Positions 1 through 56,371 of a DNA stretch of 56,371 nucleotides are shown here, piece after piece. The notes below the pieces were generated by a model that ran no database searches, was not told the DNA's origin, and was given only the letters and a program-made list of their open reading frames with translations. The DNA is from Bacteroidia bacterium. Its GTDB lineage: Bacteria; Bacteroidota; Bacteroidia; Cytophagales; Cyclobacteriaceae. The stretch lies in contig JAUHYU010000022.1 of the NCBI GenBank assembly GCA_030426345.1, positions 1-56,371 on the forward strand, in the 5' to 3' direction. A program made the position numbers and the translations under genes. Within the stretch, counting starts at the first letter, position 1. Every line of letters begins with the position of its first letter.

Positions 1-1423
1 TTTCGATTTTCCTACTGACAAATACTCATATAACAATATGGGTGCTGGGCTGGCCCTTAAGGATGGTAGAGCCTCAATGTACAGCAATAAATCAAAATCA
101 AAACTTCTCGGATATTTTTTTAGGGCAAATTATAGTTATAATGAAAAGTACTTGTTAATGGCAAGTATGCGGCATGAGGGGTCCTCAAAATTTGGAACAA
201 ATAATAAGTGGGCTAGTTTCCCAGCTATTTCTGCTGGATGGAACATAGATAAAGAATCATTCCTAGAAAGCGCTAAAATACTAGATTATTTAAAAGTAAG
301 AGTAGGATATGGTATTACTGGTAAAACACCCAGTAGCCCATATATGTCGCAAAGTCGATTGACATACGGATCATCATTTCTAAGTGATGGTGATTGGGTA
401 CCTGTAGTCTATCCTTCAACTAATTCTAATCCCAATTTACGATGGGAAAAGAAAGCTGAAATTAATATTGGGATGGATTTTGCAATTTGGGATAATCGAA
501 TTTCAGGCTCATTAGACATGTATCAACGTACAACGAAAGACCTTTTATGGAGTTATAATGTACCAAGTCCTCCCTATTTGTACAATACCATCGTTGCAAA
601 TGCGGGAACAATGGAAAATAAGGGTGTTGAAGTCATTTTAAGCTATCAACCGATAAGAACGAAGAACTTTTCATGGACTACCTCTATTAATTATTCTACA
701 AATGAAAATAAAATGATTTCTCTTTCGAACGATAAGTTTGCTGTACAAGCTGGATTTTTCGATACAGGATATATTAATGAGCCTCTTCAGATTGAGACAC
801 ATCGGGTTGTTGAAGGTGGTAAAATTGGTAATTTTTGGGCGGTAGAAGCTGTGGATATTGATGAAGATGGACATTGGATAATATCTGGAGAGGAAGGCAG
901 TCAAAAACCTATATCCGATCAAACTGCAGATGACAAGAAAATTGTAGGCAACGGATACCCGAACCATTTTGCAGGTTGGAATAATACTCTAAAGTATAAA
1001 AATCTTGATTTGGAGATTAATATGAGAGGGGCTTTTGGCTTTCAAATCATAAATTATGCAAGAATTTATTATGAAGCTCCTATTAATCTAAATAGAGGTA
1101 ACGTATTGAGTTCAGTATATCATGACATCTATGGTAAAAGACCTTTAAATGATCAGGAGGATTTTCAGTATTTAAGCTACTACATAGAAGATGGAGATTA
1201 TTGGAAAATTGACAATGTCACAATCGGGTATAACCTCTTTTTAAATAATTCTTTTATAAAAGGAATGAGGGTTTACATGTCAGGTTCAAACTTAATGACT
1301 ATTACTGGTTATAGTGGAATAGATCCAGAAGTTAATGTTGTTGGATTAGCTCCGGGAGCAGACCTGAGAGATAGATACCCATCTGCAAGAACCTTGACTA
1401 TTGGTGCAAATATTAACTTTTAA
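1..1423 (+). CDS. SusC/RagA-family TonB-linked outer membrane protein, 3' part only
   Basis: This is the C-terminal part of a SusC-type TonB-dependent transporter, which imports glycan fragments across the outer membrane using energy from TonB. The frame is open from base 2, so the gene starts to the left of the window; the first internal ATG is at 38. About 473 residues are visible, roughly the C-terminal half of a family whose members are usually near 1000 residues. The typical barrel features are present: alternating aromatic strands, the segment around MRHEGSSKFG, a GW(N)xxxE turn, and a final strand ending TLTIGANINF. It is followed after 10 bases by a SusD gene, the usual pairing. The substrate cannot be read from this part of the protein. 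Confidence 0.95.
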   Translation, partial: FDFPTDKYSYNNMGAGLALKDGRASMYSNKSKSKLLGYFFRANYSYNEKYLLMASMRHEGSSKFGTNNKWASFPAISAGWNIDKESFLESAKILDYLKVRVGYGITGKTPSSPYMSQSRLTYGSSFLSDGDWVPVVYPSTNSNPNLRWEKKAEINIGMDFAIWDNRISGSLDMYQRTTKDLLWSYNVPSPPYLYNTIVANAGTMENKGVEVILSYQPIRTKNFSWTTSINYSTNENKMISLSNDKFAVQAGFFDTGYINEPLQIETHRVVEGGKIGNFWAVEAVDIDEDGHWIISGEEGSQKPISDQTADDKKIVGNGYPNHFAGWNNTLKYKNLDLEINMRGAFGFQIINYARIYYEAPINLNRGNVLSSVYHDIYGKRPLNDQEDFQYLSYYIEDGDYWKIDNVTIGYNLFLNNSFIKGMRVYMSGSNLMTITGYSGIDPEVNVVGLAPGADLRDRYPSARTLTIGANINF

Positions 1424-1433
1424 TTAATCTACC

Positions 1434-3044
1434 ATGAAATATATTTATATAATTACGATACTTATATCTGTGGCTCTGTCCGCATGTGACAATGATCTAA
1501 ATGAAACAGTTTATTCTGAGATATTAGAAGACAGTTATGTATATTCTGAGGAAGAAATAGATAATGTAATTGGGCCCGTTTATACCAATTTGAACGACTT
1601 ATTTAGTAGTGGAAATATTAGGTATTACATGGTTCAACAAAACACCTCAGATGAGACTGTTAGACCAGCTAATGCTTCTGGGTGGGACAATGCTGGAATT
1701 TGGAAGAGGATGCATTTACATAACTGGACTACGGAAGAATGGCTTCTTAATGAAACTTGGGAATACCTTTATAAAGGAGTTGTTCATGCAACAAGAATAA
1801 TAGAGCTACTTGAGTCTGGAAGAATTCCCATAAAAGAAGGAGAAAGCATCGAAACATACGTGGCAGAGGTGAAGGTCGCTAGAGCATTTTATCATTGGTT
1901 AATTATGGATAATTTTGGAGATGCTCCATTGGTCAAAGAAACGACTCAAGAATTGCCTGAGAAAACCTCTCGCAAAGACCTATATACGTTTATAGTCGAT
2001 GAACTTAATCAAGCCATACCAAGTTTGAATGAAGATAATAGTTACGGTATGTATGGGCGCTTTAATAAATGGGCTGCCAAAGCTTTACTTGCTAACGTCT
2101 ATTTAAATGCTGAAGTCTATACTGGCGAGTCAAAATGGAATGAATGCATTAAGGAATGTAATGACATAATAGATTCAGAAAAATATCTTTTAGAACCAGA
2201 CTATAGGGACAATTTTGTAACTAATAATGAAGGATCCAAAGAAAATATTTTTGCTGTACAATTTGACGATGTATATGCAACAGGTTTCGTGCTTCATAAT
2301 TTCAGTCTTCATGCTGCAAGTAAGGCAACTTATGAACTACAATCCAGCCCTTGGGGTTCAGGAGGATTTTGTGCAGTTCCTCAATTTATTGACACCTATG
2401 ATCCCGAGGATAAACGGTTAGAATATACTTGGATATCCGGTCCTCAATATGCTTCTGATGGCACAACTCCAATACTTAATTCTTACGAAAAGAAGGGGGA
2501 ACCATTAGTTTATACAAAGGAACTTCCCGATGGGATATATCAAGGAGAGAATGAAGGATATAGAGTCGGAAAATGGGAAATCGAAATGGGTGCAGCTTCA
2601 AATTTGAGTAATGATTTTCCGGTTTTTAGATATGCTCAGGTTTTAATGATGAAAGCGGAATGTTTATTAAGAACAGGCAATAATGATGAAGCTGCAAGTA
2701 TTGTTACTGAGGTACGTCAACGAGTGTTTGATGATTCAAATGATGCATTAGTTACAGGAAGTCAATTACTAGAGAACTCTAGCTACAACTATGGATATGT
2801 GGAAAATTATCAAGTTGTTGACCCTGGGAATCAGGATGCAGTACAATATGGACGCTTTTTGGATGAATTGGGTTGGGAATTTGCATGTGAGACATTGCGA
2901 AGAAGAGATATGATTCGATTCGGGGTTTTTACCACAAAAAGCTGGTTATCTCATAAACCAAATGGGGAAGAAAGGACAGTATTTCCTATCATTCAGGGAG
3001 CAATAAATGCTAATCCTAAATTAATACAGAATCCAGATTATTAA
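1434..3044 (+). CDS. SusD/RagB-family nutrient-binding outer membrane lipoprotein
   Basis: SusD lipoproteins form a lid over the SusC channel and bind the incoming glycan on the cell surface. The protein has 536 residues, a normal family length. It begins with a lipoprotein signal (MKYIYIITILISVALSAC, lipid-modified Cys at residue 18). The helical TPR-like body follows, with segments such as VKVARAFYHWLIMDNFGDAPLV near residue 145 and ELGWEFACETLRRRDMIRFG near the C-terminus, both typical of RagB/SusD proteins. It starts 10 bases after the SusC stop and is surely co-transcribed with it. Specificity is unknown; the two following genes suggest a polysaccharide substrate. Confidence 0.95.
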   Translation: MKYIYIITILISVALSACDNDLNETVYSEILEDSYVYSEEEIDNVIGPVYTNLNDLFSSGNIRYYMVQQNTSDETVRPANASGWDNAGIWKRMHLHNWTTEEWLLNETWEYLYKGVVHATRIIELLESGRIPIKEGESIETYVAEVKVARAFYHWLIMDNFGDAPLVKETTQELPEKTSRKDLYTFIVDELNQAIPSLNEDNSYGMYGRFNKWAAKALLANVYLNAEVYTGESKWNECIKECNDIIDSEKYLLEPDYRDNFVTNNEGSKENIFAVQFDDVYATGFVLHNFSLHAASKATYELQSSPWGSGGFCAVPQFIDTYDPEDKRLEYTWISGPQYASDGTTPILNSYEKKGEPLVYTKELPDGIYQGENEGYRVGKWEIEMGAASNLSNDFPVFRYAQVLMMKAECLLRTGNNDEAASIVTEVRQRVFDDSNDALVTGSQLLENSSYNYGYVENYQVVDPGNQDAVQYGRFLDELGWEFACETLRRRDMIRFGVFTTKSWLSHKPNGEERTVFPIIQGAINANPKLIQNPDY

Positions 3045-3278
3045 TCTTATTCTTGGGAGGAGGAATGACATTAGATATTTGCTTGGGCCTGAGTATTTAA
3101 CTACGCCCTAACAATTTGTTGGGATATAGCCAAAAGAAAGGTTCGGCAAAATTTTTCCGATATGATGTCAACCTCTTATCCTAGGAGCATATTAATTAAA
3201 AATACCGCTTACTATTATGCCTAAATCTCTTATTAAAAAGATTTGGCAACAAAAATTAAATCGTAAAATGTAAAGTAT

Positions 3279-4658
3279 ATGAAATATTCAAAAGGAGAAA
3301 ATAATAGAAGAAATTTTTTAAGAACAACGGCTGCTTTTTCAGCTTCCGCAATACTCATGCCGAGCCTTAGTCTTTTTGCAAAGGATGGAGATCAAATAGA
3401 GAAATGGCGCAATTCTATGGAAGACCCAGTCTATAAAATGATAACAGGGGAACCTGATTTGGAGAATATTATGGGATTATTTCCCAGGCCAAAAGGAAAG
3501 CCGTCTTTTGATCCATTGGAAATAAGAGAGAATATGGAAAAATTGAAAACATTTCCTGTGGTTGATACCGGACAACCATTTTTAGATCTATCAATCAAAA
3601 CAGGCCTTGCTTATATCGATGCTACTTTCGAGGGAAACCATCCTAAGTACGGCACAGGAGTTTATGGAAACCTAGAACACGATGGTTTCCCTCCGACAAT
3701 AATTGCAGCAGTTGATGCTCTTTCTTCTTGGGGACTGAATGACAGAGCAAAAGAGCTCTTTCGCTATTGGGTGATTAACTTTATTAATATCCGAATTCAT
3801 GCTGATCCTAATATGGGAAAAGGAAAGATACATTATTATGGGCCTTCAATAGTAGAATACGGAAAGATACTTCATACTGCAACTATTTTATATGAAAGAG
3901 CAGGTAAGGAATGTTGGTGGGCAGATTGTTTTTATCAACTCGATCTTCTTACTGAGTATGTTCTACAGCTGCATGCAGAAGCACTAAAAAATAGTAAGGG
4001 CTTAATCATAGGTGCTCCTGAGGCCGATACGCGAAAAGATTCAGATATATATTTCCACAATAATGCTTGGATTGTAAAGGGACTCAATCAATGGGTGAAA
4101 CTTTGTAAAATGGCCAATGCAACTCCAACGACCCCATTGCAAAGCGTTTTAAAAATATCGGGGCAATTAAAAGATACCACACTTAAAGCAATAAACGAAA
4201 CATGGTCTTCAGATAAAACTGATTGGTGGTTACCCATTTTGTATGGAAGCAAAATTAAACCTAAAAGTTTGACAGATGGTAGGGAAGCGAGCTATACAAA
4301 TTATCGCTATATGATTGAACTTCTGTCGAGTGATATACTTTCCAGTGAAATGGCTAATCGAGTTGTAGAGGCCAGATTAAATGGAGGAGGCCAGTTTTGT
4401 GGAATGACGCGTTTTATGGGATCGCTTGATGACTGGACATTGTATGATTACCTATACGGTTTGTGGAAACTAGGGCGAAAGAAAGATTTTCTAATTTCGT
4501 TGTATGGACATATTTCATATCATCAGTGTGAAGGGCATTTAACTGCATTTGAGCAGTTTAATTTCCCTGGTTACCCTGATGGAAGTAAGAAGGCTGACTA
4601 CTGTTTGCCAAGTCAACTTGTGGCAGCAAGAGCTGGTAGGTTTTTAAATAAAAGTTAA
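3279..4658 (+). CDS. Tat-exported six-hairpin glycosidase-like protein, substrate unknown
   Basis: A 459-residue protein with a twin-arginine signal at the N-terminus (RRNFLRTTAAFSAS, residues 10-23), so it is probably folded in the cytoplasm and exported to the periplasm. The body is rich in helices with Trp, Tyr and His clusters (for example IHYYGPSIVEYGKILHTATILYERAG), as expected for an (alpha/alpha)-toroid of the six-hairpin glycosidase type. I do not recognise a numbered glycoside hydrolase family or assign catalytic residues. It lies 234 bases after SusD and 18 bases before a CBM9-like gene, so it probably acts on the glycan imported by the SusCD pair. It could instead be a polysaccharide lyase, which shares this fold. 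Confidence 0.6.
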   Translation: MKYSKGENNRRNFLRTTAAFSASAILMPSLSLFAKDGDQIEKWRNSMEDPVYKMITGEPDLENIMGLFPRPKGKPSFDPLEIRENMEKLKTFPVVDTGQPFLDLSIKTGLAYIDATFEGNHPKYGTGVYGNLEHDGFPPTIIAAVDALSSWGLNDRAKELFRYWVINFINIRIHADPNMGKGKIHYYGPSIVEYGKILHTATILYERAGKECWWADCFYQLDLLTEYVLQLHAEALKNSKGLIIGAPEADTRKDSDIYFHNNAWIVKGLNQWVKLCKMANATPTTPLQSVLKISGQLKDTTLKAINETWSSDKTDWWLPILYGSKIKPKSLTDGREASYTNYRYMIELLSSDILSSEMANRVVEARLNGGGQFCGMTRFMGSLDDWTLYDYLYGLWKLGRKKDFLISLYGHISYHQCEGHLTAFEQFNFPGYPDGSKKADYCLPSQLVAARAGRFLNKS

Positions 4659-4676
4659 CAATTAAAAATTGAAATT

Positions 4677-5372
4677 ATGAGTAGTATTTGCTTACACATG
4701 ATTCCTTTGTGCTTTACCTTATTGTTCAACAATAAAAAGATAGATGATGAGAATTTATACAAAGTCAAATATGCTCATAATTTCAATTCAGCAAATTTAA
4801 TGATCGATGAAAATTGGATTGATGCAGAAGTGATCACTAGCTTTTATCTTCCTTGGAACAAAAATGACCCTCAACCAACTGAATTTAAAGCTCTGTATGA
4901 TGATTACAATGTATACTTTGCTTTTCAAGTAATCGATAGCAGTTTGGTAGTTCAAAAGAATATCTCTAATGAACTCGATATTGCGCTACAAGATAGAGTT
5001 GAAGTATATCTTTCAGCAAGCGAGCAATTAAATGAATACTATTGCCTAGAAATAGATCCCCTAGGAAGAGTTTTAGATTATCGAGCTCGGTTTTATAGAA
5101 AGTTTAATGATAAATGGGATGCAAAGTCTATACGGATAGAAAGTAATATCTCTGAAAATGGATATAACGTTGTTTTATTAATTCCTTTAAAGCAATTAGA
5201 AAAGATGAACATTGATCTTTCACAAAGTTTTTCAGTAGGGCTTTTTAGGGCGGATTTTAAAAATGTAGGGAGTGATATTCAGGAAAACTGGATTAGCTGG
5301 ATCGATCCTAAATCTGAAAACCCAGACTTTCATGTCTCAGAAGCATTGGGGCTTTTCAAGTTATCAGAATAG
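4677..5372 (+). CDS. carbohydrate-binding family 9-like (CBM9/DOMON) protein
   Basis: A 231-residue protein with the layout of CBM9-like proteins: an opening segment on the theme of planned small changes (LMIDENWIDAEVITSFYLPW), a central YDDYNVYFAFQVIDSSL strand pair, then DRVEVYLS and a C-terminal NWISWIDP segment. These beta-sandwich domains bind glycans or sit next to catalytic domains. The N-terminus is hydrophobic (MSSICLHMIPLCFTLLF) and may be an export signal, although it lacks a clear cleavage site. It starts 18 bases after the glycosidase-like gene, so it is co-transcribed and is the last gene of this locus. The family is recognised by pattern only; the ligand is unknown. Confidence 0.7.
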   Translation: MSSICLHMIPLCFTLLFNNKKIDDENLYKVKYAHNFNSANLMIDENWIDAEVITSFYLPWNKNDPQPTEFKALYDDYNVYFAFQVIDSSLVVQKNISNELDIALQDRVEVYLSASEQLNEYYCLEIDPLGRVLDYRARFYRKFNDKWDAKSIRIESNISENGYNVVLLIPLKQLEKMNIDLSQSFSVGLFRADFKNVGSDIQENWISWIDPKSENPDFHVSEALGLFKLSE

Positions 5373-5400
5373 TCTATAATGAAATAGTTGGTTAAAAACC

Positions 5401-5423
5401 TCATGGATTTTAGGGGCTTTTTC
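5401..5423 (-). repeat. CCATGG element, minus orientation, at a convergent gene end
   Basis: Read on the minus strand, an A-run and GCCCC lead into the core TAAAATCCATGA. It abuts the stop codon of the radical SAM gene and lies 28 bases from the end of the CBM9-like gene. With the flanking bases (about 5393-5423) it can fold into a weak hairpin with A-tract and T-tract arms, so it may end transcription of either gene. Confidence 0.6.
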
Positions 5424-6478
5424 TAAGAAAATAAATTCAAATTCCCTCCCCTCCTAAACAGGTCTGTCCGCAGTGGCTCTGCTTTTACTTCTTCAAAATA
5501 TTTTCTTTTTGCCACGGAAAACATGGACTTGATTACTTCTGCGTACTTTCCTTCTCCGCTCATCCGCTTGCCAAAGCGCGAATCATTGACTTTGCCTCCA
5601 TGCAGGCTTTGTACTTTCCCCCAAATCTTATCTGCCCTATCTGGAAAATTCTTCTGCAACCAATCCGCAAATATCTCTGCCACGTCGCCATTGAAGCGAG
5701 CCAAAGTAAAATTTGCAGTAGTAGCTCCATGGTCTGACGCTGCTTTTAGGATGTTGTCAATCTCATGATCATTGATGGAGGGGATGATCGGCCCCATCAT
5801 CACCCCGACCGGGACTCCCGCTTCTGACAATTGCTGCATCGCTGTGAGCATTTTGTTAGCATTAGCCGTCCGCGGCTCCATAAGGCGTCTTAGCTTTTCA
5901 TCCAACGTTGTTATGGAAAAATACACCTTTACCAACCTGCGATCAGCCAAATATTTTAGCAAATCAACATCCCGGGAGATGAGGCTGTTCTTTGTGATAA
6001 TACCAACAGGATTATGGTATTTCACGAATAGTTGCAAAAGTTTTCTTGTAATTTGAAGCTTTTGTTCGAGCGGTTGGTATGGATCGGTATTTCCCGAAAG
6101 GGAGATAACCTGCGGTTTCCAACTCTTTTTCAAAAATGCCTTCTCCAATAATTCAGGAGCATTTTTCTTGGCAATAATTTTTGTTTCCCAATCCATCCCC
6201 GCACTAAACCCCCAATAAGTATGCACATTTCGCGCATAGCAATAAACACATCCATGTTCACATCCTTGATAGGGATTAATCGAATAGCGGAATGGAATAT
6301 CAGGGCTTTTATTTTCCGAAAGGATATTTTTCGTGTCTTCCAGATAAACTTTCCGCAAATGATCAATGGAAGAATCCTCATCAATTCCCTCGATGTGATC
6401 CTTTACCAATTCCTGAGATAGGTATTGATTTTTAGGATTGATCTGTGCTCCTCTTCCTTTCTGATATTTACTAACCAT
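5423..6478 (-). CDS. PA0069-family radical SAM protein (spore photolyase-like)
   Basis: A 351-residue radical SAM enzyme of the PA0069/SplB-like family. The iron-sulfur cluster motif CxxxCxxC is at residues 73-80 (CEHGCVYCYAR), preceded by the family signature RYSINPYQGC. Further family segments are SLSGNTDPYQPLE, ITKNSL and MMGPIIPSINDHE. Members are cytoplasmic; many are annotated as DNA repair photolyase-like, but the reaction has not been established to my knowledge. The start at 6478 gives the usual N-terminal basic segment. It stands alone: its neighbours on the left are convergent and the next minus-strand gene upstream is a small membrane protein 85 bases away. Confidence 0.9.
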   Translation of the reverse strand: MVSKYQKGRGAQINPKNQYLSQELVKDHIEGIDEDSSIDHLRKVYLEDTKNILSENKSPDIPFRYSINPYQGCEHGCVYCYARNVHTYWGFSAGMDWETKIIAKKNAPELLEKAFLKKSWKPQVISLSGNTDPYQPLEQKLQITRKLLQLFVKYHNPVGIITKNSLISRDVDLLKYLADRRLVKVYFSITTLDEKLRRLMEPRTANANKMLTAMQQLSEAGVPVGVMMGPIIPSINDHEIDNILKAASDHGATTANFTLARFNGDVAEIFADWLQKNFPDRADKIWGKVQSLHGGKVNDSRFGKRMSGEGKYAEVIKSMFSVAKRKYFEEVKAEPLRTDLFRRGGNLNLFS

Positions 6479-6563
6479 ATTAGCAATATACCAATATATT
6501 TAGTATTTTAATGTTATAAAAAATAAATACGCAATCCCTTTTTCTAGAAAATTCAGTAGATTC

Positions 6564-6797
6564 TCACCCAACTACCAGTAGTGCATACAAAACAATATAA
6601 ATGGGGTAGCACACAATTAAAAATACATATAATATCAAGGTTGCTTTGGCAAAATTCGCTTTGTTTCTATTTGTATTGCTGCTAAATCCCCAGATAAAAA
6701 GCATGATAATCCCGATGACAGGGATGGCTGCAACGAAGATGGTAATGAGCCATTCCTTAAAAGATACGACTGAATCTTGGTGTTCTGAATTTTCCAT
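6564..6797 (-). CDS. small two-helix inner membrane protein
   Basis: A 77-residue protein with two predicted membrane spans, about residues 16-37 and 52-76, separated by a short polar loop (SSNTNRNKANFA). The short N-terminus is acidic (MENSEHQDS). Small proteins of this shape, often annotated as DUF4870-like or CD225-like, are common in Bacteroidota, but I cannot place it in a family with confidence. It is transcribed alone between the radical SAM gene and the M14 peptidase gene, with about 85 and 105 bases on either side. No function is inferred. Confidence 0.6.
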   Translation of the reverse strand: MENSEHQDSVVSFKEWLITIFVAAIPVIGIIMLFIWGFSSNTNRNKANFAKATLILYVFLIVCYPIYIVLYALLVVG

Positions 6798-6902
6798 TAG
6801 GTGTAGTTTAGGTAAAAAGTTTGTTGAATATCAAAAGTATGTATTGAATTCATAAATTCATATTCCAAAAATTATATAGGTTATCAAATTGAGAAACGAC
6901 GC

Positions 6903-8192
6903 TCACCTTTGATGATGATTTTGGACAAAATAGTTTGAGATTGCCCTTCCCAATGTGATTGCTTCAGATCGGTAGCCATCCATTGTACTTAGGGGAGTGT
7001 TCATATTCACCTCCAAAGTCAATGCAACATTGTGATCGGTTGTTTCCATGGTGACCCACTTACGCGCAGTATTCGGCTTCTGATCCCAAGGTCGTTCACT
7101 ATGGTAAATCTGAGTCATAGACTGGCTAAGCCTAGCGATATCATCTAATGGTTTTGATTTCAAAACCTCAAAGAATTTTTTTCTGTTTTTTTGTTGCTTA
7201 TCGTAGGGCAATGAATTTGTCTCTGCGATGATAAAATAAGGATGGCTATTATTACCTGGCCCGTGAAAATCTATGAACATATCGAGCATGTTTTGCTCCT
7301 TCCACTCCATCAATAAAGATTTTGATGCCTTGGTCTCCGGCCAATGGTCTGGTAATATATCCCAGCCGCGGTTATGGTCATGTGGTTGCTGATTTTTGCC
7401 AGTTCTTCCTTCTACCACACCGTCTACATCAACTATTGGAACAACTACTAATGTGGAACAATCTAGTAGGTTTTTAGCCATAGGATCCTCTGAAATCAAC
7501 CAACGTAAAAGCTCATGTAGTACCCAACTGCTCCCCGATTCAAAAGCATGAGTTCTCGCTTGCAACCAAATACCGTGCTTCTTCTTACTTTCTTGTTTTG
7601 GTTTATCAAATCGGATTGCTGTAACGGGACGACCTTTTTTTGTTTTACAAAATTCAAAAATTTCAGCATCAGGATTCTTGCTTACATCAGAAGTCAACAA
7701 CAAATCCAGATGTGCTGGTGTATATGGTAAGTCATAAGCAAACCAAACTTTATCACCTCGTACCACATGTTTATAAACAAAGAATTCTCTAGAGTCAATT
7801 ATTGCAGATTTACCCGTATCAGTCAATCCCCATACTTTCTGATCATAGCTAAAAAAAACTTGCGGGCTAATCCCTGCACTAGCAGGGACTCCCCTATCTA
7901 ATTCTAACACAATCTCTTCCCCCGATTTCACACCTTCGAGCGCAAAATACCACCAAACCTGACTCCAGCCGCCACCACCCTCATTGTGCGCTTTAAATCT
8001 TATTCTATGTGGATTTTCACTAACAACCCTAACATCCCCTCCACCACTTACAAAATCGGTAGAGATAGAAATTGATTGATTCATGGAATTTAGAGCCTTT
8101 CCAGTAAGTAAATTGGGAAGCAATATTCCAGAGGCCGTTATCATCCCGGTATTTTTAATAAAACCTCTGCGACTAAGACTGATTCGATTCAT
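6903..8192 (-). CDS. Tat-exported M14-family zinc carboxypeptidase
   Basis: A 429-residue zinc peptidase of family M14 (cytosolic-carboxypeptidase-like branch) carrying a Tat signal (SRRGFIKNTGM, twin Arg at residues 8-9), so it is expected in the periplasm. The zinc ligands are visible as HxxE at residues 215-218 (ARTHAFESGSSW) and a third His at 310 (FIDFHGPGNN). The substrate-region segment NRGWDILPDHWPET is typical of the family, and the C-terminal LEVNMNTP segment probably carries the general-base Glu. An N-terminal beta-rich domain (about residues 40-180) resembles that of this branch. It would trim C-terminal residues or cleave amide bonds of peptides or murein; the substrate is not known. 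Confidence 0.85.
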   Translation of the reverse strand: MNRISLSRRGFIKNTGMITASGILLPNLLTGKALNSMNQSISISTDFVSGGGDVRVVSENPHRIRFKAHNEGGGGWSQVWWYFALEGVKSGEEIVLELDRGVPASAGISPQVFFSYDQKVWGLTDTGKSAIIDSREFFVYKHVVRGDKVWFAYDLPYTPAHLDLLLTSDVSKNPDAEIFEFCKTKKGRPVTAIRFDKPKQESKKKHGIWLQARTHAFESGSSWVLHELLRWLISEDPMAKNLLDCSTLVVVPIVDVDGVVEGRTGKNQQPHDHNRGWDILPDHWPETKASKSLLMEWKEQNMLDMFIDFHGPGNNSHPYFIIAETNSLPYDKQQKNRKKFFEVLKSKPLDDIARLSQSMTQIYHSERPWDQKPNTARKWVTMETTDHNVALTLEVNMNTPLSTMDGYRSEAITLGRAISNYFVQNHHQR

Positions 8193-8283
8193 TTATTGTA
8201 CAATTTTCACTTCAGTAAATATAGTGCTTCCTACACTATTTTTAATTATTTCGTAGTTAACAGGAATTACTATCATTCAAATA

Positions 8284-8306
8284 TTCATGGATTTATGGTG
8301 CTTTTA
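8284..8306 (-). repeat. CCATGG element in a divergent promoter region
   Basis: On the minus strand it reads AAAGCACCATAAATCCATGAA, matching the element family. It lies between the divergent starts of the M14 peptidase gene (8192) and the transglutaminase-like gene (8455). A terminator role is therefore not obvious for this copy. Confidence 0.5.
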
Positions 8307-8454
8307 GGGGATAATGGAGGCCTCTTGTCTCATGCAATTAGCAGCATTTCCGCTATCTTTGATCATGTTTCCAAATACCAATCCAATAACCCATTGATTT
8401 GTTATCTTAGCATTTGATTATTTATGAGTATCAAAACAAAATGATCTAAATCGT

Positions 8455-9816
8455 ATGCATAAATCTATACCATTACTCATCGGATCGTTTCTCGTGCTTT
8501 TTGCCATGTGTCAGACTGACCGGAACAAAACTGCACTCCAAGGCAATAAAACAGAACAGGACAGCACTAAGATTACCGTTGATGATGTGGAGCGTGGTAT
8601 AAGGGCCAATATTGAAACTATGACTCAGGAAGGGGGAGGTTATTTCAATTTTAAGAATGATACACTAGACCTCAGCTTGAAATTAGTCCGCGTGCATACA
8701 GAATATCTTTCTGTACTTGGGTCTAATGAGTTTTTTGCCTGTGTGGATCTGGCCACCAAAAACGGGGATGTGTATGATATGGATTTTTTTCTAAAAGGTA
8801 TCCCCGGCGATATGCAAGTGACAAGGACAGATTTGCACAAGCTAAATGGAAAACCGTATTATACCTGGAAGCAAGGAAAAGATAAGATATGGATAACCGT
8901 TCCGGTGAAGAATGCTACCAATGACCTTTTGGGTGTTGTAGAAGGCAAAGATCAATTTACTTTTAATTATGAGGTGCAGTTACCTGAAATAACCGGACCG
9001 GCTAAAATATGGATTCCCATTGCCCAGAGCGATCAATTTCAAACCATCGAGACAACATCTCTGAAGGCTCCTGGCAAACAGGAGGTGATACACGAAAATG
9101 AATATGGTAACTCCATCTTGTATCTTCAGTTACTCCCGGAACATAGCGGAAAGAAAATAACTATACGTTATCGCGTGGAGCGGAAAGAAAAAGCGGCGTA
9201 TGCTGAAAAAGATACCAATCTCCAAAAATACCTTGAAGCTTCAACCCTTTTACCTGTAGGCGGCCGTTTCAGCACCATTGCCGAAGAGGTCATCTGGAAA
9301 AAGCAAGCCAATAGCCCCCTTACCAAAGCAAGGGCCCTTTACGACTACATTATAGATAATATGCGCTACGCTAAACAAGGTGTATACGGCACTGGTGATG
9401 CCAACTATGCCTGTGATGCAAGGACAGGCAACTGTACAGAATTCCACTCCTTTTTCATCTCTTTGTCAAGGTCGGCTGGAATACCAGCCAGATTTGCAGT
9501 TGGAGCAGCCATTCCTTCCGAAAGAAATGAAGGAAAGGTGAACGGATATCATTGTTGGGCAGAATTCTATGCCGAAGGCAAATGGTGGCCGATTGATATC
9601 AGCGAAGGAAATAAATACACCGCTTTGGCAACATATTATTTCGGGCATCATCCTGCTAACCGTATAGAATTTACTCGGGGCAGAGACCTTGCCCCGAATC
9701 CGGCACCCCAATCGGGACCTATAAACTTTTTCGCATATCCGGTCTTAGAAATAGAAGGTAAACCAAGTACTGTTAAGACTATCTTCTCATTTAAAAGAAC
9801 ATCCCCTGACAGTTAA
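8455..9816 (+). CDS. transglutaminase-like lipoprotein
   Basis: A 453-residue lipoprotein (signal ending LFAMC, lipid Cys at residue 19) with a C-terminal transglutaminase-like (papain-fold) domain. The catalytic triad is visible as Cys327 (GNCTEFHSFF), His366 (GYHCWAEFY) and Asp381 (WWPIDISEG). The N-terminal 250 residues are beta-rich and have no recognised motif. Bacterial proteins of this class are mostly peptidases or amidases rather than cross-linkers. The start at 8455 is chosen because it opens directly with the lipoprotein signal. It is divergent from the M14 peptidase gene and ends 14 bases before a convergent small lipoprotein gene. Confidence 0.85.
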   Translation: MHKSIPLLIGSFLVLFAMCQTDRNKTALQGNKTEQDSTKITVDDVERGIRANIETMTQEGGGYFNFKNDTLDLSLKLVRVHTEYLSVLGSNEFFACVDLATKNGDVYDMDFFLKGIPGDMQVTRTDLHKLNGKPYYTWKQGKDKIWITVPVKNATNDLLGVVEGKDQFTFNYEVQLPEITGPAKIWIPIAQSDQFQTIETTSLKAPGKQEVIHENEYGNSILYLQLLPEHSGKKITIRYRVERKEKAAYAEKDTNLQKYLEASTLLPVGGRFSTIAEEVIWKKQANSPLTKARALYDYIIDNMRYAKQGVYGTGDANYACDARTGNCTEFHSFFISLSRSAGIPARFAVGAAIPSERNEGKVNGYHCWAEFYAEGKWWPIDISEGNKYTALATYYFGHHPANRIEFTRGRDLAPNPAPQSGPINFFAYPVLEIEGKPSTVKTIFSFKRTSPDS

Positions 9817-9829
9817 ATATTTACTGCTC

Positions 9830-10051
9830 TTATTTGGCAGGATGCTCCTTATCTGTAGGATGCTCACTTTTAGTTGAATCTGAAGGATGTTCGCTATCTG
9901 TTGGGTGTTCACCTTTTGCAGCTTCTTCAACATTATCTTTACTTTCTGATTTTTTACTAGAATCACAGGAGCTCAATGCTACACCCATAAAAAATGTAAG
10001 TACTATTATTCCAATTCCCAATGATTTTAACTTATTAAAGATAGAAGTCAT
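9830..10051 (-). CDS. small lipoprotein with repeated EHP motifs
   Basis: A 73-residue protein with a clear lipoprotein signal (GIGIIVLTFFMGVALSSC, lipid Cys at residue 29). The mature part is only about 45 residues, highly charged, and contains four EHP units at about residues 48, 54, 63 and 69 in the pattern EHP(T/S)D. No fold is expected; it looks like a disordered surface or periplasmic tail. The His and Glu spacing could bind metal ions, which is inference. It is convergent with the transglutaminase-like gene. The opposite-strand frame over it is a shadow caused by the repetitive sequence. Confidence 0.7.
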   Translation of the reverse strand: MTSIFNKLKSLGIGIIVLTFFMGVALSSCDSSKKSESKDNVEEAAKGEHPTDSEHPSDSTKSEHPTDKEHPAK

Positions 10052-10515
10052 GATGATTTTTGCTTAAAGTATGGATGTATTTGATAATAAAGATAGGGTT
10101 TTTTATATAAAAGCAATATTGTACATATTTTACTTTCCCCACACCTTTGCCTGAAAATCAAAAACAACAAAAGACTACTTGGGTATACAACTGCTTAAAA
10201 GGCATTCACTAAAATTAAATATTTCAGAATTCTCATAAACAACCCCCTTTTGTATATACGTCCGCTTACTACATTAGAACTTAATCCTTGACAGAAGCCA
10301 TGTATAATACATTTACAATCCGATAGCTCAGTCTAATGATACTCATAAACCTATCCAAATCACTCGTAAGAAAAACAATCCTGTATTAGTGGGTAAGCAC
10401 GACACACATGATGTATCTGAAACTCATGAAATAACAGGAAATATTAGAAATATTATATGTGGTTGAATGTTATGTGAGGAATGATTAGATTTCCAAATAA
10501 ATTAATAAAAGACCC
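10052..10515. other. 464-base intergenic region
   Basis: It holds the upstream regions of two divergent genes. I see no RNA gene and no strong hairpin. A frame open from about 10308 to a stop at 10464-10466 encodes His- and Thr-rich sequence (GKHDTHDVSETHEITGN) but lacks a start codon; it may be a gene remnant or chance. No copy of the CCATGG element is present. Confidence 0.5.
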
Positions 10516-11661
10516 ATGGCAAAAAGAACTACACTCACTGTATTACTAATCATTTCCTTTCTAGGATTTTCGTGCAATCTAATGGCCCAAACAGTTCATG
10601 ACGATCATGATCATACGCATCATTCACATGAACATAGTGTATTAGCTCATAATCATACACATGACCCCATGCAATCCGAACACAATCCTAAATATGCAAA
10701 ACTGGTCACTGGCCAGGGAGAATTCATTTTTTCCTGGGACCAGGAATTGACTGCTGCTTTTCCCAAAGACGCTCATGAATTTGAACCGGCAATGCATGGA
10801 GGTTTTAATGAAGACCCTGAAACAGGAATTGTATATACCGGAATTCCCGGATATGGGCTTTGCTCCATTAGCCCCAACCTAAAAAACTGGAAAACCATTG
10901 GAACGGATGCGCGATTGAAAGACAACATTCATGGAATTGTTTTCTTCGTTCATAAAGGCACAAAATACCTTGCCGTAGCGCAGGAAGGCAAAAGAGTACT
11001 TGTGTTAACGCTTGACGGAAAAATTATAAGTGAAATTTTAAAACCTACAGGAACGGAATTCAAGTTTGCTCCTGCCAATGAATTCTTTTCATCTGAAGAT
11101 AGCAATTTTGGAGTGACGGATGTAACCTACCTGAAAGGAACGTTATATGTAGCTCATGGATATTCCAAAGGGGATTTTGTGATGACGATAAAAGAAAAAG
11201 GCGGAGTTTGGAGTTGGGGGAATCTTGCTTGGGGAGGTAAGGGAGATAATCCAGGCCAATTCAAGACAGCACATGGCGTATATGCGTATGACGGTCACAT
11301 TCTCGTTGCCAATCGCGCTGCAGGTCAGGTAGTGAAATTCACAAAAAAGGGAAAATTCGTAGAAACTTTCAATGACATCCCCGAAGGTAGCCTCGTCTGC
11401 AACGTCGCTTACAAATCAGACAATTTTTTCTTAAATGCTTTGAGCCCTATTGGTGATCAAAAATCTGCCCCCATATACGTGCATACAGGCGAAAAGCTCG
11501 TATCGACGGTTATACCGGGAGATTTGGATATTCCGATCTTGACCAACATACATCAAGTTTGGCCCCACTTTGTTGAAGCTGAAAATGGCTCTAAGCAACT
11601 CTATTTGCTTGTTCATGGATGGAACAAAGGTAAATTTGCGGTATTAAAGCTGGAGCATTAA
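10516..11661 (+). CDS. exported beta-propeller protein with a His-rich N-terminus
   Basis: A 381-residue exported protein. The signal peptide ends near MAQ at residues 23-25. It is followed by a strongly His-rich segment (11 His between residues 28 and 56, with HDHTHHSHEH), a likely binding site for zinc, copper or nickel. The rest (about 60-381) has repeated beta-strand segments such as GIVYTGIPGYGLCSIS, DVTYLKGTLYVAHG and GVYAYDGHILVANRAAG, consistent with a six- or seven-bladed NHL-like propeller. No catalytic residues are recognised. It is followed by a near-ideal terminator at 11696-11737. A role in metal handling is an inference from the His-rich segment alone. Confidence 0.65.
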   Translation: MAKRTTLTVLLIISFLGFSCNLMAQTVHDDHDHTHHSHEHSVLAHNHTHDPMQSEHNPKYAKLVTGQGEFIFSWDQELTAAFPKDAHEFEPAMHGGFNEDPETGIVYTGIPGYGLCSISPNLKNWKTIGTDARLKDNIHGIVFFVHKGTKYLAVAQEGKRVLVLTLDGKIISEILKPTGTEFKFAPANEFFSSEDSNFGVTDVTYLKGTLYVAHGYSKGDFVMTIKEKGGVWSWGNLAWGGKGDNPGQFKTAHGVYAYDGHILVANRAAGQVVKFTKKGKFVETFNDIPEGSLVCNVAYKSDNFFLNALSPIGDQKSAPIYVHTGEKLVSTVIPGDLDIPILTNIHQVWPHFVEAENGSKQLYLLVHGWNKGKFAVLKLEH

Positions 11662-11695
11662 AGATAGGTACGCTGTTCAAACGAGAATCAGCACA

Positions 11696-11737
11696 CGAAA
11701 AAGCCTTAAAAATCCATGGATTTTTAAGGCTTTTTCG
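11696..11737. terminator. perfect 42-bp palindrome, CCATGG element and bidirectional terminator
   Basis: The 42 bases are a perfect inverted repeat centred on CCATGG. The arms carry GCC and GGC flanked by A-run and T-run (AAAAAGCC and GGCTTTTT), the layout of a rho-independent terminator in both directions. It lies 35 bases after the propeller gene and about 100 bases before endonuclease III. It contains the complete form of the family core, TAAAAATCCATGGATTTTTA. Confidence 0.85.
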
Positions 11738-11840
11738 TAGGACACCCAGATGAATTCCCCAAACATAAAATCCCAGATAATCGTTGCAAGAGAAATTTTT
11801 GCTATCCGCCTATTCATTATATTTGCAACAAAAAAACCAA

Positions 11841-12485
11841 ATGGAACAACTTTCCAAGAAAGAAAAGACCCTCGAAATTGCCCGAATCCTTAATGAACTA
11901 TATCCTGAAACACCAATTCCGTTAACCCATACCAGCCCTTATACACTGCTAGTAGCCGTGTTGCTTTCTGCTCAGTGTACCGATGTCCGTGTAAACTTGA
12001 TCACACCCATCCTCTTTGGCAGGGCAGATAATCCGTTTGACATGATCAAACTCTCCATTGATGAAATCAAAGAGATCATTAGGCCGTGCGGCCTCTCCCC
12101 GGCTAAATCCAAGGCAATTTTCAACCTTTCGCATATCCTCATCGATAAATACAATGGAGAAGTCCCGGAATCTTTTGAAGCATTGGAAGAACTTCCCGGC
12201 GTGGGGCACAAAACCGCTTCTGTCGTCATGTCGCAAGCTTTTGGCCATCCGGCCTTTCCGGTAGATACCCATATTCACAGATTGGCTTACCGATGGGGAC
12301 TCTCTAATGGTAAGAATGTAACACAGACAGAAAAAGATCTTAAGCGACTCTTCCCAAAAGAAACGTGGAACAAATTGCACCTACAGATTATCTACTTCGG
12401 ACGGGAATATTGCCCTGCACGAAGTCACAATTTTTTGGAATGTCCGATCTGTAGTAGGTTTGGCAGAAAAAGCCTTTTTAAATAA
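11841..12485 (+). CDS. nth: endonuclease III-type DNA glycosylase/AP lyase
   Basis: Endonuclease III removes oxidised pyrimidines from DNA and nicks the abasic site in base excision repair. The protein has 214 residues from the ATG at 11841; an in-frame ATG at 11784 adds 19 residues absent from the family, so I reject it. The helix-hairpin-helix is LPGVGHKTASVV with catalytic Lys124, and Asp142 is in VDTHIHRL. The C-terminal cluster region shows only three cysteines (191, 201 and 204) in a C-x9-C-x2-C arrangement, and the fourth Cys of the usual C-x6-C-x2-C-x5-C cluster is missing. It may lack a [4Fe-4S] cluster or use another ligand. It follows the 11696-11737 terminator and stands alone. 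Confidence 0.92.
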   Translation: MEQLSKKEKTLEIARILNELYPETPIPLTHTSPYTLLVAVLLSAQCTDVRVNLITPILFGRADNPFDMIKLSIDEIKEIIRPCGLSPAKSKAIFNLSHILIDKYNGEVPESFEALEELPGVGHKTASVVMSQAFGHPAFPVDTHIHRLAYRWGLSNGKNVTQTEKDLKRLFPKETWNKLHLQIIYFGREYCPARSHNFLECPICSRFGRKSLFK

Positions 12486-12671
12486 AAGATCATTTCCCCT
12501 TTCAAAATAACACAACAAACTCAAACTTTATTCTACACCAAAAATATTACATGCTTTGGCGATTGCCATTATTGGTTTTTTTATGCGTGTAGAAAATAAC
12601 AATTTTGATGTTTGAATTTCGGTCGTATTCCACCGCAGTTCAATTCATTGTCAAACCAATCAATACCAAGA

Positions 12672-13553
12672 ATGAGAAAATACCTTTTTTTCACGGCATG
12701 GATTTTGGCCCTATTTTGGGGATTTGGAGCATTTGCACAAGGAAAATCCGCCAAGAGAAAACCACCCTCGAAAGCCAGCAGCACAGATATTAACCAATGG
12801 TGGGTTGGCATCAGAGGTGGTATGAACTTTAGCTCAGCCTCCCCACAGCAAGCCTATTCTATATTTTCTTATCTCCAGGGTAGCACTGCGGGTGACAATG
12901 AAAAATCATATAATGATTTCGCACATTCCGGTTTGCAATTTGGTTTTTCTTTGGGTTATGAATTCCTTAGCGGGATGTCAATAAATATGCTTCCCTCCTA
13001 TGCTTCTTATCGTTTTTCGTACGACAATGCTTTCCATTGGCAGGATTCGGAAAATGCCGATAAGCGTGTTTCAACTAATTATAATTTTGAAACGCGCCTA
13101 CAATATATCGACTTGCCACTCACAATTAAATACGAGTTTTCTACTGGCAAATTGAAACCATATATTCAAGCAGGAGGATATTACAGCTTTCTGACAGATG
13201 CCATCAAAAAGGTGGAAACAACAGGAAAAGATCAAGCTTCCGGCTCTGATGAGGAAATTCATGTGACAGAGCTTTCCGTTGGTATAGACGACCGAACTAA
13301 GAAAAACAACTATGGAATCATAGGTGGTTTGGGATTTACCTATAATCTTGGAAATGCCCGTGTCGGGTTGGAAGCAAACTACCTGTATGGCCTGCAAAAT
13401 CTCGACAATGGAGAAATGAAATTCATGGATAATCAACTCATTTCCGGCACCTACGATGTGCCCGATGATTATAACCTCAACAGTCTCAGCATCTCCATGC
13501 AAGTTATTATTCCATTGAAATTTATCACTTCCAAGGATTATGTTCCATTATAA
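12672..13553 (+). CDS. outer membrane beta-barrel protein (porin/PorT-like)
   Basis: A 293-residue protein from the ATG at 12672, which opens with a good signal peptide (MRKYLFFTAWILALFWGFGAFAQ). The longer frame from 12612 has no signal and is rejected. The mature protein has a basic linker and then alternating beta-strands typical of small Bacteroidota outer-membrane barrels: WWVGIRGGMNFS, GLQFGFSLGYEF, LPLTIKYEFSTGKLKPYIQAGGYYSFL, YGIIGGLGFTYNLG and ARVGLEANYLYGLQN. These segments match the porin or PorT-like families, which often carry no transport function. It lies 10 bases before a lipoprotein gene and is probably co-transcribed with it. Confidence 0.75.
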   Translation: MRKYLFFTAWILALFWGFGAFAQGKSAKRKPPSKASSTDINQWWVGIRGGMNFSSASPQQAYSIFSYLQGSTAGDNEKSYNDFAHSGLQFGFSLGYEFLSGMSINMLPSYASYRFSYDNAFHWQDSENADKRVSTNYNFETRLQYIDLPLTIKYEFSTGKLKPYIQAGGYYSFLTDAIKKVETTGKDQASGSDEEIHVTELSVGIDDRTKKNNYGIIGGLGFTYNLGNARVGLEANYLYGLQNLDNGEMKFMDNQLISGTYDVPDDYNLNSLSISMQVIIPLKFITSKDYVPL

Positions 13554-13563
13554 TTCACCCTCG

Positions 13564-14751
13564 ATGAATCAGATATCTCAAAAATTATATAAGGGCTTCT
13601 TGTATGCTGCCATGGTTTTGATGGCCATTTCCTGCGGTGAAGTAGAAGATTATACACCGGAATCGAGCTTTATGAAAATCTACAATGATGAAAAATTTGA
13701 AAGTGCCTATATCCCCATGGACATCGTGCAGGCAGGTGACAACGGATTTTTTATTCTGAGTGCCTTCGACGCATGGAATACATACATCCTCCGTGTGGAT
13801 GAAGCAGGGGAATTTATGTGGGATTATACATTGGAAGATACTTATGTCAATCCCACCCAAGGGCTTTTTTATAAAGATGATGCTTTTTACTTTTTCTGCA
13901 TGGATGATCTTTCTTTAGCTACCTATCTGATGAAAGCCACCGACGCAACCAAGACAGCAGAAGTGGATCGAACTTATGGAAATATTATCTATCCGCTCCA
14001 TGCCTCAGCGATCAGTGATGGTTTTTTGTTGGAAAGCTACGATCGCGAATCGTACAGTACCCAGCTTACCAAACTCAACACGGACTTCAATACCGTTTGG
14101 GAAGAAAAATATGAAGTGGAGCAAGATGTAGAAGAACCCATTATCAGTCATCTCACGCGGATTGGAAATCGATTGCCGTTTTTTACCGGGGAAGCTGGCA
14201 ACACCTATTTCCTAAATGGATATTATAATTATAGCCTTTCACTGCTTTTCGTCGATGCCAGTGATGGCAAGCAGAAGGGCGTGATCAATGGATTTAGGGA
14301 CGAAAGTGCCTTGAGTTCTGTGCTCTATCTGGATGGAAATAACTATGCCATGTCGAGATACGATTTCGGAAATAATATCATTATTCCAAAATCTGAGATC
14401 AACACGACAGACATTGGAATATCCACTGAACTGGAAGGTAATGATCATCCTGAAATGACTCCAAATGCCATGGTTCACAGCGAGTTGATCGATGTAAATG
14501 GAAAATCGATTACACTATTTGCCACAACGACCAAAGCCGGAGAAATGCTCTTGTATGCATATGATGCCCTTAGCGGCAAATTAGTTGGTACACATCATTT
14601 GGGAAATATCAACCCCTACGAAGCTGTAGATTTTGTCGATACTTCTGATGGCGGTTTGGTAATTTTGGGAAATACTTTTGTGAATGGAAGATTCTCTCGC
14701 ATCACCCTTACCAAGCTCTCTGAGCAAGAAGTCATAGATTTTGCTTATTAA
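13564..14751 (+). CDS. lipoprotein, probable beta-propeller, function unknown
   Basis: A 395-residue lipoprotein from the ATG at 13564, with a signal ending LMAISC. The frame has an earlier ATG at 13540, but that start would overlap the previous gene and add residues before the signal. The mature sequence has repeated strands with aromatic and DG/DxG turns (DNGFFILSAFDAWNTYILRVDEAG, SDGGLVILGNTFVNGRFSRITLTKL), which suggests a propeller-like repeat fold. I recognise no family. It follows the outer-membrane barrel gene by 10 bases, so the two products may act together at the outer membrane. The element at 14780-14808 ends the unit. Confidence 0.6.
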   Translation: MNQISQKLYKGFLYAAMVLMAISCGEVEDYTPESSFMKIYNDEKFESAYIPMDIVQAGDNGFFILSAFDAWNTYILRVDEAGEFMWDYTLEDTYVNPTQGLFYKDDAFYFFCMDDLSLATYLMKATDATKTAEVDRTYGNIIYPLHASAISDGFLLESYDRESYSTQLTKLNTDFNTVWEEKYEVEQDVEEPIISHLTRIGNRLPFFTGEAGNTYFLNGYYNYSLSLLFVDASDGKQKGVINGFRDESALSSVLYLDGNNYAMSRYDFGNNIIIPKSEINTTDIGISTELEGNDHPEMTPNAMVHSELIDVNGKSITLFATTTKAGEMLLYAYDALSGKLVGTHHLGNINPYEAVDFVDTSDGGLVILGNTFVNGRFSRITLTKLSEQEVIDFAY

Positions 14752-14779
14752 AATCCTTTTCAACTCTTTGTGATAATTA

Positions 14780-14808
14780 ATAAAACCATGGAAATTCCAT
14801 GGTTTTAT
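14780..14808. terminator. 29-bp inverted repeat with two CCATGG boxes, likely terminator
   Basis: The arms AAAACCATGGA and TCCATGGTTTT are perfect complements around a central base, giving a hairpin with A/T tails 29 bases after the lipoprotein stop. It is related to the CCATGG family but carries the box once in each arm instead of at the centre. Confidence 0.7.
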
Positions 14809-14914
14809 GATGCATTTTAAGCGTTACAGCAAAACGGATTTGCCTTATCCCTGTAAATTCATTTCTGATTGAAAAAGATAATTGATATATTTCAGTTGCT
14901 TTATGCCTTAAATC

Positions 14915-16387
14915 ATGGATCTAAAGAAAAATTTATCAACGTATATTTTCCTCTTTCCTATCTTCATTTTTCTTTTTCAATCCTGCAATCCCCGAAAGCC
15001 AAACTCAGATGCTACTGTTGTCACCAATCCTGCTGATGACCTTCCCAACAACGTCGAAATCCCTCTGAATACCATAAAAGATGGAATTTTAACTATTTTG
15101 ATGGACAATAGTTTATCCAGCTATTTTATCTATCGCGGTGAACCAATGGGCTATAACTATGACATGCTGAAGCTTTTTGCGGATGAAAGCGACCTCACGC
15201 TTAACATCAAAATCATTGGCCAGGTAGAAAACATCATCGATTCACTGATGGCTGGAGAAGGGGATTTGGTAGCTGCCAACCTTGCCATTTCTGAAGATCG
15301 CATGGAAAAAATTGCCTTTAGTGAGCCACTTTTTCGAACTTCACAGGTACTGGTGCAGCGATTGCCAGATAATATTAAAACCCTCAATAAAGATGAAATT
15401 GAGGAAAGTCTAATTCGGGATCGTCTTGATTTGGAAGGGAAGGAAGTGGTCGTGCGAAAAAATTCTTCCTACGAACTCATTTTACAAAATCTGATTCGCG
15501 AAACGGGTATGAATCTCAAAATCACCTACACAGAAGGCGATGTGGTGACAGAAGATTTATTGGACATGGTTGCCAACGGAGAAATTAACTATACGCTTTG
15601 TGATAAAAACAAGGCCATCCCTTACAATGTCTATTATGACAATCTGGACATCAATACGCCAATGAGCTTGAGTCAACCCATTGCCTGGGGAATAAACAAA
15701 GGATCGACGGAATTGCTGGCTTCTGTCAATTCCTGGATTGAAAAAAGAAAAAGGTCGCTAGAGTACAATATGATCTACAATAGGTATTTTACTTTGGACA
15801 ATAAAAAACAGCAAACTATCAACAAGGAATATGACATTGTAAAGGATGGAAAAATATCCGATTATGATGAATTGATAAAGAAAAATGCCACAAGGATAAA
15901 TTGGGACTGGAGGCTGTTGGCAGCATTGGTACATAAAGAATCCAAATTCAATCCCCAAACGAAATCATGGCGCGGTGCTGTTGGCCTGATGCAACTGATG
16001 CCAAGAACTGCCGGATCATATGGTATCTCACCATCTGATCTCACCAATCCTGCAAAAAACATCTTGGTGGGCACCAAGCATCTTGCCTCACTACAAAAGC
16101 ATTGGAAATCCATAATCCCGGATAGCTTGGAATGTGTCAAATTCACCCTTGGCTCCTATAATGTAGGCCTCGGTCATGTTGAGGATGCAGTAAGGCTAAC
16201 CGAGAAATATCAACTAAAATCCAATGTGTGGGATGACAATGTTGCCAAAATGCTGCTGAACAAAGCCATTCCAAAATACTACAAGGATCCGGTGGTAAGG
16301 TATGGATATTGCCGTGGAAGGGAACCTGTCAATTACGTAAAATCCATCCTCGAATACTATGACATGTATTCGCAGTTCACGGATTGA
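14915..16387 (+). CDS. MltF-like lytic murein transglycosylase lipoprotein
   Basis: A 490-residue lipoprotein (signal ending LFQSC, lipid Cys at residue 24) with two domains as in MltF. Residues about 55-295 form a family 3 solute-binding domain (ILTILMDNSLSSYFIYRG, NLAISEDRMEKIAFSEPL, WGINKGSTELLASVNSWI). Residues about 320-485 form a soluble-lytic-transglycosylase domain with catalytic Glu342 (LAALVHKESKFNP) followed by GAVGLMQLMPRTAGSYGI. It would cleave peptidoglycan glycan strands to give anhydromuropeptides, at the inner face of the outer membrane. It stands alone; its stop lies one base from the convergent transporter stop at 16389, so the two genes have no room for separate terminators. 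Confidence 0.92.
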   Translation: MDLKKNLSTYIFLFPIFIFLFQSCNPRKPNSDATVVTNPADDLPNNVEIPLNTIKDGILTILMDNSLSSYFIYRGEPMGYNYDMLKLFADESDLTLNIKIIGQVENIIDSLMAGEGDLVAANLAISEDRMEKIAFSEPLFRTSQVLVQRLPDNIKTLNKDEIEESLIRDRLDLEGKEVVVRKNSSYELILQNLIRETGMNLKITYTEGDVVTEDLLDMVANGEINYTLCDKNKAIPYNVYYDNLDINTPMSLSQPIAWGINKGSTELLASVNSWIEKRKRSLEYNMIYNRYFTLDNKKQQTINKEYDIVKDGKISDYDELIKKNATRINWDWRLLAALVHKESKFNPQTKSWRGAVGLMQLMPRTAGSYGISPSDLTNPAKNILVGTKHLASLQKHWKSIIPDSLECVKFTLGSYNVGLGHVEDAVRLTEKYQLKSNVWDDNVAKMLLNKAIPKYYKDPVVRYGYCRGREPVNYVKSILEYYDMYSQFTD

Positions 16388-16388
16388 T

Positions 16389-17975
16389 TCATTTAAAAAA
16401 ACCCATCAATTGACAGCAAATGATTATCAGGACGAGCGCAAAAGGATATACTGTGGCATAGGCTATTTTCGGCCCATTGCTTTCCGTCATGGGTTCAACG
16501 GCACTTAAGGCAGGTGTGGAGGTCATTGAGCCGGTAAGGGCTCCCAACAACACAAGAAAGTTGATTCTCAAGAAAAAATATCCTACGATCATGGCGATCA
16601 ACATAGGCGCCATAGTGATGGCAACGCCAACGAGCAATAACTTGACTCCACCCGTTTGAATCGTTTCCATCAAGCTCCCACCAGCATTCGTACCAACAGA
16701 AACTAGGAAAAAGATCAAACCAATATTTCGCAACAATTGATTGGACGATCCAGAAACGTTCCATAGGATATTTCCCGATTTCCCAATTCGACTTAAAATA
16801 ATCGCTGACATCAATACGCCTCCTGTAAGTCCCAAGCTAAAGCTAAAACCAAATAGTGGAATCTGTATTTTCCCAAGGATTACTCCCAAAAGAATCCCGA
16901 TAGAAACAGGAAGAAAATCCAGCTCTGCTAGTCGCTTTCGATTATCACCTAACAATTTCTTAACATTATTTAAATTCTCTTCCGCACAAGCTACTTTTAC
17001 CTTATCTCCAAAACGGAGCTTAGTAGCGGAGTTTGGCGTAATATCAATTCCAGATCTTCTCATGGCCGTAACTGTGGCATTGTATTGTTCCATTAATCCT
17101 ATTTTGTCCAAGGGTTTATTTATGGCGCTTTCATTTGTGACCAATATAGATTGTATAACATATTTATCGCTGAGCGGAATAGGTATGTCGGTTTCATTAC
17201 CAATCAGCAAATGTACTTTTTGGAGGTCCGACTCAGTACCGACTGCTTTTACCACGTCGCCTTGATGCATCACTGTACGCTCTGTTGGAGTAAAAGCTTC
17301 ACCTTTGTGCAATACCCTTGATATATTACTATGCGTCATTGTGCGAATTTTTAAATCACCCAGCGACTTGCCAAATATATTTATATTTTCTACAATAAAG
17401 TTCTTATGCATCAACCCTGGAAAATCTGATTTTATCTCCTTTTCATATTCTGCCTCTGCAGTTGGTATTGATACTTTAAATAGCTTGGGAGATATCTTAA
17501 CGAAAAGGATTACGGCCAAGACTCCAAAAGGGTACGCGATGCCATAGCCAATGGATGCAAGTGTGGAATTCGTGCTCTCTATGGCCGCAGCAAGTCCCGG
17601 TGTACTGGTCATTGCCCCGGCAAAAATCCCTACTGCAAGCTCAGTATCAACATCAAAAACTTTAGATAAGGTCACAGCAACAATTGCTCCTGAACCTACT
17701 GCCAAAGCTGTAATCATTATTAGCCTTAAACCATCTTTTTTAAAGGACTCAAAAAAGCCCGGACCTGCCTGAATGCCCACGGAATAGATAAAAAATATCA
17801 ATCCAAACTTTTGTAAAATATCAGGCATGGTGGTGCCATAATGCCCGAACAAAAGAGCTACGAATATGATTGCAGAAGTATCGAGCGAAATCCCCTTTAT
17901 TTTTATTTTGCCTAAAAGTATGCCTAAGGCTACTATCGCAAAAAAGGCAACATATTCGCTTTTTAAAATATCCAT
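16389..17975 (-). CDS. YidE/YbjL/AspT-family transporter with two TrkA-C domains
   Basis: A 528-residue membrane protein from the ATG at 17975 (an ATG three codons earlier, at 17984, is possible). It has the duplicated architecture of aspartate:alanine-exchanger-like transporters: about five helices, two central TrkA-C domains (about residues 200-370, for example VENINIFGKSLGDLKIRTM and VIQSILVTNESAINKPL), then about five more helices. Each half repeats the signature GxxxGAMTSTPGLAA (near residue 125) and GALTGSMTSTPALSAVE (near residue 480). The substrate is not predictable; named members exchange aspartate or other dicarboxylates. It is convergent with the MltF-like gene and has no partner on its strand. 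Confidence 0.88.
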   Translation of the reverse strand: MDILKSEYVAFFAIVALGILLGKIKIKGISLDTSAIIFVALLFGHYGTTMPDILQKFGLIFFIYSVGIQAGPGFFESFKKDGLRLIMITALAVGSGAIVAVTLSKVFDVDTELAVGIFAGAMTSTPGLAAAIESTNSTLASIGYGIAYPFGVLAVILFVKISPKLFKVSIPTAEAEYEKEIKSDFPGLMHKNFIVENINIFGKSLGDLKIRTMTHSNISRVLHKGEAFTPTERTVMHQGDVVKAVGTESDLQKVHLLIGNETDIPIPLSDKYVIQSILVTNESAINKPLDKIGLMEQYNATVTAMRRSGIDITPNSATKLRFGDKVKVACAEENLNNVKKLLGDNRKRLAELDFLPVSIGILLGVILGKIQIPLFGFSFSLGLTGGVLMSAIILSRIGKSGNILWNVSGSSNQLLRNIGLIFFLVSVGTNAGGSLMETIQTGGVKLLLVGVAITMAPMLIAMIVGYFFLRINFLVLLGALTGSMTSTPALSAVEPMTESNGPKIAYATVYPFALVLIIICCQLMGFFK

Positions 17976-18016
17976 ACAGGTCATCTAAGACTTAAAAGCC
18001 GCAAATATAGGGATTA

Positions 18017-18042
18017 TTCCCATGGAAATTGATTGCTTTTTT
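18017..18042 (-). repeat. CCATGG element 3' of the PnuC-type gene
   Basis: On the minus strand it starts with an A-run and GCAATC and continues AATTTCCATGGGAA. It lies about 67 bases downstream of the PnuC-type gene, in the same orientation, and 42 bases upstream of the transporter start. Confidence 0.5.
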
Positions 18043-18108
18043 CTTTAGAAAAAAGACAAATAGCAGATTCTCTCAGATAAACAAGCTATAAATCAACCCC
18101 AAAACCTA

Positions 18109-18708
18109 CTAATTTCCATGAATCATATCAGCTTTCCATTTTCTATAACCCACTACTGCAAGAATAGTCAAAAACAGAAATAATACTGCTGTTGGGTATA
18201 ATCCTTTATAGATATAAATCCCCACAGAAACAGCATCTACCACTACCCAAATTAACCAGTTTTCCAATATCTTTTTGGCCAACATCCAAGTCGCCACGAA
18301 ACTGAGAGCAGTGGTAAATGAATCCCAGTAAGGCAAATCTGAGTTGGTAAAAGCACTCAAAATCCATGCAACTACAAAGAACAATATTGCCATTATTGCC
18401 AATAGGACACCAAACATTTTTGGAGTAGTACTACTCACTTTTATCGGACTAGAATGATGGTTCTGATGATTACCAAAGAGCCACAAATACCAGCCATAAA
18501 AGCTCACGACCAGATAGTAAACCTGAAGCGACATATCTGCATAGAGCTTAGCATCTATATAAATATAAATATACATGCTCACCATCACGATGCTTACCAG
18601 CCAATACCAAACATTTTGTTTGATCTGCAAAAAAATGGCCACAAAACCCAGAGCAGACGCGATTAGCTCAAAATGGTTATCAATAATCCAACCAATGATC
18701 TGATCCAC
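18109..18708 (-). CDS. PnuC-family vitamin transporter, possibly thiamine-specific (PnuT-like)
   Basis: A 199-residue membrane protein with about seven helices and the PnuC signature (NVWYWLVSIVMVSMYIYIYI, then YADMSLQVYYLVVSFYGWYLW). PnuC proteins move nicotinamide riboside by facilitated diffusion; close relatives (PnuT, PnuX) carry thiamine or riboflavin. Here the gene begins two bases after the stop of a YkoF-like thiamine/HMP-binding protein gene, so the two are certainly co-transcribed. This argues for thiamine or a thiamine precursor. Against it, no TPP riboswitch is visible upstream (18978-19143), and there is no adjacent kinase. The family call is strong; the substrate is inferred from the neighbour. 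Confidence 0.88.
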   Translation of the reverse strand: MDQIIGWIIDNHFELIASALGFVAIFLQIKQNVWYWLVSIVMVSMYIYIYIDAKLYADMSLQVYYLVVSFYGWYLWLFGNHQNHHSSPIKVSSTTPKMFGVLLAIMAILFFVVAWILSAFTNSDLPYWDSFTTALSFVATWMLAKKILENWLIWVVVDAVSVGIYIYKGLYPTAVLFLFLTILAVVGYRKWKADMIHGN

Positions 18709-18710
18709 AA

Positions 18711-18965
18711 TTATTGGGGAATTACTTGCAAGTCGGCGTTGATGATTTTAAGTGTGAAAACAGAATGTGGCAAATCGAACGATTTCTTGATTTCTTTGGT
18801 AACGGCAGCCATCACAACGTCAAAATCTCCAAATACCTGCGTGCTCATGCCATTGGTTTTGACGGCCAAATGCTCATACGCATTCAATCTATCAATAAAA
18901 TCACCAATGGGTTTTAGATAGTTTTCGGTCAAAGGATAGTAACTTATTTCTACGGAAGTGTTCAT
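18711..18965 (-). CDS. YkoF-like thiamine/hydroxymethylpyrimidine-binding protein
   Basis: An 84-residue protein from the second ATG (18965); the upstream ATG at 18977 adds only four residues. It matches the single-domain YkoF/MTH1187 family: a start strand VEISYYPLTENY, an I-x-x-FIDRLN helix, MSTQVFGDFDVVMAAV, and a C-terminal strand VFTLKIINADLQV. The family folds as a ferredoxin-like sandwich and binds thiamine or its HMP moiety. It has no signal peptide, so it is cytoplasmic. It is the first gene of a two-gene unit with the PnuC-type permease, which may hand its cargo to this protein. The binding activity is inferred from the family. Confidence 0.75.
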   Translation of the reverse strand: MNTSVEISYYPLTENYLKPIGDFIDRLNAYEHLAVKTNGMSTQVFGDFDVVMAAVTKEIKKSFDLPHSVFTLKIINADLQVIPQ

Positions 18966-19143
18966 GTTAATGTGCATTTATATAGTTGCAAAAATATAGA
19001 GCCAAAACAATAAATTGCTACAAATATGGAATTTCAACAATATTATTTTGCTATTGAAAAATTAAAAAATGGGTGGTTTCGCTACAGATTGTATTTGATC
19101 GATTTGTAACGATGACAATTACCATTACATATCCTAGAAACTT

Positions 19144-20346
19144 TTATTTCCATTGACCAGGATCAAATATAGTAGAGGCAATGTATCGATATGGTTTAGC
19201 TCCCTCCTGAAGAGAATTATTCCAGTAATAAATTAGCACAAGCTTTCCGTCTTTTCTCTGAACCATTCGTGGGTATCCGACATCCCGATTTGCACCGTCA
19301 CCACCACGTAGGACAATTTCATCGCCCCAGCTTCTCCCATTATCACTGCTGAATCTAACGTTGACCCGAGAGCCATAATCGCTACGATAAATATAACCCA
19401 AGGCCAATCTGCCATCCCGCAGTTTCACCAGTGCTGGTGGCGATCCACCGTGCCCTGTGTCGGCTACCGGATCTTTGAGTTTCTCCCATGTTTTCCCATT
19501 ATCCTCTGAAAGATGGCTGGTCAATAGATCCTGACCATCTCCGGTTCTTGTACGGAAAACGGTAATAAGCTCTGTTGGTGATAATCGCAAAGACGAAGAC
19601 ATAATATCAAATTTTTCAGGCTCTGGCCCAATCCAGGATACAATTTCCCAACTTACTCCACCATCCTTCGTTCGGGACAAGACAACCCTACCTTCCTTTT
19701 TATTTGATTTAGCAACTGTTAAAAACGCACTCAGTTCTTTTTTTCCTTCTACGATATAGTCGGTACGAGTAGCTACTCCATCAGTACCCAAATCAGGGAA
19801 GCTATATGGTCCTTCCCATTTGATGCCCTTGTTGTTGGAATAGTAAAAATGGGATGGTCCATTATTATTATTATGCCTTTGAAACGTTATGATAAAATTA
19901 GGATCAGTAAAATCAGATATTTCTTTATTGAGCGATTTTGGAGCAATCGCCCCATCTTCAATTGAGGTATTATCATACCCCGCAGCAGTTTGCCCATGTT
20001 CAAATGCATCTTCCAAAACCCAATTTTGACCACCATCTATACTTCGAGCATATTTGTTTTTTGCAAATGTCTTGTCATATGTGTGCCCATTTTTAATATC
20101 CTTGTGAGGTGCAGCAACAAAGCCAACTAAGATTTCGTTACCCCAAGACCATATTCCATTGTTAGCAGGCCAACCAGCATAACCACCGTCTTTATAATAA
20201 ATAATACCATGTTGAATAGCTGCTTTGATCTCAATATTATCCTTTCTGGATTTGTGATGAAAAGAAGTTAAAACCAGTATTGCCGTCAAACTAAGAACAA
20301 CACTAAAGCTTGACTTTTTACAGATTTTTGTAATATTAGTTATCAT
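19144..20346 (-). CDS. sialidase-fold (Asp-box/BNR) exported protein, exact activity unknown
   Basis: A 400-residue protein with an N-terminal signal anchor (about residues 14-30) and a six-bladed propeller of the sialidase superfamily. Four Asp-box turns are visible: SIDGGQNW (near 105), SRTKDGGVSW (near 230), SEDNGKTW (near 290) and SSDNGRSW (near 345). The ending segment DVGYPRMVQRKDGKLVLIYYW is typical of a Bacteroidota clade annotated as exo-alpha-sialidase or BNR-repeat protein. I do not see the sialidase RIP motif or assign the arginine triad, so sialic acid may not be the substrate. It lies 96 bases downstream of the 827-residue lipoprotein gene in the same direction. Confidence 0.7.
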   Translation of the reverse strand: MITNITKICKKSSFSVVLSLTAILVLTSFHHKSRKDNIEIKAAIQHGIIYYKDGGYAGWPANNGIWSWGNEILVGFVAAPHKDIKNGHTYDKTFAKNKYARSIDGGQNWVLEDAFEHGQTAAGYDNTSIEDGAIAPKSLNKEISDFTDPNFIITFQRHNNNNGPSHFYYSNNKGIKWEGPYSFPDLGTDGVATRTDYIVEGKKELSAFLTVAKSNKKEGRVVLSRTKDGGVSWEIVSWIGPEPEKFDIMSSSLRLSPTELITVFRTRTGDGQDLLTSHLSEDNGKTWEKLKDPVADTGHGGSPPALVKLRDGRLALGYIYRSDYGSRVNVRFSSDNGRSWGDEIVLRGGDGANRDVGYPRMVQRKDGKLVLIYYWNNSLQEGAKPYRYIASTIFDPGQWK

Positions 20347-20442
20347 GATTATTAGTTTATAAATTTTTATAAAAATACATCTTCTAATTCATACTATCGA
20401 TTAACGCAGTTATCGGGATTTTTTTCATGGAAAAATGATGTA

Positions 20443-22926
20443 TTATTCATAATTCAACCATGCAGTTGCCTTACAATCTATGTTGGTCTTAAACCGAATC
20501 CAACGGGATTGAAAAGTTTGTGGGAAGTCATATTCAAAGGTTTCTCTGGAATTAACGGTCACCTTTTTATAGGTCATCCATGGTCCATGGCCAATTGGCT
20601 CCACTTCTATTGTAAATGTAACGGCTTCATTTGCATCATGCGAAAGCTTTACACTTCTTTTGTCATAAAAACCAATCAGGTATGGATCTGAAGGTATATT
20701 TCCTGTCACCTGCGATTCCTTCCATGGGCCACCATGGCCAACCGGCTTGCCTAGTTTCCATAGATCGTCAATCGCACCTGCCCAAACCGCTGCCTTCCTA
20801 TCTTCCGATTGAATAATGTGTTCGTCATTTTGTGGTAAGCTATTTTGCAAACCTGTCATAACCAATAACCCACGATAAGATGCGTAATCATAAATTCTCA
20901 AATTATGTGAGGAGATAGGACGTATTTTGGCAAATCCATCCGCATTTTCAGCAGGCAATTCATAGAATGTTCCTGAGCAGTTGAACAGGTCACGCTCTGT
21001 AGCCACTTCTCTGCAAATACGCAAAACACCATTATTAGTCAATTGATCATATCTATTGTTCCCTTTAGGAAGCCGCCATCGGCGACCTAGGTCATCCACG
21101 ATCAAAATGCTTGATTTTTCCATGGTCACAACATTTTTTGGAATGGCCATTTTTGTGCTGATGTGGTTCTCTGTGGCAGTATCTTCCTTTCTAACTAGGT
21201 TCATCGACCTATCTAGTTCATAATAACCAAGTGGCTCAAATCCATCATCTGTTGCCTTTCCTGCAACAATTCCCAAAGCACGGCGATTGTCGCCTAGGCC
21301 CCAAAGCAATCCTGCCGAAGTGCTGCTTTCCTGCACGTTAGCCAGTCCGCCAAATATCGAATCAGAATTGGCTCCTCTTGATTCTTCTGTTGCATAAAAA
21401 AAGTGTGCAGTAGCTTTTGTTTTCTTATCGGAACTGATTCTTATCCATTCGCCTTTTTCTGCCACTTCAAAAGCCACATCGACAGATGCGTTACTTTTTA
21501 CTTTTACTTTTTTTAATTCACTCCAATCATTCGTGCCATTTTTATCCACTTCAAATGTAAAAGTAGCCGCCTGACCTTCATTGTTGATCCAGCAGGAGCG
21601 AATGTCCCAACCCGCAAATAAAAATGGCTCTGATGGAATTTTGGCAGTTATTTCTTCTCTTAGCCAAACAGCTCCTTCAGCAGTGGCAGGGCCCAACTGA
21701 TCCGGTTTATCGAATGATGTAAACCATAAATTGGAGTTGGACTGCCCCGGCCCTTCTATATTTCCTTTAGCTTTTCTTTTGTTCAAAAATTCCTTTTGAG
21801 CAGAGTCGTCACACCCAAAAACCAGGCGCTCATTCCACCTGGCATAATCGCCAATGACTTTCAAATAAGCCGAGCGTGGACGAATACCAGATGTGTTCTT
21901 TGTAGAAAAACTATCAGGAAAACACCAAAACATTCCGTGCATCGTCATGAGATAATCGGGCTTTTCAGCAGTACCCACATCCCTGATCCGCGGCCATTCT
22001 GTGTTCCATCCATGTGCCCCATCATAACTATGACTCGCCTTGGGAAGTCTATAAAACCTCCATCCATTTTCGGGATTTCTGACACCGAGCAAAACTGATT
22101 TATGATCCCATCCCGTGGCCCAAATCGGATCCGTTTCAGGATTTTTATTTCCATAAATACCTCCCGGGCCTGTCACTTCCACAAATTGATTTCTCCGGAC
22201 AACCTCCCAAGCCTTTCCATCCCATTCAGCCAATACCCCCGATTCGATGTCAAATTGTTTTAATGCCTCAGGAGACGCCTCTCCATTATTGGTAAAAACC
22301 ATCACTCCCTGACCAGAGTAAAGTCCTTTACCATGTGCCCCAGGCAAGCTTGCTTTCTGAGAACTTTCCGTTGCGATTTCATGGACTTTTTGCCCTTTTT
22401 TATTGTTATTATCTTTGAATAGCTCTGTTGACTTCAACGTATTTACATCCACTTCGTAAAAGCCTTCTTCCATTGTTCCATAGTAAATCTTACCTGCAGG
22501 ATCAAATAAATGGCGGGCATTTCCTGTATGCCTTCCCTGCATTTCAGTATAAGGTACGGCGCGGATATTTCTATTTGCATCGATAGCATAAGGACCTATG
22601 AATAGCTGATTGCTTTCCTTATGAATCATCCTGTTGGCTGGAGTCCCGCCTATGCTTTCTTCATGAACTATCTCTTTGAGATCAGGAGTTATTTCATATA
22701 ACTTATCCGATGAGCCAAATGGTAAATGTGGGCCATAAGTAATAACCCAAAGTCGATTAGCCCACGGAACCACGGCCCCTGTGCCACATTCACCTTCATC
22801 ATTATAGTAAGCTAAATGTGGGTAAATTCCACTGATTGATATAGGTTTACCGTCTATCTTAGGTTTGGGCGATTTACAACCATAAAGACAACAGGCACCA
22901 ATAATTACAGATATAATGACTCTCAT
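20443..22926 (-). CDS. large propeller lipoprotein with a duplicated C-terminal-type module
   Basis: An 827-residue lipoprotein (signal ending CLYGC, lipid Cys at residue 17). The body has propeller-like strands, for example VPWANRLWVITYGPHLP and GLYSGQGVMVFTNNG. A module of about 110 residues occurs twice, at about 400-512 and 718-827. Both copies share the order W-x-DxLxxLG-x(P/A), a W, then IPS(E/D)P(F/Y)L, a (W/Y)DxRS turn, FTFEV or FTIEV, and a last strand with KATAxxxY. This is an internal duplication seen directly. I recognise the type from carbohydrate-linked loci in Bacteroidota but cannot name an activity. It lies between two sialidase-fold genes, so the substrate is probably a glycan. 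Confidence 0.6.
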   Translation of the reverse strand: MRVIISVIIGACCLYGCKSPKPKIDGKPISISGIYPHLAYYNDEGECGTGAVVPWANRLWVITYGPHLPFGSSDKLYEITPDLKEIVHEESIGGTPANRMIHKESNQLFIGPYAIDANRNIRAVPYTEMQGRHTGNARHLFDPAGKIYYGTMEEGFYEVDVNTLKSTELFKDNNNKKGQKVHEIATESSQKASLPGAHGKGLYSGQGVMVFTNNGEASPEALKQFDIESGVLAEWDGKAWEVVRRNQFVEVTGPGGIYGNKNPETDPIWATGWDHKSVLLGVRNPENGWRFYRLPKASHSYDGAHGWNTEWPRIRDVGTAEKPDYLMTMHGMFWCFPDSFSTKNTSGIRPRSAYLKVIGDYARWNERLVFGCDDSAQKEFLNKRKAKGNIEGPGQSNSNLWFTSFDKPDQLGPATAEGAVWLREEITAKIPSEPFLFAGWDIRSCWINNEGQAATFTFEVDKNGTNDWSELKKVKVKSNASVDVAFEVAEKGEWIRISSDKKTKATAHFFYATEESRGANSDSIFGGLANVQESSTSAGLLWGLGDNRRALGIVAGKATDDGFEPLGYYELDRSMNLVRKEDTATENHISTKMAIPKNVVTMEKSSILIVDDLGRRWRLPKGNNRYDQLTNNGVLRICREVATERDLFNCSGTFYELPAENADGFAKIRPISSHNLRIYDYASYRGLLVMTGLQNSLPQNDEHIIQSEDRKAAVWAGAIDDLWKLGKPVGHGGPWKESQVTGNIPSDPYLIGFYDKRSVKLSHDANEAVTFTIEVEPIGHGPWMTYKKVTVNSRETFEYDFPQTFQSRWIRFKTNIDCKATAWLNYE

Positions 22927-23163
22927 CCCTGAATCTAAAATTTTAAAAACTAAAAAGCGCGAATTATTGCTATTGAGATTAATGCGAAGAAAATAAATAC
23001 AATTGTATTTATGGTGTTTAACCTATTTTATTTCAAAAAGACGTATAAATCCATAGTAGAGCTTAATCATTCTTATATTGAAATAGGTAATAGAGGAACA
23101 GATAGTGGGCTTAACTGAAAGTATTCAGCTCAAATGGCATTAAATTTCACCATTCATAAAATA

Positions 23164-24327
23164 CTATTTTTTTCCACCTTGGCTTATAACCATCCTTCGT
23201 TTAAACACCTCTAAAATTGCTCTATCTGAGCCTAATTCTATATCATCCTCCGAAAAACTTGTTACCAGGATTTCTTGATCACTTTTGCGGTTATAATCAT
23301 AGGTGATATAAATAGTTCCATCACTTGATTGCTGGCCATCTGGATAGGACACATTCTCTCTTTCGTCCAGCAATAGCCCATCTGACCATGAATGTCCATC
23401 ATCTTTTGACACAAAAGCCATGAGATGAGACCGTCCAATTTTCATATCTATTGGCCCATGTTTTACTAATAAAAGATTCCCAGAGTTGAGTCTATAAATA
23501 AAAAACCGAGCAGTTGGGTGTTGGATTTTAGAAGGTATAAGAGAAGTCCAAGAATATCCTTTATCACTTGAAATGCTTTCACCTATTCCATATTTGGTTC
23601 GAACGAGCATCCATAATGTTCCATCCTTTCTTTCAACGATCATATGTTCATCGGCATTCCGAAATAATTCTGGAACATTCACTGCACCGCGTACTTGCCA
23701 GCTTTGACCATGATCAACTGATACAACTGCTTTTGATCCATCGTTTATTTGCCATGTTGAAACTGGTAAAACCCATTCACCTGTAGATAACACGATTGGC
23801 TTACACATCATGATACCATCAATAATCCGTTTTGGTGTAGACCATGATGGGTTACTATCTTCAGCATCGTCCACCGTCAAAACCCACACACCAGTATTAA
23901 TGCCATCGTAATGCTTGTCCATCTCTTTATGAATTGATTGAGACCAAAAAATCCAGAGTTTACCGGCAGGATCAATCCATACTTCTGGATCAAAAGCCCT
24001 AACGGGACCCTGTTTATCAGAATCTATCACAAGTACTTCTTCCCAAGTTTGCCCATTATCTCCACTAGTAGAAACAACTACATAATTATTAGCATCTTCT
24101 CCTGCTGTTATTCCAGAATACCATGTGGCCCACAGTCGCCCTTTAGGACTAACAGCGAGGCTAGAAATACCTGTGAATTTTCTATTCTCGGGTGTATAAT
24201 ACTCCACAGATGAAGGATTCTTTATTAATTTAGGTGGATCAAGGAAACTTTTATCCGTTTGACCAAAACACAAATTATGTATTAGCGCACTTATTAGAAC
24301 TATGTAGAAAACTTTAGTATTTATCAT
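23164..24327 (-). CDS. sialidase-family (neuraminidase-like) exported glycosidase-like protein
   Basis: A 387-residue protein with a signal peptide (about residues 1-22, ending CFGQ) and a sialidase-fold propeller. Asp-box turns are visible in STSGDNGQTW (near 87), SVDHGQSW (near 203), SSDKGYSW (near 255) and SKDDGHSW (near 310). Family segments include ISSLAVSPKGRLWATWYSG and DGTIYITYDYNR. The segment SYPDGQQSSDGTIYITYDY near the C-terminus is typical of putative neuraminidases outside true GH33. It starts about 194 bases from the stop of the downstream-encoded aldolase gene, on the same strand. An enzyme releasing an acidic sugar would fit the neighbouring aldolase, but this is inference. 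Confidence 0.7.
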   Translation of the reverse strand: MINTKVFYIVLISALIHNLCFGQTDKSFLDPPKLIKNPSSVEYYTPENRKFTGISSLAVSPKGRLWATWYSGITAGEDANNYVVVSTSGDNGQTWEEVLVIDSDKQGPVRAFDPEVWIDPAGKLWIFWSQSIHKEMDKHYDGINTGVWVLTVDDAEDSNPSWSTPKRIIDGIMMCKPIVLSTGEWVLPVSTWQINDGSKAVVSVDHGQSWQVRGAVNVPELFRNADEHMIVERKDGTLWMLVRTKYGIGESISSDKGYSWTSLIPSKIQHPTARFFIYRLNSGNLLLVKHGPIDMKIGRSHLMAFVSKDDGHSWSDGLLLDERENVSYPDGQQSSDGTIYITYDYNRKSDQEILVTSFSEDDIELGSDRAILEVFKRRMVISQGGKK

Positions 24328-24520
24328 AAATCAAAATTATTGGTTTTAGCCCGTTGTGCTAATTAAGTGATATTTTCTTTCGAGTTATTGGTGGGTCTAT
24401 TGAAATTAAACTTGTTTAATAATTGGGCCATGAGAAGTAGCTGGTTAAGATTTATTCGTACATTTTTAAAAAAAATTAATTTACATTACGAACCATCTTA
24501 TTTATTTCAATCTAGATTAT

Positions 24521-25558
24521 TTATGCCAGATCAAGCTGAATACTTTCACTTAAATCACGAAGATCCTTCCAAACTAAGTCCAAGCGATTTTTATCTGAAG
24601 TATTCAATGGTGAAGTGCCTTTTCGACTGTTTTCAGTTACTTTGAGGCCTCTCAAGTTCATAAAATATTTGGCAGCTAGGGGATATTTTTTACTGATGAC
24701 AGGGTCATTGGCAATAATGAAATCATTGACTTTTTTCACTGATGCTGAAATTTTTTCACTTCGCCCCTCTTTCCATAAATAGGAGAATAGTTCTGGATAA
24801 AAATTTCCTGCAATGCAGGAAATTCCAGCTCCTCCATGTCGGATAGAGTGCAATGCATCTGGTGAATGTGCGTTGTAAATACCTAATGAAGAATCAGCAG
24901 TTACCTCGATTTTCTCGTCAACTTGTTTGGCATCACGGGAGGTGTCTTTAAAATACAAAAACCTTCCCGTTTTTTGTAAACTATTAAGCATTTCAGGGTT
25001 GATCAAGCGACGATATGGGCTGGGACACTCATAGATGCCCAACGGTATGTCAGCCGTTTGATTTATTAATTCATCAAAATGCTTCATCAATTTCTTATTA
25101 CTATCTTTCTTTCCAACAATGATTGAAGGAATAATGACAACCGCTTCCACCCCAGTCTCATTTATTTTATTGATAAATTCTATATTTTCATCGGCATTGT
25201 CATAAAACGTACCCGTAGAAACTACCGGAACTTTTGAATTCATTACCACAAACCGTGTCAGGTCGATACGCTCCTGAGCACTGAGCTGATACATTCCACT
25301 TGAAGCGCAATTTGCAAATAGCCCTTGAGCTCCAGCTGCCTCGTACCAACGGATTAATCGTTTTAAGCCCGGATAATCTATTGATAAATCCTCATTATAA
25401 GGTGTCATCATGACTGGCCAAAACCCTCCTGATAATTTCTTCTTGCTTTTCGAATGCAACGGAAGATTCTTAAAACCGCTACTGATCCACATTGTACCTA
25501 AAGCACCCATAAAACCGGTACTTATAAATTTTCTGCGATCTAATTTAGTATGCATCAT
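24521..25558 (-). CDS. Tat-exported DapA/NanA-family aldolase
   Basis: A 345-residue class I aldolase of the dihydrodipicolinate synthase / N-acetylneuraminate lyase family. The Schiff-base Lys204 (YFKDTSRD) and the paired Tyr176 (GIYECPSPY) are 28 residues apart, the family spacing. The usual GTTGE-type phosphate/carboxylate loop is replaced by CASSGMYQL (residues 84-92). The N-terminus is a Tat signal (DRRKFISTGFMGALG, twin Arg at 8-9), so the enzyme is expected in the periplasm, unusual for a family that is normally cytoplasmic. It is the promoter-proximal gene of a run of four on this strand with two sialidase-fold genes. A keto-acid sugar substrate is inferred, not shown. Confidence 0.8.
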   Translation of the reverse strand: MMHTKLDRRKFISTGFMGALGTMWISSGFKNLPLHSKSKKKLSGGFWPVMMTPYNEDLSIDYPGLKRLIRWYEAAGAQGLFANCASSGMYQLSAQERIDLTRFVVMNSKVPVVSTGTFYDNADENIEFINKINETGVEAVVIIPSIIVGKKDSNKKLMKHFDELINQTADIPLGIYECPSPYRRLINPEMLNSLQKTGRFLYFKDTSRDAKQVDEKIEVTADSSLGIYNAHSPDALHSIRHGGAGISCIAGNFYPELFSYLWKEGRSEKISASVKKVNDFIIANDPVISKKYPLAAKYFMNLRGLKVTENSRKGTSPLNTSDKNRLDLVWKDLRDLSESIQLDLA

Positions 25559-25879
25559 CCTTGACTTTACTATAGTGCTAATTGATTTTGGTCAATCGAC
25601 CGAATTTTTGATTTTTGACTAGCATGGTTGATCAATTTTGACCAGCAGTCCTTACTTTTCAAAAACGTCTGAGTTCATGGATTTGAAGGGCATTTTCCTG
25701 AGATATTTTAATTTACTCCTCCACATCATTTTTCTGAGCAGTATGAGTAAAACTCAAGTAAGTAGTGATTTTTTGATTTATATCTTTATGCTCTTCCATA
25801 AGAATTTTGGGTCCATTCAGATATAAAAACAACAACTGAGAGAAAAACCCATAATGAAAAGCAATTTTTTTTCAGATGA
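25559..25879. other. 321-base intergenic region with repeated TTGACC-like boxes
   Basis: It contains the presumed promoter region of the exported aldolase gene. Within 25584-25647 there is a cluster of related boxes: TTTTGGTCAA, TTTTTGACTAGCA, the palindrome TTGATCAA (25628-25635) and ATTTTGACCAGCA. They could be operator half-sites for a regulator of the sugar cluster. A CCATGG element lies at 25674-25696. No RNA gene is seen. Confidence 0.45.
25674..25696 (-). repeat. CCATGG element 3' of the sigma factor gene
   Basis: On the minus strand it reads AAAATGCCCTTCAAATCCATGAA in order, a good match to the family (A-run, GCC, AAATCCATGAA). It is in the sense orientation about 180 bases after the sigma factor stop and about 116 bases upstream of the aldolase start. 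Confidence 0.55.
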
Positions 25880-26491
25880 TTACAAAAGCATAGATAAAAA
25901 TCTTTGTTTACCGATTTTTAAATCATTTTTATGTTCATCATAATATGATTTGAGCTCAATCCGAAGGTCTTGGATGGCCAGTTTTAAGTGTACTTCAATC
26001 GTTCTCTCAGATATGTCGAGAATATTGGCTACTTCCCGATATGACATCCCTTCATCTTTGACCATTTTAAATACCAATCTCCTCTTGGGAGGCAACTTCT
26101 GAATTGCCTGGTTGAGTTCAACCCTCAAATCATCATTGATTAGTTTCTTATCCGGGTCAATTAAATCTGTGGTAAGATGATCCTTGATGTCATCAATCAG
26201 GATATCATCTTTGGATTTTTTCATGGATTTTAAGTGGTTTAAGGCATGGTTTTTCACCATCATAAACAAATAACCTTCAAACCGCTCAATTTTCAAAAGC
26301 TTTTCTTTCATGGACAAAAGCTTTAAGAAGACTTCAGAGACAACCTCTTCCGCTTGGTCATACTGGGTAATGTACAGCATAGCCAGATTCATCAACCTAG
26401 TATTGTAATAATCAAAAAACACTGAAAACGCTCTTCTATCATTATCAATGACAATCTGTGAAAGAAGGTGTCTTAGCCTTATGGAGTTCAT
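25880..26491 (-). CDS. FecI-like ECF RNA polymerase sigma factor
   Basis: A 203-residue ECF sigma factor. Region 2 is at about 20-90 (AFSVFFDYYNTRLMNLAMLYITQYDQAEEVVSEVFLKL, then FEGYLFMMVKNHALNHLK). Region 4 is at about 125-180, with LPPKRRLVFKMVKDEGMSYREVANILDISERTIEVHL as its helix-turn-helix. Such factors usually sit next to a FecR anti-sigma gene and are driven by an STN-type TonB receptor. Here an STN-type receptor operon lies upstream on the same strand (26839-33908), but no FecR gene is found in the window. It has its own intergenic region of 347 bases, so it may be transcribed separately from the receptor operon. Confidence 0.92.
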   Translation of the reverse strand: MNSIRLRHLLSQIVIDNDRRAFSVFFDYYNTRLMNLAMLYITQYDQAEEVVSEVFLKLLSMKEKLLKIERFEGYLFMMVKNHALNHLKSMKKSKDDILIDDIKDHLTTDLIDPDKKLINDDLRVELNQAIQKLPPKRRLVFKMVKDEGMSYREVANILDISERTIEVHLKLAIQDLRIELKSYYDEHKNDLKIGKQRFLSMLL

Positions 26492-26656
26492 ATTTGGTGC
26501 CTAAGTTTAATGCAATGAGAACTTAAATATAAGTTAAAAAACCATAATGAAAGTATTAATCATCATTAATAATGAATAGTTAACATGAATCAAATATTTA
26601 GCCAATGGAAGTTAAAACAACTCCTCCCCCTCTAAATTAAACCCATACAATCAGAT

Positions 26657-26677
26657 TTCATGGATTTTAGATGCATT
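26657..26677 (-). repeat. CCATGG half-element
   Basis: On the minus strand: AATGCATCTAAAATCCATGAA in order, with the full core TAAAATCCATGAA. It is in the sense direction about 162 bases after the receptor operon end. Confidence 0.6.
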
Positions 26678-26770
26678 CTATTGTAAGAAAAATCACAAAG
26701 GGAAAATACAATTAAATTTCAAGAATACATAACACAAAATCCACACAACCCTCACCATCCAAAACGCGGT

Positions 26771-26810
26771 AAAAAGCCTTTAAAATCCATGGAATTAGAT
26801 GGTTTTTTTT
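26771..26810. terminator. degenerate CCATGG palindrome, likely terminator
   Basis: AAAAAGCC, the core TTTAAAATCCATGGA, then a mismatched right arm ending in GG and eight T. It is 29 bases downstream of the MG2 protein stop, at the end of the receptor operon. The best-conserved arm reads on the plus strand, opposite to the operon; on the minus strand the transcript carries the A8-CC side first and a T5 run after, so it may still stop transcription. Confidence 0.6.
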
Positions 26811-26838
26811 GACCTTTTATGAGATATGTTGATAGAGA

Positions 26839-29190
26839 CTAATTGTTTTTAAGTGCAACTTTCAACCTGCCCTTTATGGAAACTATATTCCCATGTGTGT
26901 CCAACCCATTGATGGTGATCACGTAACTCCCCTCATCGTCAGAAGTATAAAATTCAATATTTTTATTTCTGTCGCCATGTTTCATGCTTAAAGGGTCCCA
27001 AAAAAGTGTGTTCCTAAAGTCGGGTACCGGGGACCTCTTTTCCTTTTCAGACGCATAGCTGGGGAATGAATACCGTCTCTGCAATTGCAAACCGTCATAG
27101 GCCTGTATTATTGCACTATCATGAACGGTAAATCCATCAAGGTTTCCAGAATATGTGGTATAGCTCACAATCCCATGACAAGCGAGTACTCCCTTTCCAA
27201 ACCTAGCATTTACAGTTTCTATCCGCTCGATTTTCAATGGGTCAACAGCCATTATTTCATCTGCATCAAAAACTGGAACGCCATCCATCAGCATGAGTGG
27301 GTTTTCATCAAATACCATATTTCGCTCATTGTCCACTACTTTGAAATGAAAACCATTTTTGTTTTTTCTAACGTAAACCCCGGCCACATATTCCCTCATT
27401 ACTTCTTCCATTACGACAAATCTTGTGTAGTCGTCAAGTTTATAACTGTGTGTGGGCACTTTGTAAAATGCAATGGAATCCACAACAGAATATAGGGGCA
27501 TTTTTGGGACAAATTTTAAATTGGCATTTTGAACTTGGATATTTTGACTTTGAACTTCAATCCATTTCTCCATACTTTCGTCGAGGTCAAATACAGGCAG
27601 GTCGATGTCCAGATACTCTTCGGAGTAAGGGTTGTCTAGCTCGATCGCATAAATAGAATCCTTGGTGTAATCTATCATTGTCACGAGTTCATTGTTTCCA
27701 TAGAGTTTGGGTGTTTCAAAAATGAGTTCCCCTCCAGCCAAAGACTTAGTCGCATAAAATTTCAAGTACTTTCCCGGAACAGAAATATATGCTCCAACGG
27801 AATATGCGGGCTTTTTGGTCTGTTTATTATATAATTTTCCAGTCACCAACGGACTTCTAAATTCGGCAATGTATCTATTGTTTGCCTTAAAATCTGATGG
27901 TACGGCATAAGCTATCAACAGATCATTAAGCAATGTTTCAGTTTTTTCTACAGTAGTTTCAAGATAGGATTCAATGTTGTAAACCATGGACAATTCATTT
28001 TGCAATGATATAAAGTGCTTAAAATCCATGGATCGGTTATGTATTTGTTCATTTTGATTTGAAACCGAAATGGAAAAATCGGAGCTATCAAGATCGATGT
28101 CCTTAAGCAATACTGCCATATCTAAGGATACCTTTTCCCTGGTCGAAAAAGATTTTGAATTCATCTGCAAGGTTGGAGTCTCAGCTTTTTCCTGTCGAAA
28201 AATCGCCCTTGAAAGCATCAAATTTCCATGGCTGTACACATCCACCCTTGCTATACCATTTTTAAAATTGGAAAGATCTATGGCAACTGGATTGGCTCCA
28301 GTCTTCAGGCCAACAATCTTTTGGTCCAGAATCATCCCATTTCGATGAACGATTAGGCTCGCTTGGCTGTTGAGAATCGGCGAATCAGGATCGTTACATA
28401 TAATATTCAACATAGACCCAGAAACATCAACATGCATAGCTGTACCTGTTTTGGCGATCTTCAAAAATAGATGAGATGTTATTTCGCCATTTTCATGCTC
28501 CACCTCCACATGATAATTGGCCTTGGCATCAGGAGTGAAGGTGAAGCTCCCTAAGCCTTCATGCAGTGGCGCAAAATCTTTGACCGTAACCGAATCATTG
28601 GCGATCAATTTTGCCTTGAAATCCATGGGGGTTCCATTGGCATTTTTTCCAAGAAAAACCACTTTAGATGAAACATTATGTATCAATTTTGCCCCTTCCG
28701 GAAAAAATTGTATCGATGTGTTTTCGGCATCGGGCTTCGCGCCCAATCCTGGTCTTTTGTATGGGTTTATGATCGTGAGCATGGAATGATAAAAGCTTTC
28801 CGGACCATAATTTCTCATCCATCTCGTATATCCTCTTATGATAAAATGCCCTGAAGGCACCGAAGACGGAATGTACAGTTCACCATGCCCACTACCACCT
28901 ATCATCTCTATCCTAGCCTGAACGTATGGGATGTTTTCATTGTCCAATATTTCCACATAAGCCACCTTGCTCAACTGGGATGGGGTCGAAGTCTTTTGTT
29001 CTAAGCAATAAACCTTGAACTTAATAAATTCACCAGATACATATTGATCTTTATCTGCATGGATAAATACAACTTCCTGATAGTTGTTTTGATAAAAAGC
29101 CCTTATACTGTCCGCAGTAAAGTCTTTTGCATTGATGGTATTGGTAACCACAATGAATAAGTATGACAATAAAAAGTTTCTTAGCTGCAT
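26839..29190 (-). CDS. exported MG2/plug-domain protein of a TonB receptor operon
   Basis: A 783-residue protein with a signal peptide (cleaved near NAKD, residue 22). The N-terminal third has macroglobulin MG2-type strands (VVFIHADKDQYVSGEFIKFKVY near 40, IPSSVPSGHFIIRGYTRWM near 110). The C-terminal part has a segment like the plug of TonB receptors (LMLMDGVPVFDADEIMAVDPLKIERIETV, about 615-645), although no barrel follows. This combination is known from Bacteroidota proteins that accompany TonB receptors with a DUF4249 partner. It is the last of four genes; 14 bases separate it from the DUF4249 gene. It probably works at the outer membrane in handling a peptide or metal-chelate ligand, which is speculative. 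Confidence 0.75.
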   Translation of the reverse strand: MQLRNFLLSYLFIVVTNTINAKDFTADSIRAFYQNNYQEVVFIHADKDQYVSGEFIKFKVYCLEQKTSTPSQLSKVAYVEILDNENIPYVQARIEMIGGSGHGELYIPSSVPSGHFIIRGYTRWMRNYGPESFYHSMLTIINPYKRPGLGAKPDAENTSIQFFPEGAKLIHNVSSKVVFLGKNANGTPMDFKAKLIANDSVTVKDFAPLHEGLGSFTFTPDAKANYHVEVEHENGEITSHLFLKIAKTGTAMHVDVSGSMLNIICNDPDSPILNSQASLIVHRNGMILDQKIVGLKTGANPVAIDLSNFKNGIARVDVYSHGNLMLSRAIFRQEKAETPTLQMNSKSFSTREKVSLDMAVLLKDIDLDSSDFSISVSNQNEQIHNRSMDFKHFISLQNELSMVYNIESYLETTVEKTETLLNDLLIAYAVPSDFKANNRYIAEFRSPLVTGKLYNKQTKKPAYSVGAYISVPGKYLKFYATKSLAGGELIFETPKLYGNNELVTMIDYTKDSIYAIELDNPYSEEYLDIDLPVFDLDESMEKWIEVQSQNIQVQNANLKFVPKMPLYSVVDSIAFYKVPTHSYKLDDYTRFVVMEEVMREYVAGVYVRKNKNGFHFKVVDNERNMVFDENPLMLMDGVPVFDADEIMAVDPLKIERIETVNARFGKGVLACHGIVSYTTYSGNLDGFTVHDSAIIQAYDGLQLQRRYSFPSYASEKEKRSPVPDFRNTLFWDPLSMKHGDRNKNIEFYTSDDEGSYVITINGLDTHGNIVSIKGRLKVALKNN

Positions 29191-29204
29191 TTTATCTATC
29201 TAAT

Positions 29205-30341
29205 TTACCAGAAATCCGGCCTTGTATTCGTTCCATATATTGTGCAGTCAATGCAATAATTTGTAGAAAAATGATAAACAAAAGAACCCGGTGCTACCTC
29301 TTCCTCATCTATCATTTCCCAACCCCATTCATCCATTTCGGGGATCAAATATTTAGAAACAATAGAATCTTCACAATTTGCATAATTATATGGAATCTTA
29401 ATTCCCGGTATGTCGGCCCTATTAACAAAGACCCTTTGCTCACGAACCACCGCGGCATCAAAATAGCCCAAAATGATCTCATTTTCATCATCCACATTAT
29501 AATAGTTTCCCTTCACGATGGAAGGTTGTGGGTCAAATAATGTACCTAGGTTTTCGGTGGCCTTTTGCAATTCCTTCCAATAATTATATGACTCTTCGCT
29601 CAGGGAATACTGCTTTACATTAAAGCTATATCTCTGCGATAATCGGTCTGTTTCTGATGATACATAATTTATTGGATATTCGTTGATGATATCTTTAGAC
29701 AGGTTTTTTGAGGTAGCAATCTCAATAGATGTGGATCTTCCCGACTTCCAACAAGTAAAAATATCCTCTTCCCTATCTTTTATTTCCCCATCTTCATATT
29801 TCAGATTCGCACGAAATGCAACCCTGAAAATCCATGTCTCTTCCCATTCCCATCTGTAAAACCAAGTATTGTTGTTTGGATCTTCAGTATCAATATAAAA
29901 CTGAACACCCTTTAAACCCGCAGATGGAATTTCTTCAAATTTGAAGTATGCATCTTTGATCGGTGGAGTATCTCGCATCTTTACCATTTTAGATTCATAG
30001 GTTTTGCTATTTCTCGTTTGGATTTTTAGTTGGTAATCCATGCCAACTACAGGATATATTGGACCATTAGATTCATAAGTACCAGAAGATGTCTCAAACA
30101 GATCGAACTGATCACCTAAAAGACTCACCAAGCTTACATCAGCCCCCCATTCAGGAATTACGGCGTTAGTATCAATTGGTGTTGATCTCGCAAGCATAAC
30201 TATAAAATTTTCGTCGTCATTAGACAAAAAGGCCTCAACTACCAACAGATTTTCATGCCCTTTCGAAGACGGATCAAACTCCTCCACACATCCGAAATGT
30301 AGCACCATCAACAAAAAAAGAAATATATAAATCCAGTTCAT
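29205..30341 (-). CDS. DUF4249 outer membrane lipoprotein
   Basis: A 378-residue lipoprotein with a signal ending HFGC (lipid Cys at residue 18). The opening of the mature part (LVVEAFLSNDDENFIVMLARSTPID) and the following beta-rich sandwich match DUF4249, a Bacteroidota family always found next to TonB receptors. It starts directly after the receptor stop (30342), so the two are translationally coupled. It may be a surface ligand-binding or lid-like partner, analogous to SusD, which is inference. The C-terminus is Cys-containing (NYCIDCTIYGTNTRPDFW). Confidence 0.85.
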   Translation of the reverse strand: MNWIYIFLFLLMVLHFGCVEEFDPSSKGHENLLVVEAFLSNDDENFIVMLARSTPIDTNAVIPEWGADVSLVSLLGDQFDLFETSSGTYESNGPIYPVVGMDYQLKIQTRNSKTYESKMVKMRDTPPIKDAYFKFEEIPSAGLKGVQFYIDTEDPNNNTWFYRWEWEETWIFRVAFRANLKYEDGEIKDREEDIFTCWKSGRSTSIEIATSKNLSKDIINEYPINYVSSETDRLSQRYSFNVKQYSLSEESYNYWKELQKATENLGTLFDPQPSIVKGNYYNVDDENEIILGYFDAAVVREQRVFVNRADIPGIKIPYNYANCEDSIVSKYLIPEMDEWGWEMIDEEEVAPGSFVYHFSTNYCIDCTIYGTNTRPDFW

Positions 30342-33116
30342 TTAAAATCTAAAATTATACGTAATGGTGGGGATAGCATTGGCAAAAATCGAAAGCTGGT
30401 ATCCCTTTACTTTCCCCTCTGAAGAAACAAAATAGATGGAATATGCATTGTCCCTTCCGGTTAGGTTATAGACCGCCACGGTCCATGAACTATGATTGAA
30501 TTTTGTCACCTTATGGTTTCCCTCGATGTTCATGGACAGATCAAACCTGAAATAATTCGGTATCCTGAATTGATTCCTTTCTGAATAGTGCAACCTTTCA
30601 ATGCCATTATAATAATATTTGGCGATAGGATATGTGATCGGCCTACCCGTGCTGTACGCCAGATTGCTAGAAATACTGAACCTTCTAGAAAATTTCCAAT
30701 TGGCCAATACGTTCAAAGAATGTGGCTTGTCATAGCTCGCCGGATAATATTCGCCATTGTTGATCTGCTCAGAAGAATACTCACCATCTGACCTAATCAT
30801 TGCTCTGGAATAGGTATAACTAACCCACCCATTCAATTTACCGGTCTTCTTTTTCAATAAAACTTCAACACCATGAGACTTCCCTTCTCCATTGATAATA
30901 TCTGTTTCCAAATCCTCATTCAAAATCAGCTTAGCACCACTCTTAAAATCGATCATATCCTGAATGGTTTTGTAGTAAACCTCTACAGATCCTTCAATGG
31001 TATTGTTTTTAAAATTCCTATAATACCCCAGTGAAATCTGATCACCGACTTGCGGCAGAATATTGGGATCGCTCAATTTCCAGATATCTGTAGGCGAAAT
31101 CGAAGTGGTATTGGAAAGCATATTGATATATTGCCTCATTTTATTATAGCTAAATTTTAGAGAGCTTTGGACACCGAAGGCATATTTCGCAGACAATCTT
31201 AGTTCTGGCCCTTGGTATGTTTTAATCATTTCATTTTTACCGTATTCATGTTCTCCTATTTTAGTGCCTTCTTCTATTGGCCCGTTTGGTGCATATTCAT
31301 TCACGGTTTTTGGCCCCAGATATTGATACAATGAATATCTAAACCCTCCATATAGGGATACATTGGATGATAGATCAAAGTTTTCTCCTATATAAACGGC
31401 ACTTTCAACACCTTGCTCATTTTCTAAAATCACCTCATTAATCAATGACTCTGACCCTTTCGGCACCAGTGATCCCGGTTGGAGGGCATATAACATTGTG
31501 CTGACGCCAAAATCAACTTTATGCTTTGAGCTTGGAAAAAAGCTGAAATCAGCCTTCCCGGAATAATTCTTTATTGAGTAATCCATGCCAAATGCATTCA
31601 CAACATTTTTTTCACTGAAAATCCCATAACTATATCCGCTGTATATCCCTGAAAGTATGCCGTAGAGTTTGTTGTTGAACATATGTTTCCACTGCAGTGA
31701 TGCGTTTTCATTGGCATAAGAATAAGATGTATCGGAATTCAATTTGAATTGATCTTTGCTCATATAACCCGAAGCATAGAGGCTGTTATTTTCATTTACA
31801 TCGTAGGATAATTTTGCATAAAAATCATAAAATGATGCATTGCTGTTTTTTATGGCGGGGTTTGGCAATTGCTTCAAAATCCAATTGGAATAAGTGGATC
31901 GCCCCCCTACAATATAGGATAGTTTGTCTTTTATGATAGGCCCTTCAAAGGTAAGCCTCGTAGTCACGGGGCTTATACCTCCGCTTCCAACAAATTTTCG
32001 GTTGTTCCCTTCCTTGGTCTGGACTTCAAAAACGGATGATATCCTGCCTCCATATTGGGCAGGGATACCTCCTTTGTGCAACTCCACACTTTTGATCACG
32101 TCAGGATTGAATGAGCTGAAAAAACCAAATAAGTGCGTTGGGTTAAATACCGTCGCATCATTTATGAGCATCAGATTTTGATCTGCTGTCCCGCCCCTCA
32201 CATTGATACCATTGGCCCCTTCCCCCACAGTTTGCACCCCCGGCAGTGTGAGTGCTATCTTCAACACATCCACTTCGCCTAAAATTGGCGGCACCTTTTT
32301 CATGGACTGGGCATCAAGTTTATCGAGACCCATTTGCATTCCGGCTACGTTTACATCCTTTTCAGCTTCTATCACCACTTCCTTCAGTGGGATCACATCT
32401 TCCAAAAGTTCAATATCCATAGTCCCTTTTCCATATAATATGATCTGCCTTTTGCTATCCTTAAACCCGATACACCGCAAGAAAAGATCGTGTTTTCCTG
32501 TCGGTATGGTCAGGGAATAAAATCCATATTGATCTGTGGCGACCCCAATCCTTGGATTGTCGATGTAAACAAGAGCACCAAAAAGAGGCTCACCGGTTGT
32601 GACATCCCTTACATATCCTGCCACGTTGCTGTACTCCCCGTCTTTGATCTTAGACTTAGCACCTATTTCTGTAATGGTATTTTCCATGGATTTTTGAAGG
32701 TTTTTCTTCTTTTCCTCCTCTTCTAAATAATCAACTACTTCCAGTTCTGCCTCGCTGTTGGCCAGTCCTGTTCTGTCAAAATAGTTGATTGGTAACTTGT
32801 CCTTCACTTGATACCCCTGGGTAAGGATCACTTGATTGCGGTCATTGATAAAAAAATAAACTTGAGTATCTGCAAAAATGCGCTTCAAACCATGGCTAAG
32901 AGGTTCACGGTTGAAAATAGCAGAGACATAAAAGCTGTCCACTATTTGAGGGTGGTACATAAACTGAACGGGCACTTGCCGCTCAATGTCCTTAACAAAC
33001 AATTCAAATGGGGTATCCTCATATTTGCCATCCACCACAAACCGTTCTTCCTGACAAAACACATTGTCAGCAAATAGCATCGTAAAAAACATTAACAGCA
33101 GTAGTGTTTTTGTCAT
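30342..33116 (-). CDS. STN-type TonB-dependent outer membrane receptor
   Basis: A 924-residue TonB-dependent receptor. After a signal peptide (ending VFCQ, residue 22), an STN domain (about 30-105, PFELFVKDIERQVPVQFMYH) suggests signalling to a FecR-type regulator. A carboxypeptidase-regulatory-like domain follows at about 165-250 (VAGYVRDVTTGEPLFGALVYID), then the plug at about 255-375 (GINVRGGTADQNLMLINDATVFNP) and the 22-strand barrel to the end (TITYNFRF). It is co-transcribed with a DUF4249 gene downstream and an unknown gene upstream (10 bases away). A CCATGG-like match lies in its linker at 32681-32704. The ligand is not known. Confidence 0.93.
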   Translation of the reverse strand: MTKTLLLLMFFTMLFADNVFCQEERFVVDGKYEDTPFELFVKDIERQVPVQFMYHPQIVDSFYVSAIFNREPLSHGLKRIFADTQVYFFINDRNQVILTQGYQVKDKLPINYFDRTGLANSEAELEVVDYLEEEEKKKNLQKSMENTITEIGAKSKIKDGEYSNVAGYVRDVTTGEPLFGALVYIDNPRIGVATDQYGFYSLTIPTGKHDLFLRCIGFKDSKRQIILYGKGTMDIELLEDVIPLKEVVIEAEKDVNVAGMQMGLDKLDAQSMKKVPPILGEVDVLKIALTLPGVQTVGEGANGINVRGGTADQNLMLINDATVFNPTHLFGFFSSFNPDVIKSVELHKGGIPAQYGGRISSVFEVQTKEGNNRKFVGSGGISPVTTRLTFEGPIIKDKLSYIVGGRSTYSNWILKQLPNPAIKNSNASFYDFYAKLSYDVNENNSLYASGYMSKDQFKLNSDTSYSYANENASLQWKHMFNNKLYGILSGIYSGYSYGIFSEKNVVNAFGMDYSIKNYSGKADFSFFPSSKHKVDFGVSTMLYALQPGSLVPKGSESLINEVILENEQGVESAVYIGENFDLSSNVSLYGGFRYSLYQYLGPKTVNEYAPNGPIEEGTKIGEHEYGKNEMIKTYQGPELRLSAKYAFGVQSSLKFSYNKMRQYINMLSNTTSISPTDIWKLSDPNILPQVGDQISLGYYRNFKNNTIEGSVEVYYKTIQDMIDFKSGAKLILNEDLETDIINGEGKSHGVEVLLKKKTGKLNGWVSYTYSRAMIRSDGEYSSEQINNGEYYPASYDKPHSLNVLANWKFSRRFSISSNLAYSTGRPITYPIAKYYYNGIERLHYSERNQFRIPNYFRFDLSMNIEGNHKVTKFNHSSWTVAVYNLTGRDNAYSIYFVSSEGKVKGYQLSIFANAIPTITYNFRF

Positions 33117-33125
33117 AGCAAATAT

Positions 33126-33908
33126 CTAAGCGGCAATAGAATTATATTGCCTTACCATTTCTATAAATGATTGTTCTTTTTCTTTGAGAAGGAATAGATG
33201 GTTGGCCTTGATATATTTTCTAAGTTCTTTCTTTTTGTCAGAGAGAACTTTCAAAGCTGCCCGTTTATTCCGCACCGTATAATAGGAGCCATTTCTTTTG
33301 ATAATGTATGTGTCCTTCACCCTATATTCTTTTAGATAGGAATTCACGCTATTGGCAGCAACGATCTCTTTGTTTCTTTTTGCCAGCAATTGTGCATGGG
33401 ATCCATTGACCAATTCATCATAAAACCCTCCCTTTATATTTGATATGGAGTCTTTTTTGATTTGGATAAACCGATGGCCAAAGAGGCGAAATCCGTTGAC
33501 GTCAGGTTTATACAATTGCAGGGATGTTATTGTACCAGAAAGGCTAAAATGCTCCACAAACAATTGATCACTGAAAGTGTTGTATTTTAAATAAATGTTA
33601 TCATAAACCTGACCTCCAAATTCCACTGTCCCTTCTTCCCAATAATCCTCATTATAAAATTGGTCGCCTCTCACCCCAGTATGCCTGCTGTAGTATTCCT
33701 TTCCGGTAAAAAGCATCGAGTTTCTCCCGATGGCTTGGTCGTATTGTTTTACCACTCGGACAAATGCCGAATCTGTTATTCTATTTTGAGATAAGAAATT
33801 TTCCTGGGCGATAAGGTCGGAAGAAAAAAAGGATGAACCCAGCAAGAACAAAAATGTAGAAATATGCCAAAATTTCCACTTAAGCCAGTGTAAATTCGGA
33901 CGTCTCAT
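33126..33908 (-). CDS. exported protein of unknown function, first gene of the receptor operon
   Basis: A 260-residue protein from the second ATG at 33908; the frame also has an ATG at 33935. The N-terminus is basic and then hydrophobic (WHISTFLFLLGSSFFSSDLIAQ), a plausible signal peptide. The mature part is rich in beta-strands and basic helices (YFVEHFSL-like strand, then KRAALKVLSDKKKELRKYIK near the C-terminus). I do not recognise a family. It is 10 bases upstream of the STN-type receptor gene and appears to lead that operon. It may have a role in receptor assembly or ligand capture, but nothing in the sequence proves it. Confidence 0.6.
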   Translation of the reverse strand: MRRPNLHWLKWKFWHISTFLFLLGSSFFSSDLIAQENFLSQNRITDSAFVRVVKQYDQAIGRNSMLFTGKEYYSRHTGVRGDQFYNEDYWEEGTVEFGGQVYDNIYLKYNTFSDQLFVEHFSLSGTITSLQLYKPDVNGFRLFGHRFIQIKKDSISNIKGGFYDELVNGSHAQLLAKRNKEIVAANSVNSYLKEYRVKDTYIIKRNGSYYTVRNKRAALKVLSDKKKELRKYIKANHLFLLKEKEQSFIEMVRQYNSIAA

Positions 33909-34007
33909 AAAAAAAATACAGGAATCATTCGACACTTTTATTTATTGAAATAAGAATAATAAAAGTAAAGCATTTTGATAAATATGCAAGCGATATAATA
34001 GCATCCG

Positions 34008-34029
34008 TTCATGGATTTTGATGCGTTTT
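34008..34029 (-). repeat. CCATGG half-element
   Basis: On the minus strand: AAAACGCATC followed by AAAATCCATGAA. It is nearly identical to the copy at 35725-35747 and lies 3' of the oxidoreductase gene, in its sense direction. Confidence 0.6.
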
Positions 34030-34136
34030 AGACCATCAGGAGAAAACAAAAATGCGTTGGACAGATCATGGTCCTCTTTATGGATTCTATTATTCAAGCG
34101 CAAACCTTTAATCACCCTGATTCTATTTCCAAAAAA

Positions 34137-34172
34137 AAAAGCCTTTAAAATCCATGGATATTAAAGGCTTTT
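34137..34172. terminator. 36-bp near-perfect CCATGG palindrome, likely terminator
   Basis: AAAAGCCTTTAAAATCC and its near-complement surround ATGG; only one base pair is mismatched over 36 bases, and a run of ten A precedes it on the plus strand (T-run on the minus strand). It begins 46 bases downstream of the oxidoreductase stop, so it should stop its minus-strand transcript. It is the second full palindrome of the family. Confidence 0.8.
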
Positions 34173-34217
34173 AAGCTAGACTTAAGGCTCACCTAGTCTA
34201 ACAAATTTTCAAAAAAC

Positions 34218-35606
34218 CTACCTACTCATCTCATACGCCTTAGTAGTGGTGTAGTACTTGGCAATCATGTTTGGCACTTCCCAATCTGGCAGTTTTCCAG
34301 CTTTTAGATATGAAAGATACTTTTCTGTTACTTGTGTGAAATGTGCCTCATGACCCAGTTTATACTTATCAGGGATATTAACTTTTATCAACTTTCCATT
34401 CTGCTCCACCGCTACTCCGGGATAGGTAGATTGCAAATCTTTCACAGCTTTGTTTAGCGCTGTCATGAAATCATCTTTTGAACCGCTTCCGTTTTGCTCC
34501 ACGTACAACGTAGCCTGGTAGTTTTCTTCTGCTCCTTGCTTGATAACCAGATTAGCTTTCGTGCCGCGCATGATAGAATAATGGGTATCCTTCGCTCCTT
34601 CAGGTGCTTCGTAGTTCCATATTACCGAGGATTTGGCATGCACACCTTTCAATGTATAATTAATCTCACCATTGGAGTATACATTCAAAACAGAATCTTG
34701 GATAAGATCCTTTTTTAGATAATCAGGATATCCTTTTAAGTGCGTCACCCTGTTGAACATAGAAGGCGTAAGCTCTGTGGCCCATCGCTTGGCTGTCAGT
34801 ACTTCAATGTCTTTTTTGTAATCAATAATCTGATCTGGAAAACACTCCCATTGGATTAAATCTACGAGGTGGGTATTTACGTCCACAATGCCCTCGCCCT
34901 GTTGATCAATGTCAAAAAACCAAGCCGGTCTTTTGATTGGATTTCCAGATACATATTTGAAAAAGTGATGCACAGATTCTTTCGTTACAGCAGGGTTTTC
35001 CAAAGTACCCTTTTCCAATGTACCGAACAGTTCAGGTGCTTGTGATAAAGTTTTTTGTAAAATGGTGGTCACTTCGTGCCGCTCCGTCATAATATCGTAC
35101 AGCAGCACATTGTTCTTTTTGGCCCGGTCAAAAGCCTCCAACAGCATTCCGAAATTTTCGCTGTTGATCACCATGGGCTTATCTGCCAATACATTAATTC
35201 CTGCTTCGATGGTTTTCTTTATGTACTCCGTTTTCTTAGCATTATTTCCTGACACGACCATGATATTGCCTGGTTTGTCAGCGATCATTTTCTCAAAGAA
35301 ATCAGGACCGGTATAGACCTCTTCTACCCAATGGGTAGGATCATCTTGCCGCGTGTTGAACCCTTTGATGAGGTTTAGGTGACCTTGGACATCAGGACCT
35401 TCAGGCGCATAAACATAAACTGTAGGATCCACATCGGGCAATTGCACTTTTTGAACCAAAGCGGCATGAAAATGTCCGGGATCAAGGGTCATCAATTGAA
35501 AGTCGTATTTTGAAGATGCTTCTTTCACGGTTCCCTTTTTTTCAGGCGAACAAGAAAATACCAATATAATTGCAGCTAGGAATAATATGTTTTTTGATAA
35601 TTTCAT
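34218..35606 (-). CDS. exported Gfo/Idh/MocA-family oxidoreductase, lipoprotein
   Basis: A 462-residue protein with a lipoprotein signal (MKLSKNILFLAAIILVFSC, lipid Cys 19). The N-terminal part is a modified Rossmann domain (PGHFHAALVQKVQLPDVDPTVYVYAPEG, with IMVVSGNNAKKTEYIKKTIEAGINVLADKPM near 115-145 including the family K-P), and the rest matches the C-terminal domain of putative oxidoreductases in Bacteroidota. NAD(P) binding in the family normally occurs in the cytoplasm, so an exported member either carries a bound cofactor or has another role. It stands alone, with two CCATGG elements downstream and a 420-base region upstream shared with asparagine synthetase. The substrate is unknown, probably a sugar. 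Confidence 0.8.
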   Translation of the reverse strand: MKLSKNILFLAAIILVFSCSPEKKGTVKEASSKYDFQLMTLDPGHFHAALVQKVQLPDVDPTVYVYAPEGPDVQGHLNLIKGFNTRQDDPTHWVEEVYTGPDFFEKMIADKPGNIMVVSGNNAKKTEYIKKTIEAGINVLADKPMVINSENFGMLLEAFDRAKKNNVLLYDIMTERHEVTTILQKTLSQAPELFGTLEKGTLENPAVTKESVHHFFKYVSGNPIKRPAWFFDIDQQGEGIVDVNTHLVDLIQWECFPDQIIDYKKDIEVLTAKRWATELTPSMFNRVTHLKGYPDYLKKDLIQDSVLNVYSNGEINYTLKGVHAKSSVIWNYEAPEGAKDTHYSIMRGTKANLVIKQGAEENYQATLYVEQNGSGSKDDFMTALNKAVKDLQSTYPGVAVEQNGKLIKVNIPDKYKLGHEAHFTQVTEKYLSYLKAGKLPDWEVPNMIAKYYTTTKAYEMSR

Positions 35607-36026
35607 TTTACGATTAAAGTGTGGTTATACAAAAAATTAGGCAACGAAATTACGAAAATTTGCCGAAAATCAATTCCAGTTGAAAGCATAAAGGTTGACG
35701 GCCTCTAAATAATAAAATAGGAGCAAAAAGCATCAAAAATCCATGAATTGAAAATGTAGCAATATGAGGCAATTTTTTTAGCTTAAATTATCATATCAGT
35801 GATTTTCAGCTCCATATTTTTTCAATTTCACAAAAGCAGTTATTAATATTAAAATAATTACATTATATATGTCCAAAATTTTTAAATATTTAAATAGATG
35901 TATTAATTTTATGCCCGAATTTCAATCCGACCAAATATTAATTGTGATTTTCGTATTGAGAACCAAGGATATTTGAAAGTGAGATTCAAGGAACAATAAA
36001 TTAGTTTAATATAATATCTAAAAGTA
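35607..36026. other. 420-base divergent intergenic region
   Basis: It holds the control regions of the oxidoreductase gene (minus) and asparagine synthetase (plus). It is very AT-rich, especially 35761-35910. I see one CCATGG element (35725-35747) but no riboswitch or RNA gene. No convincing TTTG / TAnnTTTG promoter pair could be fixed by eye. Confidence 0.5.
35725..35747 (+). repeat. CCATGG half-element in a divergent region
   Basis: A-run, GCATCAAAAATCCATGAA on the plus strand. It is about 118 bases upstream of the oxidoreductase start and 280 bases upstream of the asnB start. It is not at a gene end, unlike most copies. Confidence 0.55.
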
Positions 36027-37694
36027 ATGTGTGGAATTGTAGGAGTTTTTGACTTGAAAGTAGATGCTCAGGAATTGAGATCTCAAGTGCTTAAGATGTC
36101 GAAAAGATTACGGCATAGAGGTCCGGATTGGTCAGGGATTTATTGTGGTAATAATGCGATCTTAGCCCATGAAAGGCTTTCGATTGTAGATGTGCAGTCC
36201 GGTAATCAGCCTCTTTACAGCAAAGACAAAAAACACATTTTGGCGGTAAACGGAGAAATCTATAACCACCAAGAACTACGAAAAACACTCAACGGATCGT
36301 ATGAATTTTCTACGCAGTCGGATTGTGAAGTGATTCTTGCCTTGTATAAGATGAAAGGTATAGACTTCATCGAAGATTTGAATGGAATCTTCGCATTTGC
36401 ATTATATGACGAAGAAAAAGATAGCTACTTTATCGCTAGAGATCACATTGGTATCATCCCACTTTATATGGGTTGGGATCAATATGGCAATTTCTATGTT
36501 GCTTCTGAATTGAAAGCCTTGGAAGGTTTTTGTAATAAAATTAAGGAGTTCCTTCCGGGGCACTACATGACCAGTGACAAGCCAGGTGAATTAATTCGTT
36601 GGTATAAGCGTGATTGGGAAGAATATGATGCTGTCAAGGACAACAAAACGAGCATAGAAGATTTACGTAACGCTTTAGAACAAGCAGTACACCGTCAATT
36701 GATGTCTGATGTGCCTTATGGAGTATTGCTTTCCGGTGGGCTCGACTCTTCGGTAATCTCTGCCATCGCTAAAAAATACGCATCAAAAAGAATTGAAAAC
36801 CAAGATGAAAGCGCTGCTTGGTGGCCACAACTGCATTCATTTGCCGTAGGATTGATCGGTTCTCCTGATTTGGCAGCTGCGCAAAAAGTAGCCGATCACA
36901 TTGGCACCGTACACCACGAAGTACACTTTACCGTGCAGGAAGGGCTAGATGCCATTCGGGATGTAATCTACCATTTGGAAACTTATGATGTTACGACTAT
37001 CCGCGCATCTACTCCAATGTACTTACTTTCTAGAGTAATCAAATCGATGGGTGTGAAAATGGTGCTTTCTGGTGAAGGGGCTGATGAATTGTTTGGTGGG
37101 TATTTGTATTTTCACAAAGCTCCAAATGCACAAGCATTCCATGAAGAGACGAATAGAAAATTGAGCAAACTTCATATGTACGATTGCCTGCGAGCCAACA
37201 AATCATTGGCAGCTTGGGGAGTTGAAGGACGGGTTCCGTTCTTGGATAAGGAATTTATAGACGTAGCCATGAGACTAAATCCTGAGGATAAATTGATCCA
37301 AAACGGCAAGATTGAAAAATGGGTGGTAAGAAAGGCTTTTGAAGATTATCTTCCAAAAGAAGTGGCCTGGAGGCAAAAGGAACAATTTTCTGATGGCGTG
37401 GGATATAGCTGGATCGATAGCTTAAAGGAAATTACTTCTGAACGTATTTCTGATGACGAGTTGACAAATGCAAAGTTCAGGTTTCCAATAAACCCTCCTA
37501 TGTCCAAAGAAGAATATTTTTACAGAACGATATTTGAAGAACACTTTCCTTCAGATTCTGCGGCGGCCTGTGTACCCTCCGTACCTTCCGTTGCTTGTAG
37601 TACTCCTGAAGCATTGGCTTGGGATGAAAGCCTACGGAACTCTAATGATCCTTCTGGAAGGGCAGTGAAAAATGTACACGTAGAAAGCTACTAA
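36027..37694 (+). CDS. asnB: asparagine synthase B, glutamine-hydrolysing
   Basis: Makes asparagine from aspartate, ATP and glutamine-derived ammonia. The protein has 555 residues, the normal AsnB length. Cys2 (MCGIVGVF) is the glutaminase nucleophile, with family segments RHRGPDWSG and LAHERLSIVD in the N-terminal domain. The ATP-pyrophosphatase loop SGGLDSS is at about 238-244, and GEGADELFGGYLYFHKAP near 350 is the aspartate-binding segment. The C-terminal tail with several Cys and DSAAACVPSVPSVA is also usual in this class. It is monocistronic, with a hairpin terminator at 37719-37754. Confidence 0.96.
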   Translation: MCGIVGVFDLKVDAQELRSQVLKMSKRLRHRGPDWSGIYCGNNAILAHERLSIVDVQSGNQPLYSKDKKHILAVNGEIYNHQELRKTLNGSYEFSTQSDCEVILALYKMKGIDFIEDLNGIFAFALYDEEKDSYFIARDHIGIIPLYMGWDQYGNFYVASELKALEGFCNKIKEFLPGHYMTSDKPGELIRWYKRDWEEYDAVKDNKTSIEDLRNALEQAVHRQLMSDVPYGVLLSGGLDSSVISAIAKKYASKRIENQDESAAWWPQLHSFAVGLIGSPDLAAAQKVADHIGTVHHEVHFTVQEGLDAIRDVIYHLETYDVTTIRASTPMYLLSRVIKSMGVKMVLSGEGADELFGGYLYFHKAPNAQAFHEETNRKLSKLHMYDCLRANKSLAAWGVEGRVPFLDKEFIDVAMRLNPEDKLIQNGKIEKWVVRKAFEDYLPKEVAWRQKEQFSDGVGYSWIDSLKEITSERISDDELTNAKFRFPINPPMSKEEYFYRTIFEEHFPSDSAAACVPSVPSVACSTPEALAWDESLRNSNDPSGRAVKNVHVESY

Positions 37695-37715
37695 ATCCTA
37701 TAAAAATCCATGAAT
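37691..37715 (+). repeat. CCATGG half-element overlapping the asnB stop
   Basis: Contains TAAAAATCCATGAA in the sense direction of asnB, starting at its stop codon. The left part is diverged (CTAAATCC instead of AAAAAGCC). It is followed at once by the asnB terminator hairpin. Confidence 0.5.
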
Positions 37716-37718
37716 AAG

Positions 37719-37754
37719 AAGCAGGTGATCTAATCCACAGTCATCTGCTTTTTT
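37719..37754 (+). terminator. rho-independent terminator of asnB
   Basis: Arms AAGCAGGTGA and TCATCTGCTT pair over ten bases with one G-T pair around an 11-base loop, followed by T6. It lies 24 bases downstream of the asnB stop and 12 bases from the end of the convergent esterase gene, for which it may also serve. Confidence 0.85.
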
Positions 37755-37765
37755 AATAGCAGTTT

Positions 37766-38626
37766 TTATTTAGCATTCTTCTCAAAATCCTTCACATATT
37801 TGACTAAAAGATAATAAGCCGGCTTATCCATTTCTCCATGATTGAAGCCATCAAGTTCAAAAAGGGTTGTTTTCTCATGGCCTATCACTTTCATCATCCG
37901 CCACATATAGGCATTTTCTTCATACCTGCCCAACATTTCCATTTCCCTATCTCCGGTAATTAGCATTAAAGGAGGAGCGTCCTTTCTGATGTGGTGAATT
38001 GGTGCATAATCATCAACTGCAACTTGCTTGCCGTCTATGCCCTGCTCTTCCCTCACTGTGAAATGCGTGATGGTGTGACCACTAAACGGAATCAATGCCG
38101 CAATATTATTGGCATCAATTCCATGCTGTCCCAAATAGGATTTGTCCAGACCGACCATACTGGTCAAATACCCACCTGCAGAATGGCCTGATACAAATAT
38201 TTTGCCCTTGTCACCACCATACTTTTCAATATTATCAAAAACCCATGCTACAGCTGCTGCTGCATCTTCTATATAAGCAGGGCACTTCACTTTGGGATTT
38301 AGTCTGTAATTAACCGCAACCACAGCCAAGCCCTGCCTCTTTAATGTCTCCGGAATAGATTTATTTCCGGCCTGTAAACCTCCTCCATGAAACCAAACAA
38401 TAGTACTAAATCCCTTTTTCTTTGTAGGATAGTAAATATCCATCTTGCACCGCTCCTGCATGTAAGCGGTTAGGTTATCACCTTGGCGATAGAGGATATC
38501 ATTTTTTGATTCATAATCATTGGAGCCTATAGATTTATTCTGTGCCGCAAGATTATAAAAACCACCTAAAACGCACAGCGAAAAAATGATGGAAACATAT
38601 ATAGTTGGAAATTTAATAAGCTTCAT
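37766..38626 (-). CDS. exported alpha/beta hydrolase (carboxylesterase, BD-FAE-like)
   Basis: A 286-residue protein with a signal peptide (FSLCVLGGFYNLAAQ, cleaved near 29). It is an alpha/beta hydrolase of the HSL/BD-FAE type: oxyanion motif HGGG at about 80 (IVWFHGGGLQAG), nucleophile elbow GHSAGG near 147-152, an acid in the GDREMEM segment, and the catalytic His in FNHGEM near 264. This family deacylates sugars, xylan or small esters. It stands alone and converges on asnB. A periplasmic esterase would fit the carbohydrate theme of this stretch, but the substrate is not determined. Confidence 0.88.
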   Translation of the reverse strand: MKLIKFPTIYVSIIFSLCVLGGFYNLAAQNKSIGSNDYESKNDILYRQGDNLTAYMQERCKMDIYYPTKKKGFSTIVWFHGGGLQAGNKSIPETLKRQGLAVVAVNYRLNPKVKCPAYIEDAAAAVAWVFDNIEKYGGDKGKIFVSGHSAGGYLTSMVGLDKSYLGQHGIDANNIAALIPFSGHTITHFTVREEQGIDGKQVAVDDYAPIHHIRKDAPPLMLITGDREMEMLGRYEENAYMWRMMKVIGHEKTTLFELDGFNHGEMDKPAYYLLVKYVKDFEKNAK

Positions 38627-38956
38627 TTGACCCGATAATTTAAGTAAGATTTAATATAAAATTTCAGCAGTAATATGAAGAGAAAAGTTTCAATTTATCT
38701 GTTTGTTAATGTTTATCTAAGTACTTTTGCAGAAAAGTAGCAAGAATAAATCGTTCATTTTCATAGCAGATGTAAATGTATAAAAAACATAATCTGTTTT
38801 CTTTTTTTCAAACGAGGCCATCATCTCTCAAACAACTCAAATGTATTATACATAATTGATAATTCACAGGCTGATCGAAACTCATTTGAAAAAGCATAAC
38901 AGATCAATTAAAGCAACAATTTATATAAATTTGAAGGTGTAGAATAATTTATTGTC
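38627..38956. other. 330-base divergent intergenic region
   Basis: It separates the esterase gene (minus) from the adaptor gene (plus). It is AT-rich and should hold both promoters. I see no hairpin, riboswitch, RNA gene or CCATGG element. Confidence 0.5.
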
Positions 38957-40165
38957 ATGACAAAAGTATTAATATGGGCAATTTCTGTTTTAATAATAAG
39001 TGCCATAATTGCTACGGCAGTTTGGAAAAATCCACTTACTCCATCTATAAAGTCCGGTAGTTTAGAAACAGCCAAGGTTGATATTGGAACCGTTCTAAAA
39101 ACCGTACCTGCACATGGAGTAGTTGAGCCGGAAAATGAAGTATTGATATTAAGCCCAGCCTCTTCAATCATACTTTCTATTCCGCCTGGAGTTGGCAGTA
39201 AAGTCAATAAAGGAGATGTAATACTAAAGCTAAACGACAAAGAGATTCGCAATCAGATAGATGACATAGAAGATCAATTAGAAGTAAAAAATAATTCATT
39301 AGACAAAACACTTTTAAGTGCCAATAGTGTCCGTGTCGATTTGGATTATAATGTTGAAGTAAAAAAGCTTAGGATTACATCATTGAAATCTGAGCTTGCC
39401 GATCAGGAGCAGCTCTTGGAAGTAGGCGGGGTTTCCCCTGCTCGAATTGAGAAAACCAAACAGGAAATTGCATTGGCAGAAAAAGATCTTGAGACACTTC
39501 AAGTAAAAAATGCAATTAGATTAAAACAGCTTGTTGCAGACGAAAAAGGTCTCAGACTCCAAATAGAAATGCAACAAAAGCAGTTAGACCAGAAAAAAGA
39601 GTTGTTGCATAAAATGATCATCCGAGCTCCTTCTTCTGGTATTATTTTGGAAATTAATGGAAAAGAAGGTGAAAAAGTGAATACGGACAGGTTACTAGTG
39701 AGAATGTCAGATTTATCCACGTTTAAACTTAGAGCTACAATTGAAGAGCAGCATGACAATGTTGCCAAAACCGGAAGAAATGTATTTGCCATGGTAGACG
39801 GCAAAAAACTTAAGGGTAAAATTGGAACAATCAGCCCAACAATAAAAGATGGAAAAATCGAATTTGATGTCTTTCTAGACCAAAGTGATTATTATAAATT
39901 GAGGCCCAATATGGCCATTGACTTATTAGTCACTGAAAACAGAAAAGATAGCGTGCTTCGCATTAAAAGAGGACCTGTATTTGACAAAAAAAATATTCAA
40001 AGTATATACTCCAAAGAAGCCGACAAGGCTAAACTTAGGAAACTAAAAACTGGATTGGAAGGAAATGAGTACGTGGAGATTATTGATGGGGCTTCATCAG
40101 GAGATGAATTAATCATTTCGGATAACTCTTCCATGAGAAAATTAGAAGAAGTAGAAATTAAGTAG
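38957..40165 (+). CDS. HlyD/MacA-type periplasmic adaptor (membrane fusion) protein
   Basis: A 402-residue periplasmic adaptor that links an inner-membrane pump to a TolC channel. Residues 5-23 are an N-terminal membrane anchor. A barrel-sandwich half near residues 45-95 (GVVEPENEVLILSPASSIILSIPPGVGSKVNKGDVILKLND) is followed by a long helical hairpin at about 95-220, rich in K, E, L and Q, then the returning half (ILEINGKEGEKVNTDRLLVRMSD near 230). The last part is the beta-barrel and membrane-proximal domain. The TolC-type gene follows after 21 bases. No ABC or RND transporter gene is next to it, so the pump must be elsewhere. Confidence 0.88.
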   Translation: MTKVLIWAISVLIISAIIATAVWKNPLTPSIKSGSLETAKVDIGTVLKTVPAHGVVEPENEVLILSPASSIILSIPPGVGSKVNKGDVILKLNDKEIRNQIDDIEDQLEVKNNSLDKTLLSANSVRVDLDYNVEVKKLRITSLKSELADQEQLLEVGGVSPARIEKTKQEIALAEKDLETLQVKNAIRLKQLVADEKGLRLQIEMQQKQLDQKKELLHKMIIRAPSSGIILEINGKEGEKVNTDRLLVRMSDLSTFKLRATIEEQHDNVAKTGRNVFAMVDGKKLKGKIGTISPTIKDGKIEFDVFLDQSDYYKLRPNMAIDLLVTENRKDSVLRIKRGPVFDKKNIQSIYSKEADKAKLRKLKTGLEGNEYVEIIDGASSGDELIISDNSSMRKLEEVEIK

Positions 40166-40186
40166 TGATATCATTTTTTTAGACCA

Positions 40187-41674
40187 ATGAAGAGAAATAT
40201 CCTATTGTTGCTATTTACATATACACTAGTCATACCAACGGTATTTTCGCAAGATTCTACTCAGTTGGTTAAACTGACACTTCAGGATGTGATAGATCTG
40301 GCCAAACTGCAATCGCCATCGATTAGAAACATTCAAAACACCAATGTGAATTATTATTGGCGGTGGAAAAATTTTCAAACCAATTTTAGGCCTGGTTTAA
40401 CTATCTCGGGAGACTTACCGAATTACAATATCAGCACAGACCCTATAACTCAACCTGATGGAAGTATTGAATTCAAACAAATCTCTCAGCTAAATGCCAA
40501 TACAAGTCTAGCTCTCCGCCAAATAATCCCGCAAACTGGAACAACTATTTCTGGGTCTTCAACTCTTTACCGAGTTCAAGATTTCAATAAAAATACAGTT
40601 GATTGGTCTGGGTCACCTTTTTCAATTTCATTTGTCCAACCGCTATTTGCCTACAATTACTGGAAATGGGCTAGAAAAACAGAACCACTGATATATGAAG
40701 AATCTCAAAAGCAATTTAATGAATCTGTGGAAGAGGTTGCATTAGCCACGGCCAGTAGATTTTTTAGCTATCTAACTATTCAAACCAATCATAACCTTGC
40801 AGCTAACAACCTGAAAAACAGTGAGGATAACCTGAAAATTGCAGAGGTAAATCGCCGCTTGGGTAGAATATCGGAAAACGATTATTCTAAAATCAAACTA
40901 TCAGTATTAAACGCTAGCAAGTCTCTAACCAAGGCAAATATGGATTTGAAAAATGCGGATTTTTCTCTTAAGTCATATATTGGTATGGATCAAAATACTC
41001 AAATTGAGTTGATAGTTCCTCTTAACATGGAAATTTTCCATATAGACCCAGATAAAGCACTAGAGGAAACTCTCGCTAATAGAAAAGAAAGTCCTTGGTA
41101 TGAAAGGCGACTGATCGATGCAGACAGAGCACTTACTCAGGCCAAGAAAAACACCGGGTTGGCCACTACGCTTAGGGGAAGCTATGGAACATCAAAAAGT
41201 GCAGATGATTTTTCAGGTGTATATCAGGAAACGGAAAAACAGCAACAAATTCGTTTAAGTCTAAACATTCCAATCTTGGATTGGGGGAAATCAGCTTCAA
41301 CAGTAAAATTGGCTGAGTCAAGAAGGGAATTGGTGTTATATGGTGTTGAAAGGGAAAAGTTGAATTTTGAAAGGGGTGTAATCGTAGAAATAGAGCAATT
41401 CAACCTTCTTAAAGATCAAATGGCAATCGCCAATGAGGCAGATAAAGTGGCAGAAAATGGTTATAAAATCTCACTTAAAAGATTTCAGAATGGAGAGATT
41501 AGTATTACTGACTTGAATGTATCCTTATCAGACAGAGAAAAAGCCAAACGTGACTATATTGCTTCGATTGAAGACTATTGGGAATCTTATTATTACATCA
41601 GGAGTCTGACTTTATACGATTTTATTCACGATCATAAAATCAACTATGCCAACCCTTCTCTGTCGTTGAAATAG
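40187..41674 (+). CDS. TolC-family outer membrane efflux protein
   Basis: A 495-residue outer membrane channel with a signal peptide (LLFTYTLVIPTVFSQ, cleaved near 22). The N-terminal part has the standard beginning of outer-membrane efflux proteins (LTLQDVIDLAKLQSPSIRN). Two long helical blocks carry the usual NLKNSEDNLKIAEVNRRLGRISENDYSK and NGYKISLKRFQNGEISITDLNVSLSDREKAKRDYIASIEDYW segments. It forms a trimeric tunnel through the outer membrane. It is co-transcribed with the adaptor 21 bases upstream. The cargo cannot be predicted. Confidence 0.9.
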   Translation: MKRNILLLLFTYTLVIPTVFSQDSTQLVKLTLQDVIDLAKLQSPSIRNIQNTNVNYYWRWKNFQTNFRPGLTISGDLPNYNISTDPITQPDGSIEFKQISQLNANTSLALRQIIPQTGTTISGSSTLYRVQDFNKNTVDWSGSPFSISFVQPLFAYNYWKWARKTEPLIYEESQKQFNESVEEVALATASRFFSYLTIQTNHNLAANNLKNSEDNLKIAEVNRRLGRISENDYSKIKLSVLNASKSLTKANMDLKNADFSLKSYIGMDQNTQIELIVPLNMEIFHIDPDKALEETLANRKESPWYERRLIDADRALTQAKKNTGLATTLRGSYGTSKSADDFSGVYQETEKQQQIRLSLNIPILDWGKSASTVKLAESRRELVLYGVEREKLNFERGVIVEIEQFNLLKDQMAIANEADKVAENGYKISLKRFQNGEISITDLNVSLSDREKAKRDYIASIEDYWESYYYIRSLTLYDFIHDHKINYANPSLSLK

Positions 41675-41712
41675 TATATCTAGCGTATCCTATATTCTGT
41701 AAATCAGCACAC

Positions 41713-41736
41713 AAAATGTGCTTTAATTCCATGGAG
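41713..41736 (+). repeat. CCATGG half-element 3' of the TolC gene
   Basis: AAAATGTGCTTTAATTCCATGGA on the plus strand, in the sense direction, about 39 bases after the TolC-type stop. It converges on the end of the 204-residue lipoprotein gene. Confidence 0.5.
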
Positions 41737-41752
41737 TATTGAACGATTATTG

Positions 41753-42367
41753 CTAAGGTTGCTCCTCCTCTTCTTGAGCTTCTTCGCCATCCGCCTTTTC
41801 TTTCTTTTTGCCAAATGGCCAAAGTTTACGCTTCTTTTTTGGGCTTTCTTCTATGTTTTCATCTTCTACAACTGCAGCATCTTCCTGCATCAGGTCTTCC
41901 TTAAACTCATCAGCACCTCCCCCTTTTTTTGGTAAGTATTTTCCAAAATGGTGTAGATAGATCATTTGATCAATGTTCTCAAAATCATTGAATGCTTCAT
42001 TCTGAGCCGTGGCACTAGTAGTATCTCCTATTTGTATTGCAGCCAAGGCAGAATCAGACTCCGCCAAAGCCATTTGATCCATGGGGTCTTCTAGTTTTTT
42101 ATACACAGAATTCACGGAAATAATGCGCATTTCCTTTAGCTTTTTCTGATCGGGTATATCTTTGGCTATTCCATACTTTTCCCTGTCAATCTCCCACCTT
42201 TTCTTTGGTAAAGAATCCGGGCCAAAAAGAGTGAATGTTTTGCGGGTTTCATCAGCATCTAAAATAAAATAGGAATGATAGGCAGGACAAACCAAAGTTT
42301 GCGTGCATGCAGAAAAATATGCCATTGCACCAATTAAAAAAATATATGTAATCCCCCTTTTCATCAA
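41753..42367 (-). CDS. lipoprotein of unknown function with a charged C-terminal tail
   Basis: A 204-residue lipoprotein (signal MKRGITYIFLIGAMAYFSAC, lipid Cys at residue 21). A conserved-looking start of the mature part (TLVCPAYHSYFILDADETRKTFTLFG) is followed by a helical middle region. The C-terminus is very charged (KKKRKLWPFGKKKEKADGEE and a closing E-rich stretch) and probably disordered. I do not recognise a named family, although similar lipoproteins occur near ispG in Cytophagales genomes as far as I recall. It lies 192 bases downstream of the ispG-DUF6728-MmcQ unit on the same strand. Confidence 0.55.
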   Translation of the reverse strand: MMKRGITYIFLIGAMAYFSACTQTLVCPAYHSYFILDADETRKTFTLFGPDSLPKKRWEIDREKYGIAKDIPDQKKLKEMRIISVNSVYKKLEDPMDQMALAESDSALAAIQIGDTTSATAQNEAFNDFENIDQMIYLHHFGKYLPKKGGGADEFKEDLMQEDAAVVEDENIEESPKKKRKLWPFGKKKEKADGEEAQEEEEQP

Positions 42368-42559
42368 CTTGCAGATACGAATATCATGTTTTTAACCTCA
42401 TGCTAAAAATAGATGTACTTTTTTTTAGATTTTACAATCTAATAACCTGATGGTTACGAAATAATTGCCTGCTGTATGTTGTAAAAGAGTGGACGACCGA
42501 TGAATTAGAACCATCGGTTATGAGCATGTATTCTTTTTAATCAGTATAAGTAACCTTTA

Positions 42560-42916
42560 TTATGAATTACCTTTCAATTCCGCCCGAACGGATTTAGGTA
42601 GTTTTGCCACCACAAGATCATAGGAATGATCTACCAGTTGCAAAATAAAAGCATCTGAAAGTGTGTCATCCATTTCCATGGTATTCCAATGCTTTTTGTT
42701 CATGTGATAGCCAGGTTTGATTGCAGGGTATGTTTCACGCAGCTCCATAGCCTGTTCTGGATCACACTTTAAATTGATACTAACAAACAAATCAACATCA
42801 GTCAGGGCAAACATTTTGCCCATCACCTTAAAAACCAATGTCTGCTCGCCAAAAGGGAATTCTTCTGTAACTCCATTTTTAGTCAAGCAATACTCTCGAA
42901 AGGTCTCAATATCCAT
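42560..42916 (-). CDS. MmcQ/YjbR-family protein
   Basis: A 118-residue cytoplasmic protein of the MmcQ/YjbR fold (a compact alpha/beta domain related to double-wing DNA-binding proteins). Family marks are the start MDIETFREYCLTKNGVTEEFPFGEQTLVFKVMGKMFALTD, the segment SINLKCDPEQAMELRE, and the C-terminal HMNKKHWNTMEMDDTLSDAFILQLVDHSYDLV. It is annotated as putative DNA-binding in databases, but its role is not established. The start codon overlaps the stop of the preceding gene by one base (TAATG), so translation is coupled to the small membrane protein. Confidence 0.9.
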   Translation of the reverse strand: MDIETFREYCLTKNGVTEEFPFGEQTLVFKVMGKMFALTDVDLFVSINLKCDPEQAMELRETYPAIKPGYHMNKKHWNTMEMDDTLSDAFILQLVDHSYDLVVAKLPKSVRAELKGNS

Positions 42917-43110
42917 TAAAACAAATACTTAAACAAAAGATACAAAACGCCAGCAAGGAAGATAATAATAGAAATTTTATTGATGCCATGCATCACTTTC
43001 AAGTTGAAATTAGATTTTCTTGCAGGATCCTTTTTGCGAAAAAAATAACCAAATAATTCTCCAAATTGAAAATAGTCCTTTACCTCGTTGTTTTCTTTAG
43101 GTTCGTCCAT
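42916..43110 (-). CDS. small membrane protein (DUF6728-like) downstream of ispG
   Basis: A 64-residue protein from the ATG at 43110, five bases after the ispG stop; the longer frame from 43143 would overlap ispG by 28 bases. It has a short soluble start (DYFQFGELFGYFFRKKDPARKSNFNLKVMHGINKIS) and one C-terminal membrane span (IIIFLAGVLYLLFKYLF). This layout matches a small family seen next to ispG in Cytophagales, which I recall as DUF6728. The role is unknown; its fixed place between ispG and mmcQ hints at a link to membrane or isoprenoid metabolism, unproven. Confidence 0.65.
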   Translation of the reverse strand: MDEPKENNEVKDYFQFGELFGYFFRKKDPARKSNFNLKVMHGINKISIIIFLAGVLYLLFKYLF

Positions 43111-43115
43111 TGCTG

Positions 43116-45083
43116 CTAATCGATTATTTCCGGTTCTATCCAAGTGCCATCGGCTTTGATTATTTCAATCAGTTCGTCTACGGCTAATGCTGATGGAACC
43201 CCCTTTTTTACCACATTCATACCTTTGTACAAGGTAATTTTCCCTTTTCCTGAACCAACATATCCATAATCCGCATCGGCCATTTCGCCAGGGCCATTAA
43301 CGATGCATCCCATGATCCCAATCTTGACACCCTTGAGATGGTCTGTTTTAGCACGGATCATCGCCGTGGTTTCCTGAAGGTCAAATAGTGTTCGCCCGCA
43401 AGATGGGCAAGAAATATATTCTGTTTTTGTAATTCGTGTTCGTGCCGCTTGCAATATTCCAAAAGACGTTCTGTTGAGAAGTTGGATGTCATGGCCATCT
43501 CCGCCCCTACTGAGCATAACGCCATCACCAAGACCATCGATCAGCAAGCCCCCAACATCTGTAGAAGCGTACAACAAAAATTGCTCATCATTTAATTCCT
43601 CGTAATTTCTATGGATAATTACTGGTATTGATAAGTTCTGATTTTCCAATTCGAAGATGAATCTGCGTTGCGCAGCCATGCCATGGGTATTATCTGTTTT
43701 TAGCAGCAAAATCATAGGAATTTCCATGAAATCCTTTAGCACGTTCAAGTCTAAATTTGAAGCATCAATAGCTACAAAATTGATCTTATCGTGCCATTTA
43801 TTGATCCCGCTCAAATCCTCAAATTGAATCAATGGATATCGAGCTGTTACATCTTCAATTGTAGCCCATACATCGTAATCAACGATTTCTTTCAAGCCAT
43901 TTGGCAACATAAAAGGAATGGATTTTGAACCGCTATAAATAAAATCAGCTCCCTGATCAGTCATGTTAAACTTATCAAGTTTAGGATTATAAACATGGCC
44001 TAAAGGTGTCAAATCTCCATAAGAATCTAAAGTGATAGCGGACGCATCTATGACCACGCGTGGCACATTTGAGCCTCCTATATTTTCAACTTCAGAAGAT
44101 TTCCTCTTTGCAAATGAAAAAGAGTCAATCGGAATGGTTTCAATTTCTGGAATCGGATTATGAGCAACTCTATTTTGATATCGGTTAACCAAATCCAATG
44201 CCACGGGAATTTCAAATTCAGGATCTTCTGTCAGCGATACACGGATTGTATCCCCCAACCCATCTTCCATCAATGCTCCAATGCCCACGGCAGATTTGAT
44301 GCGACCATCTTCCGCCTCGCCAGCTTCTGTCACTCCAAGGTGCAAGGGATATGGTTTCAATCGCTCTTCTAGCAGCTTTTGCACCAGCAAGCGATATGCC
44401 TGCACCATCACACGCGTATTGCTGGACTTCATGGACAATACAATATTGTAATAGTTTTCGTCCTCGCAAATGCGTAAAAATTCCATGGCTGACTCTACCA
44501 TTCCCAGAGCCGTATCTCCATAGCGGCTCATGATCCTATCCGACAGCGAACCATGATTGGTGCCAATGCGCATCGCAGTACCATATTCTTTACAAATTTT
44601 CACCAATGGCGTAAAACGGCTCCTGATCCGTTCTATTTCTTCTTTGTATTGCTGATCGGTATATTCTATTTGTTGGAACTTCTTTCTGTCTGCGTAGTTT
44701 CCTGGATTCACCCGGACTTTCTCTACAATTCTTGCGGCAATCTCTGCGGCATTTGGTGTAAAGTGGATATCTGCGATCAACGGCACGTCAAATCCTCTTT
44801 TCTTCAATCCTGACTTGATATTAGCCAGATTTTCAGCCTCCTTCATGCTCGGTGCCGTGATTCTTACATATTCACATCCGGCCTCGATCATGCGGATAGA
44901 TTGATCTACAGTGCCTATGGTATCCATTGTGTCGATGGTGGTCATGGATTGCACACGAATTGGATGATTCGCACCTAGCGGAATATTGCCAATATTTACT
45001 TCTATGGATTCCCGCCTGATATATTTTGTCAGACTTTCGCAATATGAACTTTTGTGGATTACTTCTTCTATTGGGTTGTTCAT
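43116..45083 (-). CDS. ispG: 4-hydroxy-3-methylbut-2-enyl diphosphate synthase, long form
   Basis: IspG (GcpE) makes HMBPP from MEcPP in the MEP isoprenoid pathway, using a [4Fe-4S] cluster. The protein has 655 residues, the long form of Bacteroidota, Chlamydiae and plants, with a central domain of about 230 residues between the TIM barrel and the cluster domain. The N-terminal part shows NIPLGANHPIRVQSMTTIDTMD, and VRVNPGNYADRKKF near 120. The cluster ligands are in CPSCGRTLFDL (about 565) and IMGCIVNGPGEMADADYGYVG (about 610). It is the first gene of a three-gene unit with the DUF6728-like and MmcQ genes. Confidence 0.96.
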   Translation of the reverse strand: MNNPIEEVIHKSSYCESLTKYIRRESIEVNIGNIPLGANHPIRVQSMTTIDTMDTIGTVDQSIRMIEAGCEYVRITAPSMKEAENLANIKSGLKKRGFDVPLIADIHFTPNAAEIAARIVEKVRVNPGNYADRKKFQQIEYTDQQYKEEIERIRSRFTPLVKICKEYGTAMRIGTNHGSLSDRIMSRYGDTALGMVESAMEFLRICEDENYYNIVLSMKSSNTRVMVQAYRLLVQKLLEERLKPYPLHLGVTEAGEAEDGRIKSAVGIGALMEDGLGDTIRVSLTEDPEFEIPVALDLVNRYQNRVAHNPIPEIETIPIDSFSFAKRKSSEVENIGGSNVPRVVIDASAITLDSYGDLTPLGHVYNPKLDKFNMTDQGADFIYSGSKSIPFMLPNGLKEIVDYDVWATIEDVTARYPLIQFEDLSGINKWHDKINFVAIDASNLDLNVLKDFMEIPMILLLKTDNTHGMAAQRRFIFELENQNLSIPVIIHRNYEELNDEQFLLYASTDVGGLLIDGLGDGVMLSRGGDGHDIQLLNRTSFGILQAARTRITKTEYISCPSCGRTLFDLQETTAMIRAKTDHLKGVKIGIMGCIVNGPGEMADADYGYVGSGKGKITLYKGMNVVKKGVPSALAVDELIEIIKADGTWIEPEIID

Positions 45084-45186
45084 CGATCAGAAATTGAACT
45101 GCAAAGTTAACCTTTCGCAGAATATTTTGTTTTGTTTCAACAATTCTTTCATTTGGATTCTTACCTCATAACTTGATCATGTCATT

Positions 45187-45726
45187 TCAAACAATGCGTT
45201 TTGCTTTACTTCTGGCAAAGTTCATTGCTGCATACCCACCAACTATTGCCCCAATAAGGTGCGATTCCCATGAAATGCCCGGCTGGTTTGGAAAGAGGCC
45301 ATAGACCAACCCTCCATAAAAAAAGATAATGATCGCAGAAATCGCCAGAGATTTAAAATCCTTTTTAAAAATGCCATAAAAGATCAGAAAAAAGGCGATA
45401 CCATAAACAATACCGCTGGCTCCAATGTGCAGCGAAGGTCTGGCAAACACCCAAACCAAAATATTTGTCAGGAAGTAGCAAATCAAAAACACCTGCTTGG
45501 CTATATTTTCATAAAAGAAAAACAACGTCCAGCCTAGAAACATCAAAGGAATGGTATTAGAGATAATATGCACACTATTTCCATGAATCAAGGGAGCCGT
45601 AAAAATCCCCACTAATCCCTGGGCAGTCCTTGGAAAAATTCCATAATGGGAAAGATTGATACCTAGAAAAGACTCTACAGAATAGACCAGCCACATCAAA
45701 AAAACAAACCTGAATAAAAATGTCAT
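45187..45726 (-). CDS. rhomboid-family intramembrane serine protease
   Basis: A 179-residue inner-membrane protein with about six helices. Rhomboid marks are HxxxN at residues 53-57 (HIISNTIPL), the catalytic Ser104 in GASG (HIGASGIVYGIAFF), and the catalytic His156 in WESHLIGAIVGGYAAM. Rhomboids cleave transmembrane segments of other proteins. It is at the short end for the family and has no extra domain. It is transcribed alone, about 103 bases from ispG (downstream) and 279 from the fucosidase gene. Confidence 0.9.
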   Translation of the reverse strand: MTFLFRFVFLMWLVYSVESFLGINLSHYGIFPRTAQGLVGIFTAPLIHGNSVHIISNTIPLMFLGWTLFFFYENIAKQVFLICYFLTNILVWVFARPSLHIGASGIVYGIAFFLIFYGIFKKDFKSLAISAIIIFFYGGLVYGLFPNQPGISWESHLIGAIVGGYAAMNFARSKAKRIV

Positions 45727-45904
45727 CCCTTATCTTTCAAAATCCAAAAGTATGACTTTCCAAATACTTTTGAAGGTGACTTTCGCTTTTTTGTCAAACA
45801 TATTGGTTTGCAATTGAAAATTAACAAAATCAAATAACTCATATATATTTAATTCAATCAGCCAGAATACAGCCCTCAACCCCCATGATGCTCAAGAAAT
45901 AAAA

Positions 45905-45928
45905 AAAATGCCACTAAAATCCATGAGA
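45905..45928 (+). repeat. CCATGG half-element
   Basis: AAAATGCCACTAAAATCCATGAGA in order on the plus strand, with the core TAAAATCCATGA. It lies about 78 bases beyond the fucosidase stop but reads opposite to that gene. Confidence 0.55.
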
Positions 45929-46005
45929 ATCAGTATCATTCGTACTGCCTGATTTTTTCCGTAAATTGGTGAAGAGCTTTCTCCAAATGGAATAATAAAT
46001 CATAA

Positions 46006-47346
46006 CTAGTCAATCTCTTCAATTTTTACGACAATTGGATTCTTCCACTGCTTGTCATTGTAGATTCGCTGTGCCCGCATCACGGATATTTCCACTCCTT
46101 TTTCCGTTTTCTTAATGCTTGGCGAGGGATCCACTTCGGGAGCATATTCCAATACCTTCCCATTATGACCCAATACAGATATTTTAGTTTCATCTGTCAT
46201 TTTGAGGGAATTAATTTGAAATTCTTTGCGCTCTCCAAATTTCCAATTGTCTTCGACAATAAAAACATAAACTATTTTCTCATCCTTACGCTTCAAAAAC
46301 CACAAGTTGTCCTCTTTTAGCGGATAGCGCGGTATTGTTTGCTCTAATGCCTCTTTATTGATAAACATCCACAATGAGAGTTCGTTAAGCACTCCTAATT
46401 GCTCAGATGGAAAAACCCCATCTGAATCTGGGCCAAAATTGAGCAACAGGTTTCCACCTTTTGCGCGCACTTCTATCAGCTTTTCAATTGTTGTATTTGC
46501 CGATTTATAATTTTCATTGGTGGGGCGATATTGCCATTGGTTGCCAAGCGTATAGCATGCCTCCCAAGGAGATGGCAATGCACTATCTGGTGTTTTTTGT
46601 TCCGGTGTTTCTATAGCTCCTCTAGTCACGACAACTTCAGGGTTGATATCCCAACATATTTTGGCAAGTTCAGTATTCCCAAATTGATCCATTCCGTCCA
46701 AAAACACAATATCTATCTTTCCATACTGCGTCATCAGCTCCTTCATTTGCCTTATCACATACTCGCTAAGCGCTTTATTATTAGAAGCTAAGGCATTGGG
46801 GCGCTTGCGCGAAATAAGTTCGCCATGGGAATAAAGAAAATAAAAATCATCAGGCGAAAAACACAATCCTACAGCAAGGCCTTCCTCGCGACATGCATCC
46901 ACAATCTGTTTCGTTATATCTTTGCCGTAAGGCGTATTCATAATATTGAAATCAGTGCTCTTTGTATTGTACATGCAAAAACCATTGTGGTGTTTGGTAG
47001 TGAAGACTATATATTTCATCCCCGCCATTTTTGCAGCCTTTGCCCATTTTTGAGCATTGAAATCTTCAGGATTAAATGTTTTTGGAAGCTCGTTTACATA
47101 CCGCTCCAAATAGTCATCTGAGGCGCCAACCATACTATGACTGATCACCATCCCCAACTGCACATCAAAACTCCAATGAATAAACATGCCAAAACCCAAA
47201 TCTGTAAACCACTGCTCGCGTTCGGGTTTGTTGAGGTTTAGCGGTTTTTCCTCTTGGGCACTAACTTGACTTAAACTTGAGATCAACAACGATAATAAGA
47301 GAGGTTTCAATAAATAGAGATGTCCTCTTTTTACTGGATGGTTCAT
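46006..47346 (-). CDS. alpha-L-fucosidase, GH29
   Basis: A 446-residue exported glycosidase that removes alpha-L-fucose from glycans. The start chosen is the ATG at 47346, which opens with a signal peptide (LYLLKPLLLSLLISSLSQVSAQ); the frame continues to an ATG at 47481, but the extra 45 residues hold no signal and contain a CCATGG element. GH29 marks include WFTDLGFGMFIHWSF, the YIVFTTKHHNGFCMY segment, DFNIMNTPYGKDI, and the probable nucleophile Asp in IDIVFLDGMDQFG. The C-terminal part is a beta-sandwich (LLLNFGPDSDGVFPSEQ then strands). It stands alone. Confidence 0.93.
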   Translation of the reverse strand: MNHPVKRGHLYLLKPLLLSLLISSLSQVSAQEEKPLNLNKPEREQWFTDLGFGMFIHWSFDVQLGMVISHSMVGASDDYLERYVNELPKTFNPEDFNAQKWAKAAKMAGMKYIVFTTKHHNGFCMYNTKSTDFNIMNTPYGKDITKQIVDACREEGLAVGLCFSPDDFYFLYSHGELISRKRPNALASNNKALSEYVIRQMKELMTQYGKIDIVFLDGMDQFGNTELAKICWDINPEVVVTRGAIETPEQKTPDSALPSPWEACYTLGNQWQYRPTNENYKSANTTIEKLIEVRAKGGNLLLNFGPDSDGVFPSEQLGVLNELSLWMFINKEALEQTIPRYPLKEDNLWFLKRKDEKIVYVFIVEDNWKFGERKEFQINSLKMTDETKISVLGHNGKVLEYAPEVDPSPSIKKTEKGVEISVMRAQRIYNDKQWKNPIVVKIEEID

Positions 47347-47426
47347 AACATTTGGTTCCACTATTTTACTTTCTTTTCCTAAATATAAATCTGAAGTCAT
47401 GAAGCTTATAAGTTGGCAGACACGCC

Positions 47427-47448
47427 AAAAGCATCGTTTTTCCATGAA
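47427..47448 (+). repeat. CCATGG half-element upstream of the fucosidase start
   Basis: AAAAGCATCGTTTTTCCATGAA on the plus strand. It lies inside the longer fucosidase frame but upstream of the preferred start, between that gene and the Ntn-hydrolase gene. Confidence 0.45.
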
Positions 47449-47534
47449 ATGGATGTATTCTTCCAGAAAGGCAAAGGTCATGTAGCTAATTTTTTGTCAT
47501 GATCCCTTCTAAGACATTGTCCGCAGTTCGTTGT

Positions 47535-48359
47535 CTAATCTTTTAATTTAATCTTCCGTCTCTTGGGGCTTGAAAACTCGGTAGTTAAATCAAGCTTTAC
47601 CACATTTTGGTTGCTTAACTTATAGGACAGAAAAAACTTGCTATTGGTGATATCAATGAATGAGGTATAAACCGTTCCTCCTATGCGACCTTTTTTCAGT
47701 TCTCTGGGCGCTTGGGCTGCACTCCCAAAGGTATTCCCTACCTTCAATAGGCTAATATCTTCGTCACTGTCCTCCATTTCCTCAATTCTTTTTTCGATGG
47801 ACTCGTATCGATAGCATGGATAATTACCGGCTTCTGGTTCTGATAGTAAATAATTAGTCATTATCAGTTTATTGCCTTCAATCCAATGTAGTTTCCTCTC
47901 TCCATTCACCCATTCGATTATCACGGCCTTCCCTGTTTTATCACCAAACATCATATGACTTTTGTTTAGCGCGATTTTTTCCTTTTCTAATAATGCCAGT
48001 GCCTCAAAAACCGTCGAACACTTAGCTAAAAGCTCATTTCCAAGATTATTTTTTGGGTTTCCATACCCTTCGATTTTCATCTGCTCGGGCGTTACTGCCG
48101 CGTCAAAGAAAAATCCTTTTTCATTAACCCCTCCTTGTGCAAAGTCCTTCCAACCATACCAAAGACGAGCATGTTCATTTTCAGAGTTAGGTTCAATTTG
48201 AATATAGGCTTTTACGTCATACCAATAATCCTCATTATTGACGGCATATATCTTTCCTGTTTTTGAATCTATATAATAAAGTACCGAACAAGCAAATGAT
48301 GACTTGGACATCATTGTAAATCCCAATATCACCAAGAGCATCAATCTTTTTTGTCTCAT
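47535..48359 (-). CDS. exported Ntn-hydrolase of the linear amide C-N hydrolase type
   Basis: A 274-residue protein with a signal peptide whose cleavage after SFA exposes Cys24 (ACSVLYYID) as the N-terminal nucleophile. Typical family segments follow: KIYAVNNEDYWYD (like the NRDF/NEDY loop), DFAQGGVNEKGFFFDA near 75, and IIEWVNGERKLHW. Such enzymes (carcinine hydrolase, acyl-homoserine-lactone or penicillin-type acylases, NAAA-like) cleave linear amide bonds. The substrate is unknown. It stands about 188 bases downstream-facing from the fucosidase gene and is probably transcribed separately. Confidence 0.75.
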   Translation of the reverse strand: MRQKRLMLLVILGFTMMSKSSFACSVLYYIDSKTGKIYAVNNEDYWYDVKAYIQIEPNSENEHARLWYGWKDFAQGGVNEKGFFFDAAVTPEQMKIEGYGNPKNNLGNELLAKCSTVFEALALLEKEKIALNKSHMMFGDKTGKAVIIEWVNGERKLHWIEGNKLIMTNYLLSEPEAGNYPCYRYESIEKRIEEMEDSDEDISLLKVGNTFGSAAQAPRELKKGRIGGTVYTSFIDITNSKFFLSYKLSNQNVVKLDLTTEFSSPKRRKIKLKD

Positions 48360-48446
48360 TTAATATTTACACGTTGGTTGCATAATGGCTATTTATATCT
48401 GATACAGGATCAATAGCGAGTTCTAGGTTATATTGTTAAAAAACTC

Positions 48447-49205
48447 TTAGTTCTTTTTAGCCTTTGCTAGATGCTTTTCTTTATTTTTCACAAAGATCAA
48501 TTTATTACTGCTTTTTGAATTTTCGCGCTGATCTAACTCAAACATATCGATCGATTTTATCAATGGAGTCAGCTTGTCAAAGCCATAATTTCTAGGATCA
48601 AAATTTCGCTGCTTTTTCAGCAGCAAACTTCCTACATCTCCTAAGAATGCCCATCCATCCTCATCTGAAAGATCATTAATGGTTGTCGAAATCAGAGTTA
48701 TTTCCTTATTAGTGATTTTATCGATAACAGGCTCTCTTACATCTTTACTTTCAACTACTGCCTCTGTTTTATTCTTAAGGATTTCAATATATATGAATTT
48801 GTCACACGCCACAATAAACGGATTCGGCGTCTTTTTTTCTCCAATACCAATTACCTCCATCCCGGCTTCTCTCAACCGTGTGGCCAAACGGGTGAAATCA
48901 CTGTCACTGGACACTAAACAGAACCCATTTACCTTACCACTGTAAAGTATATCCATGGCGTCAATGATCATAGCTGAGTCAGTTGCATTTTTACCCTTAG
49001 TGTATCCATATTGCTGAATAGGTGTTATGGCATTTTCCAGCAAAAGGTTCTTCCATTTGCTTAAACCCGGCCTTGTCCAATCGCCATAAATCCTTTTAAT
49101 CGTTGGGTTTCCATATTTAGCAATTTCCTCCATCATTTCTTTTACATGAGCCGATGGTATGTTGTCGCCGTCTATCAAAACGGCCATATTCAAATTTTTA
49201 TCCAT
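48447..49205 (-). CDS. NYN (PIN-like) nuclease with a LOTUS/OST-HTH domain
   Basis: A 252-residue cytoplasmic protein. The N-terminal NYN domain (about 5-145) has the acidic residues of PIN-like ribonucleases in AVLIDGDNIP, TDSAMIIDAMDILYSG and LVSSDSDFTRLATRLREAG. A C-terminal LOTUS/OST-HTH domain (about 170-250, GWAFLGDVGSLLLKKQRNFDPRNYGFDKLTPLIKSI) is an RNA-binding winged helix that recognises G-rich or structured RNA in other systems. The two together are the bacterial LabA-like/MARF1-like arrangement. It may be an RNA-degrading or RNA-silencing enzyme, but the substrate is not known. Confidence 0.88.
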   Translation of the reverse strand: MDKNLNMAVLIDGDNIPSAHVKEMMEEIAKYGNPTIKRIYGDWTRPGLSKWKNLLLENAITPIQQYGYTKGKNATDSAMIIDAMDILYSGKVNGFCLVSSDSDFTRLATRLREAGMEVIGIGEKKTPNPFIVACDKFIYIEILKNKTEAVVESKDVREPVIDKITNKEITLISTTINDLSDEDGWAFLGDVGSLLLKKQRNFDPRNYGFDKLTPLIKSIDMFELDQRENSKSSNKLIFVKNKEKHLAKAKKN

Positions 49206-49361
49206 TTAATCTTCTTAATTTTTCAATTGTACATTATGATTAGTATATAAAATGTAGTGTATAAAAATGCAATACATTTCAGGTTATCAATTAGCTAATT
49301 TTACTTTCAAAATAAACTCATGTCTCTTGGTTTATAATTTAGGTTACAGAAGTATTCCTCC

Positions 49362-49422
49362 AAGCCAAGATTAGTGGCAAACAAAAAAAAACTCATGGAA
49401 TTTGACAGGTTTTTACCACAGC
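49362..49422. repeat. long CCATGG repeat, copy A (pair with 54137-54193)
   Basis: About 60 bases share strong identity with 54137-54193, from AAGCCAAGATTAGT through the (C)ATGG element (49392-49414) to CACAGC. The copy sits directly at the alkylation-repair gene's stop codon, in its 3' flank. Read along that gene it could form a short AAAAAC/GTTTTT hairpin followed by a T-run. Confidence 0.75.
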
Positions 49423-50090
49423 TAATTGTTATCTACTGGCTTATCATTTGTTAAATTCAAATAATAAGCTCTTGTTTCTTTGTCGAATTTCTCGATAGCA
49501 TACCGAAGCGTAACCCTTGGCATCTCAGTCACATATTTATTAAGGAAGTTCTTTAGTGTTTTTTCATTACGCTTTCCTGCTTCCCTAACCCAACTTCCAA
49601 CAGCTTTTTGGACATATTCATCTGAGTCATTTATAAGAATATCAGCAATGTTGAAAGTATCTTCTATTTCATTTTTTCGAATGAAGAAGTAGGTACTCAC
49701 AATTGCCGTTCTCCTTTCCATAGCATTTTGAGACCTTGCTAAATCATACAATGGCTTTCTGTCTTTGTTGTACAGATATCCTCCAACCACATAAGGTGCA
49801 GCCCTATCGACCAAGCCCCAATCGTCTATCCATTTATGATTATCAATATATGCTCTGTATACATCTTTCTTTTCTTCTATGGAAGTTTTCTTATCTCGGG
49901 CTTTCCAATCTAAAATAGATACTGCACCAAGTCGGTGATCGTAATTTTCATCTTTAAGCAATTTTACAACCTCCTGTACAGGAATAAGCTGAAATTCCTT
50001 TGCTAAAGAAAATATCTCCCTTTTAGGAATTTCTCCAGAATAATCTTGACTAATTATTCTTAAAGAAGCAATAAATTCTTTAGCACTCAT
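49422..50090 (-). CDS. AlkD-like DNA alkylation repair protein (HEAT repeats)
   Basis: A 222-residue all-helical protein of the DNA alkylation repair (AlkD-like) family, formed of HEAT-like repeats that remove alkylated bases without base flipping in characterised members. Helical segments such as LAKEFQLIPVQEVVKLLKDENYDHRLGAVSILDWKAR, NHKWIDDWGLVDRAAPYVVGGYL (the WIDDWGLVD stretch resembles the D-W pocket) and MERRTAIVSTYFFIRKN are typical. It has no signal. Its stop coincides with the end of the 60-base repeat copy A. The related 3-methyladenine activity is a family inference. Confidence 0.82.
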   Translation of the reverse strand: MSAKEFIASLRIISQDYSGEIPKREIFSLAKEFQLIPVQEVVKLLKDENYDHRLGAVSILDWKARDKKTSIEEKKDVYRAYIDNHKWIDDWGLVDRAAPYVVGGYLYNKDRKPLYDLARSQNAMERRTAIVSTYFFIRKNEIEDTFNIADILINDSDEYVQKAVGSWVREAGKRNEKTLKNFLNKYVTEMPRVTLRYAIEKFDKETRAYYLNLTNDKPVDNN

Positions 50091-50355
50091 TTAATTTGTT
50101 GAAAACTATTATGCATTTCTCAGCTTTCAGATATTGTCTTGTATATGAAAAATAGCGGTTTTTTAGGTATTTCGTTTCAATTTACCACTAAACTTTGTAC
50201 AAAAAAAGTTACGAATATTTTAGCAATGAAACGCTATTATTTTTATTCTGTTGTTCTAAGGAGTTGTTCATTATTTTCATTTCTTGACCATAGTCAATGA
50301 ATAAGATTTATTAAGCCAATAGGTTTGTGGTAACAAATTACTAAAATTTTATACT

Positions 50356-50964
50356 ATGAACTTAAAAGTGAAAATATCATTAATTTTTATGTTGGCTGCT
50401 ACATTTTCTTACGGCCAAAAGAATACTTCAGATACCAAGGAAAAGCAAATTATTAAGCATAGAAATTCCATAGGCGCTTCCTTTTTTATGCTTGGAAATT
50501 TTCTTTCCGACCCTCCTGACTATTATTTACTTACTTACGGATACCGACTCACACCAAAAGATAGAATATTTATAGAATTTAATACGTGGAAATATTCCGA
50601 ACCTTTAAGTACATATGGAAAATCAGACGTATTGTACCCAGGCTTTGTAAGAGCTTTTGGTATTGGAGCTGGATACCAACGCTTTCATTGGAAGGGACTA
50701 TTTACAGCAGTTGAAGCGACTCCGTTTATCAAACAATACTACGACATAAATAACAATAAAATCCAAAAGGGTTATCAATTGTATCTTCAATTTATAGCAG
50801 GATATCGCTTTGAGTTTTTTAAAAAACGCTGGTACGTGGAGCCAGCCTATGCACTCAAATATTGGCCTATTGATACTAATTATCCTGCTGACTTTGCGGA
50901 AATTGAAGAGGAAAAACCTAAATATTTATTCGAACCAAGTCTTAACTTTGGTTTTAAGTTCTGA
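50356..50964 (+). CDS. small outer-membrane beta-barrel-like protein, function unknown
   Basis: A 202-residue exported protein with a signal peptide (ISLIFMLAATFSYGQ, cleaved near 20). The mature part alternates beta-strands with aromatic girdle residues (YYLLTYGYRLTPKDRIFIEFN, IGAGYQRFHWKGLFTAVEATPF, LYLQFIAGYRFEFFKKRWYVEPAYALKYW) and ends in a Phe (LNFGFKF), as in small outer-membrane barrels. I do not recognise a specific family. It starts about 265 bases after the alkylation-repair gene and precedes a methyltransferase gene by 15 bases, on the same strand. Confidence 0.55.
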   Translation: MNLKVKISLIFMLAATFSYGQKNTSDTKEKQIIKHRNSIGASFFMLGNFLSDPPDYYLLTYGYRLTPKDRIFIEFNTWKYSEPLSTYGKSDVLYPGFVRAFGIGAGYQRFHWKGLFTAVEATPFIKQYYDINNNKIQKGYQLYLQFIAGYRFEFFKKRWYVEPAYALKYWPIDTNYPADFAEIEEEKPKYLFEPSLNFGFKF

Positions 50965-50979
50965 CAAAACAACGAGTTA

Positions 50980-51618
50980 ATGAATAAATCAGAAAATTTT
51001 TGGGACAAACTATCCAAGAACTATGACAAGCAAGCTATAGATAAGGCTTACAAGTTGATCATTGATAAAAGCAAAAAGTATTTTAAAAGCCATGATACCA
51101 TTCTCGATTTTGGTTGTGCTACTGGATTATACGATATGGCATTTGCAAACCATGTTAAAGAGATACAAGCTTTTGATATATCAGCTAAAATGATAGATAT
51201 AGCCAGAGAAAAAGCAATAAAGAATCAAATTGACAATATTACTTTTTCGCATACAACCCTTTTTGACAACACATATAAAGCATCAAGTTTTGACTCTATT
51301 TTAGCATTAAATATATTATTGTACTTTGAAGATTCCGAAAAGGTATTAAACCGAATGAACAAGTTGCTGAAACCAAATGGTTTAATCATTACTTCCACAG
51401 CTTGCTTAAAAGAAAGGAGGACATTTATCGGAGTTACTTCCAGTAGTATCATATATATTTTGAAACAGCTAAAAATCCTCCCTTATCTGAAATTTTTCAC
51501 AATGGCTGAGCTCGAGGATAAGATTGAAAATTGTGGATTTAAAATGATCGAAAAGGGTATTTTGATCGAAAAACCAGCTACAGAATACTACATAGTGGCA
51601 CAAAAAACCAATAAATAA
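50980..51618 (+). CDS. class I SAM-dependent methyltransferase
   Basis: A 212-residue cytoplasmic methyltransferase. The SAM-binding motif is DTILDFGCATGLYDMAFANHV (motif I at about 40-60), followed by IQAFDISAKMIDIAREKA and FDSILALNILLYFEDSEKVLNRMNKLLKPNGLIITST (motifs II-III at about 100-135). A hydrophobic segment near 145-165 could touch the membrane. The substrate is unknown; ubiquinone-biosynthesis- or small-molecule-type enzymes share this pattern. It follows the barrel protein gene by 15 bases and ends one base before the convergent Crp-type gene stop. Confidence 0.9.
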   Translation: MNKSENFWDKLSKNYDKQAIDKAYKLIIDKSKKYFKSHDTILDFGCATGLYDMAFANHVKEIQAFDISAKMIDIAREKAIKNQIDNITFSHTTLFDNTYKASSFDSILALNILLYFEDSEKVLNRMNKLLKPNGLIITSTACLKERRTFIGVTSSSIIYILKQLKILPYLKFFTMAELEDKIENCGFKMIEKGILIEKPATEYYIVAQKTNK

Positions 51619-51619
51619 C

Positions 51620-52198
51620 TTAGTCCTTTACAGTTATTTTTCCCCGAATCCGACTGAGTGTTTCTGGCTTTATTCCAAGGTAACTTGCCAGTTGATACTG
51701 TGGTACTCTTTGAATTAAATTAGGTCTGTTTTCTAATAAGTTTAGGTACCGCTCCTTTGGTGTTGCATTTTTAAAAGTCGATAAACTTTCTTGACTTGCT
51801 CCGAGCATTTTTTCCATTTCTACTCGGCATACTTCTCCAAAACGAGGGAATTTCTTATATAACGCATTTTCTTTTTCCGAGTTAAGAATTGCTACAGTAG
51901 TCTCTTCAGTGCATGTAAAATAATATTTAGATGGTTTGCCATTTGCCATACTATCAAAATTCACGGCAGATTGAAATTCAGTATAAAATTCAGAAGTTAT
52001 TTCTTCACCATCCTGAATTGAATATTCTCTTAAACAACCCTTGATTACAAAATAAGCATCTCTAGCGATTTGCCCTTCTACAAGTAAGTCTGTTTCTTTT
52101 GCAAATGTCTTAATAGGAAAAGCTTTTAAAATTCCTTGTTTTTCTTCATTGCTCAAGTCAATAAAGCCAGACATCATTTCCACTAAAGTGTTTTTCAT
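51620..52198 (-). CDS. Crp/Fnr-family transcriptional regulator
   Basis: A 192-residue regulator with a cyclic-nucleotide-binding-like domain (about 10-120, for example ETDLLVEGQIARDAYFVIKGCLREYSIQDGEEITSEFYTE) and a short C-terminal helix-turn-helix (QYQLASYLGIKPETLSRIRGKI). This is the common Bacteroidota form, where the ligand pocket is usually diverged, so cAMP binding is not expected. The recognition helix PETLSRIR is well formed. It converges on the methyltransferase gene. Its target is unknown. Confidence 0.92.
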   Translation of the reverse strand: MKNTLVEMMSGFIDLSNEEKQGILKAFPIKTFAKETDLLVEGQIARDAYFVIKGCLREYSIQDGEEITSEFYTEFQSAVNFDSMANGKPSKYYFTCTEETTVAILNSEKENALYKKFPRFGEVCRVEMEKMLGASQESLSTFKNATPKERYLNLLENRPNLIQRVPQYQLASYLGIKPETLSRIRGKITVKD

Positions 52199-52218
52199 TT
52201 ATTGTGTTGAACTATTGA

Positions 52219-52326
52219 ATTTTCAATATATCGTTTTTACGGCACAGAGCGGTTGGCTACCTGCTGAAAGATTATAGGGATGCTGAGGTAAACACGGTCG
52301 AACTGTACGCCACTTACAGCCAGTAA
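52219..52326 (+). pseudogene. possible 3' remnant of a coding sequence
   Basis: A frame without start codon, open after a stop at 52216 and ending with TAA at 52324-52326. It encodes a protein-like tail (AVGYLLKDYRDAEVNTVELY) and is more GC-rich than the surrounding intergenic sequence. It may be what is left of a gene deleted from this place. It is too short to assign, and chance cannot be excluded. Confidence 0.25.
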
Positions 52327-52368
52327 AAAGCAAATATGTCAAGAGTTCCTTCATTAAACAAATGTGGA

Positions 52369-54057
52369 TTATTCCTCCTCGATTATTTCGAAAGTTAAAG
52401 TTTCGTGATCCTCAAAACCAAACTCATCTATTGCGCTTACTTCGGCAACATGTATTCCGGGCTTCAACTTTGGTAGGGCAAATTGCCAGATGTGCGATGA
52501 GATCGCCGGCGAACCAAATGCATCGCTCGTGCCTTTGTATTTTTGGTATTCCCTAGCGTAATAAGGGTCGGTGCGCTCTGTGTATTGCATAGGTACAGGT
52601 GTTTTGCCGTCAAGGGATATCATAACCTGATCTCGATCCCCTCCATCAAAAAAATTAACCACCACATGCATATTATCCACTTGCACACCACGATCAAGCC
52701 CCATTGGATGTTTCTGAGCAATGCTGTCAGAGTGAAAAAGCTGCGGATCAAGCATTATTCTCAAGCGATCATTTGGGTCACCCCCGGCAGGCACGAATTG
52801 TGGTTTCACTTTATGACCGTCAAAACAAAACACATAAAAACCATTTGGATTGCCGTCTTGCATCGTGGCCTGTCGCACTCCTTGCTCATCGCGTGGTCCG
52901 GAATGCCAGCCACTTCCGCGAACCTCAGCCAATGTGTGTGCAATGAATGGATACCCATGCCATCCATGCGTATGGTTGATTTCCACCTTCCAGCTATTGC
53001 TGGTATCATGGCCCGCAATGGCATAGACATATTTGAAACGTCCCAGAATCCGTAGCAATTCGTCAAAATTTACGGTATTGATCGATTTGGAAAATGATCG
53101 GTTGCTGGCGTAGGTAAGCAAGGGAATATGGGTAATGATCATGACCAACTTGTCGGAAGGAACATCCTTGAGATCATTCTCGATCCATTTCATTTGCTTC
53201 GCATCAATATGGCCTTCATATCCTTTTCCCTTTCCCAAATGGCCAATATTATTTAGCGCAAGGAAATGCACCTGGCCATAATCAAACGAGTAATAATCAG
53301 GTCCAAATACACTCCTGTAAGTCTCTGTAGCGTATTTATTGTTGGGAGATTCTTTGTTAAGATCATGGTTTCCCGGCACATTCCACATTGGAATTCCTAT
53401 TTGTGACATCAATTTGTTATGGCGTTCGTACAGAGCAAGATTATCATTTACCACATCGCCAGCCACAAGCCCAAACTCAGCCTCATACGGATTGCCAAAC
53501 AGCGCATCGATGATATCCTTGCGCATCATGTCCAATTCCTCGTTCGTGGTGGTTTGAGGGTCTGCAAAACCCATCGCCTTAAATGCATCCGGTACTGCTC
53601 CTTCCAACAGGGCAAAGTTTATAGTCTTGGGCAATGGGCCCGTCGGCTTGATCACTGGCCATTTCCATGCCGCCACGTCCGGTGTTCCATTTGGGTAATG
53701 GCAATAGTAAAATTGTGGCAACTGCACGTCGTTTAGTGGAACGCGATAGTTTGCAGGTTTAGAAATAAATAGGATGCTTTCAGGCGGCAACTCGATTTCA
53801 TATTGGCCTTGGGTATTGGTTTTCACCACATCCACACCATTGGAAACCTTGACGCCTTCGATCCCCTTTTCTCCAGTATCAAGGATACCGTTTTCATTGA
53901 CATCTAGATAGACCGTGCCCTTGGCTTGATTATCCTGCGCATGCAAGGGTGAAAAGATGGCAACTACCAAGAACAAAGAAAGTGTCAAGGCCAGACATTT
54001 TATGGCTTCTTTGGATGGATGAAATTTGGGGTATATTATCGATGGAACTTGTTGCAT
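52369..54057 (-). CDS. exported calcineurin-like metallophosphoesterase with flanking Ig-like domains
   Basis: A 562-residue exported protein with a signal peptide (LALTLSLFLVVAIFSPLHAQ, cleaved near 41). An N-terminal SdrD-like beta-sandwich (about 45-105, GTVYLDVNENGILDTGEKGIEGVKVSNG) is followed by the phosphoesterase domain: GLVAGDVVNDN (about 195), WNVPGNHDLN (about 227), MIITHIPLL (about 307), and AGHDTSNSW near 350. A C-terminal beta-sandwich closes it. These blocks match the MetallophosN, Metallophos and MetallophosC arrangement. It would hydrolyse phosphoesters outside the cytoplasm; the substrate is unknown. It lies 3' of the HsdR gene with about 195 bases between. Confidence 0.9.
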   Translation of the reverse strand: MQQVPSIIYPKFHPSKEAIKCLALTLSLFLVVAIFSPLHAQDNQAKGTVYLDVNENGILDTGEKGIEGVKVSNGVDVVKTNTQGQYEIELPPESILFISKPANYRVPLNDVQLPQFYYCHYPNGTPDVAAWKWPVIKPTGPLPKTINFALLEGAVPDAFKAMGFADPQTTTNEELDMMRKDIIDALFGNPYEAEFGLVAGDVVNDNLALYERHNKLMSQIGIPMWNVPGNHDLNKESPNNKYATETYRSVFGPDYYSFDYGQVHFLALNNIGHLGKGKGYEGHIDAKQMKWIENDLKDVPSDKLVMIITHIPLLTYASNRSFSKSINTVNFDELLRILGRFKYVYAIAGHDTSNSWKVEINHTHGWHGYPFIAHTLAEVRGSGWHSGPRDEQGVRQATMQDGNPNGFYVFCFDGHKVKPQFVPAGGDPNDRLRIMLDPQLFHSDSIAQKHPMGLDRGVQVDNMHVVVNFFDGGDRDQVMISLDGKTPVPMQYTERTDPYYAREYQKYKGTSDAFGSPAISSHIWQFALPKLKPGIHVAEVSAIDEFGFEDHETLTFEIIEEE

Positions 54058-54136
54058 TTAACGCTTACAGGTTATGTGAAATTTAGCGTTCAAAGTACAT
54101 AAAATTAATGATTAAGCCATCATTGGGATATTGGTA

Positions 54137-54193
54137 AAGCCAAGATTAGTCGCGAGCAAGAAAAATTCATGGGATTTGATAGCTTTTCACAGC
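54137..54193. repeat. long CCATGG repeat, copy B (pair with 49362-49422)
   Basis: About 57 bases highly similar to copy A, with the same order: AAGCCAAGATTAGT, A-tract, (T)TCATGGGATTTGA, T-tract, CACAGC. It lies about 59 bases after the HsdR stop in its sense direction, again at a gene 3' end. Confidence 0.75.
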
Positions 54194-54251
54194 AGTTTAT
54201 TCATGTTCATTGGCTTTTATTTCCGCAAACTTAATAGTGTTGGCTTCCCTT

Positions 54252-56371
54252 CTATATAGCTCTTTCTTGATATAAATGTTCTTGAAATCCGATAAAGGTT
54301 TCTCTAATCGATTTTATATCTCCTAATTCTCGTTTTGCATCTGCAAGTGCCTTATATTTTAATAGCAATAAAGGGGATAATTTGGCATCGTCTAATTCAT
54401 TAACCCCTTCTTTTACATATTGTTCCAATACAAAATTCAAGAACTCTTGCTGCTTTGGGTTGTAGGCATTCATCTGAATTCTGGCTCTTCCTGCTCGTTC
54501 TATTCTTGGAACCATATCTCTGTGATAAGCGACATAATTTAATACATCAAAAAGGTCGCTGTCTTCTCCGTGGATCAAGTTTCTCAAATCTTCCAATTGT
54601 GAATTTGTATAGCCTTTTTCACTCAATTCAGCTAGCAGTTTTTTGCGAGTGCTCGGTAAGCTCCAAAGTTTTCGCAATTCTTCCTCGTTTTTAAAAAATG
54701 CCGGCAAATCCCCATACAATTGTTCTAAGAATTCTTGATGACCTATGGGCTTGCCTGTGGGACTCCAAAATGAAGTTTTGACCATAGAGTCTATCTCTCT
54801 CATTTTATTGTCCGAGAGTTTTACTTTTATCATTTGTCGCGGCGGCGTTTCGCAAACACATGGAATATTACCACATTCAGAACAAGGCACAGGTGCTGGT
54901 TGATCGCAAATACAAGGGGTTTCTCCGCAAACATTGCAAACCCTTGGTGTTCCTTTTCCAGTTGTCGGTTCAGGGTCTAAAGGTTCACCGTCCCATTCAG
55001 GATCTTGAAAATGACTATGTGCATTCACAAAATCATAGATTGTGAAATAATCTTTCCCATCAAAAAGTCGTGTTCCCCTCCCAACAATCTGCTTAAATTC
55101 CACCATTGAGTTCACGGGGCGCATCAAAACGATATTTCTGATTTCCGGTGCATCTACTCCCGTGCTTAACTTTTGCGAAGTGGTTAGGATGGTTGGAATG
55201 CTTTTTTCGTTGTCTTGAAAGTATTTTAATTGTTCCTCTCCTCTTGCGCCATCATCGGCAGTGACCCTATGGCAGTAGTTGGTGTTTTTACTGGTTGCAT
55301 ATTGATTTATCAAATCTCTAACGGCTGTTGCATGAATTTGTGTGGCACAGAAAACCAATGTTTTTTGATTTTGGTTTATCGAATCCATAAAGAGTTTAAC
55401 TCTGTATTCTTCCCTTGCCTTAATCTCAATGATTTTATTGAAATCCACCTCAGTATATGATCTCCTTTCCTCAATGTCACCTTCTACTTCATCATCAGCG
55501 GTATATACATATTCGTCAATAGTCGTGTCTATTTCTTTCACCTTAAAAGGTGTCAAAAATCCATCATTAATGCCATCTTTTAGTTTATAGCTATAGACAG
55601 GGTCGCCAAAATAATTGTAGGTGTCGGCATTTACATCCCGCTTCGGAGTGGCAGTTAGCCCTAATTGAACAGCTGGTGAGAAGTAGTCCATGATAGCGCG
55701 CCAAGAACTTTCGTCATTGGCACCACCTCTGTGACATTCGTCTATGATGATAAAATCGAAAAAGTCGGGTGGATATTCACCAAAGTTTAGTTCGGCAGGC
55801 TCACTAACCTTTTCGGCAGGCTCACTAACCTTTTCGGCAGGCTCACTAACCTTTGACTCATTATACTTTTCTATTGGTTCTTTTAGCTTGCCAACAATAG
55901 TATTGAAATTAACATTCTTGCTTTTTGATAATTCCTTTAGCAATTCAATATCATCGTTAATAAGGGCTTTTTTCTTATCGCGACTCCATCTTTTTATTTG
56001 ATGTTCTCTTTCAAAAGCATCATCAATTCTTTCAAATATTTCATAATAAACTAATTGAATTGGCAAGTTATTTTTTGTGTGTCTAGATCCAAGTCCATTA
56101 TTATGTTCCTCAAGTCTCCTTTTTAAATTTTTAGTACTACCTGTATAAAAACTTCCATCCGAACATTTAAGAATATACATATAACAATATGCCTTAACTA
56201 TGTCTGGGTTTTTATTGATGTTAAAATACCTTTCAATAGGCTCTGCAGCGATATCATATTCAAATTCCTCAATGTATTTAGATGTGTCTGCACCTACCGA
56301 AGTCGTCATAAAACTCTGAAAAATGGTAAAGAAGATGCTGCCATTTTTAGGGACACCTCCTATCTTCTTAA
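54252..56371 (-). CDS. hsdR: type I restriction HsdR subunit, 5'-truncated, with an in-frame GIY-YIG insertion
   Basis: The frame runs off the right edge (20 more codons precede the first ATG at 56309, reading ...GSIFFTIFQSF), so the N-terminal nuclease and motif I are outside. HsdR is the ATP-dependent translocase/nuclease of type I restriction. The DECH motif is at residue about 190 counted from that ATG (DFFDFIIIDECHRGG), followed by VQLGLTATPKR and MRPVNSMVEFKQIVGRGTRLFDG. The end has the EcoEI-type C-terminal domain with two Cys-rich knots (CNVCGETPCIC, CSECGNIPCVC). Just before LNFGEYPPDFF, a full GIY-YIG domain (residues about 43-125) and three KVSEPAE units (153-173) are inserted without breaking the frame. 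Partner HsdM/HsdS genes are not in the window. Confidence 0.92.
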   Translation of the reverse strand, partial: KKIGGVPKNGSIFFTIFQSFMTTSVGADTSKYIEEFEYDIAAEPIERYFNINKNPDIVKAYCYMYILKCSDGSFYTGSTKNLKRRLEEHNNGLGSRHTKNNLPIQLVYYEIFERIDDAFEREHQIKRWSRDKKKALINDDIELLKELSKSKNVNFNTIVGKLKEPIEKYNESKVSEPAEKVSEPAEKVSEPAELNFGEYPPDFFDFIIIDECHRGGANDESSWRAIMDYFSPAVQLGLTATPKRDVNADTYNYFGDPVYSYKLKDGINDGFLTPFKVKEIDTTIDEYVYTADDEVEGDIEERRSYTEVDFNKIIEIKAREEYRVKLFMDSINQNQKTLVFCATQIHATAVRDLINQYATSKNTNYCHRVTADDGARGEEQLKYFQDNEKSIPTILTTSQKLSTGVDAPEIRNIVLMRPVNSMVEFKQIVGRGTRLFDGKDYFTIYDFVNAHSHFQDPEWDGEPLDPEPTTGKGTPRVCNVCGETPCICDQPAPVPCSECGNIPCVCETPPRQMIKVKLSDNKMREIDSMVKTSFWSPTGKPIGHQEFLEQLYGDLPAFFKNEEELRKLWSLPSTRKKLLAELSEKGYTNSQLEDLRNLIHGEDSDLFDVLNYVAYHRDMVPRIERAGRARIQMNAYNPKQQEFLNFVLEQYVKEGVNELDDAKLSPLLLLKYKALADAKRELGDIKSIRETFIGFQEHLYQERAI
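55788..56189 (-). mobile_element. in-frame GIY-YIG nuclease cassette inside hsdR
   Basis: About 134 codons between native HsdR segments. The GIY-YIG domain is complete: MYILKCSDGSFYTGSTKNL, the Arg of RRLEEHN, and the catalytic Glu in FEREHQIKRW. Stand-alone proteins of 80-100 residues with the same sequence are common in Bacteroidota, often with short repeats at their end; that is general knowledge. The 3' part consists of a linker and three 21-base repeats. No splice residues of an intein are seen. The left boundary is approximate, as some of the preceding 40 residues could also be part of the insert. Confidence 0.6.
55791..55853 (-). repeat. three perfect tandem 21-bp repeats in hsdR
   Basis: Three identical, adjacent copies of a 21-base unit (TTCGGCAGGCTCACTAACCT plus T on the plus strand), in frame and encoding KVSEPAE three times. 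There are no spacers, so it is not a CRISPR array. They sit between the GIY-YIG domain and the resumed HsdR sequence. Confidence 0.95.

Follow-up and report, generated by a model that had tools for sequence, protein, structure and literature searches.

A GIY-YIG nuclease domain is inserted, in frame, in one loop of the type I restriction protein HsdR, between FQSFM and FGEYPxDFFDFIIIDECH, in ten carriers, one of which lies at the edge of the 56,371-nucleotide stretch of Bacteroidia DNA analysed here (the window). We consider it probable, rather than certain, that the insert is an unspliced, in-frame, horizontally mobile, homing-like GIY-YIG cassette specialised for a single loop of EcoAI/FtnUII-family HsdR proteins. 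As read from the sequences, the cassette is an extra translated domain, the linkers of which are bounded by short dispersed repeats that stay in frame, TTCGACA[AG]GCTCA at the left side and the reverse complement of this at the right. Sequence comparisons show a pattern of mobility: a single nuclease lineage occupies the same site in many HsdR backbones, empty sister alleles exist, repeats accompany the insert, and the domain is under purifying selection. An in-frame cassette in a tolerant HsdR loop had been proposed in the first-pass annotation, and this stands as regards its presence in other genomes, its absence from close HsdR alleles, and its horizontal mobility; beyond this, we infer cleavage of the empty site, movement driven by the nuclease, and an HsdR that still works.

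The GIY-YIG domain within the window HsdR

The HsdR frame of the window, on the minus strand, spans 705 aa without interruption, from position 56369 at the contig edge to a stop at 54252. Assembly contig C173 ends with the window, at 56371, and the N-terminal half of HsdR falls outside it. Pfam places a GIY-YIG domain (PF01541) at aa 62-133 (E 2.4e-17, above the cut-off), with ResIII and then Helicase_C and EcoEI_R_C located C-terminal of it. The NCBIfam model for EcoAI-type HsdR (NF046051) matches the fragment from aa 194 on with 507.8 bits, under the membership cut-off of 550 bits, and this cut-off was passed by all five complete carriers tested (L113 was not among the five). The assignment to the GIY-YIG family combines the PF01541 match above cut-off with conservation of Tyr, Tyr, Arg, and Glu; the putative catalytic columns (Tyr, Tyr, Arg, His, and Glu) are invariant in the alignments, and we take them to be the catalytic residues. 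The parts of the frame are:

56304-56371, minus strand: HsdR segment ahead of the insert (...NGSIFFTIFQSFMT), 68 of 68 bases identical to the empty allele on contig C164
56289-56301, minus strand: probable left terminal repeat, degraded, TTCGGTAGGTGCA (by eye)
56190-56288, minus strand: left linker, an IAAEP-like stretch (also in empty loops) and then the pre-domain segment FNINKNPDIVKA (sequence comparison)
55914-56189, minus strand: GIY-YIG domain, UPF0213/Slx1-like, with conserved Tyr, Tyr, Arg, His, and Glu (Pfam PF01541 core 55971-56186)
55855-55913, minus strand: right linker, from the GIY-YIG domain to the array (sequence)
55791-55854, minus strand: KVSEPAE x3 in perfect 21-bp units (plus-strand unit TTCGGCAGGCTCACTAACCTT), read as an expanded right terminal repeat
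54252-55787, minus strand: remaining HsdR, from NFGEYPPDFFDFIIIDECH to the stop, with helicase motifs and EcoEI_R_C (Pfam, NCBIfam)

The unbroken frame, the full domain with its Tyr, Arg, and Glu, the three KVSEPAE units, and the resumption of HsdR, as described in the first-pass annotation, are borne out by Pfam, by the open frame, and by the array at 55791-55854, which consists of three perfect 21-bp units before DECH in a variable HsdR loop. Two other statements had to be revised. The spacing of 10-30 residues given as usual for HsdR gives way to ~17-59 residues between the motifs in 72 empty loops (35-77 aa from FFTIFQSF to DECH with both motifs, n=72), and KVSEPAE, named as part of the cassette to be sought elsewhere, does not mark the cassette in general; we take it for the window allele's version of an expanded terminal repeat. 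Given the degraded left repeat at 56289-56301, in which 10 of 13 positions match TTCGGCAGGCTCA in the register of the exact L013 repeat (by eye), the cassette probably extends beyond 55788-56189.

Elsewhere in the window's own genome, which comprises 5.1 Mb in 182 contigs, GIY-YIG was matched twice more, in open frames of 600 aa (presumably UvrC, judged by its length) and 467 aa, and no further copy of the 18-base core of the array was found in it at up to two mismatches.

An empty allele in the same assembly

The closest relative of the window HsdR is found in the same assembly: an empty allele on contig C164 (96% amino acid identity over 158 columns). This contig contains hsdM-like and hsdS-like genes (by eye), a Y1 transposase gene (PF01797), and an hsdR N-terminal half with an ordinary loop. 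Before the loop, 68 bp are identical between C164 and the window; after it, 413 of 442 bp match, with no mismatches in the first 89 bp (read off the alignment). A search of the genome for this hsdR returned a single N-terminal half, on C164, and a single matching C-terminal half, on C173; the only further EcoEI_R_C match is on C48. We read C164 and C173 as alleles of a single locus, both present in a mixed population, although they may be two separate loci.

Two further features of C164 may be recorded here. The Y1 transposase gene (IS200-like, PF01797; L004:9009-9464) is directly upstream of the empty hsdR allele, and the HsdS-like protein (L004:6552-7862) has between its halves the sequence STNSGQDGEG, which is like the dispersed repeat, with one mismatch at 7139.

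The same domain in the same loop of nine other assemblies

The suggestion that the cassette be sought in other genomes proved fruitful: nine further assemblies have the same domain in the same loop. Six of these carriers (L013-L018; titled as MAGs of Bacteroidota) were among 80 loci kept from 129 related stretches in a scan of genome contigs, for which the query included the loop flanks, so that the site was partly given by the search. The other three (L113, L143, and L144) came from domain-only searches, belong to the window's own phylum, and again have the domain in the same loop. None of the ten carriers is a known isolate or a complete genome. Carriers are infrequent: judged by open-frame length and among the matches listed, there are at least two in 395 genomes of the phylum (own included), and in further samples that overlap with it and with each other, again among the matches listed, 3 of 391, 1 of 345 (the own genome), and 2 of 123. 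Any GIY-YIG match at E 1e-10 or better is present in 218 of the 395.

Loss of frame in independent sequences, another outcome envisaged at first as counting against the insert, is seen in part. HsdR is complete in six of the ten carriers (L013, L016, L017, L018, L113 as L180, and L144 as L179) and open to the contig end in two (the window and L015); it is interrupted in L014 and L143, in both of which the domain stays readable. In L143 the HsdR N-terminal part is out of frame with the domain and the C-terminal part. This is due to a 1-bp difference in the first 24-bp unit of its left array (L181:1023-4054, by eye), possibly an assembly error, decay, or a switch.

In L179 and L180 the carrier hsdR adjoins hsdM-like and hsdS-like genes (by eye; the hsdM-like gene of L180 is truncated by the end of the stretch), and three carrier proteins match PADLOC models of type I and related restriction systems. 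A structure model of the L016 protein has a mean pLDDT of 78.4 and a pTM of 0.62, and its best Foldseek match is an HsdR fragment, 3h1t; as pLDDT falls to 51-73 in blocks of ten over the domain (about 301-390) and to below 50 in the left linker, the placement of the domain on HsdR was not interpreted.

Outside these carriers, 76 plasmid and 29 phage records were matched by the loop region in tblastn, without any one place that covered 80% of the query, and profile A2 gave 31 pattern stretches in viral contigs, none of which was confirmed. At the level of the order, 20 of 291 genomes (own included) match the window hsdR DNA, and the 14 other loops fetched are all without the domain. Among longer frames with GIY-YIG outside HsdR (L160, L175-L178), none is a comparable insert by eye; one of them (L160:613-1785, 391 aa, with one stop counted in the match) continues into a nucleotidyltransferase-like protein (by eye).

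These data bear on the proposal that the architecture is an assembly artefact, in which reads from a stand-alone GIY-YIG gene became fused to hsdR reads where the two share sequence. The position of the window at a contig end and the identical stretches common to C173 and C164 on both sides of the insert are what such a chimera would have, but the same architecture in the same loop of nine other assemblies, together with embedded domains that are distinct from the stand-alone ones sampled (57-row tree, below), makes it extremely improbable. A chimera as the source of the architecture, named at the outset as the finding that would undo it, is thereby largely refuted.

Borders and terminal repeats

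In most carriers the cassette begins immediately behind FQSFM(S/T)G and ends immediately ahead of YFGEY (by eye). In the window and L013 an IAAEP-like stretch, resembling empty loops, is retained between the left repeat and the domain. The left ends are GGTTCGACAAGCTCACCCACC or near to it, and the right ends are like its reverse complement, i.e. the inverted terminal repeats expected of a transposon or MITE. Exact 13-bp copies are present on both sides of the domain in L013, L015, L016, L017, L018, and L113. In L143 and L144 the copies have at most one mismatch. The right copy is exact and the left one split in L014 (by eye); in the window, a variant of the repeat is present three times on the right, and the left copy is degraded. 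Target-site duplications were looked for by eye in the carrier borders compared, and none was seen.

Linkers and arrays vary from carrier to carrier. In-frame tandem arrays are found on the right side in the window (21 bp x3) and L113 (21 bp x6), and on the left side in L113 (45 bp x3), L143 (24-bp units), and L144 (54 bp x6). Empty loops at the same HsdR site can have another repeat-like stretch, NYQLSTVNYQL and similar (L191-L194, L035, L051, L055, and L058). This loop may thus accumulate various in-frame repeats.

Empty alleles with the same flanks, as expected for a homing cassette, are those of C164 and L078. The cleanest pair is L017 and its empty sister L078, in which 28 bp of the loop are replaced by the cassette (by eye); the flanks differ by one mismatch in 180 bp on the left and three in 180 bp on the right, and by 2-10 per 60 bp further out.

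There was no sign of an intein or intron around the nuclease in the borders and sources examined. Inteins have a right border of HN followed by Ser, Thr, or Cys. No border of this kind was seen by eye in the carriers, which have right borders such as ...EP/YFGEY, and Rfam had no match at the gathering threshold in the five sources searched (L001, L016, L017, L018, and L179).

Conflicting histories of domain and HsdR

All ten embedded domains form one clade in a GIY-YIG tree of 57 rows (support 99/98; four of its stand-alone pairs are the same loci fetched twice), and the eight carriers in a smaller tree of 31 rows do likewise (100/98). The tree of the HsdR body with the loop removed (78 rows) instead places the ten carriers in ten separate places, with ten changes, at least eight of which are forced by well-supported branches; L014 is under half filled in this tree and L143 is represented by its C-terminal part only. 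The carriers were united in none of 200 bootstrap trees of the HsdR body, and a tree constrained to one clade of carriers was rejected (p-AU 1.3e-109). Four rows had been dropped beforehand (L041 as short; L033, L066, and L089 for long branches), and an 80-row tree that includes them, with eight carriers, has eight changes; L020, L042, and L081, among the 80 scan loci, have an unreadable loop and are absent from both trees. For the ten carriers, the domain data do not accept the HsdR topology, nor the HsdR data that of the domain (p-AU 2.8e-13 and 1.5e-66), i.e. the history of the nuclease conflicts with that of its host gene.

Because congruence is rejected, neither plain vertical descent, also at odds with the scatter of the carriers, nor an ancestral insert with many vertical losses fits. 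Descent within a single HsdR clade lacking repeats, which the first-pass annotation had held out as a possible refutation, is likewise rejected by the trees and the repeat counts.

The embedded domain is under purifying selection: among 45 pairs, the 19 with pS <0.7 have dN/dS values of 0.09-0.28. The domain has fewer synonymous differences than the HsdR body in 42 of 45 pairs, which are non-independent, and the force of this comparison is weakened because the domain is AT-rich (GC 0.27-0.36, with dS near saturation), so that it may partly reflect low GC.

Recombination of hsdR segments could be an alternative source of the same trees. Taken to its limit, the insert would be a passive passenger of single origin that spread only via ordinary homologous recombination between hsdR genes, with the nuclease uninvolved. 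That the embedded domains are one clade and the flanking motifs are conserved agrees with this, as does the mixing of phyla on the HsdR tree, from which it follows that hsdR genes do travel. Against it, the flanks match the empty sister closely (no mismatches in 68 + 89 bp for the window and C164, 1 + 3 in 180 bp each for L017 and L078), so in these two pairs little donor flank came along, and the putative active-site columns are intact. We regard this explanation as improbable.

Dispersed repeats and stand-alone relatives

The repeat at the cassette ends is not confined to the cassette. With at most one mismatch, a TTCGACARGCTCA-type repeat is found in the loop of all nine carriers scanned (L143, with its loop out of frame, was outside the scan) and in none of 72 empty genes. 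Elsewhere in hsdR it occurs in six of nine carriers and eight of 72 empty genes (Fisher p 6e-4); three of these eight resemble native EWDGEPVE sequence. Near 49 stand-alone relatives of the nuclease (one per genome) there are 70 copies compared with 0.99 expected from the genome-wide density. Because copies cluster, the count of loci is the safer figure: 16 of 49 have at least one copy, and 33 have none in the fetched stretch. The window's own genome has 22 copies, three of which are the window array, compared with six for the reversed pattern; so few copies are consistent with import. Four 13-mers of the repeat had no occurrence in the literature searched, and no literature on GIY-YIG with such repeats was among the matches listed (titles and starts of abstracts).

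It is possible, although we lean against it, that a wide family of small GIY-YIG nucleases and TTCGACARGCTCA-type inverted repeats forms a REPIN/RAYT-like mobile system, in which complete units would be repeat-nuclease-repeat and short inverted pairs their dependents, with one branch having become an unspliced homing cassette that uses HsdR as its vehicle.

Links to type I restriction loci

Several stand-alone relatives (L147, L114, L019, and L021) are upstream of hsdS-like genes, and that of L147 is between hsdM-like and hsdS-like genes with overlapping ends. Within the fetched flanks (up to 1.5 kb), an hsdS-like match is present in 4 of 49 genomes (L114, L115, L147, and L150), those of L115 and L150 being weak at 22-28% identity. 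In L014:927-2495 a GIY-YIG domain is fused in frame to the HsdS N-terminus (PF01541 + PF01420) with a repeat-like tail, LPEALEG, as the joint, and the same locus has a second GIY-YIG copy in its HsdR. We also note a tight operon at L182:3099-8597 that consists of hsdM-like, stand-alone GIY-YIG, hsdS-like, and hsdR-like (797 aa) genes with overlapping ends; PADLOC gave no match for its stand-alone GIY-YIG protein.

Stand-alone GIY-YIG genes in hsd operons, one of them fused to HsdS, hint at a role for the host. The embedded domain might accordingly be a domesticated second nuclease that aids type I restriction, e.g. by extra nicking of translocated DNA, and spreads through host benefit. It is mainly the link of stand-alone relatives to type I loci (L147 between its hsdM-like and hsdS-like genes, the L014 fusion, and the hsdS-like matches in 4 of 49 flanks) that keeps this reading alive, and the conserved Tyr, Tyr, Arg, His, and Glu columns, purifying selection on the domain, and complete HsdR in six of ten carriers are compatible with it. 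It accounts poorly for carriers scattered over the HsdR tree, for the two carriers in which HsdR is interrupted and the domain stays readable, for linkers and arrays that differ among carriers, and for the same repeats around stand-alone relatives with no hsdS match in their flanks; we judge it unlikely, if a serious contender.

A proposed homing-like route into the loop

The observed pattern is the one that homing predicts: a single nuclease lineage at a single site in many host alleles, with empty sister alleles and putative active-site residues intact. Under the homing-like cassette model, the nuclease, as part of HsdR or as a fragment, would nick or cut empty hsdR alleles in the loop, and repair would then copy the cassette in, with replacement of the loop. 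HsdR would tolerate the insert through its frame-compatible ends and the naturally variable loop, and linkers would subsequently be lengthened by in-frame tandem expansion of the end repeats. The natural variability of the loop (35-77 aa including its motifs in 72 empty genes, and seemingly open to other repeats) may explain how an unspliced insert is tolerated.

Comparison with known systems

Homing nucleases in protein genes are known mainly from inteins and introns, where splicing spares the host protein. For the homing endonuclease genes in inteins and group I introns, the histories of nuclease and host conflict, and occupied and empty alleles exist at one conserved site. The HsdR insert has the same conflict of histories and the same occupied and empty alleles, but no intron was found around it, it lacks an intein-like right border, and it stays in frame. 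The nuclease lineage seems to move from gene to gene while remaining part of the protein, inside the loop of a defence motor, which would be another lifestyle for a selfish nuclease in a coding gene and, if so, could give restriction enzymes a natural way of gaining new catalytic domains. The system further provides a concrete, testable link between bacterial dispersed repeats and a small, little-studied nuclease family.

In REPIN/RAYT systems, short inverted repeat pairs accompany the gene of an enzyme, a Y1 tyrosine transposase. Inverted repeat pairs and an enzyme are likewise found here, but the enzyme is a GIY-YIG nuclease. UPF0213 proteins (PDB 1zg2 and 1ywl) belong to the same domain family by sequence and are small separate proteins of 107 and 96 residues. 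Rickettsia palindromic elements are in-frame insertions in protein genes, with no nuclease mentioned in the accessible part of the source (PMC10969869), whereas here a nuclease lies between the repeats and one loop is preferred.

The accessible parts of PMC8432527, PMC7017083, and PMC10969869 contain nothing bearing on GIY-YIG in HsdR, and no report of a lineage recurring at one HsdR loop, or of its repeats, was found among the matches listed. The combination itself is not wholly new, as had been supposed when it was called a new architecture for type I restriction, because a GIY-YIG insertion in HsdR was reported in 2006: according to the accessible part of that paper, MCA0838, the HsdR of Methylococcus capsulatus, has one insertion at about residue 800, which was called unique and thought to be very recent, perhaps without functional relevance (Dunin-Horkawicz et al. 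2006, PMC1564403). Compared by its description there, MCA0838 is one case at ~residue 800, whereas the insert described here represents one nuclease lineage in the loop before DECH, present in ten HsdRs and flanked by terminal repeats.
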